Positions 1-64,000 of a stretch of DNA of 64,000 nucleotides are shown here, in pieces. The first letter of the stretch is position 1. Each line of letters begins with the position of its first letter. The translations under genes and the position numbers were made by a program. The stretch is from Candidatus Hydrogenedentota bacterium (GTDB lineage Bacteria; Hydrogenedentota; Hydrogenedentia; Hydrogenedentales; SLHB01): contig JAKPDK010000184.1 in the NCBI GenBank assembly GCA_029552745.1, positions 310,001-374,000 of the forward strand, given 5' to 3'. The notes under the pieces are model-generated. The model worked only from the letters and a program-made list of their open reading frames with translations, was not told the origin of the DNA and did no database searches.

Positions 1-695
1 GCGATGCCGGTCCGATATTCTGGATGAAGAATTCGAGTCATGATCAAACGAATCATCTCCATCGTCTTTTCTCGGTGAAGGCGGGAGCGCGTCGCCTCAA
101 ATAGGTTGGTGTACGCCTCCATCAGGTGCATATGAACATCAAAAGATTTTCGGTCACCGCCATATTTTCCAGGCCGCTTTTTAGACCAGTCACGTTCCAT
201 AAACTCTGCGTATCCCCCAAAACAGTTATCTGCGGCTTGGATTTGCAGGGTTTCGAATGTTTTGACAGCCCATTCGAAACCACGCGGGTCTCCCGATGCC
301 ATTCCGAATTCACTCAAGGCATAAATCATGAACGAGTGGCCATACGTCAACTTACTGATGTTTAACGGTGTACCGTCTTGTTCGGCAGTCCAGTACCACC
401 CGCCGTATTCCTTGTCCCAAAAGGTCCGCAAAACAAAGTCCACGCCACGCCTCGCAATATCGAGACACTGGCCGTTTCCAAAGCCGGCGCGGTGGGCGGA
501 AGAATATGTGTAAATCATGCGCGCTTGGCAAAGCAGCGTTTTTACCGTCTCGCCGGTGGGATTCCCGTTACGGTCCAAATACGTGAGATATCCCCCATAT
601 TCTTTGTCTTCCCCATGGGTCAGCCAAAAAGGTAAGAGCTCCTTGTTCAAGTGATGTTGCACTTCTTCAAGCCATTTACTGCAGCGCGCCTTCAT
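1..695 (-). CDS. N-acylglucosamine 2-epimerase (AGE) family protein, C-terminus cut by window edge
   Basis: Minus-strand translation from ATG at 695: MKARCSKWLEEVQHHLNKELLPFWLTHGEDKEYGGYLTYLDRNGNPTGETVKTLLCQARMIYTYSSA..., typical AGE/cellobiose 2-epimerase N-terminus; open to window start. Confidence 0.85.
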   Translation of the reverse strand, partial: MKARCSKWLEEVQHHLNKELLPFWLTHGEDKEYGGYLTYLDRNGNPTGETVKTLLCQARMIYTYSSAHRAGFGNGQCLDIARRGVDFVLRTFWDKEYGGWYWTAEQDGTPLNISKLTYGHSFMIYALSEFGMASGDPRGFEWAVKTFETLQIQAADNCFGGYAEFMERDWSKKRPGKYGGDRKSFDVHMHLMEAYTNLFEATRSRLHREKTMEMIRLIMTRILHPEYRTGI

Positions 696-861
696 ATTTT
701 GTCTCCTCATCACGCGTAATCGTTTTACAAACACCTTTAAGTGTAGAACCTTCCTGCCGTCAACGCAACCTCGTCGCCGCCGTTCGCGGTGGGCTGCCGT
801 AAAGGAGCCATGTTGCCGCGGGTGTGAAGATAAGGGTCTTGAAAGAATAGTTTTGTAATAA

Positions 862-2067
862 ATGTATCTCATCGTTATAGTATTTCCCACCTTTCAACAA
901 GTCAGGTTGGCGACTGTGACAATACGAATTATTCACACATCAGATATTCACTTAGATGCTGCGTTCGCGGGCGAAAACATGCCGCCAAGTTTCGGAAACC
1001 TCCGAAGACAAGCGATTCGGGATATTTTGCACAAGTTGCTCACCCGCGCCCTGGAGTGGCGCGCCCATGCTGTGCTGATAGCCGGCGACCTTCTGGAAGA
1101 TACAAGAGTCACGCAAGATACGCTCGCGTTCCTTTGCGCCGAGTTCGATAAAATAGCGCCTATTCCTATTTATATTTCACCCGGTAATCACGATCCGTAC
1201 GTGGCACAATCCCCATATGCCACTCTGAATTGGCCTGGAAATGTGAAAATCTTCACGTCCCCCCAGTGGATGTCTTACGAGTTTCCCGATGTTCCTGTAA
1301 CCGTACACGGCTTTGCCTTTGACGGCACGGAGGTCTCGCAAAACCCGTTTTCCTCTTTTTCTCTGCCGATAAAGGATGATCGTATTCACATTGTCTTAGC
1401 CCACGGATCGGAAATGGGCTGCTTGCCGCCGGAAAAAGGGGCATATGCGCCGTTTCGCGTGGACCAAGTCGCTCAAGAACGGCTGAAATATGTTGCGCTA
1501 GGGCATTATCACTCCTTTAAGAAAATCCAGGCGCCTAATGGCACGGTGTTTTGTTATCCGGGAACACCGGAGGGACTTAGCTTCAAAGAAACCGGACCGC
1601 GATATTATGTGGAAATCGAAATAGACAATGACCAGGTTATCGTACGACCTGTCCGTTCTTCGTCGACTGAGTATCTGCTCAAGCAAATAGACTGCACAGG
1701 TTTCACGACCACGCAGCAGATTGTCGACGCGTTGCGCGCCCTGCGGACGGAGCCGACCGTAAGCTACATTGCCCGCATCGAACTTACCGGCGCTTGTGCC
1801 GAGTCGGTGCGGACGGAAATTCGAGCGGTGCGTGACGCCGTCTCAAACGACTTCCATTATCTGGACATAATCGACGCTCTTGGCTCAGAAGAGGACTATG
1901 AGGCAATGGCGCGAGACAACACAAGTCTCGGTGGCTTCGTCCGAAGGATGAACGAAAAGATACAGATCGTGTCCGACCCCGATCTTCGTCGGGTCTTTCT
2001 GAGGGCGCGCGAAGTAGGGGTAGCAGCGTTTCGTGGTACGCCGTTACCGCTGCGTGGCACGGAGTGA
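862..2067 (+). CDS. Metallophosphoesterase, DNA repair exonuclease YhaO/SbcD-like (start codon uncertain)
   Basis: IIHTSDIHLDAAF, AGDLLED, GNHDP, LGHYHSF phosphoesterase motifs; next to the SbcC-like gene. Confidence 0.88.
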   Translation: MYLIVIVFPTFQQVRLATVTIRIIHTSDIHLDAAFAGENMPPSFGNLRRQAIRDILHKLLTRALEWRAHAVLIAGDLLEDTRVTQDTLAFLCAEFDKIAPIPIYISPGNHDPYVAQSPYATLNWPGNVKIFTSPQWMSYEFPDVPVTVHGFAFDGTEVSQNPFSSFSLPIKDDRIHIVLAHGSEMGCLPPEKGAYAPFRVDQVAQERLKYVALGHYHSFKKIQAPNGTVFCYPGTPEGLSFKETGPRYYVEIEIDNDQVIVRPVRSSSTEYLLKQIDCTGFTTTQQIVDALRALRTEPTVSYIARIELTGACAESVRTEIRAVRDAVSNDFHYLDIIDALGSEEDYEAMARDNTSLGGFVRRMNEKIQIVSDPDLRRVFLRAREVGVAAFRGTPLPLRGTE

Positions 2068-2076
2068 CGAGGACCC

Positions 2077-5000
2077 ATGCGGATTGACAAAATCTGGATA
2101 GACGGCTATGGGCGTTTTGAAAACAAGGAAGTACTGTTTGCGCCGACAGTCCAAGTGGTCGTTGGTCCTAATGAACAAGGGAAAAGCACGCTTCGCGATT
2201 TTATCGTGGACATGCTCTATGGACAGAAAAAAAGCTCCACCCAGCGTTCCTACACGCCCAACCATGCCCTGCGCCAACCCTGGCGCAACCCAGAAAAGTA
2301 CGGCGGCACCTTGGTGTACACCCTGGACAATCTTCATACGATTGAAGTGCGGCGCATCTTCGACCGTAAACGGGAGGACGTCCAGCTGTTTGACCGAACC
2401 CTTGCAAGGGACATCACTTCGGAGTTCCCAAAACTGAAAAACGGCGAACCCTTGTTCGCCGAAGAGCACTTAGGTATCGGCAAAGAATTGTTTTTGAGCG
2501 CCGCGACGGTGTCTCATTTCAATCTGGATTTTTTGGGCGAAGACAACGCCTTGGGACAAATGCGGGAGAGGCTCCTGGCACTGACGGATACCGCCGCCGA
2601 ATCCCAGTCCGCTGAAATTGCTCTCGAATATCTGAAACACCGCATCGAACAGATCGGAAAACCGGGAAGCCGCGCGAAACCTTTGCCCGTTGCACGCGCT
2701 CAGTGGGAGGCGCTTCAATCGGAACGCCGAATCGTGGAAAAGACGAAGCAGGAAATCGCCCACCTCGAAGCTGAAAAACGTGCCCTTGCGGAACGAATTG
2801 CCGAGCAACAGTTGCGTATGGCGACTCTGGAAAAAGAAAAGGAACGCACGAGACAATTTGAGCTTTTCTCAAAATTGCAAAAGGCGGAGGAGCTCCAAGA
2901 AGAAATCGACCGCGTGACGAGTTCCTTTTTCCCTTTGAGCTACCTGCGTGATTTCCCGCTGGAACAGGAACAGGACCTCCAGCGAATGGCGAACGCGGTA
3001 CACATGACCCGTGCGTCCCTTCAGAGTCTGGAACGAGATAAGAGCGATCTCACAAAACAATTAGAGTCGGAGCGCACAAAACTGGGCGAAGCAGCAGCCT
3101 TAACTCCCATAGAGGAACCCAAGGAAACCGAAGAGACGCTTGAAGAACTTGAAACACGCATCACAAAACTAGCGAACTCGATTGAAAAACTCGAACCCGA
3201 CTTAGAGGCAACTCGGCGTTTGCTCGAACGGGCACAAGAAGATCTCAGGCAGCTGCCAGATTTCGATTCCCTCCCCCCCAATCCTATCGAACGGTTGAAT
3301 GAAATGGCAGCGCAATTTTTCGAAAAAAAACAAAGCCGCGAGCAACAACATGCCGCACTGGTCACCTTGCGTAATCAAATTGAAGAAGTTCGGAAGAAAC
3401 TTGTCGGGCCACATGACATCTTTGGAAAAATCGAAGGACTTCGCGAGAAAATCGAACTATATAAGACAGCCACACGTTCTTTTGAAGAGAGGAAAAAGCA
3501 ACTCCAGGAAGAGATAGAGCAGTACCGTAAGGAGATTGACGCAACTTCAGCAGCGCAGACGCATTATCGAAACTTGTTCTTGGTCCTGCTTGTTGCTGCC
3601 TTGGGCTTTGGTGTCACGGCCTACCTTTCGCAGAATTGGGGGGTGTATTTACCTTCTGCCCTCTTTGGAATCGCAAGTGTATACTTTCTCTTCCACTGGA
3701 CAGCGACCATTGCCATTGGGGGGCGGGCACGTCGCATGGTGCAAACGATTACGCAAGAACAACTGAAAACCGAGCAGGAATTTGAGGCGACGCGCAAACC
3801 CGTTGACGAGCTGCTTCGAAATACAAAATGCAGCTCTATTCGGGAGCTTGAAGCCCTTTATGAAAATTACCTCTCCGATCTGCGGCAGCATGAGCAACTC
3901 ACCATCGAGTACAGAAGACAAGAACGGTTCTTAGAATTGGCAAAACAAGACGCCGAAACTTCGTTTGTCGCCTTACAGCAACTGGTATCCTCCTACGGCG
4001 CAGAACTTTCCCAAGAAAGTGGTATCCAAGAAGCGTTAAGCAATGCCATTGCCCGGTTTCATGAATTCCGAGACGCGAAAAAACGATACCACGAGAACAA
4101 AAATGCCTATGCCCAACTCGAGACGTTGTTGAATCAAACGCGACGTCATTTGAAAGAAGCACAAGATCAAGACCGAACACTGTCTCTCGAGGTTCGGGAA
4201 CGCCTACGAAGTCACGGATTCAAAGAAGAAAACCGTTATACCAGCACTCTGAAAGCCGTGCGAGCCTATCGGGACTGGTGCACGCGAATACGCGAACAAC
4301 AAAACCGACTTCAATGGCTCCAAAGTCAGGTCGCCACGCTGGAGAACAAGATTGAAACGGAAAAGAGAAAATGCGCCCAACAAGAACAGGCGCTGAACCA
4401 GTTCTTGCAACAATGCGGAGCAAAAACTGCGGAAGAATGGAAAAAACTTGCCGAACAAGCCCGAGAATATCAAAAAAAACGTGACTTGAGAAGCACCTTG
4501 ATTGACAAACTCGATACCCTGCTCAACGGTGAAACACTGGAGTCACTTCGCGAGGCAGTCTCCACGCTGGATACTGACGCGGAGCCCCCGACAAAAAGCC
4601 TTGCGGAAATCGAAGAGGCGTTAGCCCAAGCCCGCGAGATAATCGAGACGCTACAGCACCAGCGACACGCATTGGACATCAAAATCGCTGAACGAACGGC
4701 AGGATTGCGTCCTCTTAGTGAGCTGGAGGAAAGTGCGGCGCAACTGGAACGAAGAATAAAAGAATTAGAGTTGGAATTGGAGGCCGCTCAGCACGCGTAC
4801 ACTCTTATCGAAGAAATTGCCAATGAACAGCACAGTCGAATTGCGCCACAGCTCGCAACGGTTGCTAGCCAACACTTAGCAGAAATTACGGGGGGGAGGT
4901 ATCAGGAGCTGTTACTCAGCCGTGACCTCACCATCAGCGTGCGCCTGCCTCAGACGGGCAAAATGGAAGAGAACCCAGAGCAAGTGTTGAGCAAAGGCAC

Positions 5001-5238
5001 GGTAGACCAGGTTTATTTTGCGCTGCGGCTGGCGCTCTTGGACTGTATCAGTAGGTCAAAAGAGAAAATCCCACTTTTGCTTGACGATCCCTTTGCAAAT
5101 TACGATTCCGAGCGGTTGGTACGCGCCATCGGGTTGCTAAAAAACGTGGGTAATGACCGGCAGATTATCCTGTTCACATGTCATGAGCACGTCACACGGG
5201 TAGCGCGTGTAGCCGGTATCCCTGTCTTCGAACTGTAG
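2077..5238 (+). CDS. AAA ATPase, YhaN/SbcC-like, with central hydrophobic hairpin
   Basis: Walker A GPNEQGKSTLRDF, long coiled coils, C-terminal LSKGTVDQVYFALRLALLD signature and PLLLDDPFANYD Walker B; two TM-like stretches mid-protein. Confidence 0.88.
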   Translation: MRIDKIWIDGYGRFENKEVLFAPTVQVVVGPNEQGKSTLRDFIVDMLYGQKKSSTQRSYTPNHALRQPWRNPEKYGGTLVYTLDNLHTIEVRRIFDRKREDVQLFDRTLARDITSEFPKLKNGEPLFAEEHLGIGKELFLSAATVSHFNLDFLGEDNALGQMRERLLALTDTAAESQSAEIALEYLKHRIEQIGKPGSRAKPLPVARAQWEALQSERRIVEKTKQEIAHLEAEKRALAERIAEQQLRMATLEKEKERTRQFELFSKLQKAEELQEEIDRVTSSFFPLSYLRDFPLEQEQDLQRMANAVHMTRASLQSLERDKSDLTKQLESERTKLGEAAALTPIEEPKETEETLEELETRITKLANSIEKLEPDLEATRRLLERAQEDLRQLPDFDSLPPNPIERLNEMAAQFFEKKQSREQQHAALVTLRNQIEEVRKKLVGPHDIFGKIEGLREKIELYKTATRSFEERKKQLQEEIEQYRKEIDATSAAQTHYRNLFLVLLVAALGFGVTAYLSQNWGVYLPSALFGIASVYFLFHWTATIAIGGRARRMVQTITQEQLKTEQEFEATRKPVDELLRNTKCSSIRELEALYENYLSDLRQHEQLTIEYRRQERFLELAKQDAETSFVALQQLVSSYGAELSQESGIQEALSNAIARFHEFRDAKKRYHENKNAYAQLETLLNQTRRHLKEAQDQDRTLSLEVRERLRSHGFKEENRYTSTLKAVRAYRDWCTRIREQQNRLQWLQSQVATLENKIETEKRKCAQQEQALNQFLQQCGAKTAEEWKKLAEQAREYQKKRDLRSTLIDKLDTLLNGETLESLREAVSTLDTDAEPPTKSLAEIEEALAQAREIIETLQHQRHALDIKIAERTAGLRPLSELEESAAQLERRIKELELELEAAQHAYTLIEEIANEQHSRIAPQLATVASQHLAEITGGRYQELLLSRDLTISVRLPQTGKMEENPEQVLSKGTVDQVYFALRLALLDCISRSKEKIPLLLDDPFANYDSERLVRAIGLLKNVGNDRQIILFTCHEHVTRVARVAGIPVFEL

Positions 5239-5333
5239 ACCTGTCTTGAAACCAATCAGCCCGTGCTGTAAAGTCAAATTGAGAATACGTATCATCGTCA
5301 GAATTGTCGGTGCATGGAACGGAGGAAAAACCC

Positions 5334-6725
5334 ATGAACTACCGTGTCGAACGCGATACCATGGGCGAAATGAATGTCCCCGCGGAACGATACTACGGAT
5401 GCCAGACGGCGCGGTCGCTCGTCCATTTTCGCATCGGAGAAGAAAAAATGCCGCGCGAAGTCATTTGGGCATTCGCCGTTCTCAAAAAAGCCGCCGCTAT
5501 GGCAAACAGGGAATTGGGAATCCTCGACGAGGCGCGGTGTGCAGCAATTTGCCAAGCCGCCACGGAGATCATGGAGGGAAAACATAACGAGGAATTTCCC
5601 CTATCGGTTTGGCAGACGGGTAGCGGCACACAAACCAACATGAATGTAAATGAGGTGATTGCAAACCGCGCGAACGAGCTCCTGGGTGGAGAACGGGGGA
5701 GCAAATCGCCCGTTCATCCCAACGATCACGTGAATATGTCCCAATCTTCGAACGACACATTCCCGACCGCTATGAGTATTGCGGCGGTTGACCGCATTAA
5801 CCGAGCGCTTGTGCCCGCTCTCACCAAACTTCGGGACGCGCTCGCTGACAAAGCCATTGCATTCAGTGACATCATCAAAATCGGTAGAACCCACTTGATG
5901 GACGCTGTTCCGCTGACCCTTGGCCAGGAGTTTTCGGCTTACGCCCAGCAGATGACGAACGGCATCGAACGAGTTGCGGCAACACTTCCCAAACTCGCAG
6001 AACTTGCCATCGGAGGAACCGCCGTTGGCACGGGGCTGAATACGAAAAAGGGGTTTGCAGAAAAAGTCGTGTCCCACGTCAACGACATGACCGGGTTGTT
6101 GTTCCGGTCGGCACCGAACAAGTTCGAGGCGCTCGCTGCCCATGATGCCATGGTAATGACGTCCGGCGCCCTCAAGACGGTAGCCTGCAGCCTTATGAAG
6201 ATCGCAAATGATATCCGGTGGTTGGCAAGTGGTCCTCGCTGCGGTTTGGGCGAAATTACCCTCCCCGCAAATGAACCGGGATCATCTATCATGCCCGGCA
6301 AAGTCAATCCGACGCAATGCGAGGCGGTCACCATGGTTTGCGCGCAAGTCATCGGCAACGATACGACCATTAACGTGGCGGGCGCATCGGGAAATTTCGA
6401 GTTAAACGTCTTCAAGCCTGTGATCATTTACAACTTGTTGCAGTCAGTTCGTCTGCTGGCAGATGTCGCCGTTTCTTTCACAGACCACTGCGTCACAGGA
6501 ATTCAACCCAATAGAAAACGGATCGAACAGTTGCTCCATGAGTCGCTAATGCTTGTCACAGCGCTGAACAAGAGAATAGGCTACGACAACGCAGCAAAGA
6601 TTGCGAAAGCGGCGTACGAAAACAATACAACCTTAAAAGAAGAAGCCCTGCGTTTGGGATTTCTCACCGAAGAGGAATTTGAAGCTGTGGTTGACCCAAG
6701 GAACATGTTGGAGCCTTCAGACTAG
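5334..6725 (+). CDS. fumC: Class II fumarate hydratase
   Basis: [50 protein letters not shown] motifs; GGAGG upstream of ATG 5334. Confidence 0.95.
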
Positions 6726-6756
6726 CGCCTCCATCGTGCCCAAAGGAGTATCAATT

Positions 6757-7584
6757 ATGTTGGGAAAAGAACTTTCCAAAGCTTTGCGGGAAGGCCGGCG
6801 TGTTTACGGTACTTGTGTCACTTCTACAGCACCGACGTGGCCCGCCATGATCGCAAGCACCGGGGTCGATTTAGCCTTCATTGACACCGAGCACACGCCT
6901 ATAGACCGTGCCCAACTGGCGTGGATGTGTCTAGCGTTTCGAACACTCCGAGTTGCGCCAATCGTGCGCATTCCAAAACCGGACCCGTTTCTTGCGTGCA
7001 TGGCACTCGACGGGGGCGCCACAGGGGTTATCGTGCCCTATGTGGAATCGCCAGCACAGGTGCATGACCTCCGCGGGGCAGTAAAACTGCGTCCACTGAA
7101 AGGGAAACGTTTGGAAAATGTGCTTGCTGGCGACGAGAACCTGGAATCAGCGACCGAATCCTATCTGGCTGCCCGTAATGAAGATCGCGTTATGATCATA
7201 AACATTGAAAGCACCCCGGCGCTGGAAAGGCTGGAAGAGATTATCTCCGTGCCCGAGTTGGACGCCGTACTCGTGGGTCCCCATGATCTGTCAATCAGTT
7301 TAGGCGTGCCAGAACAATATAATCATCCCGTCTTTCTGGAGGCTATTACTACCGTCATTAGGAAATGCCGGCAACAGCGAATCGGGGTAGGGATTCACTT
7401 TTCCGACGGGATCGAATCGGAAATCATGTGGGCACGCCAAGGGGCAAATCTGATTATGCACAGTAGCGACGGAGCCCTGGTGCGGCAGACGCTGTTAGCC
7501 GACCTTGCCCGTTTTCGCAAAGAACTGGGCGATGACAAAACGGCAATCGTGTCCAGTCGAGAACCATCAAACGAAACCATTTAA
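6757..7584 (+). CDS. HpcH/HpaI aldolase/citrate lyase family protein
   Basis: FIDTEHTPIDRAQLAWM, GATGVIVPYVES, INIESTPALERLEEI, VGPHDLSISLG; ATG 6757 after AAAGGAG. Confidence 0.92.
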   Translation: MLGKELSKALREGRRVYGTCVTSTAPTWPAMIASTGVDLAFIDTEHTPIDRAQLAWMCLAFRTLRVAPIVRIPKPDPFLACMALDGGATGVIVPYVESPAQVHDLRGAVKLRPLKGKRLENVLAGDENLESATESYLAARNEDRVMIINIESTPALERLEEIISVPELDAVLVGPHDLSISLGVPEQYNHPVFLEAITTVIRKCRQQRIGVGIHFSDGIESEIMWARQGANLIMHSSDGALVRQTLLADLARFRKELGDDKTAIVSSREPSNETI

Positions 7585-7616
7585 CTATCTGTATCGGTTT
7601 CGGGAGGAAAGCGCTT

Positions 7617-8261
7617 ATGCTACTGAAAGTCAAAAGTGGAGAAACCGTTTTATTCGTTGGGGACAGCATTACGGACTGTGGGCGCAGAGCCACCGCAAAA
7701 CCCCTGGGCGAAGGTTACGTGAAATTATTCAGCGACCTTGTCACAATTCGGGAACCCGCAAAAAACGTGACCATTATTAACAAGGGCATTGGAGGAAACC
7801 GAGTCACTGATTTGGCAAACCGGTGGACAGATGATGTGTTGCGTCACAAGCCACACTGGCTTTCCATTTTGATTGGTATTAATGACGCACACAGCGTTTG
7901 GCGAAACGCACCCGATGCCGTTGACCCATTGCTCTTTCGCAAGACGTACGACGAGATATTATCGCGAACGCGCAAAGCCTTACCGCGGTGTAAGATTCTG
8001 TTAATGGAGCCTTTTTTCATTAGTACCGATCAGACAAAAGGCACTTTTCGCTCCGAGATGTTGGCTTTGCTGCAGGACTACATTGAGGTCGTCCACGAAA
8101 TGAGTCACAAGTTTCGCACGGAGCTCGTCCGCATGCATGAAACGTTTCAGAGGCTCTTACGCTACCACGAACCGGACGTCTTCTGTCCCGAACCCGTCCA
8201 TCCCAATTCAACCGGACATCTCGTCATCGCAGAAGCCGTCTATGAGGCATGGAGCAAGTAA
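7617..8261 (+). CDS. SGNH/GDSL-type esterase/hydrolase
   Basis: VLFVGDSITDCGRR block I, GGNRVTDL, IGINDAHSVW, PVHPNSTGHLVIAEA. Confidence 0.92.
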   Translation: MLLKVKSGETVLFVGDSITDCGRRATAKPLGEGYVKLFSDLVTIREPAKNVTIINKGIGGNRVTDLANRWTDDVLRHKPHWLSILIGINDAHSVWRNAPDAVDPLLFRKTYDEILSRTRKALPRCKILLMEPFFISTDQTKGTFRSEMLALLQDYIEVVHEMSHKFRTELVRMHETFQRLLRYHEPDVFCPEPVHPNSTGHLVIAEAVYEAWSK

Positions 8262-8290
8262 CCGACCAAGATATTGCGGAGGATAGGCTT

Positions 8291-8815
8291 ATGGATAATC
8301 AGGAGAATCATCTTCAGGTCGCTGTTTTGATGGGCAGCAAATCGGATTGGGAAGTAATGCAAAATGCCGCCGATGTTCTTGAAGAATTCGGGGTGACATG
8401 CGAATGCAAAGTGCTTTCGGCACACCGTACTCCGGCGGCTCTGTCCGACTACATTGCTGAAGCGGAACGCCGAGGCTGTAAAGTCTTCATTGCAGCCGCG
8501 GGAGGCGCAGCCCATCTGGCTGGAGTTGTGGCGGCACAGACGCTAAAACCTGTGCTTGGGGTGCCGATGCAAAGTGGTTTGAACGGTTTGGATTCCCTGT
8601 TGTCGATGGTGCAAATGCCAGCCGGGATCCCCGTAGGCACACTAGCGATCGGCGCCGCAGGTGCAACCAATGCGGCATTACTTGCCGTTGCGATTTTGGC
8701 AACGGAAAATGCGGAGTTGACAGAAAAACTCGATGCGTACCGCAAAAAACGCGCTGAAAAAATCCTAGCGGAGACGCTGCCGCGACGAGGTCCGGCGGGT
8801 TTCAAGAAATCTTGA
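8291..8815 (+). CDS. purE: N5-carboxyaminoimidazole ribonucleotide mutase / AIR carboxylase catalytic subunit
   Basis: VAVLMGSKSDWEVM, LSAHRTPAAL, AAAGGAAHLAGVVAAQTLKPVLGVPM; ATG 8291. Confidence 0.95.
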   Translation: MDNQENHLQVAVLMGSKSDWEVMQNAADVLEEFGVTCECKVLSAHRTPAALSDYIAEAERRGCKVFIAAAGGAAHLAGVVAAQTLKPVLGVPMQSGLNGLDSLLSMVQMPAGIPVGTLAIGAAGATNAALLAVAILATENAELTEKLDAYRKKRAEKILAETLPRRGPAGFKKS

Positions 8816-8838
8816 CGTGCTCGCGTAGGTATCGGAAC

Positions 8839-10509
8839 GTGAACGTACTGATGCATGGCAGACCCTTCTTTTGCGAAGATGCCGGCATCACGCGTGCGAC
8901 GGAAAAGGGTTTATGCATTCGCTCGCTAGGGTGGAGCCCTAACGACGATTTCGTGTATGACCCGGCTGTCGATTCTTTCCCAAGCATCATCGAGCGGATT
9001 AAGAAACAGTGGAGACCCGACGTTGTCCTGTTCTGGGCGCCTGAAATGTATCCGCCCCCTTTCGATGTTGAGATGTCGGAGCTACCCACAGCTGCTCTCA
9101 TATCAGACTGGAATGTGTATTACCCGGTATTGGCGAAAAACGCAGCACGATACGATACGGTCGTATCAGATAAAAGAGGCGCCGAAATCCTGACAAACGC
9201 CCTTTGGCATGCAGATTATGTATGCCCGCTTTATGCCCATAACCCGAGGATTCATAAACCCTACGGCATACCGAAGGATATCGACTTGGTGTTTGTCGGC
9301 AACCTAAATTTCGCTGCCCACCCGGTTCGCGCTCAGTTTCTGGAACGAATGGCTCGCCTTTCCCAAAGGTACCGAGTCGCGATCATATCAGGTGTGTATG
9401 GCGAAGATTATGGCAGACTCCTGAGCCGCGCACAGCTCGTATTCAACTACTCCCTTCGCGGAGAGCTCAATCTCCGCGTTTTTGAAACGATCGCATGCGG
9501 TGCCGTGCCCATGTTGGAAGAGAGCAATCAAGAAGCATGGGATTGGTTCACTCCTAACCGGGAAATCGTTGCTTACGATGAACAGAATTTCGAGCAACAA
9601 ATTGAGTCTGCCTTAGGCGATCCTCAACGTTTGCAAAAGATGGCCGCTGAGGGCCGAGAACGACTGGCAGACCTTGCTGTGGAACGGCGATTGGCCTTGT
9701 TTGTCGATCACATATGGCAAAAAAGTCTAGGAGAACGGCGCTTTCGGGGACTTACTGAACACGAAAAGAAATATGAAACAGCGCGAATGTACGTCCACAG
9801 TACCACCCCATTCCATCGCGCGGCTGGGGAACTCATGGTAGCTGCTCTTCTCAAAGAACAACCTTGCCATCCGGGCTTGCTCACGCTCGCGGCTGTGTGC
9901 GCTTTACGACAATCTTCGAAGGATAACTTTCGAAACGCTTATTCCCATGTTCAACAAGCATACCGTCACGCCTCCAACTCGGCGCCGTATGCACTGAACG
10001 TCGCTACCATGGCGCAAATGGTGGGAGACATGGAAAACGCAGAGAGACATCTTCGGTATGTTTTGGAAAATACTTCCTGTGCGGGAGCAGATGACCTTAT
10101 CGGCGAAGGGTCAGACCCGTTTTTTGTGAGATGGCTTCGTGCGCTTGCTGAGCAGAAAGTTTCTGCCTCCATGCTTCACGCCGAAGCGTTTATACGCTTG
10201 GGAGAAATTGCCCTCAAGAAAAACCGCTACGGGGAAGCAGTCCGCTTTCTCGAACAAGCGGAACGCCTTGACTCAGCCTCGACACGTTGGATCCTCCCCA
10301 AGTCCACCGCGTATTGGAATTTGGGGCAAAATATTAGTGCCATCGAACTCCTTCAGAACTCCTTGTGCCGCTTGCCCATGAATTTTGAAGTCCGGGAGCT
10401 TCTGTGCTCGTTATGGAGCGCCGTCGGAGCCGTGCGCGAGGCGAGAGCCCTGGCTGAGAACACCTTGACCCTCGCCCGCGCTTGTGTCGACCCACCCAAA
10501 AACCAGTAA
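8839..10509 (+). CDS. CgeB-like glycosyltransferase with C-terminal TPR-like region
   Basis: LVFVGNLNFAAHPVRAQFLERM...NLRVFETIACGAVPMLEE (GT4/CgeB-like C-terminal signature), followed by repeated helical segments; GTG start 8839 preferred over TTG 8812. Confidence 0.75.
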   Translation: MNVLMHGRPFFCEDAGITRATEKGLCIRSLGWSPNDDFVYDPAVDSFPSIIERIKKQWRPDVVLFWAPEMYPPPFDVEMSELPTAALISDWNVYYPVLAKNAARYDTVVSDKRGAEILTNALWHADYVCPLYAHNPRIHKPYGIPKDIDLVFVGNLNFAAHPVRAQFLERMARLSQRYRVAIISGVYGEDYGRLLSRAQLVFNYSLRGELNLRVFETIACGAVPMLEESNQEAWDWFTPNREIVAYDEQNFEQQIESALGDPQRLQKMAAEGRERLADLAVERRLALFVDHIWQKSLGERRFRGLTEHEKKYETARMYVHSTTPFHRAAGELMVAALLKEQPCHPGLLTLAAVCALRQSSKDNFRNAYSHVQQAYRHASNSAPYALNVATMAQMVGDMENAERHLRYVLENTSCAGADDLIGEGSDPFFVRWLRALAEQKVSASMLHAEAFIRLGEIALKKNRYGEAVRFLEQAERLDSASTRWILPKSTAYWNLGQNISAIELLQNSLCRLPMNFEVRELLCSLWSAVGAVREARALAENTLTLARACVDPPKNQ

Positions 10510-10534
10510 AAAGAGCGCACAGAAATTGTGAGGA

Positions 10535-11722
10535 CTATTTCTTACGCTTTTTATCTTGACCTTCGCGTTTTTTTGCAAGGTCTTCGTATTGTTTCACCCG
10601 TGACTGGAAGAATTTCTTCATAGCACGCATCTCGTCATTGAGCACAACTTTACGAGAGGTCGTCTGAATCTTCGGTTCGTTATTCCAGTTGCCGGAACGA
10701 TCACGCAATACAGGAAGCCGCTTGTTTACAGGCGGCACTTTTACAGCCGCGGTGGGCTCTGCCGCATACCAATAGGCTACGCTGCTCATCTCGTTGCAAA
10801 GATGATTTCCGTGTCCATGTTCAATCGTCACTTTGATCGATTTTTCAAAACGCACGGGGTTATCGATATGGTGTACGTAACTGGTTTGATATCCGTGCGT
10901 ATCCCCCTCAAAAATGGAGGAACCGTTACGCATGAAGGCGTTTCTCTGCATTCCCCATGCTTGATTCAGGTAATCTTCACTGCCTGTCCCATGCAAATCG
11001 GGCGGCCATTTGTAACCATCTACCCAAATCATGTCGTCACCTTCACCCCACCAGGAACCTTGGAAGTTGGTCACACTGATGTTACAGCCAATGTAGTGAC
11101 CCCTGCCTTTGGTCTCGAGGATGACATAGTTATTCTTGTACGCCAGTTGTTCTTTGTTGACGATATTCGATTCGGGGATGTTGACAGGTATCTCATGTGC
11201 CCAACCCCCGAACGGATTCTCCCGACGAAACTCGGCATGAAAATACAGCTCGTCATCGCCCAAAGGATGGTCATACGTTTCAAAGTCAATATAAAAATAC
11301 TGGCCATGAACCTCGTTGCTTTCGTTAATGAGCTCAATCACCGCACGTTCCCGGAAAGGCATTTGAACATAACAATTCAGGGCACACCCGCTGTTGAACC
11401 GATTGTTGTCAGCGGTTGACGCACTGAACAGAAACGACTGATACGAGTTGACAATGCTGTGACCCAAGCCAAAGAAATCACCCAACGGCACTAAAACGCT
11501 CGCATGCGGGGCATTGTCCCAGGTCATCCGCAACAAGCACTCACGATAGTGATGTCGCTGCGTCATCCAAATGTGCGTGATTCGGCCCGGCCCCTTAATG
11601 TCCGCCAGTACACGGGCTTCGCCGGGCTGAATTGCCCACCAGTCCGCATTTCGCCCGGTAACGTCAAAAGATGAACACCGCTTCACTTTTGCACTACGCC
11701 ATTTTGTCAGTTCGTGATACAT
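10535..11722 (-). CDS. DUF2961 domain protein (GH172-like)
   Basis: ARVLADIKGPGRITHIWMT, DNAPHASVLVPLGDFFGLGH, GTGSEDYLNQAWG motifs. Confidence 0.9.
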   Translation of the reverse strand: MYHELTKWRSAKVKRCSSFDVTGRNADWWAIQPGEARVLADIKGPGRITHIWMTQRHHYRECLLRMTWDNAPHASVLVPLGDFFGLGHSIVNSYQSFLFSASTADNNRFNSGCALNCYVQMPFRERAVIELINESNEVHGQYFYIDFETYDHPLGDDELYFHAEFRRENPFGGWAHEIPVNIPESNIVNKEQLAYKNNYVILETKGRGHYIGCNISVTNFQGSWWGEGDDMIWVDGYKWPPDLHGTGSEDYLNQAWGMQRNAFMRNGSSIFEGDTHGYQTSYVHHIDNPVRFEKSIKVTIEHGHGNHLCNEMSSVAYWYAAEPTAAVKVPPVNKRLPVLRDRSGNWNNEPKIQTTSRKVVLNDEMRAMKKFFQSRVKQYEDLAKKREGQDKKRKK

Positions 11723-12042
11723 GGTTCCTCCTGCTTCTACTTGGTTTCTCTTTTTTGAACTTGATGTTACCTGTTTTTCTCTTTATCAGAAAGAGAGCCA
11801 CAGAGACTCGACAAATACAACCGTTCTCAAAAAAAACGTAATTACATATAATGCTAACTTAACTAGTGTATAGGATTCGGTCGAACATTTCCAAATTGTG
11901 TTTCAGCACCCTCAGAAACGCACCGACAAAACGCCTCTTGGTCGTCCACAAAAACCTCTCAGGAAAACTTGACTTGATTTAGCCGCTGAAGTATACCAAC
12001 ACAATCAAGATAAAACCAGAAAAGGAAAGCAAAGAAAACGTT

Positions 12043-12936
12043 ATGCAATGCCCTGAAGGCCCCTCTACCTCTTTTTCCTCAGGTTCCACTGAAACGGCGG
12101 CTCATTCGAGTGCGCTGCCTTCGATCAGTCCCAACTCTGTGCCAGGCGACAGCGCTGCCGCCACCTACGAAAACGAAGCTAAAGGGATTCGTATTTTTCC
12201 GGGCTTGTGGCGCCCTCATTATCCCTGGGAACACATCGCTTGGATCAGCCCCTCTTGGCCAAGTCAAGACTATATCTGGCTGGATTTTCCCGAAGCAATT
12301 TTCACCGACAAGGGATTGATTTTTCTGAGCCACATCAACCCACAAGTGAAATCCGAATATCATGACTTGCCTTCTGTGCCGTGGCAAACACAGGCAGATG
12401 GCATCTGTTTCGAACGCGAGCTGCCAAACGGCGTAAAGTTTGGCGGCAGTATCTCTCAAAAAAGTCCTAATCAAATAGAGTTGCGATTGACTCTTTTCAA
12501 CGGCCTGAAGGAACCTTTGCGAGATATAACGCTTCAGACTTGCGCGTTTCTGCGTGCCATTCGAGAGTTCTCCGACTTCACCCGGGACAACAAGCTGGTT
12601 TTCATTAAAGACACCGGCTGGACACCCCTTTCTCAAGCCATGAATTTCCAAGAGATAGACGCTCCGTATCGTGTGGGTTGGCGGATACGCGGACGAAGAT
12701 TGGCCGATCTCCCCATCATCTTAACACTCTCGAACCAAGAGGAACGGTTCTTTGCCTTCACCTGGGGGAAAAGTACGTTGTCAATGGTTGGCAATCCCAA
12801 CCACCCCTGTGTTCATGCGGATCCTTGCTTCCCCGATTTGGAGCCGGGTCAAGAAGCCCAAATCCGAGGCGTCATCTGTTTTGTCGAGGGGAACGTTGAA
12901 GAATTTAACCCCAACGATTTACTGGGGGACATCTGA
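12043..12936 (+). CDS. Hypothetical protein
   Basis: 297-aa ORF with good coding character; FPGLWRPHYPWEHIAWISPSWPSQDYIWLDFPEAIF; no family recognised. Confidence 0.7.
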   Translation: MQCPEGPSTSFSSGSTETAAHSSALPSISPNSVPGDSAAATYENEAKGIRIFPGLWRPHYPWEHIAWISPSWPSQDYIWLDFPEAIFTDKGLIFLSHINPQVKSEYHDLPSVPWQTQADGICFERELPNGVKFGGSISQKSPNQIELRLTLFNGLKEPLRDITLQTCAFLRAIREFSDFTRDNKLVFIKDTGWTPLSQAMNFQEIDAPYRVGWRIRGRRLADLPIILTLSNQEERFFAFTWGKSTLSMVGNPNHPCVHADPCFPDLEPGQEAQIRGVICFVEGNVEEFNPNDLLGDI

Positions 12937-13085
12937 TTTCTTCCAATCGGTTATCGAAAAACTGAAACAACCAGCAAACTGTTCCCGTTAGGTTTTTATC
13001 TTCAACTTTTTGATTTTCAAGCGGAAAGCTCGTATTATTCGGGGCGTTCTTTTTCAAGCGTTGACCCACGGAGCGTTTCAGTTCT

Positions 13086-14357
13086 ATGCCTTTAGTAAAA
13101 CCCTTTCAAGGTATTTGTTTCGATAAAGAGAAAGTTGGCTCTTACAGTCGGGTAATCACTCCCCCTTTTGACGTCATCTCGCCGACCATGCGCGAAGAAT
13201 TAGCAAAACAAAGCTCTTACAATATGGTGCACCTTATTTTGCCGGAAGAATCCGATAGCAAGAACCGTTATGAAGTCGCAGCGGCGCGTTTCTCCGAATG
13301 GCTCAAATCCGGCGTTCTTCGGCAAGATCCACAAGAGTTCTACTATCTTATCGAGCAACATTTTAGAGGTATGGACAATCAGCCTCGTGTTCGACGGGGC
13401 ATCATCGGGTTAGTCGAACTTCCCCCAGCGGGAGAAAAACGCCGGATTCTTGACCATGAAAGAACTTTTCCGCACAAGATCGAAGACCGGTTACGTTTGA
13501 TGGAAGCCACTCGAGCGCAGCTGGAGATTGTTTTTTTGCTATATGAGGATAAAGAAAAAACGCTAACGCCGGTCTTCCAAAAAGCCTTATCCCATCCGCC
13601 AGACATCATGGCAGACACGGCTGACCGGGTCACACAAAAGGTCTGGCGGTTAAAACCCAGCGAGATCGTCTCTTCTTTCTTTCGAGAAAAAACGCTCTAT
13701 ATTGCTGACGGTCACCACCGTTTTCGGACTGCTGTGACGTACCGCGACCGTATTCGTGCGATGGAAAACCCACCGCAGAAACAAGAGTATGACTATGCCC
13801 TCGTTGCCTTAGTGGATTGTGACGACCCGGGCTTAGTGATATGGCCTACTCATCGTCTGCTGGACTTACCCCAAGACGTTACGGTCGATTCCTTTCTGAA
13901 GCGATTGAAAGAGTGTTTTCGCGTCGAGCCGCTGGACAGCAATTTGCCGGGTTTGGCACTGGTGGAACGATTAGAACAGGAAAACAGCTGCGCCATAGGG
14001 GTATCTGTCTATGGTCACGGCAATTACCTTTTAACGGTGAATCCCGCCGATGCAAAAACGTTCCTAGGGGAAGATTGTCCCGAGCTCTGGCACGAACTCG
14101 ACGTCGCCGTACTTCACCGCGGTATCTTGGAACGGGTACTGGGGTTGCCCGTCGGATTTGAAATGATTTATGAACCGGATGCCCAAAAAGCGCTCGACAC
14201 CGCAAGCCGCGGGGAAAAGACGGTCGCGTTCTTCTTGAGAGCGATACGTCCAGAGCAGGTGCGCGCGTGTGCAGATGCGGGCGTCTACATGCCGGAAAAA
14301 GCGACCTACTTCTTTCCCAAGATCCCTTCCGGCGCGGTAATCCACGCCCTTCACTGA
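13086..14357 (+). CDS. DUF1015 family protein
   Basis: PFQGICFDKEKVGSYSRVITPPFDVISPTMREEL, LYIADGHHRFRTAVTYRD typical of DUF1015. Confidence 0.9.
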   Translation: MPLVKPFQGICFDKEKVGSYSRVITPPFDVISPTMREELAKQSSYNMVHLILPEESDSKNRYEVAAARFSEWLKSGVLRQDPQEFYYLIEQHFRGMDNQPRVRRGIIGLVELPPAGEKRRILDHERTFPHKIEDRLRLMEATRAQLEIVFLLYEDKEKTLTPVFQKALSHPPDIMADTADRVTQKVWRLKPSEIVSSFFREKTLYIADGHHRFRTAVTYRDRIRAMENPPQKQEYDYALVALVDCDDPGLVIWPTHRLLDLPQDVTVDSFLKRLKECFRVEPLDSNLPGLALVERLEQENSCAIGVSVYGHGNYLLTVNPADAKTFLGEDCPELWHELDVAVLHRGILERVLGLPVGFEMIYEPDAQKALDTASRGEKTVAFFLRAIRPEQVRACADAGVYMPEKATYFFPKIPSGAVIHALH

Positions 14358-15139
14358 TCCGTGCGTAGCTGCGGCGCCATCCCCCAAATCAACATCTGGT
14401 CCGTGTAGTACGGACTGTTTTGTAGTTCTTCCAACGCGGCGATGAGATGCTGTTGCTGTGCGGGGTCGGACACGCCGCTTTGCTCGAGGGTCTGACGAAT
14501 AAGTGATGCCCGTTGTTCCATAATGATGTCGCGCATTTCGGCACGGGTCCGCGCGACTTGTTTAATGATAGACTGACGTTCTTCCGAGGTTTGGGCTTCT
14601 CGCAAACGGTCGTACAAATCCCGCACCAGCTGCATATTCTCTTGAAGTTTTGATAGCCGCGCCTGTTCCGCAGGGTCGGTGGTGGTTTCAATTTGGGTTT
14701 GCAAGAAGTCTTGCACCCGAACACGGTCTTGCTCAATCCGTAGTTGAACCTCAGATGGCGCCTTTCTAGCCACGGGTCCTGAAACCGAACCACCGCCGGC
14801 GGTGTCCCGCTGCTTCGTTTCAGCCGAAGCCATTTCGGTGGGTTGTTCCACAGACGCCTGAACTGACGGAACAGCCGTGCTGGCTTGGGTTGCCGCCTGT
14901 CCCGGACGATCCGACAAAGCATCCAACTGTTTTTGTAATGCCGCAAAGTCGGACTCCATAAAACGAAGTCGTTCTGCGGCAAATTGTAGTTCCGCCGTCA
15001 GCCTTTCGTTTTCGCGAACAATCCCTTCTTTCTCCTCAGCCAATTGAACCAGCTTAGGGGCAAAATGGGCGCGCGCCACAAAGACTCCCGCGACGACACC
15101 CCAAAAAACTGACACCACAACGGTTATAAATGTTCTCAT
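14351..15139 (-). CDS. Hypothetical protein, N-terminal TM helix plus coiled coil
   Basis: MRTFITVVVSVFWGVVAGVFVARAHF TM segment, then heptad-like region; 262 aa. Confidence 0.7.
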   Translation of the reverse strand: MRTFITVVVSVFWGVVAGVFVARAHFAPKLVQLAEEKEGIVRENERLTAELQFAAERLRFMESDFAALQKQLDALSDRPGQAATQASTAVPSVQASVEQPTEMASAETKQRDTAGGGSVSGPVARKAPSEVQLRIEQDRVRVQDFLQTQIETTTDPAEQARLSKLQENMQLVRDLYDRLREAQTSEERQSIIKQVARTRAEMRDIIMEQRASLIRQTLEQSGVSDPAQQQHLIAALEELQNSPYYTDQMLIWGMAPQLRTDQ

Positions 15140-15804
15140 AGGAAATCCTTATTTTCGTCATTGGTCACGTGTTTCATAAGGCTACAGGGAACCTATTGCC
15201 CCGTGCAAGAAGATACAAGGGTAAATACCATAATAATAACGCCCGCCAAACCCGGTAGGTTTACTTCCCACCTTCATGCCGACAACGATAGTAATCCACG
15301 ATAGAGGCTCGGCGAACGGCACTCACCCAACACCCCATTCGCCGCGCTGCTGATGTGGTGAGATGCACGAGTGGATTCCACCCCGTCCCTGTTTCCCTGA
15401 AACCTAGAGTCACGCAGTTCGGGAGAAACACATTTCACAATGTCCGGAATCGTTGTCACAACACCGTCATTAAGAGGAATGCCAACAGCCAGGACCTAAC
15501 AATATTTCCTCAAATCCGAACAGATAACCCGTCTGCGCGCCAAGCTCCCTTGCGCTAAAAGGTTAAGAGGTTTTCATCGTCTCGTCAAAGTTTTCGCTCC
15601 TCCCAATGACAACGGTAGAGCTATCTGCGCCATAAAGACCGTTTCTGTCAGGGCGTGGTAGAAGCGCAAAATCTTGCGCCCCGCGTTGCGAAGGCAAAGA
15701 TCCAGGTTACGCTGAGGTCACCGACGAAATTGGTTTCACGCCACTTTATCATTCATAATACGCGATGGTAGAACCAAGTAAGAACTCCAGAAAGGGCAGA
15801 GGAC

Positions 15805-18165
15805 ATGAGATCCCTAAAATTCGCACTTGTCTTTATCCTATTTTTCAGCACGCGCCTTGTTTCATCGGAAACCACGCCACCCATTGACCTCACCCGCGCC
15901 GTCATTTTGGCAGACGTACAGAAGTCACCAAAGGTGGTATCAACAGCAGTGCAGGTTCTTATCGAAGAGGTGGGAAAACGCACGGGCATTTCTCTACCTC
16001 TAGAAAAAAGATGGCCAGAGGATCGCCCTGTTATTGCGTTGGTGTGTGCCAAGAATCACCTACGGGGTAAGCGCGTTCCCGAGGCTATTCCCCACGATCC
16101 GGAGAGTTTTCGTATTTACACCGACCTCAACTCGAAGCAACGCCCCATTGTCTGGATTATTGGCGCAGATGGCCGAGGAGTCCTATTTGGAGTTGGGTAT
16201 CTTCTACGTCAACTGGATTGGCGCCCGAACAACCTAATATTACACGCACCTATCCGTATGTTCACACGCCCGGCGTATCCCATACGGGGACATCAACTCG
16301 GATTTAGAGACGTTGCCAACTCGTACGACGCATGGGATGAGAAACAATACGAACAATACATCCGCGAACTTGCTTTTTGGGGTACAAACTGCATTGAAAA
16401 CATTCCCACCCAAGGGGACGCATCGCCCGTTATGAAGCGCTCACGGGATGAAATGAACCGCGCTATCAGCGAAATCTGCGCCCGTTACGACTTGGACTAT
16501 TGGGCATGGATTCCCGTGACAATAGACCTGAACGACCAAACGAAACGTGAAGAATGCCTGGAACAGAACAGACGGTTTTTTGAAATGACGCCTCGACTGG
16601 ATCACGTGTTTGTACCGGGAGGAGACCCGGGCAATAATCCGCCAGAGCTCCTTTTACCGTTCTTAGAAGATTTGGCACCTATACTGCAAAAGTATCATCC
16701 CCACGCCCACATTTGGCTGTCGCTGCAAGGGTTCACGCCAGAAGAAGCCCACTCGGTTTACAGTTGGGTCTCAACAAAACAGCCGACCTGGTTTGGTGGG
16801 CTGGTTTCAGGACCATCCAGTCCGCCGATTCCGGAAGCCCGCGCCAATTTACCGGCGAAATATAAACATCGTCACTATCCTGACATAACCCACAACGTCC
16901 GTGCCCAATATCCCGTGTTTTGGTGGGACCCTGCCTTTGCATTCACACTAGGTCGGGAGGCGTCCAACCCACGTCCCGTGTTTTACGCCCTTATTCACAA
17001 CCTATTTGCACCTTATACCGACGGCTTCTTGACTTACTCCGACGGTGCTCATGACGATGTCAATAAAGTAATCTGGAGTGCGCGGGGGTGGGATCCTTCC
17101 TTGGACGTCCGTCGCATTCTCATTGAATATGCGCGCGTATTTTGGGGAGAGAACGTTGCCGAACGAGCGGCAGACGGCATTCTCGCGTTGGAACGAAATT
17201 GGGAAGGACCCGCGGCGCAGAACGGCGGTATCGACGCCACGCTCGCTTTGTGGCGCGAGATGGAACAAACCGAACCGCAACTGGCGGACAACTGGCGCTG
17301 GCAACTGTGTCTCTTGCGGGCATACTACGACGCGTATGTTCGACATAGACTTATCCACGAAACGCAACTGGAAACCGAGGCAAACCAGTGTCTCCTGACC
17401 GCCGAAGAAAAAGGGTCTGGTGCCGCTATGGACGCAGCGCTGGCAGTGCTCTCCCGCGCAGAATCCGGATCCGTCTGCCCGGAATGGCGCGACCGGATAC
17501 TGGCTCTGTGCGCCAAACTCTATGAGTCCATCGGGCTACAAACGAGCACGACCGAGTATCACGCTCTCAATCCCCAACGAGGCGCCATTTTGGATTTTCT
17601 CGATTTGCCCTTGAATAACCGCTGGTGGTTGGAAGACGAAATGGCAAAGGTGCGGACGATGTCTTCAGAAAAAGATAAAGTAGCCCGGTTACGCGAGATC
17701 GCCCTTTGGGAAAACCCTGTTCCGGGCGCAACCTACGACGATATTGGAAACGTTGCAAAGTCGCCGCATGTCGTGCCAGACCCGCCCCCCAGCCTGGCCA
17801 TGCCTCTGGTCGAACCATCGACTACCGGATGCATGTGGTGGGATAATGGCAAACCGCGCTGCCGTCAGTCATGGGTAACCTATATGGATTGGCCAAGCGC
17901 TATGCGCTATACCGCCCTTGATCCCTCAAAGAAATATGTCATCCGTACAACGGGTTACGGGCAATGTCTGTTACGGATCGACGGAGAGCTTGTCACTCCA
18001 GTTAAGGACGGCAAAGGGATCGGTGAGATCAAAGAGTTTGTTGTACCGCAGGAATCATACCAAGACCGAGAAATCACGTTGACGTTCGATGTTCCCTATG
18101 AACCTGGGGTGAATTGGCGCTATACCAGTCGTCTAACGGAAGTCTGGCTCATTCCCCAACCCTAA
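15805..18165 (+). CDS. Secreted glycoside-hydrolase-like protein (GH20/GH67-like N-terminal domain)
   Basis: Signal peptide MRSLKFALVFILFFSTRLVSSE; WIIGADGRGVLFGVGYLLRQLDW; RPAYPIRGHQLGFRDVANSYDAW. Confidence 0.75.
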   Translation: MRSLKFALVFILFFSTRLVSSETTPPIDLTRAVILADVQKSPKVVSTAVQVLIEEVGKRTGISLPLEKRWPEDRPVIALVCAKNHLRGKRVPEAIPHDPESFRIYTDLNSKQRPIVWIIGADGRGVLFGVGYLLRQLDWRPNNLILHAPIRMFTRPAYPIRGHQLGFRDVANSYDAWDEKQYEQYIRELAFWGTNCIENIPTQGDASPVMKRSRDEMNRAISEICARYDLDYWAWIPVTIDLNDQTKREECLEQNRRFFEMTPRLDHVFVPGGDPGNNPPELLLPFLEDLAPILQKYHPHAHIWLSLQGFTPEEAHSVYSWVSTKQPTWFGGLVSGPSSPPIPEARANLPAKYKHRHYPDITHNVRAQYPVFWWDPAFAFTLGREASNPRPVFYALIHNLFAPYTDGFLTYSDGAHDDVNKVIWSARGWDPSLDVRRILIEYARVFWGENVAERAADGILALERNWEGPAAQNGGIDATLALWREMEQTEPQLADNWRWQLCLLRAYYDAYVRHRLIHETQLETEANQCLLTAEEKGSGAAMDAALAVLSRAESGSVCPEWRDRILALCAKLYESIGLQTSTTEYHALNPQRGAILDFLDLPLNNRWWLEDEMAKVRTMSSEKDKVARLREIALWENPVPGATYDDIGNVAKSPHVVPDPPPSLAMPLVEPSTTGCMWWDNGKPRCRQSWVTYMDWPSAMRYTALDPSKKYVIRTTGYGQCLLRIDGELVTPVKDGKGIGEIKEFVVPQESYQDREITLTFDVPYEPGVNWRYTSRLTEVWLIPQP

Positions 18166-18172
18166 TATAGAG

Positions 18173-18886
18173 TCAAAGCAACCGTTTCAGGCTCGGGAAA
18201 GCCCGATACAAGCGCATGAGCCATGCCGAAGAAAATGTCAAGAATACCTCAGACTCTCGTCGGGCGATTGCTCGGTCGAGTCGGCGTGTATATTGCTCAA
18301 AGGGAACAGCCCCGGGAGACTCCCCAATAGTCGGCAACGCCACTTTCATAACGTGAATGCCTTGCGGACCCAATTCTGCGGCAAGGGCGTCCGCGGCTGC
18401 ATTAACCGCCGCCTTTGATATGCTGTAAACAGTCTGCGACGGGTTGGTCTTATACCCTGCCAAAGAGGAAATCATGATGACGATTCCCTTGCGATGTCGG
18501 GCGAGACTCGGAGCCAACAAACGTGTCAGTTGGAGCATTCCTATCACATTCGTACGAACAAGGGAATCTATTTCTTCCAGTTCCGTCTCCAGAAACGGCT
18601 TCGAAGTGACATCGGCTGCATTGTGCAAAAGAATATCGACCTCGATACGTTCCCCGGCAAGCCGGTTTGCCAAATCTCTTAACGAAGAGGGGCTCCGCAA
18701 GTCGACAGGTATTGCCACAGCGCGAACCCCAAACGCGCTTGCGGCTTCTGCAACACTTTTCAGTTTCTCTTCAGAACGCGCTGTCAAGATTAGATCGTAG
18801 CCCTTTTGCGCAAAATGGAGCGCCAGCCTTTCTCCAAGTCCGCGGGAAGCGCCTGTTATCAAAACTATCCGGGATGAGTCAGCCAT
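18173..18886 (-). CDS. SDR family oxidoreductase
   Basis: VLITGASRGLGERLALHFA, LLHNAADVT, YSISKAAVNAAADAL; ATG at 18886. Confidence 0.9.
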   Translation of the reverse strand: MADSSRIVLITGASRGLGERLALHFAQKGYDLILTARSEEKLKSVAEAASAFGVRAVAIPVDLRSPSSLRDLANRLAGERIEVDILLHNAADVTSKPFLETELEEIDSLVRTNVIGMLQLTRLLAPSLARHRKGIVIMISSLAGYKTNPSQTVYSISKAAVNAAADALAAELGPQGIHVMKVALPTIGESPGAVPFEQYTRRLDRAIARRESEVFLTFSSAWLMRLYRAFPSLKRLL

Positions 18887-19580
18887 TGGTGATATCCTGT
18901 GAAGGTTTTTGGGCAGAAATGAGAAACTTTTTCGGCTTGTGACGAAAAAGAAGAGCAAGCGCCAAAACGAAGGGCGCCTTCAAAAGTCGCTGCCACAAAG
19001 GGAAAATAGAACGAACTACCTGTCGGGCTTCGAGATGAATCGAAGAGCACGAATACGTATAACCCATAGCCAACAAATGGACAAGCAATTCATCGGGATA
19101 AATAGCCGGCTCGTCTGGGCACGGCGCCACGCGAATGGGCGACCTGGGAGCCTGTGTCCACCGAACAAACAGGTTACGAGCATCCGGTTCTATGATGACT
19201 AACCGCCCTGACGGTCTCAGCACGCGATCCATTTCGCGCATGATGATGTCCCAGTCGCCTCCAAGGTGATGCAAGATATCCACACAGACAACTGTTTCAA
19301 ACGCTGCTTCGGCGAATGGGAGCGCAGCACCTCGGGCGTCGGCTACGACTGTTTTCAAACCACGCGCGCTTGCCAAGCGCGCACAACCCCACGAAATGTC
19401 CACGCCAATAACCAGCGGGGCATCCAATGCGGCACCGATTGTACCATCACCACAGCCAAGGTCGAGCGTGCGTCCTTCAGGACGCACCACACGGTTGAGT
19501 CGTTGCAACGCATCGGGTGCATACTCATACAGCGTGCCCTGAGCCGCGAGATAATCAAACATTTTCGCTTGCGGATTCAT
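18879..19580 (-). CDS. Class I SAM-dependent methyltransferase
   Basis: TLDLGCGDGTIGAALDAPLVIGVDIS, VVCVDILHHLGGDWDIIMREMDRVLRPSGRLVIIEPD. Confidence 0.88.
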   Translation of the reverse strand: MNPQAKMFDYLAAQGTLYEYAPDALQRLNRVVRPEGRTLDLGCGDGTIGAALDAPLVIGVDISWGCARLASARGLKTVVADARGAALPFAEAAFETVVCVDILHHLGGDWDIIMREMDRVLRPSGRLVIIEPDARNLFVRWTQAPRSPIRVAPCPDEPAIYPDELLVHLLAMGYTYSCSSIHLEARQVVRSIFPLWQRLLKAPFVLALALLFRHKPKKFLISAQKPSQDITNG

Positions 19581-20394
19581 GAAGTCTCACGTCGGCGCCC
19601 GGCTTTTTACCTATGTAAAGGAGTGCTTTGCCACGAAACCGCATCAAAAATGGACGAAAAACCTTTGGGAAAAGGTTGGACGCTATGAAAAAATTATGGT
19701 TGTACGGTGAAAGAACAAGGGTTTCCAACCCGTGACTTTCGAACAAGAAACACAGACTGGAAGGGGTGAAAGGCCTCTTATGCGTCACATCGTCCCAGAA
19801 ATGAAATTTATATTTCAGTACATTTGGTGTCGTAATGAAGACGAGTCCGGACGGCGCTAACACGCGGCGGATCTCCGAGGCGATATGTGTGGAATTACCA
19901 AGGTGCTCGATTGTACTGGTCATCACGACGAGGTCAAAAGAGTTATCCGCAACGGGAAACGAGCCTTTTTCCATGTCGGCAAGAATGAAATCAATCCCCT
20001 GTCGGCGCATATCCGTTGCAAAGTGGGCGTCGAAATCCAACGCCACACGTTGTCGTATCGATGCCGACTTATACGACAAGAACCAGGCATTCCACGCGCC
20101 ACAATCCAAAATCCTTATGCCGGTTCTATTAGGGAAGTACTCATCCAGAATATATTTCAGTGACCATATGTGATGAGATGATTGCCCCAAGGCCTTTGCC
20201 TTGTTAGTAAGTAACCGAATGAAATAGCGTTGAACTAAATTGGGTTGCTGCAGACAACACCGCTCGTAATTTCGCGCGTACTGCAATGACGCCTCTCCTT
20301 TGATCTTGTGGTATTCTACCGTATGAACGTCAGGAAGGCGAACCCAGAATGCAAAACATGGTAACAACAGGACACAGAATATAAAAAGTGACAA
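19555..20394 (-). CDS. Class I SAM-dependent methyltransferase
   Basis: IRILDCGAWNAWFLSYK, LVVMTSTIEHLGNSTHIASEIRRVLAPSGLVFITTPN. Confidence 0.82.
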   Translation of the reverse strand: MSLFIFCVLLLPCFAFWVRLPDVHTVEYHKIKGEASLQYARNYERCCLQQPNLVQRYFIRLLTNKAKALGQSSHHIWSLKYILDEYFPNRTGIRILDCGAWNAWFLSYKSASIRQRVALDFDAHFATDMRRQGIDFILADMEKGSFPVADNSFDLVVMTSTIEHLGNSTHIASEIRRVLAPSGLVFITTPNVLKYKFHFWDDVTHKRPFTPSSLCFLFESHGLETLVLSPYNHNFFIASNLFPKVFRPFLMRFRGKALLYIGKKPGADVRLHESASENV

Positions 20395-20428
20395 CGGTCA
20401 AGCAGCACGTATAATCAAGCCAAGTACT

Positions 20429-21835
20429 GTGGATATGCCGAAAAAGAAAAACAAAGAAAACAAGTTTGTCAATACTCCGACGGATGTGATTCTGGAAAGC
20501 ATCTCTGATGGAGTATTTACCATCGACCTCGATTGGCAGGTGACTTCTTTTAATAGAGCCGCAGAGGCAATTACAGGAGTGCCTCGTGAAGAAGCCATCG
20601 GCAGGCTGTGCTCCGAGGTGTTCCGTTCCAGTCTATGCGGCGAAGACTGCGCCCTGCATCGGACATTACAGACGGGTAAGCCCGTGATAGGAAAATCGGC
20701 TTATATTATTGATGCCACGGGCAACCGCATCCCCATTAGCTTGTCCACGGGCGTGTTACGCGATGCGCAAGGAAAAGTCATTGGAGGGGTTGAAACCTTT
20801 CGGGACCTGTCGGACGTGGAAGCCTTGCGCAAGGAACTACAGGGGCGATATCACCTCGGCGATCTCACCAGCCGCAGTCCACTCATGCAGCGCATTTTCG
20901 AAGTCCTGCCGGCTATCGCCGCAAGCCCCAGTACCGTGTTGCTTGTGGGCGAAACCGGCACCGGAAAAGAACTGGTGGCGCGTACCCTGCACGCACTGAG
21001 CCCGCGGTCCCAAGGTCCCTTTATCGCGGTAAACTGCGCCGCTTTGCCTGATACCCTCTTGGAATCGGAACTTTTTGGTTACAAAGCAGGAGCTTTCACG
21101 GGCGCGGCAAAAGACAAGCCGGGACGCTTTGCACTGGCGCGTGGCGGCACAATATTTCTGGACGAAATCGGCGATGTTTCCCCCTCGCTTCAAGCGAAAC
21201 TCTTGAGAGTGCTCCAAGAACGCACCTACGAACCCCTGGGGGCAACCCGCACCGAGTCCACCGACGCCCGAATCATCACGGCAACTAATAAGGATCTTTT
21301 GGAAAAAGTGCATGAGGGTGAATTTCGCGAGGATTTGTATTACCGCATAAACGTAGTCCGAATAGAACTACCACCTCTACGCAAACGAAAAGAAGATATC
21401 CCCATGCTGGTGGAGGAGTTTCTGAAACGATTCAACCGTATCCATAACAAGACGATCGAAGGCATCTCGGGGGAAGCCCTCTCTCTCCTTATGGCATACG
21501 ATTGGCCAGGTAACATCCGACAATTGGAAAATGTCATCGAACGGGCTTTTGTGGTATGTCAAAGCCGGAACATATCCTTGGAACACCTACCACCGGAACT
21601 AACCGAAGGCAAAATTCCGCAGACCACTACGGGGGGAGTGCGCGAAGCGCGCAAAGCGCTGGACGCCCAAATGATCCAGATGGCGCTGGAAAAATGCGGA
21701 AATAACAAGGCTGCAGCGGCACGGGCACTGGGCATACACAAAACGACGTTGTTCCGAAAAATCAAGCAACTCGGCATATCGACCACTAACAAAAAGAAAA
21801 CATCCACGCGGCCGCTTAGACAAAAGCAAGGGTAA
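20429..21835 (+). CDS. PAS domain, sigma-54-dependent Fis-type transcriptional activator
   Basis: PAS domain; Walker A GETGTGKE; GAFTGA; GGTIFLDEIGDV; DWPGNIRQLENVIERA; C-terminal Fis HTH NNKAAAARALGIHKTTLFRKIKQLGI. Confidence 0.95.
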   Translation: MDMPKKKNKENKFVNTPTDVILESISDGVFTIDLDWQVTSFNRAAEAITGVPREEAIGRLCSEVFRSSLCGEDCALHRTLQTGKPVIGKSAYIIDATGNRIPISLSTGVLRDAQGKVIGGVETFRDLSDVEALRKELQGRYHLGDLTSRSPLMQRIFEVLPAIAASPSTVLLVGETGTGKELVARTLHALSPRSQGPFIAVNCAALPDTLLESELFGYKAGAFTGAAKDKPGRFALARGGTIFLDEIGDVSPSLQAKLLRVLQERTYEPLGATRTESTDARIITATNKDLLEKVHEGEFREDLYYRINVVRIELPPLRKRKEDIPMLVEEFLKRFNRIHNKTIEGISGEALSLLMAYDWPGNIRQLENVIERAFVVCQSRNISLEHLPPELTEGKIPQTTTGGVREARKALDAQMIQMALEKCGNNKAAAARALGIHKTTLFRKIKQLGISTTNKKKTSTRPLRQKQG

Positions 21836-21888
21836 ACAAAATGCGGCATGACCTGTGTTCCGAGTTCGAACGTGAGATGTGGCACACA

Positions 21889-22252
21889 AGTTCACGAACC
21901 TTTGGCACTGCATCGAGGAGGCAGACCAGGCTCATACGCTCGATTGTCATTGCGAGGAGCGAGTCCCCGAAGCGACGAAGCAATCCCCTCGTCTCTCGAA
22001 GGGGCACAACGTGTTTCGCCCTATCCCGTTTCCGGGTTTCTCCCCTGATACCCGAGGAGATTGCCACGTCGTGCCTGTCGGCACTCCTCGCCATGACAGG
22101 CGGCGGGTAATATGGCTTAGCACGGAAAAACGAGTAATCCTGAAAGATCGGTTTGGAAATGACTCAAATGAACTTCACGGTTGCAAGCGTCGGTAGTTCT
22201 CCCTCAATGACTTTAACAGAAAATGCCTAAGTTACTGGACTTATACAGAAAC
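21889..22252. repeat. Dispersed palindromic repeat, copy A (core plus shell)
   Basis: Left end AAGTTCACGAACCTTTGGCACTGC; core GTCATTGCGAGGAGCGAGTCCCCGAAGCGACGAAGCAATCCCCTC ... GAGGAGATTGCCACGTCGTGCCTGTCGGCACTCCTCGCCATGAC; right end AACAGAAAATGCCTAAGTTACTGGACTTATAC. Confidence 0.85.
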
Positions 22253-22380
22253 TTGAGAGTAACCCCAGAAAAGGATGATAATGGAAAGAAAATAGTTGAG
22301 CGGGGGCATAAGAAAAATCCCATCTCGAAAAGCGTTTTGGATGCCCTTCGCTCCCAAACCGATTGGAGGAGGATTTGACT

Positions 22381-23058
22381 ATGGACCAAGCAACGACACG
22401 GCTTCCGTTAATCGGCGAAAAGGCGCCGGCATTTGTGGCAGAGACCACGCAGGGAACCATTCGATTCCCCGATGATTACAAAGGCAAATGGGTGATTTTC
22501 TTTTCGCATCCAGCGGATTTTACGCCTGTCTGCACGACCGAGTTCATGACGTTCGCTGCGATGCAGCCCGAATTCGAAAAACTCAATTGCGCGCTGGTGG
22601 GTCTGTCGATTGACAGCACGTACAGCCATATCGCCTGGCTGCGCACGATCCGGGAAAAGATTGAGTTTAACGGCATGAAAAATATCGAAGTGACATTTCC
22701 GGTCATCAGTGATTTGACCATGGAAGTCGCAAAAGCGTACGGCATGCTACAGCCTGCGGCGAGTTCAACCCAAGCTGTTCGTGCTGTGTTCATCATCGAC
22801 CCCCAATCTGTGATTCGCTCCATCCTGTACTATCCGCTTAGTAATGGACGTAACATAGAAGAAATCAAGCGCCTTGTGATAGCCATGCAGACGTCGGATA
22901 AACACCACATTGCGACACCGGCAAATTGGCAACCCGGAGATGATGTTATCGTACCTCCGCCTGGTTCGTGCGGGACGGCAAAGGAGCGGGTGGAGAAACC
23001 AGCAGAAGGGACAAGAGTCCTCGACTGGTTCATGGTCTTTAAGAAATGCCCTAAATAA
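22381..23058 (+). CDS. Peroxiredoxin (1-Cys/Prx6-like)
   Basis: LIGEKAPAFVAETTQG, FFSHPADFTPVCTTEFMTF; ATG 22381 after GGAGGATTTG. Confidence 0.93.
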   Translation: MDQATTRLPLIGEKAPAFVAETTQGTIRFPDDYKGKWVIFFSHPADFTPVCTTEFMTFAAMQPEFEKLNCALVGLSIDSTYSHIAWLRTIREKIEFNGMKNIEVTFPVISDLTMEVAKAYGMLQPAASSTQAVRAVFIIDPQSVIRSILYYPLSNGRNIEEIKRLVIAMQTSDKHHIATPANWQPGDDVIVPPPGSCGTAKERVEKPAEGTRVLDWFMVFKKCPK

Positions 23059-23219
23059 TAAGGGCAATTTTAGACAAGCTGCGGTTCCAAACAGTATCCG
23101 TTGGGTCGCGAGGGTTTTTGGGGTCGGCGACCCATGAATAGTTTTTTGGACAGTGTAATGGTTCTTGTCCGATTTTTGGCGAAGTACTATCGCAACCTGA
23201 GATGATGGAGAAATGGAGG

Positions 23220-23723
23220 ATGAACGTATCGTATCGTCCTATCGGCGTGATACGCACCCCGCACCATTCACCGGAAACCACGCCAATTCAGCCGGTGTAT
23301 GCCCAAGATTACGAAGGGCAAGTGGAGGTTTTTCCCGAGTTCGAGGACGGTCTGAAAGATATTGAAGGATTTTCTCACATTTATCTCATCTATCATCTCC
23401 ATCGCGCAGAACCGCCACGATTGATAGTGAAGCCTTTTTTGCAGGATGTAGAAAGAGGCATTTTCGCAACGCGCGCCCCCTGCCGACCTAACCCGATAGG
23501 TTTAAGTATTGTGCACCTTGTTCGGCGAGAAGGCGGCGTCCTTCATGTCAGGGGAGTAGATATCCTTGATGGGACTCCCTTGTTGGATATCAAACCCTAT
23601 ACCACGCGGTTTGACTGTATTCAGACACTTCGAAACGGTTGGCAAGATGATGTGGATGACGCCACCGCAGAACAACGTGGACGGCGAAAGAAAATGGAGG
23701 GGGCGCGTGAAACATCGGAATAA
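23220..23723 (+). CDS. TsaA/TrmO-like tRNA (N6-threonylcarbamoyladenosine37-N6)-methyltransferase
   Basis: YRPIGVIRTPHHSPE, GLKDIEGFSHIYLIYHLH, GIFATRAPCRPNPIGLSIVHLVRR, DGTPLLDIKPY. Confidence 0.93.
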   Translation: MNVSYRPIGVIRTPHHSPETTPIQPVYAQDYEGQVEVFPEFEDGLKDIEGFSHIYLIYHLHRAEPPRLIVKPFLQDVERGIFATRAPCRPNPIGLSIVHLVRREGGVLHVRGVDILDGTPLLDIKPYTTRFDCIQTLRNGWQDDVDDATAEQRGRRKKMEGARETSE

Positions 23724-23797
23724 TGCAATGCGCGGTGCATTGTTAAGAGCAAAAACGGGACAAAAGTCGGTGGAAGTTCGGAACGCTGTGTAATCTC

Positions 23798-24628
23798 ATG
23801 ACTACCAACTCGATTACCATTTTGATGGACAATCGTGCCGAGCCACCGTTCCAGGCGGAACACGGTTTTTCGCTATGGATAGAGTACGACGGCTGCCACA
23901 TCCTTTTTGATACCGGCCAGACGAACGGTTTCATGGAGAATGCGGCACGTTTGGGAATTGATGTAACACAAGCCGACTACATCATCCTTAGCCATGGCCA
24001 TTACGACCATACGGGAGGACTGCCACACGTTTTACCCTTGGCGAAGCAGGCGGTTGTAGTCTGTCATCCCGGCGTGTTTGTTGACCGCTACAGCATACGG
24101 GAGGGAGAAACGAAATATATCGGGATGCCTCCCGAATCGCGACGCATGCTGCGGGAATTGGATGAGAAAAGATTGCGATTCGTGACTATGCCGACGGCAC
24201 TGAGCGCCAAGATTTTTTTAACGGGATACGTCCCGCGCAAAACGGACTACGAGGATACGGGAGGCCCCTTTTATCTCACACCTGATGGGGCTTCCCCAGA
24301 CCCTTTGGACGACGACCTGACCCTGTGGCTATCGACCGACCGGGGAATTATCCTCCTCGCAGGATGTTCCCATGCCGGGATAATAAATCAATGCTACTTC
24401 GTGCGAAAACAAGAAAAATCGGAAAAATTTCGGATCCTCGTCGGAGGGTACCACTTGATGAACGCCGATGAGAAACGACTCAACCAAACGATCAACGCAT
24501 TGCGAGAACTTGCTCCGGAACAGGTCGTCGCCTGCCACTGCACCGGAGAAGAAGCCACGACAAGGTTACAACACGAATTAGGCGCCATGATGGCTCTAGG
24601 CGCCGTCGGTCGGCGTTTCCTCATTTGA
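23798..24628 (+). CDS. MBL-fold metallo-hydrolase
   Basis: ILFDTGQTNGFMENA, IILSHGHYDHTGGLPHVL, LLAGCSHAGIINQC, VACHCTGEE. Confidence 0.92.
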   Translation: MTTNSITILMDNRAEPPFQAEHGFSLWIEYDGCHILFDTGQTNGFMENAARLGIDVTQADYIILSHGHYDHTGGLPHVLPLAKQAVVVCHPGVFVDRYSIREGETKYIGMPPESRRMLRELDEKRLRFVTMPTALSAKIFLTGYVPRKTDYEDTGGPFYLTPDGASPDPLDDDLTLWLSTDRGIILLAGCSHAGIINQCYFVRKQEKSEKFRILVGGYHLMNADEKRLNQTINALRELAPEQVVACHCTGEEATTRLQHELGAMMALGAVGRRFLI

Positions 24629-27410
24629 AGGCAACTCGCAGCGTCAGGATTTTCTTCTTGCCCAACCGAACCGCAATAGAGCGTCCTGCCACCGCCAAAC
24701 GCGACTCTGTTTTCTCTTCCAACGATACAATTTCTGCAGAACGGACAAGCTCCGAGAAGGTTAATTCCGCCTCCTCACGCCGACTGGAAGGATTAAACAG
24801 GCGAATTATAAGTTCTTCGCCTTCGTCGGACTTGTACAACCCCGAAAGTTGAACATTCTCACCCTTCAGTTCCATGAAACCGTAACGTTGGGGTAGTTTT
24901 CCTTCGTGCATGCCTGTTTGAGCGGGTAACACAGGAACGGTCAGACGGTCGGCGACGTTTAGGACTTCACCTTCGTCCCACGCTCCCTTGTGAGGGTAAA
25001 TGAAATAGCGAAACTCGTGTTCGCCCAACGCTTGCGAGCTCTTCATCTCAGGGTGGGAATCCCAGCGTTTACTCACCGTGGTGAGCGCTACCTCGTAAGC
25101 GCGCAGCAGGGTGAGCGCAATTGCCCGTTCCTCCCCTTGGGTCACCTCGTATTCACGCAACCCATCATTGATCACGGCCAGCCCCTTCTTTCCATTACTC
25201 ACATCAACAAACCGCTGCATGGGAAACGTAACACTTGCGCAACCGTGCCAGGGGCTATCCTGCCGGAAGACAATCGGACGCTCCACGACGTCAAATGCCG
25301 TCTCCACGTGACAGACCTCTGCTTTGGAACGCGTTGGGAAAAACACCCGCAAACGATGGCATTCCGATGGATTCACAAATCGGGTTTCGATTTCCACAGC
25401 AGGCGAATGTTTCCGCAAGGTCACCCACGACGTAATCACCAAATCTCGCAAGGTATCCGACCGCTTTGCGGCATTTCCAATCCCATCGCGGCGTTGCGAG
25501 GGATTGCCGTCGTTCTCTTCGAGCCCCGCAGGTATGCGCATGTGATAAACGATACGAAACCGAGCCAGTAACGCCCCATTCTCCTCACACGAAATTTCTA
25601 CTGGGAAGCCCACACTGCTGACAACCCGGTCGCACGCCGGGGAAAGATGCATCCACGCCATGCCGGCTTCGCCATCGTCTTCAAAATAATGCAAGTTTTC
25701 GTAAACGGTGCCCGTTGCTTTGTGCGTAACGTTTAAGGTCCCGTTTGGATTAATGTCCACTCGGACATAGCCATTTTCCATTGTGTAACGTCCAGTGACC
25801 AGACTCCCGTGGGCAAAACCTGCGCGTTCGTCTACGATAAAAGTGGCATACCCCAAGGCAGGAACGTGGGCAGCCTCCAAATGAACCGTGAAGCGTTCCA
25901 AATCCATCATGGCTTTGGCGTCTTTGGGATGCGCCATGATGGCATGACTCGGTCGGCGGGACACAAACTGAGTAGGCGCCGGTTTGTGGCTATCAATCGG
26001 ACGAAGACTGAACTCGCGCAGATTTCTAGTTTTGGGAATGTCGACAACCGCGGTGACAACTTCCGTGCGAGGGTAGGGCGTTGGATTAAACACGGTAATC
26101 AGGACATCTTGAGGCGTCACATTGGAATTGTCAATGGTACGTTGAATGGCTTGCAAACTGCGCTGTTTCACGCCCAGCGAAATATTTCTAACCTGCCGAA
26201 GACGGTAAATCATGTCGTGTTCAATGTCGTCCACGCCGCTTCCGGCGATGCTGTCATGGGCGTGACATTTCAACAAGGTTTTCCAAGCCATGTCGAGCAA
26301 AGCGGTTGGGTATTCAGCACCCTGTACCCATGCCAAAGCGGCAAACGGCTCGGTAGATCGCTGAAGATCGTTTTCTACCAACGCGTTAAGACGTTTCATT
26401 CTTGTTCTGCTGGACAGCACGTCGCTGTATAGGTGCATGATGAGAGGCATGGGCTTCGGGGTGCGGCGTTCCCCTTTGAGAACCGGCAAGTCTTTTACAG
26501 ATTTTTGAACCTTTTCGATATACGTGGGAAGATTGCTGTGAAACACCCGATCACCATCAAGCGATTCACGTACCGCAGCGAGGATTTCTATTTCGCGCTC
26601 ATCAGCGACGCTACTGTCATGCCCCATCATAAAAGCCAGATGCTTGGTGGTGGCAACTTCTGTTTCCATATCCCGAAGCTTTTTTGCAGCCTCTGCCGCC
26701 CGTGAAATGTCGTAGTTCTCTACAGGATCGAGCAAATTGTAATGGTTTAGACCGAACTCCGGAGTACACAAGCGGAAAGGACAGCCCCCTTGTTCCCAAG
26801 CATACGACCTTTGGTCTATCGTGGTCCCGTATACAACGGGCCTGTATACAAAGAAATAATAATTGTATCTTGCGAACGAGCTCATTTGAGACGCCAAAAT
26901 GCGAGTCCCGTCCGCCCCTTCAAACCAGAACTCGTTGGGTACTTCCTCATGCGACACCCCATGGTAAAACAACATGGCGTCAATACCGAACCCCGCGTAT
27001 ATCTGCGGCATTTGAGAATTTTGCCCGTAGGAGAATGGCGTGTAACCCACCTTCATCACCTTACCGAAGGACTTGGCAACCTTGTGACCGTATAGGAGGT
27101 TCCGCACAAGCGATTCTCCGTTAACACAAAAGCATTCGGGGGCTGTGTACCAGGGACCGACGAAGAGACGACCGTGGGTCACATGCTCTACAACACGCGT
27201 GCGGTTTTCAGGCCGGACTTCGAGATAATCCTCCAACGGGACGGTTTGAGAATCGAGCAAAAAGGCGGCATATTCGGGGCGCTTATCCAAAATATCAAGC
27301 AACTTGTCCATCATTTCGACAAGTTGCATTCTGGTCTCTTGGAAATTATAAAGCCACTCACGATCCCAATGCGTATTGGAGATGACATGGATTTCGTAGT
27401 TTTTTGCCAT
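24621..27410 (-). CDS. Glycoside hydrolase family 38 alpha-mannosidase
   Basis: VISNTHWDREWLYNFQETRMQLVEMMD, QNSQMPQIYAGFGIDAMLF, HAHDSIAGSGVDDIEHDM; 929 aa. Confidence 0.93.
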   Translation of the reverse strand: MAKNYEIHVISNTHWDREWLYNFQETRMQLVEMMDKLLDILDKRPEYAAFLLDSQTVPLEDYLEVRPENRTRVVEHVTHGRLFVGPWYTAPECFCVNGESLVRNLLYGHKVAKSFGKVMKVGYTPFSYGQNSQMPQIYAGFGIDAMLFYHGVSHEEVPNEFWFEGADGTRILASQMSSFARYNYYFFVYRPVVYGTTIDQRSYAWEQGGCPFRLCTPEFGLNHYNLLDPVENYDISRAAEAAKKLRDMETEVATTKHLAFMMGHDSSVADEREIEILAAVRESLDGDRVFHSNLPTYIEKVQKSVKDLPVLKGERRTPKPMPLIMHLYSDVLSSRTRMKRLNALVENDLQRSTEPFAALAWVQGAEYPTALLDMAWKTLLKCHAHDSIAGSGVDDIEHDMIYRLRQVRNISLGVKQRSLQAIQRTIDNSNVTPQDVLITVFNPTPYPRTEVVTAVVDIPKTRNLREFSLRPIDSHKPAPTQFVSRRPSHAIMAHPKDAKAMMDLERFTVHLEAAHVPALGYATFIVDERAGFAHGSLVTGRYTMENGYVRVDINPNGTLNVTHKATGTVYENLHYFEDDGEAGMAWMHLSPACDRVVSSVGFPVEISCEENGALLARFRIVYHMRIPAGLEENDGNPSQRRDGIGNAAKRSDTLRDLVITSWVTLRKHSPAVEIETRFVNPSECHRLRVFFPTRSKAEVCHVETAFDVVERPIVFRQDSPWHGCASVTFPMQRFVDVSNGKKGLAVINDGLREYEVTQGEERAIALTLLRAYEVALTTVSKRWDSHPEMKSSQALGEHEFRYFIYPHKGAWDEGEVLNVADRLTVPVLPAQTGMHEGKLPQRYGFMELKGENVQLSGLYKSDEGEELIIRLFNPSSRREEAELTFSELVRSAEIVSLEEKTESRLAVAGRSIAVRLGKKKILTLRVAFK

Positions 27411-27509
27411 ACCGTAATTCCTTTATCGTGAAATTGAAAAACATAGGTTGCGCAGATTCGCACCAAAGGTAGAGTGTATCAGATCCGCAACGCCGCGAGG
27501 AAAGTCAGG

Positions 27510-28319
27510 TTACTGACGAGGAGGACGCTGCCGCCGTTGTTGGAGCAACCATTTAATGTGCTTTTCCTCGCCATAGGCTTTGTCCCAGGAATTATGGCCG
27601 GTGTCTTCGAACTCCGTGTACTGAATGTTTCCGCCGGCGTCCCGCACGGCTTTCACCATTTTTCGGGACTCCTCCGGAGATACAACATCGTCGCTAGCGC
27701 CGTGGAATGCCCAAATAGGTAGTGTCGCCAATGACGACGCGTCTTTTTCTCTACCTCCACCGCAAATCGGCATGAGCGCTGCGAATTTTTCCGCGTGCTC
27801 GGCACCATACATCCAGCAGGCGTAACCGCCCATTGAAAGACCCGTTAGATACACCCGGTCGGGATCAATGTTGTATTCGCGCAGCGTTTTTTCCAAAGTT
27901 TGCTCGACATCTTTTCGGGCGCCATCCCACCACATCCGCTCCGGACATTGCGGCATGAGTACGAGACAGGGAAACCAGTCGGCATGTTTTCGTATTGCCC
28001 TGCCAATGCCCACTTCTGTCTGTTGGAGACCGTCGTTGCCTCGTTCCCCGGCTCCGTGCAGGAAGAGAATCAGGGGCCATTTCTTTTCGGGGTCATACTG
28101 TCTGGGTACATAGACGACATAGCGCCGTTCGGTTCCGTCAATTTCGATCCGTTTGTTAATGAAACCTGTTGCGATCCCCGCACGTTCCGCTGCCATACTG
28201 GTAACCCTTCTCGTGACACAACCTTGTAAAATCATCGGCAGACACATTAGCCCTATTACTATCCCATAGTAAGGGATGCATGCCCGCTTGCCATACGATA
28301 CACCTGTTTTGCTCTTCAT
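27510..28319 (-). CDS. Lipoprotein phospholipase/carboxylesterase-like hydrolase (alpha/beta fold)
   Basis: Lipobox-like LQGC; ILFLHGAGERGNDG, VYLTGLSMGGYACWMYG, PIWAFHGASDDVVSPEESRKMV, DTGHNSWDKAY. Confidence 0.9.
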   Translation of the reverse strand: MKSKTGVSYGKRACIPYYGIVIGLMCLPMILQGCVTRRVTSMAAERAGIATGFINKRIEIDGTERRYVVYVPRQYDPEKKWPLILFLHGAGERGNDGLQQTEVGIGRAIRKHADWFPCLVLMPQCPERMWWDGARKDVEQTLEKTLREYNIDPDRVYLTGLSMGGYACWMYGAEHAEKFAALMPICGGGREKDASSLATLPIWAFHGASDDVVSPEESRKMVKAVRDAGGNIQYTEFEDTGHNSWDKAYGEEKHIKWLLQQRRQRPPRQ

Positions 28320-28322
28320 GCT

Positions 28323-28745
28323 TTACACGTCCCCACTGCCTATAGCAACCTCGGTTTCAAGAACGCGCCTCAACTCCTCAGGCAACGTCGTCGCCCGTTT
28401 TTTCTCCGTATCGACCACGACATGGACAGTTCGCACGCGACATGCCAGCGTATTTGATGGTGTATATATCTCATAGGAAATCGAAAAGGATCGGCTTCGA
28501 ACCTCATCAACCCTGAGACGTACCGTCGCCAAGTCGCCCACCCATAAGGGGTTTTTGTAGTCGGCTTCAGCGTGAACAACCGGTATGAGGAATTTTTCTT
28601 GACGAAAGATTCTTCCGGCACCAAAACCTTTCGATTCCAGAAAGGCTTCGTAGGCATCATGTGCTAACGTGAAATATCTGCCAAAAAACAAAACGCCGGC
28701 TGCGTCCGCGTCATGGATACGTACAGGTGCTTGGTAAATAAACAT
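28323..28745 (-). CDS. Acyl-CoA thioesterase (4HBT/hotdog fold)
   Basis: VRIHDADAAGVLFFGRYFTLAHDAYEAFLE hotdog thioesterase motif. Confidence 0.9.
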   Translation of the reverse strand: MFIYQAPVRIHDADAAGVLFFGRYFTLAHDAYEAFLESKGFGAGRIFRQEKFLIPVVHAEADYKNPLWVGDLATVRLRVDEVRSRSFSISYEIYTPSNTLACRVRTVHVVVDTEKKRATTLPEELRRVLETEVAIGSGDV

Positions 28746-28760
28746 ATTTATCTCTATTAC

Positions 28761-30029
28761 TTACTTTAGAAATTCCCAAAAGTTGTCTCCGAATAACTTC
28801 TGCACGTCCCGACGAATATCTGCTTCGGTCAACTTCCAACCCGCTGTGACCAGATCGGTGTATTTGTCTGTCAGCACTTTTGCGAGGATCACCCGGGAAT
28901 GCTCCCATTTGTAGATCACTTGTTCGAGGACACGGGCATCGGAATGTTGAGGAATGAAACTCAACCCCAATAGCTCAAAACGCATCCGGCTCATTTCTTC
29001 TATGAGACTCGGATTGTTCAAGAACCACCAACAGCCAAACACCATCAAGTTGCGAAACTTGCGCGCAACGACGCAGAGTTCATGCTGGTTCTCTCGAGAC
29101 AACATGGTGACCATGAACCGATTAGACGGAAACTTAGCGCAAAGACGTTCCACCGAACGGACATTGGCAAAGCCCAAGCCGTCACCGGCAAGTCTCAAAT
29201 TGGGGTTGATCGCTCGCTGCACCCCAATCATCATGGCGAACGGCAAGTTACGGTCGCGCGCTACCGGCAAGACACATTGCTCCAACAACGTCGCCGTCGG
29301 CGATTCTTCAGGATATGTAAACGTCGGAGGCAAAGACACCGCCATGTACAAGGCTTTTGTCCGGAAAAGCCAATCCACAAGAAAACGACGCACCTCTTCC
29401 AAAGATTTTTTTGACAGGAGGGCGTCGGTCTCATAGCCCCAAGATTTTAGTAAACCGCAGGTGACTTTCCAGTTGAGAAGAAGCGGATCGATTCGAAGTG
29501 CCGCCAGGAATCGCGGGTCGGGCTGATAATGATCCAACCACACCTTTCTTTCCGTTTCGTCAAAGGGATCATTTGTCATGACCACCGATTTCAAGTTCGC
29601 CTGCTTAAAAACTGCGTTTACTTGGTCATCAACGGGGACATCTTTGAAAAAGGCGCGTATCGATTCGAGGTCCCGAGACGCCACAGGCGCGCCCAGTTTC
29701 GATAATGCCGTGACGACCCCTCGAGCTGCTTCACTGACAGGAGAACGCTCGACAAACAACGTCTTCCAGATGAACGCGGCTTGGTCGCTTTTCTCCATTG
29801 TCCAAAATTGCTCATAAGGAAGACTACTCGCACGGAGCGCTTCCGCAACCAGGTAGTGATACGTCAGTAATTCATCCACACCGTACAACAACATATCACC
29901 GAAAACTGGTGAAAACAGATGCGTGTGGATATCCGTGACAGGGGTTTCTGCAACAAGGCGTGCCACCGTGTCACGCAACGCCGAAATGTTATGACGGCTG
30001 AATTCCAAAGTTGATGCTGGTTCGCTCAT
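28761..30029 (-). CDS. Glucuronate isomerase-like (uronate isomerase, amidohydrolase superfamily)
   Basis: VTDIHTHLFSPVFGDMLLYGVDELLTYHYLVAEALR; MTNDPFDETER; start MSEPASTL preferred. Confidence 0.82.
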   Translation of the reverse strand: MSEPASTLEFSRHNISALRDTVARLVAETPVTDIHTHLFSPVFGDMLLYGVDELLTYHYLVAEALRASSLPYEQFWTMEKSDQAAFIWKTLFVERSPVSEAARGVVTALSKLGAPVASRDLESIRAFFKDVPVDDQVNAVFKQANLKSVVMTNDPFDETERKVWLDHYQPDPRFLAALRIDPLLLNWKVTCGLLKSWGYETDALLSKKSLEEVRRFLVDWLFRTKALYMAVSLPPTFTYPEESPTATLLEQCVLPVARDRNLPFAMMIGVQRAINPNLRLAGDGLGFANVRSVERLCAKFPSNRFMVTMLSRENQHELCVVARKFRNLMVFGCWWFLNNPSLIEEMSRMRFELLGLSFIPQHSDARVLEQVIYKWEHSRVILAKVLTDKYTDLVTAGWKLTEADIRRDVQKLFGDNFWEFLK

Positions 30030-30581
30030 AAAATACCCTTTTCTAGGCAGGTCTGGACGACTTGCAATCATGACGGTTTACCATTGAACAGCCTTCCGAG
30101 TCAAACAAGACACCACCCGTACTGTCGAACCACGATAAAAATGTCCCTTGATTCTGCCCGAAAGAAATGATTTGGGTGTTACAAGAGACACCTCATCCAA
30201 CAACTGTCACCAAGCCCTTAGGCAGGTTCCCAGCCTGGCATTTCAATTGCTAATTCAGCGTGTAGTCTTCAGGACGCTGGTCAGGACATTTGGAAATATG
30301 GGTAATCGACAGCGAAGACCGTGGTGCCTCTGCCGCACTTGTGTACGGCGCAGACCTCGGTGGGAAACGAATGGGCGCCCTCTACATCCCCCGTACACGG
30401 GGGAAAATAGGCTCCCCCTCCCCCGCGCGCGGGGATGGTTGCGGAGAAGCTGCACACCCACACCCTAGTCCCCTTGCCCACACACGTCGGGTCGAAGACC
30501 AGGTCGCTCAGGTCGGTGGAGTCCGTTTTCTTTTTTCGTGCCATAGAGGCTTACCTCTTCATCTCGTTGTGCGCTCGTTTT

Positions 30582-31877
30582 TTAGGCTAACACGATCTTT
30601 TGTTCGGCTGGGTCGAACCGCGCGACTTTACCCTCGCGATACGCCCACATCGCCATAATGAGAGCTGTCTGCGTACGATACGCAAGATCGACGGGGCTGA
30701 AGGTCTCCTTATTCCTTTCCCGACAACATGTAATGAAATACCGGAAAAAGTGGATCATGTCTTCATCCCGTTCGATGGGGAACCGTTGCTCTTTTTTCTC
30801 GGAGGTACGATTCGGCACAAAAACAATCTCTTTCCCCTGGACAAACAGCGTGCCATCCCAGCCACGTATCACCGGTGTACGTTCATTGGAACCGCGCCGA
30901 TCGGTGTTCGTGAAATCGTTGCCTTGGGTACCCATGATAGTAATGTTAAAACGCTCCGGATAGTCTGCCAAGACGTTGAAGGTGTCCGGCACTTCACGTT
31001 CTTCGTATCTAAACTTCCCGCCTGTCGCCACAACGAGTGACGGAAACTGGGCATCTAGGATATGAACGACCGGCGTCAACGTGTGAGGGTACAAATCAGT
31101 GACCGGCCCCCCGGCGTAATCTTCATACATACGCCATCTGAAGAATCGGCTGACATCGAACGGGCGTTTCGGGGCATCTCCCAAAAATGCTTCCCAGTTT
31201 AAGTCCGGACCCGGCTGCGCATTTGGATCATCGATGGGCATACCGCGCTCTCCCCAATCCCCCACACGAAAATAGCCACATTCGGCATGGATAGGTTGTC
31301 CGATCAGACCTTCTTTTACCAACTGGCGCATCTGGTGCCACGCACTGTCCGACATTCCTTGCGTGCCCAACTGAAACACACGGCCGGATTCGCGAACGAC
31401 TTGTGCCACTTCCTTCGCCAGATCAAACTGCCGCCAATACGTCATGGGCTTTTCGCAAAAAACATCCTTGCCGGCACGAACCGCATCCAACGTCTGATAG
31501 CCGTGGTGATGATCGGGAGTAGCGATGAACACCACGTCTACCCGAGGGTCGGTAAGTAACTCCCGGTGATCCATATAAGGTTTCGCCCCGTATGCCTCCG
31601 CTGCCCGCACTAATCGAGGACGATAGATATCACACACGGCAACGATCTCGACGCTCTTTTCATTTGTGCGCAGCCAATCCAAGGCTTTTAAGTGCCCGTT
31701 GCCTCGCGAGCCGCAACCAATGACAGCCACTCCCAGCCGTTCGTTTGCGGCAGGGGTTTGACCATAGGCGCGACGCGACAAGGTGCCCACACCAAGAGAC
31801 ATGCCAGCAACCAGCGCGTGCCGCATAAAATCCCGGCGACTAACGGAAAATAACGCCTTTTTCTTTGCACTCTTCAT
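30582..31877 (-). CDS. Gfo/Idh/MocA family oxidoreductase with Tat-type signal
   Basis: SVSRRDFMRHALVAGMSLGVG twin-arginine motif; GVAVIGCGSRGNGHLKAL Rossmann; FIATPDHHHGYQTLDAVRAGKDVFCEKPMTY. Confidence 0.93.
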   Translation of the reverse strand: MKSAKKKALFSVSRRDFMRHALVAGMSLGVGTLSRRAYGQTPAANERLGVAVIGCGSRGNGHLKALDWLRTNEKSVEIVAVCDIYRPRLVRAAEAYGAKPYMDHRELLTDPRVDVVFIATPDHHHGYQTLDAVRAGKDVFCEKPMTYWRQFDLAKEVAQVVRESGRVFQLGTQGMSDSAWHQMRQLVKEGLIGQPIHAECGYFRVGDWGERGMPIDDPNAQPGPDLNWEAFLGDAPKRPFDVSRFFRWRMYEDYAGGPVTDLYPHTLTPVVHILDAQFPSLVVATGGKFRYEEREVPDTFNVLADYPERFNITIMGTQGNDFTNTDRRGSNERTPVIRGWDGTLFVQGKEIVFVPNRTSEKKEQRFPIERDEDMIHFFRYFITCCRERNKETFSPVDLAYRTQTALIMAMWAYREGKVARFDPAEQKIVLA

Positions 31878-31915
31878 TGCTCCGCCCTTTCTTCGTATCC
31901 AGTTTGAAATGGATT

Positions 31916-32863
31916 TCACTTTTGTTCACCACCGTATTTCAACCACCGTTGGTAGACACGTTCGATTTCCGCTTTGTCCACCGCACCATCCCACGCCGCT
32001 ATCCCGTACCGCAACACGAGGGGCGTGTTCAGAACGTACGGTTCCTTCCAGAGATTGAGAGTCGCCGAGAGATAGGCAAATGGCTTTGCCATCGTGAACC
32101 ATATTGCTGGGGAACGTAGGTTTGTGGGAGAGCTGAAGCCTGCAATCGTCACTGCTCCCCTGTCGGATTTGACTTGGTAGGCACACCACGCCGCCCGCAC
32201 GAGACGCTCATCTCCACGCACGAGTTCACCCGTATCGTCTGCCGCATTGATAAAATTACCCACTTCCTCAAGGTCTTCTGCAAAGCGCAACCCCAAACCG
32301 AAATAATGGGAACCGGACAGCGTGACTTTTTCTCTGCCTTCCGGTAGCGAAAACGCCGATTCCCAACTGAGCAAGGTACACGTCGTCGAGCCACTCTCCA
32401 GTAGGCGGATGGTGCGCTGTTCTTTCAGCAAGACCTCCTCGGAATCGGGTTTCAGCCAGTCAATCTGTTGGACAAACGCAGCGAGACACGGCGCAGTTTT
32501 ATCCGGCAGAGACGATATCCCGCGGTTCACTTGTCTTCCTGGCGACACCGCCTCCTGCCAGAAGTCAACCTGGTCCACAGCCACGGCATACATCAACCCA
32601 TGATGATGAAGGTGATCCGGTGCGGCATCTCGCAAGACGTTCTTGCCGCCGGGTGTAAATAATGCGGCGATGTAGGGTTTGAAAGGTACCTGTGCGTAAC
32701 GATATTCCACAATGGGGGTAGAGTCACAACCTATTTGCACCTGGGCATCGGTTATTTTTACGGCAACGTCGGCGTGTATTTCCCACCCAACGTACAGGGA
32801 AAAAATAAGCAGACCCCAAACTAGAATTCGCATACGGAAGTACCCATTGTCTTTTGACAACAT
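31916..32863 (-). CDS. PmoA-like (DUF6807-type) secreted protein
   Basis: PFKPYIAALFTPGGKNVLRDAAPDHLHHHGLMYAVAVDQVDFW; N-terminal signal peptide. Confidence 0.85.
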   Translation of the reverse strand: MLSKDNGYFRMRILVWGLLIFSLYVGWEIHADVAVKITDAQVQIGCDSTPIVEYRYAQVPFKPYIAALFTPGGKNVLRDAAPDHLHHHGLMYAVAVDQVDFWQEAVSPGRQVNRGISSLPDKTAPCLAAFVQQIDWLKPDSEEVLLKEQRTIRLLESGSTTCTLLSWESAFSLPEGREKVTLSGSHYFGLGLRFAEDLEEVGNFINAADDTGELVRGDERLVRAAWCAYQVKSDRGAVTIAGFSSPTNLRSPAIWFTMAKPFAYLSATLNLWKEPYVLNTPLVLRYGIAAWDGAVDKAEIERVYQRWLKYGGEQK

Positions 32864-33078
32864 AGTGAGACGTCCTCCACTTCAATAATTCTAACGATAG
32901 AATAGACGGTCTGAAGATTCAACTCGTCGGAAATATCACCGGGCAGTTTTACGTGTTGAAAATGCCGGGAAAACCTGAAGAATATCTCCCACGATTTTCT
33001 AAAATCCTACTTGCGGAATTCGTACGGCTGTGATACGGTAAGGAATGGCAAAAGGGGTACGAAGCCTAGGTGGATCAC

Positions 33079-34164
33079 ATGTCTGACTATTTTGAGATTC
33101 GAGTGGAGCCCGACTGGCAGGGTCTGTTACATTCCATTCAGCGAACAAAGCCTGCCGAACGGGTGCACTTCGTTGAGCTCTTTCTCGATGCAGAAGTGCA
33201 AGACACCCTTTGCGACCGGTTCGGTCTGCTTTCCGGGTTATCCCCTGCCGATCCCGCATTCTCGCTAAAAAAAGAGGTGAGACTTCAATCGTTCTTAGGA
33301 TATGACTACGTTCGGTGCAAAATAGACCCCTTTGAGTTACCTCTAAATCGCCAACGCGTGGAAGACACGGCAGCCTTGAAGCGAACCTCTGGACGAGACT
33401 TCGTAGACGAAACACAAGGTCCCATTACCAACTGGGAAGAGTTCGAACAGTACCCCTGGCCAGACCCGAGGGGCTTTACAACAAACACACTGGAGTGGTA
33501 CGAGGAGAATTTGCCGGACACCATGTGTATCATCGGAAGCGGGTTTGGCCATTTTGCCGAATACCTTACTTGGCTCATGGGATACACAACATTTTGTAAC
33601 GCGCTTTTGGAACAGCGCGATTTGGTATCCGCCATTTATGAAAAAATTCGCGCGATCTGCGTGACGTCTCTCGAACTCATCACACAGTTTTCCCGCGTAA
33701 AGGCTGTCTGGGCAAGCGACGACATGGGGTTTCGCGGAGGATTGCTTATGAGCCCCGCGGACATGCGGGAGTTTGTCTTGAGGGGGCACAAAGAACTGGC
33801 GGAACTTGCCCATAACAAGGGACTCCCGTATCTTCTTCACTCTTGTGGAAATCTATCTCTCATCATGGATGAGCTCTTGGACTTCGTGAAAATTGACGCG
33901 AAACATTCCTTTGAAGATACCATCGAAAAAGTCACCGACGTGAAACATACTTACGGACAACGCATCGCGCTTCTCGGGGGAATTGATGTGGATTTTTTAT
34001 GTCGCGCGACACCGGACGAGGTACGGAAACGAGTTCGGTATACATTGGACATCTGCATGCCGGGCGGAGGATATTGTCTAGGGACTGGAAACAGCGTCGC
34101 CAACTATATTCCTCTTGAGAATTACCTTGTGATGCTAGACGAGGGTAGGCGCTACTGCATGTAA
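33079..34164 (+). CDS. Uroporphyrinogen decarboxylase (URO-D) superfamily protein
   Basis: LPYLLHSCGNLSLIMDELLDFVKIDAKHSFEDTIEKVTDVKHTYGQRIALLGGIDVDFLCRATPDEVRKRVRYTLDICMPGGGYCLGTGNSV. Confidence 0.9.
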   Translation: MSDYFEIRVEPDWQGLLHSIQRTKPAERVHFVELFLDAEVQDTLCDRFGLLSGLSPADPAFSLKKEVRLQSFLGYDYVRCKIDPFELPLNRQRVEDTAALKRTSGRDFVDETQGPITNWEEFEQYPWPDPRGFTTNTLEWYEENLPDTMCIIGSGFGHFAEYLTWLMGYTTFCNALLEQRDLVSAIYEKIRAICVTSLELITQFSRVKAVWASDDMGFRGGLLMSPADMREFVLRGHKELAELAHNKGLPYLLHSCGNLSLIMDELLDFVKIDAKHSFEDTIEKVTDVKHTYGQRIALLGGIDVDFLCRATPDEVRKRVRYTLDICMPGGGYCLGTGNSVANYIPLENYLVMLDEGRRYCM

Positions 34165-34166
34165 CA

Positions 34167-34760
34167 ATGGGAGAAAACAAAATGGATCAGCGATTTACCT
34201 TGTCAACCTATTTAATTCGCAGAAAGGTCTTTAAACTTTTCGGGGGTGCGTTTCATGTTTTCGATGATTCGGGACAACTTATCCTTTATGCCCAAATGAA
34301 GGCATTCAAACTGAAAGAGGACATCCGACTTTTCACGGGGGAAGACATGCAAACGGAAGTTCTAAAAATCGCCGCAAGACAGATCATTGATTTCGCCGCG
34401 AGTTACGATGTCATTGATTCAGAAACAGGAGAAAAAGTGGGCGCGCTACGGAGAAAAGGTTTCAAATCCATTCTGAGAGACGAGTGGATTATTTGCGGTC
34501 CGGACGACAATCCATTCGGCGTCATCAGAGAGGACACCCTGGCGTTGGCGCTCATTCGCCGTTTCTTGACCAACCTGGTTCCTCAAAGCTTCACGGTTTT
34601 CGTCGATGACAACCCCGTATGTTATCTTCGCCAGAATTTCAATCCCTTTGTGCTGAAACTTAAGGTGGATTTCTCGCCGGACACCGAGGGGCTCTTGGAC
34701 CGCCGCCTGGGATTGGCAGCCGCCACACTTCTTTGTGCCATTGAAGGCAGACAGGGGTGA
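34167..34760 (+). CDS. LURP-one/scramblase-like family protein
   Basis: TYLIRRKVFKLFGGAFHVFDDSGQLILYAQMKAFKLKEDIRLFTGED...VIDSETGEKVGALRRKGFKSILRDEW. Confidence 0.75.
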   Translation: MGENKMDQRFTLSTYLIRRKVFKLFGGAFHVFDDSGQLILYAQMKAFKLKEDIRLFTGEDMQTEVLKIAARQIIDFAASYDVIDSETGEKVGALRRKGFKSILRDEWIICGPDDNPFGVIREDTLALALIRRFLTNLVPQSFTVFVDDNPVCYLRQNFNPFVLKLKVDFSPDTEGLLDRRLGLAAATLLCAIEGRQG

Positions 34761-34770
34761 CTTTGCATAG

Positions 34771-35184
34771 GTTTACAAACCTTTGGCAGTGCAACGAGAA
34801 GCTAGACGAGCGCCTATACGCCCGGTTGTCATTGCGAGGAGAAAGTCCCCGAAGCGACGAAGCAATCCCCTCAACCGCGCAGCGCAAGAGAACCTCAGGC
34901 AACACAGAGTCCGGAGCATCTCCGAATTTCCAAGGGGATTGCCACGTCGTGCCTGACGGCACTCCTCGCAATGACAGGGGTCAGGCAATACCGCAATAGG
35001 ACGATGTGGTGCGGAAAAGCAAGTAATTCCAAATACTCAAGAGGTTCCTAAACGGCTCCATCATACTTATGGGTGCCATGCGGCGATGCCTTTCCCTTAA
35101 GAATCTTCATGGACACTGCCCTCTTCAATTCCTCATCCAACATAACAAAAAATGCCAAAGGTACCGGACGAATACAAACTTTAG
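34771..35184. repeat. Dispersed palindromic repeat, copy B (most complete shell)
   Basis: Left GTTTACAAACCTTTGGCAGTGC; core GTCATTGCGAGGAG...CTCCTCGCAATGACA; right CATAACAAAAAATGCCAAAGGTACCGGACGAATACAAAC. Confidence 0.88.
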
Positions 35185-35251
35185 ACAATCGAAGCCTCTA
35201 AACGGTAAAATACTAGAGAGCGTCTCCGTTCTGTTCAGCCCGCGCCTATGC

Positions 35252-35335
35252 GGAGGGTTAGGATAATTGGTAATCCACCGGTCTTGAAAACCGGCGCCTT
35301 CGGGCTTGGGGGTTCGAGTCCCCCACCCTCCGCCA
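35252..35335 (+). tRNA. tRNA-Ser(TGA)
   Basis: GGAGGGT acceptor pairing with ACCCTCC, discriminator G and encoded CCA; D-stem GGAT/ATCC; anticodon stem CCGGT-CTTGAAA-ACCGG (anticodon TGA); short extra arm CGCCTTCGGGCTT; T-arm GGGGGTTCGAGTCCCCC. Confidence 0.95.
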
Positions 35336-35543
35336 TACAACAAAAAGTAGAGACATTGCTTGGTCTTTTTTGAAAGGCGCCGTAGCTAGACGCAATTGCG
35401 CCGAGTTTTCGCGCCAAACTACTGACTGCTATTTCCCTCCGAGACATTCCTTCATGATTTGTGTGAACAGAGGCACGCATTTGGGTAATGATCCGTGATA
35501 TGATTGACGGTAAGAACGCGTTCAACGCTGGGGAGAATTAAGG

Positions 35544-36626
35544 ATGCAAACGCTACAAGACCTAATGAGCGGAATGTTGGAACGGAATGCATCAGACCTA
35601 CATCTCAAAACAGGTAACCCGCCCATTTACCGGATCGATGGGGACTTGGTGAGATTGGACGGAGAACCGTTGACCGATACTCATATCACCGAGATGTTAA
35701 AGACGGTGCTTAAGCCCGAAGACCTGGAAAAGTACCGGAAGATTAAGGAATTGGATACCTCCTGCATGTTGGGGGACGTCGCACGCTTTCGCGTAAACGT
35801 TTGCTGCGATGACGGCGACACACGGGTGGTCATGCGTATCATTCCGATGCAGATCAAAAAAATCGATGAATTGGGGCTACCCAAAGTTTTGCATCGCATT
35901 TGCCAGCTCACAAACGGTCTGTGTCTTGTCACCGGTGTTACCGGTAGCGGTAAGTCAACCACCTTGGCAGCCCTAATTGATGAGATTAACGAAACACGTC
36001 CCGTGCATGTGGTCACTATTGAAGATCCGTTGGAATTTCTTCACCGCGATAAGAAAGCCATCATCACCCAGCGGGAGGTGGGGCATGATACCCTTTCGTT
36101 TGCCAATGCGTTGCGGGCTGCTCTGCGGCAAGACCCCGACGTGATCCTTATCGGAGAAATGCGTGACGCGGAAACTGTGAAAACGGCATTGGCTTCAGCA
36201 GAAACAGGACATTTGGTATTTTCGACGTTGCATACGGTGGATGCCGTAGAAACATTGAACCGTATTCTGGACTTTTTTGAACCTCACCAGCAGAACCAAA
36301 TTCGGAAACAGATGGCAAGCGTGCTGCGTGCCGTCATCAGCCAAAGGTTACTCCGTCTGAAGTCGGGTAGCGGTCGTTGTGTAGCAGCCGAAGTCCTTAT
36401 TGGAACTCGCGCCGTACGGGATTTCATCGAACAAGGTAAGAGTCTCAAGGAAATTGTTCGTCTGATCGAAGAAGGCCATGAACAACATGGTATGCAAACG
36501 TTTGACCAAGACCTATTGCGTTTGTATCGAGAGGGCAAAATCAGCGATCGCACTGCTGTCGAAAACGCTACCAGCCCGAACGACGTCCTACGCGCCATCA
36601 AAGGCTTCAGCGACAAAAAGATTTAG
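35544..36626 (+). CDS. pilT: Type IV pilus twitching motility ATPase PilT
   Basis: MLERNASDLHLKTGNPPIYRIDGDL, GVTGSGKSTTLAALIDEIN, QREVGHDTLSFANALRAALRQDPDVILIGEMRDAETV, ALASAETGHLVFSTLHTVDA. Confidence 0.95.
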   Translation: MQTLQDLMSGMLERNASDLHLKTGNPPIYRIDGDLVRLDGEPLTDTHITEMLKTVLKPEDLEKYRKIKELDTSCMLGDVARFRVNVCCDDGDTRVVMRIIPMQIKKIDELGLPKVLHRICQLTNGLCLVTGVTGSGKSTTLAALIDEINETRPVHVVTIEDPLEFLHRDKKAIITQREVGHDTLSFANALRAALRQDPDVILIGEMRDAETVKTALASAETGHLVFSTLHTVDAVETLNRILDFFEPHQQNQIRKQMASVLRAVISQRLLRLKSGSGRCVAAEVLIGTRAVRDFIEQGKSLKEIVRLIEEGHEQHGMQTFDQDLLRLYREGKISDRTAVENATSPNDVLRAIKGFSDKKI

Positions 36627-36633
36627 CTTTCTC

Positions 36634-38421
36634 CTATTGAAGTTCACTTACATCGGTCACGTACCGAGTTATGAGGGGTGAAGGGGGATCTGATCGTTTT
36701 GAACCGTGCAGAACACCCAGAATACGATCCCGAAAAGGACTATTTTTCCGCACGTAGAGTATTACAGCGCCGTTTTCTTGCAATAAATAAGCCGCTCCGA
36801 AAACGTAATGTTCTCGAACGTAGCACATTTCTTTATAGAACATCTCTTCAAGCCGTTCCCTATCCCAATAACGGAATAGGGAACACGAATGACCTCGCAA
36901 AAACCCTTGCACCGCCGGACTGTTGAAACCCGGGTCGTATCTTTTGTCTGATACGCCTCTGTCCGCTGGCGGCAACAGGGAATAAATCACATCAGGCTGA
37001 AAGCCGTCGATATAGGCCCACACTTCATCCAGGCTCATCGGGGTACGACCGGACAACCGGTTCGTGTTTAGTCCAATCCAGTCAATCGCGTAATACCGGC
37101 TGTAATAAGGCACTTGCCCAGCTCCCGAAAGTAGTATGACGGCATTTTGTCCGAGATGGGTCTCTGCCAAGTCCAACCCGATTCGTGCCAAAGGAGACTG
37201 TTGCGGCACATAATTGATCCAACCAATAGCCGAACGCACCGGATGGCGCACCCAGCCTGCAAAGGGAAACCATCCTGGATTCAGCGCGAGACAAGTCAGC
37301 GCAATAGCAACAAAAAGTGCGCCCCTCATCACTCGTTTTGCCCGCCGAGCCAAATGAAAAACGGCACAGGTCAAAAGAACTGCAAAAGGAACCAACATGG
37401 GAAATTCGAATCGATAGCCAAAGGAGACTTCGTGGATGGTGAGTGCATAAGCCGCCGCGGCAAGAACTCCAGGAACAAGAAACGCTAGCCCATCACGGAT
37501 AAGCACGATGGAGCCCTTGCCCAACCAGAAAAGAACTAATGATATCAGGAGTAAAGGTAGGCAGCGCGCGACAAAAAACAAACCGGTCTCTTTCCAACCA
37601 GGAAACATCGGCACCACACTGCCAAAAATGGCATGGTGAGTTTTGACGTAATAGGGGTTGGGGAGTAGGTAGCCAAAATACAAGAACTTCACAAGAAGAT
37701 AGATGCAAAAAAGAACAGCAAGCCCGCCCCAGGTGAGAAAGTCGGTAGAGAGAACAACGCGCTTTCTCGGTGTATCACTTGAGAACCAGGACAAAATCGC
37801 CGCTAAAAACAGGTAAAGAACACCCAGTGTCAGCCCGTCCGGCCGGCTAATGCTGAGCAAGAAAAACAATACCACGCCTTGAGCGACCATAAACCATCGT
37901 CTGAACGAACCGTACAAAAGCGAGACTGTCCACAGTAAAACCGCGGCGTGGATACCTGTGTGAATGATGGTCTCCATACCTGAGCAAAGATGCATCCGAG
38001 TATCTTTGACACTGAATGCCAGCAACATCACGATGATCGAAGATGGCAAAAGTACTGCAGTCTTTTCGCGGCATAGCCGCGCTGCCCCGCCAGCGATCAA
38101 GATGCCGATAACTCCATAAATAAGTGCATTCAATGCCCGTGTCGTTGTCAGCCCGTCAACGTTCAAAAGATATCCCGTCGCCACCAGAAGGACATGAAGA
38201 AGACTCGAGAACCCCTCTGTCGGTTCCGAATCTCGAGGGTTGTAATAAAAACCGTTTCCTTCCGCGAGGTTCCTGCCATAGATGTACGTAATGAATGCAT
38301 CATCGGGTGCAAATTCCCGATAGTTCGATATGTGGCATGCCGCTACCCACATGAGAAACAAAAAAGCCGCCAGCATGAATAAGATCTGCCGATAGAACGG
38401 TGCACGAACGAGCGCTTTCAC
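36634..38421 (-). CDS. Polytopic membrane protein, GT39/ArnT-like
   Basis: About 10 hydrophobic segments; FAPDDAFITYIYGRNLAEGNGFYYNPRDSEPTEGFSSLLHVL resembles dolichyl-phosphate-mannose-type GT-C N-termini. Confidence 0.75.
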   Translation of the reverse strand: MKALVRAPFYRQILFMLAAFLFLMWVAACHISNYREFAPDDAFITYIYGRNLAEGNGFYYNPRDSEPTEGFSSLLHVLLVATGYLLNVDGLTTTRALNALIYGVIGILIAGGAARLCREKTAVLLPSSIIVMLLAFSVKDTRMHLCSGMETIIHTGIHAAVLLWTVSLLYGSFRRWFMVAQGVVLFFLLSISRPDGLTLGVLYLFLAAILSWFSSDTPRKRVVLSTDFLTWGGLAVLFCIYLLVKFLYFGYLLPNPYYVKTHHAIFGSVVPMFPGWKETGLFFVARCLPLLLISLVLFWLGKGSIVLIRDGLAFLVPGVLAAAAYALTIHEVSFGYRFEFPMLVPFAVLLTCAVFHLARRAKRVMRGALFVAIALTCLALNPGWFPFAGWVRHPVRSAIGWINYVPQQSPLARIGLDLAETHLGQNAVILLSGAGQVPYYSRYYAIDWIGLNTNRLSGRTPMSLDEVWAYIDGFQPDVIYSLLPPADRGVSDKRYDPGFNSPAVQGFLRGHSCSLFRYWDRERLEEMFYKEMCYVREHYVFGAAYLLQENGAVILYVRKNSPFRDRILGVLHGSKRSDPPSPLITRYVTDVSELQ

Positions 38422-38560
38422 CTTTGGTCACCCTCTATTCCCTTTTCCGCGGAAGGTATCTCGCATTTCAAATCCTATCATGCAGCCCTACCTGATAAGA
38501 AAGAAATCAAACCAAGACGGGATCGTACCCGCCAAGAAATCACAACTTGCTAGTGGCATA

Positions 38561-39237
38561 AACTAACAAACGGTTGCCAGTTCATCGAGGACGTGGAGCT
38601 GGGCTTATACGGCTGGTTGCCATTACGAGAGGGTAGTCTTCGAATGACGAAGCAATCTTCTCAACCGCGCAGGGAAAGAGGACAGGGGGCGGAGCAATTC
38701 TCGGATACCTGAGGGGATTGCCGCGTCGTGCCTAGCGGCACTCCTCGCAATGACAGCGGGCGGGGCGCAAAACCCAACGGGGTCAAGTAAAACCCCTCCC
38801 TTCCGTCCCCTGTAGGGGCGAAGAATGCTTCGCCCCTACACCGTGTTTGCCCAGGACTTTTGTCATTGCGAGGAGCGAGTCCTCGAAGCGACGAAGCAAT
38901 CCCCTCAACCGCGTAGCGCAAGATGACGTGGGGCATGGGTCGGGGTAATCTCCGGATACCTAAGGGGATTGCCACGTCGCCCCTTCGGGGCTCCTCGCAA
39001 TGACAATGTTGGGATTCAGGGCAAGAGGACGTAGGACAGGGGGCGGAGCAATTTTCGGATACCTGAGGGGATTGCCGCGTCGTGCGTGGCGGCACTCCTC
39101 GCAATGACAGCGGTGACTTCAACATAATTCGTGGTGTCACGCGTCGGTCCTTTCCCTAAAATGACCTTCAGGGAAAACCTTTTTTCAATTTCTTGTCCAC
39201 CATAACAAAAAGTGCCAGAGGTACAGAACGAATACTG
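38561..39237. repeat. Dispersed palindromic repeat, copy C (compound/nested)
   Basis: Left AACTAACAAACGGTTGCCAG; three right arms (about 38715, 38965, 39068); inner core 38863-39006; right end CATAACAAAAAGTGCCAGAGGTACAGAACGAATAC; 81-bp direct repeat 38679-38759 / 39033-39113. Confidence 0.85.
38811..38840. repeat. Perfect 13-bp inverted repeat inside copy C
   Basis: TGTAGGGGCGAAG-AATG-CTTCGCCCCTACA. Confidence 0.85.
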
Positions 39238-39313
39238 CCGTTTGCTCTTAGGGGCGAAGTTCGTGTATACATGCATCCTGATCCCATTTTGCTACTACTC
39301 CAGGAGAGGGTTT

Positions 39314-40081
39314 GTGAGGCTGGGTGGAATCGTAAGACTTTGTTTGCGCCTCCCGTTGCTCGTGTGTTGGACACTCGCGATGTTCGCGCTTCGTATGGCA
39401 ATCTTGCCCACGAGATGGGTAAACCCACCGAGCGAACTTCGCATGCGCGCTTTCTTGTTCCGGCTGTGGGGACGTGGAGCCATCTGGCTCATGGGCGGCA
39501 AGCTGGTCGTATTGGGGAACCCACCTCAACCGCCGTTTTTGTTAGTGACGAACCACTTGAGTTACGTAGATATCATTACGTCAGCAGCGTTGCTGGGAAC
39601 CACGTTTGTGGCAAAAGCCGAAATTGCGCACTGGCCTCTGATTGGTTTTTTCGCCAAGAACTTGCAGACCGTATTCATCAACCGCAACGATCTGCGCGAC
39701 GTAGTCCGAGTAAAAAACGAGGTGGGAAACATCCTCCGCAAGGGGTATGGACTCCATATATTCGCGGAAGGCGGCATTTCTCAAGACCTGCAGGTGAAAC
39801 CATTCAAACCAGCGCTTTTGGACGCGGCGGTACGCAATCATTTGCCGGTACATTACGCGGCTATTACCTACGCAACGGGTCAATACGATCCTCCCCCCTC
39901 TCAGGTAGTGGCTTGGCTTGAGGGGAAATCTTTTGCGCGACATCTTCTTGAACTTCTGATGGCTCCCGGATTTACAGTGAAGTTCACTTTTGGTGATCAA
40001 CCCATTCAAGCAAATTGCCGAAAAGAGCTCGCCCAAAGATTAACAGAAGCCGTACGCGCCCTTTATGTGCCCATCCCGTGA
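39314..40081 (+). CDS. 1-acyl-sn-glycerol-3-phosphate acyltransferase-like (LPLAT)
   Basis: LVTNHLSYVDIITSAALLG (NHxxxxD), VFINRNDLRDV, IFAEGGIS; GTG start 39314 preceded by AGGAGAGG. Confidence 0.85.
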   Translation: MRLGGIVRLCLRLPLLVCWTLAMFALRMAILPTRWVNPPSELRMRAFLFRLWGRGAIWLMGGKLVVLGNPPQPPFLLVTNHLSYVDIITSAALLGTTFVAKAEIAHWPLIGFFAKNLQTVFINRNDLRDVVRVKNEVGNILRKGYGLHIFAEGGISQDLQVKPFKPALLDAAVRNHLPVHYAAITYATGQYDPPPSQVVAWLEGKSFARHLLELLMAPGFTVKFTFGDQPIQANCRKELAQRLTEAVRALYVPIP

Positions 40082-40093
40082 AAAATCTACTCG

Positions 40094-41068
40094 CTAACTT
40101 GAAAGAATATGCAGCATTCCCACGGAGAATTTGGCACCATACTTTGCCAGAATTGTTGTAAGTAGGTGCAAGATAAAATAGGCAACGATCATCTTCCCAC
40201 TGAAATCCAACCACGCATAGAAAATCAGCACGGTAAAAAGCGTGCCAACGACAGGGATAAACCCAAAGAATGCCGCCACGAAGGTCGGCAGAATAAGCGC
40301 CGCCACATTGCCGAGAATATGTTCCGAAGGCAATTTTTCGAACATCTGTAAAGTGAGGTACAGCGCCAAGAAATGTCCCAGCAGCATAAAAAACGCCAGG
40401 AAAAACCAAACCAGCAACGCGATTTCTTTCGAAATAGCCACGGGCGCCGTTTCGGCGGGAAGGTGTGTCGCCTGTTCCGAGTCATAAGTACTGCCCTTGA
40501 GCGCGAAGTACAACGCCAGGACAACGACAAGTAAAGCCAATGCCCAAATAACTCCCCGAAATAACTCGGGATGTTTTCGCGCAAAGCTGGGCACTTCTGG
40601 TGTTTCATTTTTTGGCGACTGCCCCATCGGTTGCAGCGGGATATAAGACTCGGGAGACGGAGGCGGTTCATCTGCGGTCTTACCTAAAACCACGGGGACA
40701 GTCTGTTCGGTAATAAGACGAGAACAGATGTGACACAGGGTTCCTTGAGGCGTCGGATTCCGGTCCCACTCTCCCCGAAAAGGTTTGCCGCATCGGGCGC
40801 AGGTGGAGTCACGAGGCAATACGGGCGCAGATGCCTGTGGTTCCGTGAAACCAGCGACGGCCGACGCGCTCTCGGATACATCCCTTTTCGTCGAACCGCC
40901 CCCCTTGGGTAAAATAGCGGACTTGTCGGAGGTATAGGGCTGCGTGTTTTGCTCACTAACCACCAGCACTCTGTTACACCGCGCACATCTGCCTTTAGCT
41001 CCTAAAACGAAGGGACTAACCTTCATCTTGTGGCCACAGTAATCGCATATGAGAATAAGGTAAGACAT
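40094..41068 (-). CDS. Membrane protein with two N-terminal zinc-ribbon-like modules
   Basis: CDYCGHKMK...CARCN and CARCGKPF...CHIC plus four or more TM segments. Confidence 0.72.
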   Translation of the reverse strand: MSYLILICDYCGHKMKVSPFVLGAKGRCARCNRVLVVSEQNTQPYTSDKSAILPKGGGSTKRDVSESASAVAGFTEPQASAPVLPRDSTCARCGKPFRGEWDRNPTPQGTLCHICSRLITEQTVPVVLGKTADEPPPSPESYIPLQPMGQSPKNETPEVPSFARKHPELFRGVIWALALLVVVLALYFALKGSTYDSEQATHLPAETAPVAISKEIALLVWFFLAFFMLLGHFLALYLTLQMFEKLPSEHILGNVAALILPTFVAAFFGFIPVVGTLFTVLIFYAWLDFSGKMIVAYFILHLLTTILAKYGAKFSVGMLHILSS

Positions 41069-41071
41069 GAA

Positions 41072-42028
41072 TTACTCGGGATAGATCGCCTCTTCGTGCC
41101 AAATCTTCCACATCAATTCATAGCGTTCCAGAGGCAGGCCGGTATAAACACAGTTGCTCGTCGAAAAAACGTATCCGTAGCCCGGCATGCCGTGCCGAAT
41201 GCAATAACGACAGGATTCAATGACTTCGTCCTCTGTTCCAGACTGTAACAAGCCGCAGTTCACGTTACCGATCAGACAGACGCGGTCCCCGTATAGCCGC
41301 TTCACTTCAGCAATATCTACCCCGGCTTGGGGATCGAGTGAATGCAACGCGTGAGGATTGGTGCTGACCAACTGATCCAAGATGGGCATAATGTTACCGT
41401 CTGTGTGTTTGATGGTGTAGAACCCCAAGTCGCGCAATCCCGCGATGGTGCGCGCCAAGTAAGGAGTCACCAACTCAGAAAACATCTCGGGCGACAAAAA
41501 AGGGTTGTCGTTGAAACAGTAGTCGGAACACATTGCAAACCCATCGACACCGCCGTGTTTTGCGATTTTTTCGCAACGTTCTAACTCGGCGTTCACGCGG
41601 CGGTCGGCTTCTTTTTTTGCGTCGTCGAGATGTTCATAAAACCAGAGAGTTTGCTCTGTCATATCGGCGCCGCTTGGGATGCTGTACGTGGGATCGCAAT
41701 ATAGTAAAAGGAAAAATTCGTTGCCGCTCTTTTCACGCACCAGGTCTACAAGACGCAGCGATTCCTCCAGGGAACCCGGATTGGGATGAAGAAAGATAGC
41801 ATCGTGCTCATAGCGGCGCGCCGTCATGATGAAGATGTCCGCCATTTCGTTCCGGTGAAGTTGACGTTCCTTCTCCGTCATTTGCGCCCATTGATGGTAG
41901 TTGCGTTGAGAGGGATGTACCTTTCCAAAAGCTTCCATCGTGAGAAAAAATACCAGTTCGAAATGGGGAACACGACCTTGAATGGGTCTTCGCTCCAAAG
42001 CGGCAATAAACCGTTCACGCGGGGTCAT
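41072..42028 (-). CDS. Uroporphyrinogen decarboxylase (URO-D) superfamily protein
   Basis: MTPRERFIAALERRPIQGRVPHFEL, FYTIKHTDGNIMPILDQLVSTNPHALHSLDPQAGVDIAEVKRLYGDRVCLIGNVNCGLL. Confidence 0.88.
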   Translation of the reverse strand: MTPRERFIAALERRPIQGRVPHFELVFFLTMEAFGKVHPSQRNYHQWAQMTEKERQLHRNEMADIFIMTARRYEHDAIFLHPNPGSLEESLRLVDLVREKSGNEFFLLLYCDPTYSIPSGADMTEQTLWFYEHLDDAKKEADRRVNAELERCEKIAKHGGVDGFAMCSDYCFNDNPFLSPEMFSELVTPYLARTIAGLRDLGFYTIKHTDGNIMPILDQLVSTNPHALHSLDPQAGVDIAEVKRLYGDRVCLIGNVNCGLLQSGTEDEVIESCRYCIRHGMPGYGYVFSTSNCVYTGLPLERYELMWKIWHEEAIYPE

Positions 42029-42194
42029 ACGATAGACTCCTTTTTGGGTTTTACTCTTAGGTGATATCAAAATTCGGAGGCTAATTTCACGAAAATCTGG
42101 CTATCAATCCCGAGGCACAGATTTCTTGCGTCTACTTTACACAGAAAAACGTGTTCGGAAGCCTGACAAAGGAAACAAGAATAGACAAAATGAT

Positions 42195-43046
42195 TTACCG
42201 CCGGGTACACCGAAAGCGGGCTTGCCATCCAAGGGTTTCTTGAGCATGGGAACAATCAACAAACGCACCGAATCCGTCACAACGGCTTAGTTTTTCTTTG
42301 TCTGTGGGTATCCCATGAAACCAACGTTCCGCTAGTTCCAAAGACGGTGTCGTGGAACGCTGGTCTTCGGCATGAAGCAAAAACACATCGAAGCCGTCAG
42401 CGGGCTCGTACGACAAACCCAAACGAATCGCTTCCACGACATCGCTCGTGCCAACATATTCGTTCAAACTAGGCCGCTCCGGGGCGGGACCTGCTTGAAA
42501 CTTCTCTTCACGAACCAGCGGCACAATCATAGTAGGACGGAAAACGACCACAGGTTTTCGAAAGCGTCTGACATAACATCGACACCAATGTTCCGCCTGC
42601 CACTTGCTGCCGCCGTAGTATTCGATGGTCAGATACGGGTGACTTTCATCAAACGGTAAGAACTTTGGCATAAAGTCGTCGTTCGGTTCTTCAAGAACAC
42701 CATGCACACGAATGGTGGAAATAAACAGGAAGTTTCTCAGCGCGGCGCTTTTCCCCGCTGCCTCCAATAAATTGATTGTACCTACGACGTTGGTATGCAC
42801 CAGTTCATTGAACGGGGGAAAATTCGAGGGGATTGCTCCGCAGTGAATGACGGCTTCTACGCCATCCATCGCCTCTTCAACCAAGGTTCTGTCCGTGACC
42901 GAGCCGACATACACTGGGCCGATATTCGACTGTGCCTCGTTCGCTGGGGCTTTCACGTCCATTTGCACGATTTCGTGTTCCGCCGCAAATTTGGCGACGA
43001 GCGCACTTCCCAGTTTGCCGCTACTGCCTGTCACTAAAATGCGCAT
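42195..43046 (-). CDS. NAD-dependent epimerase/dehydratase family protein
   Basis: MRILVTGSSGKLGSALVAKFA, HTNVVGTINLLEAAGKS, YYGGSKWQAEHW (YxxxK). Confidence 0.92.
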   Translation of the reverse strand: MRILVTGSSGKLGSALVAKFAAEHEIVQMDVKAPANEAQSNIGPVYVGSVTDRTLVEEAMDGVEAVIHCGAIPSNFPPFNELVHTNVVGTINLLEAAGKSAALRNFLFISTIRVHGVLEEPNDDFMPKFLPFDESHPYLTIEYYGGSKWQAEHWCRCYVRRFRKPVVVFRPTMIVPLVREEKFQAGPAPERPSLNEYVGTSDVVEAIRLGLSYEPADGFDVFLLHAEDQRSTTPSLELAERWFHGIPTDKEKLSRCDGFGAFVDCSHAQETLGWQARFRCTRR

Positions 43047-43068
43047 GATAGAGGTATACCGGCGTGGG

Positions 43069-43782
43069 CTAAGTTGCTTGTTCCGTCGTAGCGTCAAGAT
43101 TGGAAGCGCTGGGACGATACGGCGAGGGCTCGCTCCCATGCCTTACGTCTCTTCCTTCCGCTACGAAGATGGCGTCTTCCGCAATGTTGGTGGCGTGGTC
43201 ACCGATACGTTCCAGATTACGAGCAACCACCAAGAATTGAATCGCACAATCAATAACCGAACTGTCCCGTTTCATCAAATCCACCAGTTCTTGCGTCACC
43301 TGGTTCTTCAGGTCGTCCAGGGCATCGTCTCGCTGAATGATCAGGCGGGCACGAGCAACGTCGAGAGTCAAAAAGGCATGGATACTTTCGTGAACCATTT
43401 CGCTTGCCATCCGAGCCATTTGGGGAAATTTTTCCGAGGGCGCGATCGGTTGCTTTTCGCTCAAAGCGAAGGCAATCTGAGAAATATTTACCGCCTTATC
43501 GCCAAGACGCTCTACCTCCGTACTAATACGGGACGCCCCTAGTAACAACCGAAGGTCGAATGCTGTGGGCTGGTACAATGCCAAGAGACGGCAACAGTTC
43601 TCGTCAACTTCCACCTGGAGTCGATCGAGGCGTTCCTCTTGGTGCTCGATATTTGCCAGGAGTCCTGTGTCGTGTTCCATGAGGGCTCTGACAGACTCGG
43701 AGATCATCGTCTCCGCTAACTCGCTCATTTCTGAGAGCATGTTCTTCAGCCCCGCAAGCTTTTCATCCAACCGTCTTTCCAT
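43069..43782 (-). CDS. phoU: Phosphate signalling complex protein PhoU (first copy)
   Basis: LGASRISTEVERLGDKAVNISQIA, LVVARNLERIGDHATNIAEDAIFV. Confidence 0.95.
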   Translation of the reverse strand: MERRLDEKLAGLKNMLSEMSELAETMISESVRALMEHDTGLLANIEHQEERLDRLQVEVDENCCRLLALYQPTAFDLRLLLGASRISTEVERLGDKAVNISQIAFALSEKQPIAPSEKFPQMARMASEMVHESIHAFLTLDVARARLIIQRDDALDDLKNQVTQELVDLMKRDSSVIDCAIQFLVVARNLERIGDHATNIAEDAIFVAEGRDVRHGSEPSPYRPSASNLDATTEQAT

Positions 43783-43888
43783 GCCCGAAGCCTTTCCGCC
43801 CTGTACTGCCTGTCTTTCGGCGCAAGCTTACCCCGATTGTACCACCAATACATACACTTTCGAACCCGCGGCGTTTCCAAAAACCGGA

Positions 43889-44641
43889 TCAGCCATATTT
43901 CCCACTGATGTAGTCCTGGGTTCTTTTGTCTTTGGGGGTAATGAACACCTCACTTGTGACCCCAAACTCAACCATCTCGCCCAGCAACATATATCCCGTA
44001 AAATCAGACACCCGCGCCGCTTGATGCATATTATGCGTAACAATAACGATTGTGTACGAAGCCCGCAGCTCGTTCATGAGTTCCTCGATCTTCGCCGTGG
44101 CGATAGGATCCAGCGCCGAACAAGGCTCGTCCATCAAGATTACCTCGGGTTCCACCGCAATAAGCCGCGCGATACACAACCGCTGTTGTTGATCCAAAGG
44201 CAAGTCCAATGCAGAGTCGCGCAACCTATCCTTTACATTATCCCATAACCAGGCGGCTTTAAGGCTCTTTTCTGCTTTTTCCGCCAAAAAGGACTTATTG
44301 AAATTCCCCGCCACCCGTAAACCGTAAACTACGTTATCAAATACCGACATCGGGAAAGGATTAGGTCGTTGAAACACCATGCCGACGCGTTTCCGTATGT
44401 CCTCCACGCGTGCGCCCGGCTCGTAGATGTTGAAGTTATCCAATAGGATTGTGCCTTGAATCCTTACATTAGGGATCAAGTCATTCATGCGATTCAGACA
44501 ACGTAGCAGTGTGGATTTCCCACATCCTGAGGGTCCGATCAATGCCGTTATCTTGTTTGCCTGGATCGGCATTGACACGCCCTTCAACGCTTGGAACTCC
44601 CCGTAGAACAGGTCGACTTTCTGAATGTCCATCTTCAGCAT
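43889..44641 (-). CDS. pstB: Phosphate ABC transporter ATP-binding protein PstB, degenerate signature motif
   Basis: [56 protein letters not shown] in place of [36 protein letters not shown]. Confidence 0.95.
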
Positions 44642-44653
44642 GGTTAAAATGCC

Positions 44654-45472
44654 TCAGCCGAATCGCCCGGTTACAAAATCTGCGGTGCGGGTGTCTTTGG
44701 GCACCGTGAAAATTTGAATTGCAGAGCCACACTCGACTAACTCCCCCATCAAGAAAAACGCTACTCGATCGCTTATTCGGGCGGCCTGCTTGGAATTATT
44801 CGTGACAAGCACGATCGTGTAATCCTGTTTAAGTGCAACCAGCGCCTCTTCAATTTTCGCTGTCGAAATCGGATCAAGTCCCGAGCATGGCTCGTCTAGT
44901 AAAATCACCTCGGGCTCTAATGCGAGGACACGGGCAAGACAAAGCCGCTGTTGTTGCCCACCCGAAAGACGAAGCGCGGAGGTTTTCAGTCGGTCTTTTA
45001 CTTCGTCCCATAAAAAGGCGGCTTTCAGACTTTTTTCGACGAGTTCGTCGAGTTTCGCCTTCTTTGGAGCACCAGAAAGCGTAGGGCCATAGACCACATT
45101 GTCATAAATGCTCATGGGCAACGCAACGGGAAGCGCAAACACCATAGAAACGCGTTTACGCAGGGCAACAGGGTCGTAGCTGGGATGATAAATGTCTTCC
45201 CCGTCGAGAAGGACCTGACCTTCAGAACGGAAACTGGGACTCAAATCGTTCAGGCGGTTCAGCGTTCGCAAGAATGTGGTCTTCCCCGAACCCGCAGGAC
45301 CGATGATCGAAAGAATCTCCTGCCGCATGATGTCCAAGGTGATGTTATTCAACGATTGAACATTGCCGAAAAAGACCTTTAGATTACGGATACAAATCTT
45401 AGGGACTTTGGTACCCTCTGCAGGTTCGGCAGACATCAAGAAAACCTCTTCATAAACTGGTGCATCAACCAA
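44654..45472 (-). CDS. pstB: Phosphate ABC transporter ATP-binding protein PstB, second copy, Q- and H-loop substitutions
   Basis: IIGPAGSGKTTFLRTLNRLNDL, VSMVFALPVALPMSIYDNVVYG, RLSGGQQQRLCLARV, LLDEPCSGLDPIST, LVTNNSKQAARISD. Confidence 0.93.
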   Translation of the reverse strand: MVDAPVYEEVFLMSAEPAEGTKVPKICIRNLKVFFGNVQSLNNITLDIMRQEILSIIGPAGSGKTTFLRTLNRLNDLSPSFRSEGQVLLDGEDIYHPSYDPVALRKRVSMVFALPVALPMSIYDNVVYGPTLSGAPKKAKLDELVEKSLKAAFLWDEVKDRLKTSALRLSGGQQQRLCLARVLALEPEVILLDEPCSGLDPISTAKIEEALVALKQDYTIVLVTNNSKQAARISDRVAFFLMGELVECGSAIQIFTVPKDTRTADFVTGRFG

Positions 45473-46272
45473 TAAGAAATGCCATTTACCATGAGCACGG
45501 CAAGAACCAGCACCGCAGCCGTACCATAGGCATTCTCACTTGAAATCCCCTCCCGTGCCAGAATGTAAAAATGCACCGACATGGTGCGAACGCTGTCAAA
45601 CAAGGAAGAGGGCATCCGTAACGAAGAACCCGCAGTGAAAATCACTGCGGCAGTCTCACCGATGGACCTTCCCAGACTCAGAATAATACCCGTGACAATG
45701 CCAGGAAGGGCGTTGGGCAACACCACGCGCCACACCGTTCTCCAGCGAGTAGCGCCCAGCGAAAAACTCACTTCGCGATAGGCATACGGTACGGCACGGA
45801 TGGCTTCTTCGGTAGTTCGAATGATGGTCGGCAAAACCATCATGGCAAGCGTCAAGCCACCGGACAATATGCACCAACCCATCCGCAGTACGGTTACAAA
45901 GAAGATAAATCCAAACAAGCCAAAAATGATGGACGGAATACCGGCGAGACAGTCCGCACCAAAACGAATAGCGGCGGTGATTTTGGATTCACGGGTGTAC
46001 TCGGTTAAAAAAACCGCAGTACCGATACCCAACGGCACGGCAAAAACCAGCGCGACCGCCGGCAAAAGCACCGACCCAACAAGGGTGGGGAAAATCCCTC
46101 CCGCGCGCCCCATATCTTCCGGATTTGAGAACAAAAAACGAAAGGAAAGAACAGGTATACCTTTCACAAGAACGTGGCCAATGATGAAAATCAAGACGGC
46201 GACGGTAAAAAAAGTCGCGGCGCCCAGAACGACTCTAGCGACTGTTTGCGCGACGCGTGGCGGTATTCTCAT
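45436..46272 (-). CDS. pstA: Phosphate ABC transporter permease PstA
   Basis: MRIPPRVAQTVARVV start at 46272 overlapping the pstC stop; IFIIGHVLVKGIPVLSFRFLFS, GIPSIIFGLFGFIFFV, LGATRWRTVWRVVLPNALPGIVTGIILSLGRSIGETAAVIFTAG. Confidence 0.94.
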   Translation of the reverse strand: MRIPPRVAQTVARVVLGAATFFTVAVLIFIIGHVLVKGIPVLSFRFLFSNPEDMGRAGGIFPTLVGSVLLPAVALVFAVPLGIGTAVFLTEYTRESKITAAIRFGADCLAGIPSIIFGLFGFIFFVTVLRMGWCILSGGLTLAMMVLPTIIRTTEEAIRAVPYAYREVSFSLGATRWRTVWRVVLPNALPGIVTGIILSLGRSIGETAAVIFTAGSSLRMPSSLFDSVRTMSVHFYILAREGISSENAYGTAAVLVLAVLMVNGISYWLMHQFMKRFS

Positions 46273-47141
46273 TTTTTCCGCCTCTCTTTTAAGGACCACA
46301 TAGCAAACGAGTTCAGCATCATGATGACGAGAAAAAGCACAACGCCCGTGGCAAAAAGGGCTTGCCGATGTCGACCCGTTGCATACCCCATTTCCAATGC
46401 AATATTTGCGGTAAGCGTTCGAACGGAATCCAACACAGAATTCGGAATCTTCACGGCATTTCCAGCAACCATGATGACTGCCATCGTCTCGCCGATAGCA
46501 CGTCCCATCCCCAGAATAATACTCGCCAAAATCCCAGATTTTGCGGCTTTCAACACGACCATATACTGGGTTTGCCAACGAGTAGCACCTAACGCCAGGG
46601 AGCCTTCCTTGTAGGAAGGCGGCACAGAATTCAACGCATCCATCGAGATACTCATAACCGTAGGAAGGATCATAATTCCCAGAATCAACGATGCCGCCAA
46701 CACGGAGAGACCAGGACCTCCGATGTAGGTGCGTATCAGGGGCGCCAAAACGGCAACCCCCATGAAACCATAAACTACCGACGGAATGCCCGCTAACAGT
46801 TCTATGACAGGTTTGATGATGCGCATCAAACCTTTCGGAGTGAACTCAACCAGATAGATCGCGCCCGCAACGCCAAGAGGGCCTCCGACAACCAATGCTC
46901 CAAATGTTACCCAAACGGAGCCTACAAGCATGGGAAAAATACCAAAGTGCTCTTTTGCGGGTTCCCATGTTGACGAAAACAGAAATTTACTGGGTCCCTC
47001 TTCCAAAATAAATGGAAAACCTTCTTTTAGAATGAAAAGCGCAATAAGCAAGAGGCTCCCCATCGCGGAAAGGGCGATAAATTGTAAGACGTAATAGACT
47101 ACCGTTTCGCTTTTCTGACTCATCCGAAACGCCCTCGTCAT
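46269..47141 (-). CDS. pstC: Phosphate ABC transporter permease PstC
   Basis: ELLAGIPSVVYGFMGVAVLAPLI, LALGATRWQTQYMVVLKAAKSGILASIILGMGRAIGETMAVIMVAGN. Confidence 0.94.
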   Translation of the reverse strand: MTRAFRMSQKSETVVYYVLQFIALSAMGSLLLIALFILKEGFPFILEEGPSKFLFSSTWEPAKEHFGIFPMLVGSVWVTFGALVVGGPLGVAGAIYLVEFTPKGLMRIIKPVIELLAGIPSVVYGFMGVAVLAPLIRTYIGGPGLSVLAASLILGIMILPTVMSISMDALNSVPPSYKEGSLALGATRWQTQYMVVLKAAKSGILASIILGMGRAIGETMAVIMVAGNAVKIPNSVLDSVRTLTANIALEMGYATGRHRQALFATGVVLFLVIMMLNSFAMWSLKERRKK

Positions 47142-47239
47142 GCTATCGGGGAATAAGCATTTGAATTCACATATCCCGAGGGAACTGACACACAGTTACC
47201 TTGAGCCAACACAGAAAAGAACTGAAAAATGAACAACCT

Positions 47240-48061
47240 TCACTTTGCGGGAAGTAATCCGCTGTCGACAATGGTCTTCTGGCCTTCCGAAGAAAGCACA
47301 AAATCAATAAACGCCTTCACCGCGCCTTGAGGCTCGCCCTTGGTTAAGAAGAAAACCGGGCGCACGAGTGTATACTGCCCTTTTGTTATTGTTTCCGTAG
47401 TACACTCCACGCCACTCACGGTAACGGCTTTGACTTTTTCATTCACCAGACCGTGCGAAAGATACCCTATGGCATTTACATCATTCGCTACCGTTTCACG
47501 CACAGTCCCGTTGGAGTCCTGGATGACCGCTTCTCGAATCAATTCCACTCCGCCGACGATGGCTTCAAAAGAAGAACGGGTACCGGAGCCGGCTTCACGG
47601 GAAACCACGGTGATCGGACGCTCTTCACCGCCGACCTCCGACCAGTTCTTAATCACTCCATTAAATATGTTGCGGATCTGTTCGATGGACAGGTCTTTCA
47701 CAGGGTTTTGAGGGTGCACAATAACCGCAATGCCGTCTTTGGCGACAACAACAGATTTTAACGCACTTGCTTCAGGTGGAAGATTCACCAAATCCGCCAT
47801 GCCAATGTCCGCCGCTCCAGACACAGCAGATTGGATCCCAACAGCAGAACCACCCCCCTGAACCGTCACATTGATATCGGGGTGAGACTGCATAAACTGT
47901 TCCGCTAACTTCTCTGCGAAAGGCTGAAATGCAGTAGAACCAGCGGCAGTTACGGAGACCTTCCCTTTGCCGCAACCACTACCCAAGAAGACAATCATGA
48001 CGAAAGAACACAGGACGACAAAAGAGATAGTTTTTCTAGACATATTTACCCCCAAGCTCAT
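47240..48061 (-). CDS. pstS: Phosphate-binding lipoprotein PstS
   Basis: Lipobox LGSGCGKGK; VTAAGSTAFQPFAEKLAEQF, GGGSAVGIQSAVSGAADIGMA, VSREAGSGTRSSFE. Confidence 0.94.
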   Translation of the reverse strand: MSLGVNMSRKTISFVVLCSFVMIVFLGSGCGKGKVSVTAAGSTAFQPFAEKLAEQFMQSHPDINVTVQGGGSAVGIQSAVSGAADIGMADLVNLPPEASALKSVVVAKDGIAVIVHPQNPVKDLSIEQIRNIFNGVIKNWSEVGGEERPITVVSREAGSGTRSSFEAIVGGVELIREAVIQDSNGTVRETVANDVNAIGYLSHGLVNEKVKAVTVSGVECTTETITKGQYTLVRPVFFLTKGEPQGAVKAFIDFVLSSEGQKTIVDSGLLPAK

Positions 48062-48286
48062 GTGTGCTGGTTTCTGAGGAACACTATTGCCGACTCATTT
48101 GACAACGGTTTTCTTGGTTACGCCACACACAGTCTACCACTCCTAACAGGTGAGAATCAAATGCATGTATTCGTCCAGCACGCTTGGCGCTTTTGTTATA
48201 TTGGACGAGGGACTGAAGAAAGGATCTTTGATGAAGATCATTAGGGGAAAGAATCGACGCGTGGCACCCTGAAGTCCGAGGGAGCC

Positions 48287-48632
48287 GTTTACAAACCCCT
48301 TGAGTATTTGCGAGTTCTCGTTTTTCCGTGTTACGTCTTATTGCGCCATGTCTCGCCCTCTGTCTTTGTGCGAAATGAGTCCCCGACGCGACGAAGCAAT
48401 CCCCTCAACCGCGCAGCGCAAGATGACGTGGGCATGGGTCGGGGTAATCTCCGGATACCTAAGGGGATTGCCACGTCGCCCCTTCGGGGCTCCTCGCAAT
48501 GACAACGGTACGCAGATCGTAGTGGCAGCGATTTCCCGGTACCCTCCCCTTATGACGTCAACGGAAAGTATTCACAGTAATTGCTCACAAGAAGCCGCGA
48601 AAAATACAAAAGATGTTGGACGAATACCGTGT
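48287..48632. repeat. Dispersed palindromic repeat, copy D
   Basis: Left GTTTACAAACCCC; CGACGAAGCAATCCCCTC...AAGGGGATTGCCACGTCGCCCCTTCGGGGCTCCTCGCAATGACA; right AATACAAAAGATGTTGGACGAATAC. Confidence 0.82.
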
Positions 48633-48719
48633 CTAGTGAAAAGCGGCTCAATTAGGGTATGATGTCTTCAGGACATAGTATAGTAAGCGGTGAAACCTGG
48701 GAGTAGACAAGAAGTGCTT

Positions 48720-49391
48720 ATGCATTTTCAACGGGCACTGAAAGCCCTAAAAATCCGGGCTTTGGATCTGGGCGCTTTGGTGGAAGAACAAGTACGCGTA
48801 GCAGTGCGCGCCATTGAAGAACGCGACGAAGACCTCGCACAACGGGTGTTTCAAAACGACGACCAAATCGACAATGCCGAAGTCGAGATCGAAGAAGAAT
48901 GCTTAAAGATGCTGGCTCTTTACCATCCGGTCGCCGAGGACTTGCGATTTATCGTTGCCGTACTCAAAATCAACAATGATCTGGAACGGATCGGCGATGT
49001 GGCTGTAAACATCGCGGAACGCGCTGTCTTTCTTGCAAACCGCCCTCCCATTCAAACGAAAATATCTTTTAAGGTGATGGCGGAAAAGACCCAACGCATG
49101 CTAAAACTCAGTCTCGACTCGCTCGTAGACTTGGATGCCGACCGTGCGTACGTAGTCATCGCAGCCGATGACGAAGTGGATGCCTTAAATCGTCAGAGTT
49201 ATATCGACGTACAGGAAGGCATTCGTCTCTATCCTAAAGAAACGCCCGATTTATTGCATCTACTCAGCGTATCGCGACACTTGGAACGTATTGCAGACCT
49301 CGCGGCAAGCATTGCAGAAGAGGTCATCTATATGGTTCGAGGGGAAATTGTGCGCCACCGGCTCGAAGACTATTTGGGCACCCTCTCTTAA
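48720..49391 (+). CDS. phoU: Phosphate signalling complex protein PhoU (second copy)
   Basis: VAVLKINNDLERIGDVAVNIAERAVFL, LSVSRHLERIADLAASIAEEVIYMVRGE. Confidence 0.94.
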   Translation: MHFQRALKALKIRALDLGALVEEQVRVAVRAIEERDEDLAQRVFQNDDQIDNAEVEIEEECLKMLALYHPVAEDLRFIVAVLKINNDLERIGDVAVNIAERAVFLANRPPIQTKISFKVMAEKTQRMLKLSLDSLVDLDADRAYVVIAADDEVDALNRQSYIDVQEGIRLYPKETPDLLHLLSVSRHLERIADLAASIAEEVIYMVRGEIVRHRLEDYLGTLS

Positions 49392-49418
49392 TGTGCTATA
49401 GACCTCGCGAGCATAATC

Positions 49419-50456
49419 ATGAAAGCCAACGAATGGATTGACCTTCGAAGTGACACGGTAACGCGCCCCAGCTCAGGGATGCGCCGCGCAATGGCAAATG
49501 CCGAAGTCGGCGACGATGTCTTCGGAGAGGACCCCACGGTGGAACGTCTTCAAACCCTGGCTGCCAACCTTGCGCAAAAAGAGGCTGCGCTCTTTGTGCC
49601 GTCCGGAACGATGGCGAATCTCTTGGCGGTGCTGGCACAAACGCGCCCAGGTGACAGCGTGATTCTTCATCGAGATGCCCACCCATATCAGTATGAATCA
49701 GGCAACATGGCAGCCGTCGCCGGAGTACTGCCCGTGACTCTTCCCGGGGATTTCGGCATCCTTAATCCGGAAAATGTCCAAAGTCATATTGATTCCGGCG
49801 CAGATCATCACCGCTCGCCGACTACCCTGATCTCTATTGAAAATACGACCAATCGAGGTGGCGGCGCCATATATCCGGTTACAACGGTGCAGAAATTGGG
49901 CGAGATTTCACGGAGACACGGACTTCGACTACACTGTGACGGCGCGCGAATCTTCCATGCCCTGGTGGAGCTCGGTATCCCCTTGTCGGAATACGCTCAA
50001 CACGTTCATACCCTCAGTTTTTGCTTTTCCAAAGGATTGGGAGCTCCCGTAGGCTCCATACTCCTTGGTGACAAGCAGACCATTGAAAGAGCCCACCGGT
50101 TTCGCAAAATGTTGGGCGGCGGCATGCGCCAAGCGGGCGTCTTGGCAGCCGCTGCCCTCTACGCGCTCGAGAATAACGTGGAACGTCTTAAAGACGACCA
50201 CAAACGAGCGAGAATTTTTCGCGAGGAACTCGAGAAATCGTGTGCGATTTCTTTTCCATTGCCGTCTCCTACAAATATTGTTTATTTGGATGTGAGCGAT
50301 GCACCCTCGCTTGCTTCGAGGCTGCGCGAATGGGGGATACTCGTACTGCCCGTCTCGAAGACTCGGGTGCGCGCCGTATTTCATTTGGACATCGACGATG
50401 GAAAACTCCACCGTGCCATCGAGGCATTTCGAAACGTAATCCCTCGATGCTTGTAG
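49419..50456 (+). CDS. Threonine aldolase family protein
   Basis: [53 protein letters not shown] (PLP lysine). Confidence 0.93.
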
Positions 50457-50474
50457 TAATGAACACAGACGATT

Positions 50475-51428
50475 ATGACGATCAAAAACGAGAGCAAACT
50501 TCGGGATCCTTCGTATGTCCGTCTTGCCGCAAACGGCGAGCTGCAAAAGCGGGCTGCAGTAGCCCGTCATTTGCTTGAATCCTGCGAATTATGCCCGCGA
50601 AAATGCCGCGCCCGTCGCACCGAAGGTCAGGCTGGGGCATGCCGCACGCTTGACAAAGCCGTCGTTTACGGCGCCCATCCCCATTTCGGTGAAGAAAGCC
50701 CCTTGGTTGGACGGCACGGGTCAGGAACTATCTTCTTTTCGCACTGCAACCTGGCTTGTCTGTTTTGCCAAAACTATGAAATCAGCGCACAAGGCAAGGG
50801 AAACCCCATAGATTCCAGAACCTTGGCGCACCTCATGCTCGAGCTCCAACAGATGGAATGCCACAACATCAACTTCGTCTCTCCCTCACATGTTGTCCCA
50901 CAGATTTTGGAAGCCGTGGCCTACGCAGCGGAAAAAGGGTTACACATACCCCTGGTATACAATTCGGGAGGATACGACGCTGTGGAAACGCTGCAACTTC
51001 TTGACGGGGTGATCGATATTTATATGCCCGACATGAAATATGGTGATGCAGAAATGGGCCAGCGGCTATCGGGAGTGCCCGACTACCCAAATGTCAATCA
51101 GGCGGCTGTTTTGGAGATGCACCGACAAGTTGGCGACCTTGTGTTGGACCAAGCCGGAGTCGCCAGGCGCGGCTTGTTGGTTCGTCATCTGGTATTGCCC
51201 GGAGGACTAGCTGGGACGGAAGCCATTGCGCGATTCTTAGCCACGGAAGTTTCTCGAAACACCTACGTAAACGTTATGGCACAATATCGTCCCCTTTTTT
51301 GTGCGGACCAGTATCCTCCTATCAACCGCCGCATTACCGGGCAAGAGTACCGGGAAGCGCTGGGCATTATGGAAAAACACGGGCTCTGGCGGTTGGACAG
51401 TCGACAACAGAATGTTTTGTCCTTCTGA
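50475..51428 (+). CDS. Radical SAM protein, pyruvate-formate-lyase-activating-enzyme-like
   Basis: CELCPRKCRARRTEGQAGACRT, FFSHCNLACLFCQNYEIS (CxxxCxxC), VYNSGGYDAVETLQLLDGVIDIYMPDMKY. Confidence 0.92.
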   Translation: MTIKNESKLRDPSYVRLAANGELQKRAAVARHLLESCELCPRKCRARRTEGQAGACRTLDKAVVYGAHPHFGEESPLVGRHGSGTIFFSHCNLACLFCQNYEISAQGKGNPIDSRTLAHLMLELQQMECHNINFVSPSHVVPQILEAVAYAAEKGLHIPLVYNSGGYDAVETLQLLDGVIDIYMPDMKYGDAEMGQRLSGVPDYPNVNQAAVLEMHRQVGDLVLDQAGVARRGLLVRHLVLPGGLAGTEAIARFLATEVSRNTYVNVMAQYRPLFCADQYPPINRRITGQEYREALGIMEKHGLWRLDSRQQNVLSF

Positions 51429-51451
51429 ACGCACCTCAGAGAACCGGTACA

Positions 51452-54400
51452 TCAATGACTTCGAGAAGCCAAGTAGTCTAGGAAAACCGCGTGCGTTTCT
51501 TCCTGGGCTCTTTTGAGTTTCTCAAGGACGTTTTCCGCTTGGTCAAGATTGCCGGACGATGCCATCTGTTCCAGAGAGGCTGACAGCTCCCGCATGCGCT
51601 TTGCCCCCATGTTTGCACTGGCGCCTTTCAGCGCATGAGCGGTTATGCGCAGCCCGGCAACATCTTGATTCTTGACAAGGACTGCCATTTCGGCGATTCG
51701 TTCCTTGCTGTCCTCATCAAATGTCTGGATCAATTCACGTTCCAGTTCCACGTCTCCGTCACAGACTTCCTGCAGTCTCGCCAAATCGACCGGGACATCC
51801 ACCGAAGCGGTTGGCAACGGAACCTTTACCGTCTCATCCGAGTCCCCGAGCCATTGCGTCAACACACGGTTCAGCTCGGTCATTTCAATGGGCTTCGCAA
51901 GATAATCGTCCATGCCGGCTTCTTGACAGCGTTCCGCATCGCCTTTCATCGCCAATGCCGTGAGGGCGACAATGGGCGTGTGGCACCCTGCGGGTTCTTT
52001 TTCACGTATGGCACGCGTCGCGGCGCAACCGTCCATCTCCGGCATCTGACAGTCCATCAGGACCAAGTCGTATCTCGAACTCAAGACTGCGGCAACAGCC
52101 TCTCTGCCATTGGAGGCACAATCGCAGTGGTAGCCGAGCCGCTCCAACATGCGGATAGCCACTTTTTGGTTAATCGGATTGTCTTCCACCAGCAGTATCT
52201 TTTTCGTCGTCCGCTTCTTCTCTCGAATACTGTGGCTTGTGACCAGCGGGGGCTCTTGTTGCTTGTCGGTCTGACGGTCTGGATGAACAAGCTCCAACAG
52301 ACAGTCCCGTAACAATCGCTGTTTAACGGGTTTCGTAAGATACGCCGCAATTCCAACCGACCGTGCCCTCGCCGCGTCCCCGCGCTGAGGCGACGAGGTC
52401 AACAAGACCAAATGGGTTTTGGCCGTTTCCGGATTCTGTTTGATCGCATCAGCAACGGCGGCTCCATCCATACCCGGCATCATATAATCCAGCAACACAA
52501 CTTGGAAAGGTTTCCCGCTCGCTGCCGCATCCTGCAGCATGGACAGGGCTTGACGCGGATCACCGGTGTCCTCGACAATACAGCCCCAGTTCTTGAGAAA
52601 TGACCGGAATACTTCACGGTTCGTGGGGCTGTCATCAACAACGAGAATACGTAAGCCTTTTAAGACTTCTTGCGTTTGAACCTTGTCTGCGGTTGGAGCG
52701 GGAACAAGTTCAAAGGGGATCCAAAAGCGGAACGTAGTACCTTTGCCAAGCGTGCTCTCCACCGAAATATCGCCACCCATAAGATTCACAAGCTGTTTGG
52801 ATATCGCAAGCCCTAGACCGGTACCGCCAAATCGACGCGTGATGGAGGAGTCGGCTTGTGTGAATGGTTTGAATAAGGAGGGTATCACCTCCGGAGCAAT
52901 GCCAACGCCCGTGTCGGCGACCTCAAAATGTACCTCGACCTGATTGTCTCGTATCTCACCACGCCGTGTACGAATGACCACTTCCCCATGATCCGTGAAT
53001 TTAACCGCGTTCCCGAGGAGATTTAAAAGAACTTGGCGAAGCCGACCCGGATCGCCTTTTAGCCGTTGTGGCACATCATGCTGAATGAGCACGATCATTT
53101 CCAGACCTTTTTGGTGGGCACGGTGTGCCAACACATCGGCGACATCTTCCACAGTCGTGCGCAGATCGAATTCGATGCGCTCCAAGTCGATTTTGCCGGC
53201 TTCGATCTTAGAAAAATCCAGAATATCGTTTATGACGCTCAAAAGCGCATCGGCGGAACTGCGAACAATTTCGGCAAACTCCCGTTGCTCCTCCGTGAGC
53301 TTCGTCCCCAGAAGAAGTTCCGTCATGCCGATCACCCCGTTAAGCGGGGTGCGAATCTCATGACTCATATTTGCAAGGAAAGCGCTTTTAGCCCGGTTCG
53401 CCGCTTCGGCTTCATATGCCATTTGATTGGCACGCTCAATGGCTTTTTCCAATTCAAGGTTTGTCGCTTCGAGCCACTTCGCATGTTCGGCAAGCAACGT
53501 TTCCGCCCGTTTGCGCCCGGCGATGTCCGTATAGACACCCACCAGCCCAATAACAGCCTCGGAATCATCTCGTATAATGCCACTGCGGAAAATCACCGGA
53601 ACAGTCTTTCCGGAACGGGTGCGCACCTCCGTCTCCCCCTCGTAAGGTTCTCCTCGTAAAGCCGCCGTTGCCGCCGCCCGAGCAAACGCTCGATCGGCAA
53701 ACAAGCCCGTGGCTCCCCCAACACGCCGTAAGGAATGGACATCGTATTCAAAGAGACGCTGAAACGCTTGGTTCACGAAAATGGGTCTGCCGCGCTCGTC
53801 CGATATACCAATAGCGTCACCCGCATGCTCCACCGCAGCACGAATTTTGTACAGCTCCCGTTGCGCCTCTATCCGTTCCGTCACATCGCGAATGACCGCG
53901 ATGGCATGCCATTTCCCTCGATATTGCACACGAGACACCGTGAGTTCCACAGAAAACTCACTGCCATCCTTACGGAGGGCTTGCATCTCCAAGGTGCGTC
54001 CAAAAACGACACCCTTGCCGGTTTTCTGGAAGGTTTCCAGACCCTGATGGGCTTGTTGCAAAACACGCTGAGGCGCTATCAATTCATGTAAATCTTTTCC
54101 CAATACCTCTTGAGGGGTATATCCAAACATGTCCGTTGCGGCTTGGTTCCACGAGCAGACCTTGCCCTCGTCGTCTATCATCACAATGGCATCGACCGTA
54201 GAGGCGGTGATTGTTCGAAAACGTTCCTCGTTTTCACGCAGCTCCGTAATAAAACGAGCGCGATGTTCCTCTACGGCCACCGCAGAAGCAATGATGCTCA
54301 AGAAATGTTTGTCTTCTGCATCGGGCTCATAGTCGTCGGTGTAGACGATACACAAAGACCCGACGCTCCTATCTCCCACCTTGACAGCTTTACCCATATA

Positions 54401-55294
54401 TGTCTTCAAGCCATAGCGAAGAACATTCGGGTCCGTTTCCGCGTATCTTGAGTGCGGCAAATCGGTCACCAGAACGACGTCATCTCCTCCCTGGAGGATA
54501 ACGTCGGTACAGATATGTCCCGAGGCTTTGTCTATGGGATTAAAATCGCCTGGGGTATGCCAACCAGCAAGAGAACACAAAAGGTCACCCTCAAGTCGGT
54601 TGTAAAGGGCACAACCAGCCTGAAGGAGTTCCCCACAGAGGTGTACCAATCGGGTTATGTTTTCGGTCGGGTCTTCCGAAAGGTGCAAGAGACAATCATT
54701 TAGGCGAATAATACGCTCTTCAGAACGCTTCGCTTTGTGAATATCCTCGAATAGACCTTCAAAATACTGGATATTGCCCGAGGTGTCGCGAACGACCTTA
54801 ACAGTAACCGCGACCCAAAAAGGAGTACCGTCTTTGCGACGCATAAGTACTTCGCGACGGACTACTTCCCCCTTTTCCAAGACCTCTTGTATAAGCGCGG
54901 CGCGGTCCGCGGGATCCCTATAGAGTTCCGAAACCGGAATACAAATAAGTTCCGCCACCGAACTGTATCCGAATAACCGCGCAAACGCAGGATTCGCCAT
55001 CAGAAACTTTCCATCCCGATTTGAACGGCATATTCCGACAGGAAGATTGTCCACCAACGTGATATACGGGTCCGTAGCGGAAACAGACTCTCTTCTTCTC
55101 GCATTCCGTAAGATGCGATAAGCTGCGACGCCCAAAACCAAACCCAACAAGAAGCCGCAGAGGACAAGTGCGGCGCCGACTCCGGGTCGATTCATTAAGA
55201 GAGCTGCATAAACCAGCCCGGAAGCATGGGCCGTCGCCGATAGAGGCCACAAAAAGTACCCACGTTCAAGTTTGCGCCTATTATGGGTAATCAT
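51452..55294 (-). CDS. Multi-PAS/GAF hybrid sensor histidine kinase with two receiver domains and C-terminal HPt
   Basis: TM segments, PAS repeats, MSHEIRTPLNGVIGM (HisKA), HATPase FGGTGLGLAISKQLV, two REC domains (ILVVDDSPTNREV; ILLVEDNPINQKV), HPt ITAHALKGASANMGA. Confidence 0.95.
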   Translation of the reverse strand: MITHNRRKLERGYFLWPLSATAHASGLVYAALLMNRPGVGAALVLCGFLLGLVLGVAAYRILRNARRRESVSATDPYITLVDNLPVGICRSNRDGKFLMANPAFARLFGYSSVAELICIPVSELYRDPADRAALIQEVLEKGEVVRREVLMRRKDGTPFWVAVTVKVVRDTSGNIQYFEGLFEDIHKAKRSEERIIRLNDCLLHLSEDPTENITRLVHLCGELLQAGCALYNRLEGDLLCSLAGWHTPGDFNPIDKASGHICTDVILQGGDDVVLVTDLPHSRYAETDPNVLRYGLKTYMGKAVKVGDRSVGSLCIVYTDDYEPDAEDKHFLSIIASAVAVEEHRARFITELRENEERFRTITASTVDAIVMIDDEGKVCSWNQAATDMFGYTPQEVLGKDLHELIAPQRVLQQAHQGLETFQKTGKGVVFGRTLEMQALRKDGSEFSVELTVSRVQYRGKWHAIAVIRDVTERIEAQRELYKIRAAVEHAGDAIGISDERGRPIFVNQAFQRLFEYDVHSLRRVGGATGLFADRAFARAAATAALRGEPYEGETEVRTRSGKTVPVIFRSGIIRDDSEAVIGLVGVYTDIAGRKRAETLLAEHAKWLEATNLELEKAIERANQMAYEAEAANRAKSAFLANMSHEIRTPLNGVIGMTELLLGTKLTEEQREFAEIVRSSADALLSVINDILDFSKIEAGKIDLERIEFDLRTTVEDVADVLAHRAHQKGLEMIVLIQHDVPQRLKGDPGRLRQVLLNLLGNAVKFTDHGEVVIRTRRGEIRDNQVEVHFEVADTGVGIAPEVIPSLFKPFTQADSSITRRFGGTGLGLAISKQLVNLMGGDISVESTLGKGTTFRFWIPFELVPAPTADKVQTQEVLKGLRILVVDDSPTNREVFRSFLKNWGCIVEDTGDPRQALSMLQDAAASGKPFQVVLLDYMMPGMDGAAVADAIKQNPETAKTHLVLLTSSPQRGDAARARSVGIAAYLTKPVKQRLLRDCLLELVHPDRQTDKQQEPPLVTSHSIREKKRTTKKILLVEDNPINQKVAIRMLERLGYHCDCASNGREAVAAVLSSRYDLVLMDCQMPEMDGCAATRAIREKEPAGCHTPIVALTALAMKGDAERCQEAGMDDYLAKPIEMTELNRVLTQWLGDSDETVKVPLPTASVDVPVDLARLQEVCDGDVELERELIQTFDEDSKERIAEMAVLVKNQDVAGLRITAHALKGASANMGAKRMRELSASLEQMASSGNLDQAENVLEKLKRAQEETHAVFLDYLASRSH

Positions 55295-55489
55295 ACGCCA
55301 AATATAGTGCCAAAGGTTGAGAACTCGATCAACAAAAACATGTGGAAAACAGGTTCCTTTAATGGCGTTATGACGGTCGGTACTAGGCTGAACGATTTAG
55401 CATCACAAGTGGGGCGAAAAGTCTTCTGTGCCTGCTCCTACGGCACACCAGCTCGGGGGAGTTCTCTAACTGGAGCAGAACGACTTCCG

Positions 55490-55897
55490 CTATTTTTCTT
55501 GCTGGAGATGATCCAAGACTTGAGTTGTAACGTTGTCCGCCGTGATGGGAGGATTCAGCCCATTCAGATAGCCAAGGCGTGCAATAAGATCATAGTCAGA
55601 CTGCCGAGCAAAAGAGGTGATGGCGAGGATCGATCGATGACTGGCTTGTTCCATGAGAATCCAGTAGCGCCCCGTCCCCCGTTCCACCTTCTCTTTTTCG
55701 ACTGTCTTAAATTCAGGGGTACTGCGAACTACATCCAGGATGGAAACTTGTCCCGGCTTGTTAAAAGAATCGGGGTTCCCCCAGTATATTTTCTTGAGGT
55801 CCCGCTGTTCGGGGGGTACGGACGCCCCCTCAGATAGCGGCACAAGCCCCACTCCCGAAATTAGGATGAACAGAACGAGTCGGAGTATTCGCTTCAT
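55490..55897 (-). CDS. Small secreted hypothetical protein
   Basis: Signal peptide MKRILRLVLFILISGVGLVPLSEGA; about 135 aa. Confidence 0.65.
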   Translation of the reverse strand: MKRILRLVLFILISGVGLVPLSEGASVPPEQRDLKKIYWGNPDSFNKPGQVSILDVVRSTPEFKTVEKEKVERGTGRYWILMEQASHRSILAITSFARQSDYDLIARLGYLNGLNPPITADNVTTQVLDHLQQEK

Positions 55898-56067
55898 AAG
55901 CTTATCCTCCCTACCCACATATGTCTTGCTCAAAGCGAACAGCTTCTCGCTTTCAGTTACTACAATACCCTTTCAATGGAAATAGGTTTCATGGGTAGCC
56001 CCAAAGTGGCGTGTTTCGTACTTTTTCGGAAAAGAAGGGTTTACGGATAGGCAAATAACATTGAAAT

Positions 56068-56116
56068 ATACATATTGAAACCTATGTATGTTTTGTGTAT
56101 TATAGAAATATGCATA
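56068..56116 (+). promoter_or_regulatory. Putative sigma70 promoter (TTGAAA-17-TATTAT) with ATACATA-N8-TATGTAT inverted repeat
   Basis: TTGAAA 56075-56080, TATTAT 56098-56103, spacer 17; ATG at 56110, 7 nt after the -10; inverted repeat 56068-56074/56083-56089; TATGCATA 56109-56116. Confidence 0.6.
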
Positions 56117-56796
56117 CAGCTATCGATCCAGAACGGAACATCGAACTGGATAGTTCCCAAATCGATTTCGAAACGGGACTGGCTAGGTATGACGCCTTCT
56201 TGGCATGTTGGCAAGCCGAGACATCTTCTGCTGGTAACCACGGTTCATCCGTATCCATGGCGCTTATTGACTTAGACCGGTTCGGGACCTTAAATAGCCA
56301 GATCGGACGGGCTCAAGCCGATGAGGTGTTACGGCAAACGGCGGGTTTTCTTCTAAACGCAATTGGTTCCGAGGGCAAAGTCTTCCGGTACGGCGGCGAT
56401 GCCTTTGCGGTCGTGATGCCAGGCACCGAAAAAGAACAAGCCTTTTTTCTCATAGAAAAGACCCGCGTCGCATTTGCAGAACTTTCGAAAACAAGAACGC
56501 CAACCGAAAACATTGCTGCAGAAGTCACATTCTCCGCGGGTATTGCCACGTATCCCGACGACGGTGGAACACCGATGGACGTGATTCGAAAAGCAAATGA
56601 GGCAATGTACCGTGCTAAAAACAACGGGCGCAATCGGGTGTGCATCGCGCGGGAAGAAAAAATGGTTACAAAAACAAGCCATTATACCCAGGGGCAGTTG
56701 CAGGGACTCTCCCGTTTAGCGAAACGTATGGGCGTGGGTGAAGCGGTTTTGCTTCGAGAAGCCTTGGATGATTTGTTGCGCAAATACAATGCATAA
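56110..56796 (+). CDS. Degenerate GGDEF-domain protein (GGDAF) with C-terminal ribbon-helix-helix-like segment
   Basis: [74 protein letters not shown]; tail [42 protein letters not shown]. Confidence 0.88.
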
Positions 56797-56822
56797 AGCA
56801 TGAGACGATAGGAGCACAGCGT

Positions 56823-58232
56823 ATGGCGAAAAACATCTACGAAAAGATTTGGGAAGCTCACGTGGTTTACGAACAGCCGGGACAGGACAGCATTCTGTAC
56901 ATCGACAGACACTATGTCCATGAAGTAACCTCACCGCAAGCGTTCGAGGGACTGCGCTTGGCAGGCCGAAAGGTGAGACGGCCGGACATGACGTTCGCTA
57001 CAATGGACCACAATATCCCGACGACAGACCGCTCGAAGCCGATAACCGATGCATTGTCCCGGAAACAGGTGGAAACACTGCGCAACAATTGTCGGGAATT
57101 TGGCATACGTTGTTTTGATATAACCGACACGCGCAACGGCATCGTACACGTGATTGGACCCGAGCTAGGATTAACCCAACCCGGAATGACCGTCGTTTGT
57201 GGTGATTCGCATACGGCTACCCATGGGGCGCTGGGCGCTTTGGCGTTCGGTATCGGAACTTCGGAAGTCGAGCATGTACTGGCCACCCAAACGCTGTTAC
57301 AACGCAAGTCAAAAACGATGCAAATCTGTGTAAACGGAACGTTGGCGCCGGGAATCACGGCAAAGGATGTCATTCTAGCCATAATCGGCAAAATCGGGGC
57401 GAACGGAGGAACAGGCTATGTGGTCGAGTACACCGGGGACGTTATACGCAACTTTAGCATGGAAGGAAGGCTCACTATTTGCAACATGAGTATCGAGGCG
57501 GGCGCCCGCGCCGGGCTGGTGTCGCCGGATGATACCACGTTTGCTTACCTGAAAGGACGCGAATACATCCCCAAAGATAAAGCCTGGGAGACGTTGATAT
57601 CGGAATGGAGCGCTTGGGCGTCGGACCCCGGCTGCGGGTATGATCGCACGGTGGAACTGAACGGCGCAGATATTGAGCCGCAAGTGACTTGGGGTACGTC
57701 ACCGGAGATGGTAGCGCCCATTAGTGGACACGTGCCCCACTTAAGTGAAATTACCGACGCGGATCGGCGCGCCGCTGCGGCACGCGCGCTTGAATACATG
57801 GGACTTGCCGAGGGAACGCCCATAACCGACATCCCCGTGAATAAGGTGTTCATCGGATCTTGCACCAATGGGCGATTGGAGGATTTACGAGATGCCGCGC
57901 GTGTGGTGCAAGGGTACAAAGTGGATTCATCCATTGACCAAGCTCTTGTGGTGCCCGGTTCCCAGCAAGTGAAACTGGAGGCAGAGCGAGAGGGTTTGGA
58001 CAAGATATTCCGGGAAGCGGGTTTTGAGTGGCGAGAATCAGGTTGTTCGATGTGTTTAGCAATGAACGATGACCGGCTGAACCCGGGCGACCGTTGCGCA
58101 GCCACGTCGAACCGCAATTTTGAAGGCAGACAAGGCAAAGGCGGGCGGACCCACCTGGTAAGCCCTGCGATGGCCGCTGCCGCCGCTGTTAAGGGACATT
58201 TTGTCGATATTCGTCGTTGGGCGTACAAGTAA
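56823..58232 (+). CDS. leuC: 3-isopropylmalate dehydratase large subunit
   Basis: [95 protein letters not shown]. Confidence 0.95.
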
Positions 58233-58272
58233 ACGCTTGCATGAGTTAGGCTAGTAAAAACGGAGACAGGTC

Positions 58273-58869
58273 ATGGAGAAATTTGTGACGTTACACGGGT
58301 TGGTTGCCCCGTTGGATCGGATGAATGTGGATACGGATCAGATCATTCCGAAACAATTTCTGAAACGGATTGAACGCACGGGCTATGCGGACGCCTTGTT
58401 TTATGATTGGCGTTTTTTGGCAGATGGAAAGACGCCAAATCCGGACTTTGAGCTTAACGCCCCCCGGTATCAAGGCGCCTCTATCTTACTTGCACGAGAT
58501 AACTTTGGTTGTGGATCTTCTCGGGAACATGCGCCCTGGGCGTTGCATGACTACGGGTTCCGGTGTATTCTTGCCCCATCGTTTGCCGACATCTTTTACA
58601 ACAACTGTTTTAACAACGGTCTTTTGCCGATCCGACTGGATGGAAAAATAGTAGACAAGTTGTTCCACGAGGTTCGTGCATGCGAGGGATATGCCCTTGA
58701 TGTAAACCTGCCCGACCAGACGATTGCAACGCCGTCCGGAGAGGTCATTTCGTTCGAGATTGGGGCTTTCCTGAAAGAGCGTTTACTAAACGGATGGGAC
58801 CAGATCGCATTGACCTTGCGCCATGAAGATAAAATTCTCGCATACGAACGTGCCAGGGGTATAATATAA
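58273..58869 (+). CDS. leuD: 3-isopropylmalate dehydratase small subunit
   Basis: [59 protein letters not shown]. Confidence 0.95.
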
Positions 58870-58931
58870 AAACAGTCATGTAGTGCGGCGCGAATTGAGT
58901 CGCGCATTTGTTAAAAAAGGTAGGACATGAC

Positions 58932-60590
58932 ATGTTTATCCTCTTGTTGGTGTGTTCCATTTTCTTCTATGTGATCGTCTACTTCCTGTACGGCGGTTTT
59001 TTGGCGCGGGTCTTAGGTCTGGACGATACCAAAGCGGTACCTTCCCAAACCCTGGCGGATGGCGTGGATTATTGCGCCGCTCACCCAGCGGTACTCATGG
59101 GGCATCACTTTTCCTCCATCGCCGGCGCGGGTCCCATTGTGGGTCCTATTGCCGCGGCCCTCTTGTTTGGGTGGTTTCCGGCACTGTTGTGGTGTTTGCT
59201 CGGGGCGGCGTTCCTTGGCGGCGTGCACGATATGGCTGCCATCGTTGCCTCGGTTCGACATGAAGGAAAATCCATCGGAGAAGTTATCGACCGTTGGGTG
59301 GGAAGAAGAGGCAAACGTCTCTTCTTATGTTTTACATGGTTTGCGCTGATTCTCGTCGTGGCGGTTTTCCTTGAGTTATCTGCCAAGACATTTGCTCAAG
59401 AACCTGCCGTGGCGTTTTCCGGCATCTTATATATGGGGCTTGCGGTGATATTCGGCCTTGCCGTTTACCGATTCAAGGTGCCCCTTTGGCTTTCCACCGT
59501 GGTACTGCTTCCCATTGTGCTGGGCGCAGTTTGGTACGGTGTCTCCGCTGAATGGGTCAAAACCTGGTTTTCATGGAGCATAGACACGTGGCGTATCGTT
59601 CTCGCGGGCTATGTGATCGTTGCCTCCGTACTGCCGGTCTGGCTGTTGTTACAACCACGAGATTATCTCGCTTCTTTTGTCCTTTATTTCGCCCTGGGTA
59701 TCAGCATCATTGGCATTCTGCTCGGTGGCGCTCATCTTCAATCTTCGTTGCCAGCATTCAAATCGTTCCATACGGAACAGGGCGAACAGCTTTGGCCCAT
59801 GTTGTTCATCATGGTTGCCTGTGGGGCGATCTCTGGGTTCCATTCGCTGGTTGCCAGTGGAACTACCGCCAAACAAATCCGGAGAGAGTCAGACGCAACA
59901 TTAATTGGATATGGCGCCATGTTGATAGAGGGCGTTTTGGCGGTTGTAGCCATCATAACGGTAATGATTGTGGGTAGTGTGCAAGGAAAAACGCCTGTCG
60001 CCATCTTTAGTAGCGGCTTCGGGCAGTTTGCTGCGGTATTAGGCATTCGCGCAGAAGTCGGCACCGCTCTAGGCCTTTTGGCGATCAATACCTTCATTCT
60101 CACGTCACTTGATACGGCTTCTCGTATCGCGCGTTATCAACTTCAAGAGTTGACGAATATGAAACTGGACCGATATTCCGCAACCCTTGCCGGGGTGGTG
60201 CTTGCGTTGGCGCTTATCTATGTGAAGACCGGCGATGTGCCTGCTCATGAACGTATTTGGCCCATGTTTGGCACGTCGAATCAGCTGGTTGCCGCGCTGG
60301 CGCTCTTGGGCGTATCTCTCTGGGTAATTAAAGGCTTAAAAAAGCCAGCAACCTTTTTGATTATCCCGATGATTTTCATGGCGCTGACCACGTTTGCGGC
60401 TCTGGTGTTTTTGTTGCAAAACTCTCTTGATAAAGGGGATTATGTGCTGGGCGTCATTGCCGCCGTGTTGTTGGTATTGGCAATTTTGCTCTACCGAGAA
60501 GCTTGGTACGCCTTTACGCGGGGTTCGGAAGCAGAAAACAATCGCCACGAACCGCTCCCCCAAACTCTGCAGACCAGCGAAGGAAAATAG
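58932..60590 (+). CDS. Carbon starvation CstA family protein
   Basis: HHFSSIAGAGPIVGPIAAALLFGWFPALLWCLLGAAFLGGVHDMAAIVASVRHEGKSIGEV; ATG 58932 after AGGTAGGA. Confidence 0.93.
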   Translation: MFILLLVCSIFFYVIVYFLYGGFLARVLGLDDTKAVPSQTLADGVDYCAAHPAVLMGHHFSSIAGAGPIVGPIAAALLFGWFPALLWCLLGAAFLGGVHDMAAIVASVRHEGKSIGEVIDRWVGRRGKRLFLCFTWFALILVVAVFLELSAKTFAQEPAVAFSGILYMGLAVIFGLAVYRFKVPLWLSTVVLLPIVLGAVWYGVSAEWVKTWFSWSIDTWRIVLAGYVIVASVLPVWLLLQPRDYLASFVLYFALGISIIGILLGGAHLQSSLPAFKSFHTEQGEQLWPMLFIMVACGAISGFHSLVASGTTAKQIRRESDATLIGYGAMLIEGVLAVVAIITVMIVGSVQGKTPVAIFSSGFGQFAAVLGIRAEVGTALGLLAINTFILTSLDTASRIARYQLQELTNMKLDRYSATLAGVVLALALIYVKTGDVPAHERIWPMFGTSNQLVAALALLGVSLWVIKGLKKPATFLIIPMIFMALTTFAALVFLLQNSLDKGDYVLGVIAAVLLVLAILLYREAWYAFTRGSEAENNRHEPLPQTLQTSEGK

Positions 60591-61958
60591 ATGTCCGGAG
60601 GTTTCGCCAACCGGAGACCTTCCCGTGTTTTTTTCGTCACGGTTGTTATCGGTTGGTTGGGGAGCGTCTCCGCTTTTTGTTGGCTATTCTCCACCGGTGA
60701 TTCCCGCCTGAAACTCGAAGGTTGGGATGAGCAACACTATTATGCGTATGCGCGGTCGCTCGCAATCGATGGCGACCTGGATTTTTCCAACGAGTATGAG
60801 TACTTTTACGGCAATTCCGCGGCGGGCGACTCACCAAATTTGTCTGTGCCGCCCACTCCTACGGGTCTCCGTCCAAACCGCTACCCCGCAGGCATGGGAC
60901 TTTTACTGGCACCGCTTGTGTGGTTAGCCCATGGCCTAACATGGACGGTTAATCTATTTTGCAAGTATCCAATGCCGTACGACGGATGGGCTCCCACGTA
61001 CCTCCTCTCCTATTGTCTGGGTAGCATTACCCTCGCCTGGTTCGGCATAACACTGACATGGCAAACCCTCAGCCGCATGGTCGGCTTTCCAAAGGCAACT
61101 ATCGCCGTCTTCTCCATGTTCTTCGGGACCAATCTCTTTTATTACCTGGTGTTTCAGCCCGGAATGGCACACGCTGTCTCCACAGGACTGGCTGGATGTT
61201 ATATGTATGTGCTGGTTCGATATGAAGAAAAGCATATAGTCCCGAGGGCTGTACTCCTTGGACTTCTAAACGGTATCATGGGCGCCGTTCGTTACACGGA
61301 TGCTCTTATCGGTCTCATGTTCGGGGTCTATGAACTCCTTCCTGTTCTCTTTTTTGCTGAAAAAAGACAAGCCAAGAATCTTCTTCAAATCATAAAATTG
61401 GGACTTTATTATCTAGGTGGATTTCTTACGGGAATTGCTCCCCAAGTACTTGTATGGAAAACGCTGACGGGTTCTTTTCTAGCTAATACATACGCAGGCT
61501 ACTCATTTCATTGGTTTCAGCCGGCGGTTATCCAAAGCCTGTTTTCCACGCGGAATTCGCTGTTCTTTTACTCCCCTTTGGTTCTATGGGCATTGTGGGG
61601 AATGTTGCGGGGCATGTTCGGACAATACATGCGGCTTTTTGTGTCGGGGCTCTTTTTCTTCGTTGCACTGGTCTATGTCAACATGGCATGGAGCTGCTGG
61701 TGGTTCGGCGCGTCGTTCGGTGCACGCGCCATGCTATCGTGCTGGCCTATATGGACAGCCGGACTGGCTTGGCAGTTGAAGACAGGAATTACGTCAGAAA
61801 AACCGTATCTACAGCCGAAAACCTGGGCGACTTTAGGAATCATCGTACTATGCATCAGCTGGACGTTGCTTCTGGCAATGCTGTTTCATTTTTGCCGAAT
61901 CAGTCATGAAGAAGGGTTCACGTGGCACGAATTCATGCGTGCCGTTTGCATAATATGA
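60591..61958 (+). CDS. Polytopic membrane protein (GT-C-like)
   Basis: LEGWDEQHYYAYARSLAIDGDLDFSNEY and multiple TM segments. Confidence 0.75.
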   Translation: MSGGFANRRPSRVFFVTVVIGWLGSVSAFCWLFSTGDSRLKLEGWDEQHYYAYARSLAIDGDLDFSNEYEYFYGNSAAGDSPNLSVPPTPTGLRPNRYPAGMGLLLAPLVWLAHGLTWTVNLFCKYPMPYDGWAPTYLLSYCLGSITLAWFGITLTWQTLSRMVGFPKATIAVFSMFFGTNLFYYLVFQPGMAHAVSTGLAGCYMYVLVRYEEKHIVPRAVLLGLLNGIMGAVRYTDALIGLMFGVYELLPVLFFAEKRQAKNLLQIIKLGLYYLGGFLTGIAPQVLVWKTLTGSFLANTYAGYSFHWFQPAVIQSLFSTRNSLFFYSPLVLWALWGMLRGMFGQYMRLFVSGLFFFVALVYVNMAWSCWWFGASFGARAMLSCWPIWTAGLAWQLKTGITSEKPYLQPKTWATLGIIVLCISWTLLLAMLFHFCRISHEEGFTWHEFMRAVCII

Positions 61959-61987
61959 GGTAATACCACTCACGGCGTAAAGGTTAC

Positions 61988-62551
61988 ATGACAATCGGGT
62001 CCATCTTACTCATTGCAATCGGTCTTTCCATGGACGCGCTAGCCGTTGCCATAGCATCCGGCATCGTGTTGGGATCCGTGTCTCGGAGACAATTATTTCG
62101 CCTAAGTTTTCATTTCGGTTTGTTTCAGGCGGGCATGCCAGTGCTCGGTTGGCTCACAGGACAGACCTTTGCCAGTCGCATGACCGCTTTTGACCACTGG
62201 ATAGCGTTTGGGTTGCTTGGATATGTGGGTGGGAAAGCCTTGTATCAAGCTCTTCAAGCGCCGGAATCGCTGAGCCAAAAAACCGACCCCACGCGCGGGA
62301 TGAGTTTGGTCACCCTTTCGGTTGCCACGAGCATCGACGCATTTGCCGTCGGACTCAGTTTTGCTCTACTCGACGTAGTCATTTGGTATCCGTGCGCGAT
62401 CATTGGCTTCACCACAGCGTTGGTCACCATGTTCGGCATGCTCATGGGCGGACGTCTCGGTATGAAATTTGGCCGCCGAGTGGAAATCATCGGCGGCCTT
62501 GTGCTCATCGGGATTGGCACAAAAATCCTTATTCAACACTTAATGATGTAG
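61988..62551 (+). CDS. mntP: Manganese efflux pump MntP family
   Basis: IGLSMDALAVAIASGIVLG, LSVATSIDAFAVGLSFALL duplicated motif; six TM, 187 aa. Confidence 0.9.
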   Translation: MTIGSILLIAIGLSMDALAVAIASGIVLGSVSRRQLFRLSFHFGLFQAGMPVLGWLTGQTFASRMTAFDHWIAFGLLGYVGGKALYQALQAPESLSQKTDPTRGMSLVTLSVATSIDAFAVGLSFALLDVVIWYPCAIIGFTTALVTMFGMLMGGRLGMKFGRRVEIIGGLVLIGIGTKILIQHLMM

Positions 62552-62595
62552 CAAAGCCCGCTTTTGCTCAAGAACATGATTCCACAAGGTGTAGT

Positions 62596-63648
62596 TCACT
62601 CGTACTTCTTACCCATCAAGTGGCAGAGAATGAATCGGTCGAGTTCTTCATAATCCCGCTCTCGGATGAGCTGTTCCTCGATCTTACGATCAAGCGTTGC
62701 CACCTTCTCCAAAAGGAATAAGAACCGTTCCCGGCTGTAGGCAAGGTGCTTCCAATTTCCGGACGCTTTCTGGGTCCGCATCATTTGCACGTCCAGTCCG
62801 ACACATTCGCCTTTTCTGCCGTAACCATATTCTTCAAGAACCCGCACCTGGTTAAAAGCACGGCGCAAGTTGTAGGAGCCGAAGGTCTTGTCCTGGTCAA
62901 ACTTCAGACCACCCTGGTCATTCAAATGTACACTCCAGAGCTTATTATGCGCCAAGGCATACCCCATATCGTCGGACGGATCCAACCCTGCCAGAATGGA
63001 GTGCGCCGTTTCCACCAAAACGCCCACGCGACTAGGGTCAGCGGTCATGTAACTCAAGCCCACGGCATGTCCGATGGTGGAAATAATGGCACTGTCGACC
63101 GGTTCGTTCGGTTTGGGCTCAATGAGAATACAAATATTGGGGTCGTACTCGAGAAAGGTGTTGATCGCATCTCGGATTTGCAGGACTTGGATGCGCGCGA
63201 TTTTGCTTTCACGGATATACGTTCCTTCGCGCGCTAGCCACAGGACGATTTTTCTTGTTCCCAAAATATTCGCAATGTCGATCGCTGTTTTCGTCCGAGT
63301 AATTGCATAGCGTCGGCACTTTGGATCGTTATTCGTGTAGGCGCCATCTATCGTTTCAGGGGCAAACCACAACCGCGGCGCAACAAATTCCGCTTCAAGC
63401 CCTTCGTCGTTGAGCATTTTCTTTACTTTTCGGGCTTCTTTTGCAATCTGCGAAGAAGACTTGGAATCGAGATCAGGCACTACGTCATCGTCATGAAACT
63501 GGACCAGCTCAAACTGAAGTTTACGTGCCAATTTGATCTTCTTTGCCAGAGGAATCGGTTGACGCACCGGAGGTCCAAAAGGATCCGCACCTTCCGAGAT
63601 ATTCCACGGACCAAAGGAAAACCGATACTGTCCCTTATAAGCTGCCAT
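62596..63648 (-). CDS. Xylose isomerase-like TIM barrel protein
   Basis: RFSFGPWNISEGADPFGPPVR, ILIEPKPNEPVD, SVHLNDQGGLKFDQDKTFG. Confidence 0.88.
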   Translation of the reverse strand: MAAYKGQYRFSFGPWNISEGADPFGPPVRQPIPLAKKIKLARKLQFELVQFHDDDVVPDLDSKSSSQIAKEARKVKKMLNDEGLEAEFVAPRLWFAPETIDGAYTNNDPKCRRYAITRTKTAIDIANILGTRKIVLWLAREGTYIRESKIARIQVLQIRDAINTFLEYDPNICILIEPKPNEPVDSAIISTIGHAVGLSYMTADPSRVGVLVETAHSILAGLDPSDDMGYALAHNKLWSVHLNDQGGLKFDQDKTFGSYNLRRAFNQVRVLEEYGYGRKGECVGLDVQMMRTQKASGNWKHLAYSRERFLFLLEKVATLDRKIEEQLIRERDYEELDRFILCHLMGKKYE

Positions 63649-63740
63649 CTTAAACACCCTCCATTTTCACAAACACCGCAACCCTTCGGTACAAGTGAAA
63701 AGCATAATGCTTCTTTCAGCGCACATCAAACCCGCTGGAT

Positions 63741-64000
63741 AAGTTCACAATCGTTTGGCACTGTGAGTTCATACCCCCGGTTGTTATTGGGAGGAGCGGG
63801 TCTTCGAAGCGACGAAGCAATCGCCTCATCTTCTACGGAGGCACAACGCGTTGCAGCCTATCCCGACTCCGGGTTATCCCCCGGATACCTCAGGGGATTG
63901 CCACGTCGTGCCTGTCGGCACTCCTCGCAATGACACCGCTGGGGATGCAGCGGAAAAAGCGCCCCGGAAAGACGGCAACTTCCCATAATTCCCGAGGGAT
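63741..64000. repeat. Dispersed palindromic repeat, copy E (cut by window end)
   Basis: Left AAGTTCACAATCGTTTGGCACTG; GGGAGGAGCGGGTCTTCGAAGCGACGAAGCAATC...GGGGATTGCCACGTCGTGCCTGTCGGCACTCCTCGCAATGACA. Confidence 0.82.

Follow-up and report, generated by a model that had tools for sequence, protein, structure and literature searches.

Results

A GGDEF-RHH gene ahead of leuC and leuD

The window analysed here, a stretch of 64,000 nucleotides from a Candidatus Hydrogenedentota bacterium, carries a gene whose product joins a GGDEF domain to a C-terminal ribbon-helix-helix (RHH) tail, with the start of leuC 26 nt after it (Table 1). A re-reading of the sequence matched exactly the ORF, the coordinates and the GGDAF codons of an original prediction made from the letters alone, and the protein has, as claimed there, no receiver, PAS or TM segment. 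The GGDEF domain is recognized by profile as well as by fold, the fold search returning diguanylate cyclases, and an AlphaFold2 model of the full protein (mean pLDDT 87) comprises this domain and two C-terminal helices. On the minus strand, an ORF of 1280 residues at 51452-55294 reads by eye as a hybrid sensor kinase with PAS, GAF, histidine kinase, two receiver and HPt domains.

Table 1. Features of the GGDEF-RHH locus, in window coordinates
Feature	Position	Strand	Basis
Candidate operator, TACATATTGAAACCTATGTA (TACATA-N8-TATGTA inverted repeat)	56069..56088	.	Position conserved across members from several phyla; roughly one site in each genome
Promoter-like TTGAAA-17-TATTAT	56075..56103	+	Consensus scan 10/12; -35 inside operator
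GGDEF-RHH gene	56110..56796	+	228 aa; ORF and orthologs
GGDEF domain, residues 17-176	56158..56637	+	PF00990 108 bits; PDB diguanylate cyclases by sequence and fold
GGDAF motif, residues 95-99	56392..56406	+	Sequence
RHH tail, residues 185-228	56662..56793	+	PF12651 above cut-off; AlphaFold2; Foldseek
leuC, 3-isopropylmalate dehydratase large subunit	56823..58232	+	TIGR00170 786 bits, cut-off 560; linkage
leuD, 3-isopropylmalate dehydratase small subunit	58273..58869	+	TIGR00171 288 bits, cut-off 116; linkage

The C-terminal tail

The RHH tail that had been proposed at the C-terminus is borne out by profile, model and fold search. Pfam model PF12651 (RHH_3) scores 28.7 bits on the window protein against a cut-off of 21.6, and 31.4 bits on the isolated tail. 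AlphaFold2 places helices at residues 194-207 and 211-227 of the full protein and returns the same two when the tail is modelled by itself; the ribbon segment (about 185-192) is disordered and without a strand in these monomers, since an RHH ribbon pairs only in the dimer. With the tail model as a Foldseek query, the titles of nearly all of the top 36 PDB matches mark them as RHH proteins, among them CopG (the best), PutA (2rbf, 2gpe), ORF56, AmrZ, Arc and CdbA (6sbx); the E-values are weak (0.18 or higher), owing to the very small size of the domain. By profile and model, the tail, a predicted strand-helix-turn-helix of about 45 residues, belongs to the RHH (MetJ/Arc/CopG) superfamily.

All 35 family members have Met at the first residue of the tail (Met185, 56662-56664), even those in which the residues before it differ. 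A short RHH protein made from an internal start at this codon is unsupported: GAG codons, a possible ribosome site, show no excess ahead of the invariant Met (28 GAA and 28 GAG, against 305 and 429 overall), and no ribosome site is visible in the Chloroflexota members.

Breadth and descent of the family

The tail profile finds matches in 26 of 68 Candidatus Hydrogenedentota genomes, in a single copy each once pieces at contig edges are set aside. Wherever the contig permits, the tail is fused to a GGDEF domain; all non-edge tails lie in open frames of at least 213 residues, and no stand-alone copy was seen in the 68 genomes. Full-length orthologs at 48-57% identity were recovered in a search of 60 genomes, and an alignment-based search of the genome collection returned relatives labelled Hydrogenedentota, Armatimonadota, Clostridia, Chloroflexota, Planctomycetota and Gemmatimonadota. 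The fusion is kept in 35 aligned members and is thus more than chance, and the GGDEF-domain tree is compatible with its having arisen once (support 88/92). Mean identity to the window protein is 77% for the tail versus 38% for the GGDEF domain, the tail being the higher in 34 of 34 comparisons. With orthologs in the phylum and relatives in other phyla, the family is, as judged from sequence, real and not a one-off. A literature search, with most subscription journals outside its reach, found no published account of a GGDEF-RHH fusion or family.

Hydrogenedentota-type copies also occur on contigs labelled Nitrospiraceae (L049), Chitinophagaceae (L056) and Rhodothermaeota (L064), which are likely to be mis-binned or chimeric, L056 above all.

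A conserved palindrome at the promoter

Upstream sequences of the orthologs contain the palindrome TACATA-N8-TATGTA. Among 38 such upstream regions it is exact in 12, has one mismatch in 2 and two mismatches in 11; outside them, 467,666 nt of locus sequence hold only 2 exact palindromes, each at the promoter of a tandem GGDEF-GGDEF-RHH gene. Exact sites in 60 genomes (own and relatives) number 20, compared with 12 matches to the reversed control, and 14 of the 20 are at a GGDEF-RHH promoter, one of these (G001) preceding a gene copy truncated by the contig end. The 20-nt consensus, allowed up to three mismatches in 25 genomes, falls in 15 places, 14 of them at the GGDEF-RHH gene. In the Planctomycetota members the palindrome was not found. 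Exact operators stand at the promoter of the longer, tandem-GGDEF gene in L074 and L077.

From this distribution, TACATA-N8-TATGTA is very probably the protein's own, local operator. The original reading of the protein as a one-component DNA-binding regulator is now strongly supported by the RHH profile and fold, the very high conservation of the tail and a promoter palindrome that accompanies the protein from phylum to phylum, so that DNA binding is a well supported prediction; the binding test on the gene's own promoter that accompanied that reading was well aimed, since the likely operator sits there. Searches for a wider regulon in the window's genome gave 55 places with up to two mismatches versus 98 for the reversed control; other exact or near sites are scattered, and no regulon can be named beyond the gene's own promoter.

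Promoter consensus scans yield about equal numbers of sites in shuffled DNA, so the promoter call draws its support from coinciding with the conserved palindrome. Of 30 loci, only 12 show a clear consensus promoter. In the window the -10 box stops 6 nt short of the ATG (56098-56110), several orthologs are similar, and the transcript may be leaderless. No Rfam match to an RNA leader or riboswitch was found in 54000-60000.

A predicted nucleotide pocket with a variable motif

Residues of the family were matched to those of PleD and are compared in PleD numbering. The fourth motif residue is Ala in 21 of the 35 members, Glu in 11 and another residue in 3, and the motif Asp (D97) is invariant; GGDA is fixed in the Hydrogenedentota members, with AGDQF, AADRF or SGDIF elsewhere. 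At the PleD GTP contacts D327, N335 and D344 the family has Asp (35/35), Asn (34/35) and Asp (35/35), and at E370, K442 and R446 it has Asp (35/35), Lys (35/35) and Arg (32/35). The roles of these PleD residues, including D344 as a guanine contact, are those given in PMC7288161. The domain had been called a degenerate GGDEF, which is right for the fourth motif residue (Glu to Ala) but not for the nucleotide-binding residues, which are kept; similarly, positions in the segment GRAQADEVL do differ as described (His to Arg, Gly to Ala), but the neighbouring Asp equivalent to PleD D344 is retained. The RxxD site for inhibition by c-di-GMP (I-site), five residues before the motif, is absent, with Asp in 0 of 35 members and Gly in the window protein at both the R359 and D362 positions of PleD.

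An active diguanylate cyclase is expected to have GG(D/E)EF, where the window protein has GGDAF, and its combination of a non-canonical motif with retained GTP-contact residues is that of a GTP sensor of the CC3396 type. The pattern favours nucleotide binding, with catalysis lacking or dispensable; we infer from it a sensor of GTP or a cyclic dinucleotide that has lost cyclase activity. A second ligand candidate is (p)ppGpp: PDB entries 9g85 and 9g86, by their titles, contain PleD with c-di-GMP and ppGpp or pppGpp, and these titles would fit GGDEF proteins that bind (p)ppGpp.

The intact GTP contacts would also suit a working diguanylate cyclase that is anchored on DNA, or dimerised, by its RHH tail, local c-di-GMP being the output. 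Armatimonadota and Chloroflexia members do retain GGDEF, and the window protein clusters in the tree with one GGDEF-bearing relative, L052. We nevertheless consider this reading unlikely: GGDA is fixed in the Hydrogenedentota members and the motif is altered in others elsewhere, the position of PleD K332 is Lys in 0 of 35 (though its role in PleD is main-chain), and a conserved promoter site is unneeded for tethering.

The missing RxxD site weighs also against a c-di-GMP receptor resembling CdbA of Myxococcus xanthus, in which the dinucleotide, held at the RHH ribbon or in the GGDEF active site, would compete with DNA. CdbA is an RHH protein for which c-di-GMP and DNA are mutually exclusive, and K8, S10, R27 and R30 are its residues for comparison (PMC7156744). 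Tail residues K188, S190 and Y192 reproduce the pattern of CdbA K8, S10 and Y12, but KTSxY is common among RHH ribbons and the arginines R27 and R30 have no clear match (register by eye), which leaves such a receptor rather doubtful.

About one operator per genome and a variable GGDEF motif would be expected of a simple autorepressor whose GGDEF domain merely aids oligomerisation and senses nothing. That, too, is improbable, as a purely structural role leaves unexplained why the guanine and phosphate contacts hardly vary between phyla.

Linkage to leuCD

Counting one locus per genome, window included, the regulator gene precedes leuC, and usually then leuD, in the same orientation in 21 of 22 assessable Hydrogenedentota-type loci, the sole exception being L056 on its chimeric-looking contig. 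The gap to leuC is 3 to 111 nt in about half of the loci, and other genes intervene in the rest; upstream neighbours are hardly shared. No leu genes adjoining the regulator were found in other phyla, and the linkage was observed in Hydrogenedentota-type loci only. The cultured members Fervidicella metallireducens (L063) and Anaerolinea thermolimosa (L074) do not show it. The linkage might be incidental, the gene controlling itself alone or unrecognised targets, as members in Clostridia, Chloroflexota and Planctomycetota adjoin unrelated genes and intervening genes separate the pair in some Hydrogenedentota. We think this unlikely, given that leuC remains downstream on the same strand in many genera whose upstream genes vary. 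In Hydrogenedentota the regulator and leuC-leuD probably share a transcript.

Discussion

A proposed mechanism

The reading that we prefer, and hold to be reasonably probable, is that of a one-component regulator which controls its own gene together with leuCD and binds a guanine nucleotide. The RHH tail would dimerise and bind TACATA-N8-TATGTA in its own promoter. Autorepression, and with it the direction of control, is predicted because protein on the operator would mask the -35 box, most likely repressing its own transcript. In Hydrogenedentota this transcript probably runs on into leuC-leuD, whereby isopropylmalate isomerase would be co-controlled. The GGDEF domain is most likely a guanine-nucleotide receptor (for GTP, or for (p)ppGpp in the same pocket) and not a diguanylate cyclase; nucleotide binding or pairing of GGDEF domains would alter the placement of two RHH dimers on the operator. 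More tentatively, the proteins may form an undescribed family of one-component regulators: the GGDEF domain, having lost its catalysis, would read GTP or (p)ppGpp and itself switch an RHH repressor, which would provide bacteria outside the Firmicutes with a CodY-like link between purine nucleotide or starvation status and leucine biosynthesis.

Relation to known systems

PutA of Escherichia coli and others is an RHH domain fused to a metabolic flavoenzyme and represses its own operon. The GGDEF-RHH protein resembles it in joining an RHH domain to a larger domain that does not bind DNA, in its predicted self-regulation, in its linked metabolic genes and in the Foldseek match of its tail; the RHH domain of PutA, however, is N-terminal with an enzyme as partner, whereas here it is C-terminal with a GGDEF partner. 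CodY of Firmicutes couples branched-chain amino acid synthesis to GTP, a task that the GGDEF-RHH protein would share if it senses GTP as proposed, but CodY is built of unrelated domains (GAF plus winged helix) and has a large regulon. CopG and Arc are likewise RHH repressors with small palindromic operators, but without a sensor domain. Among GGDEF proteins the closest parallel is Caulobacter CC3396, a GTP-binding sensor without the canonical motif (PMC7288161); GTP binding is known for it and predicted for the window protein, and its GGDEF domain regulates an adjacent EAL phosphodiesterase rather than DNA binding. CdbA shares an RHH fold tied to guanine-nucleotide signalling, a tie that is conjectural for the window protein, but has no GGDEF domain, many genomic sites and a nucleoid role, in contrast to about one site per genome for the GGDEF-RHH family.

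New in the present analysis are the predicted promoter operator, the leuCD linkage and the near-invariant GTP contacts combined with a variable fourth residue and no I-site. The original prediction had mentioned neither the operator nor the linkage, nor how widely the family occurs. A GGDEF protein is normally taken for a c-di-GMP enzyme; the present family suggests that the fold has been reused as a transcription-factor sensor across several phyla, and 'diguanylate cyclase' annotations of its members are probably misleading. With a defined candidate operator and target operon, a single small protein and a short DNA site are enough to put the ligand and the mechanism directly to the test.

Variant members

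Some of the 11 members with an intact fourth Glu may, to judge by this residue, still make c-di-GMP. Extra domains occur in some relatives: the Chloroflexota members L074, L075 and L077 have a second GGDEF, forming a tandem pair N-terminal to the RHH tail, and a clostridial relative (L071, 7992-9143) has, by eye, an additional receiver-like (CheY-type) domain C-terminal to it. A phage origin of the family was rejected, the phage matches being GGDEF proteins with less than 60% identity. One IMG/VR viral contig (L112, 4305-4985) carries a full-length clostridial-type GGDEF-RHH gene with the motif GGDEF, near the contig end and adjoining a long ORF.
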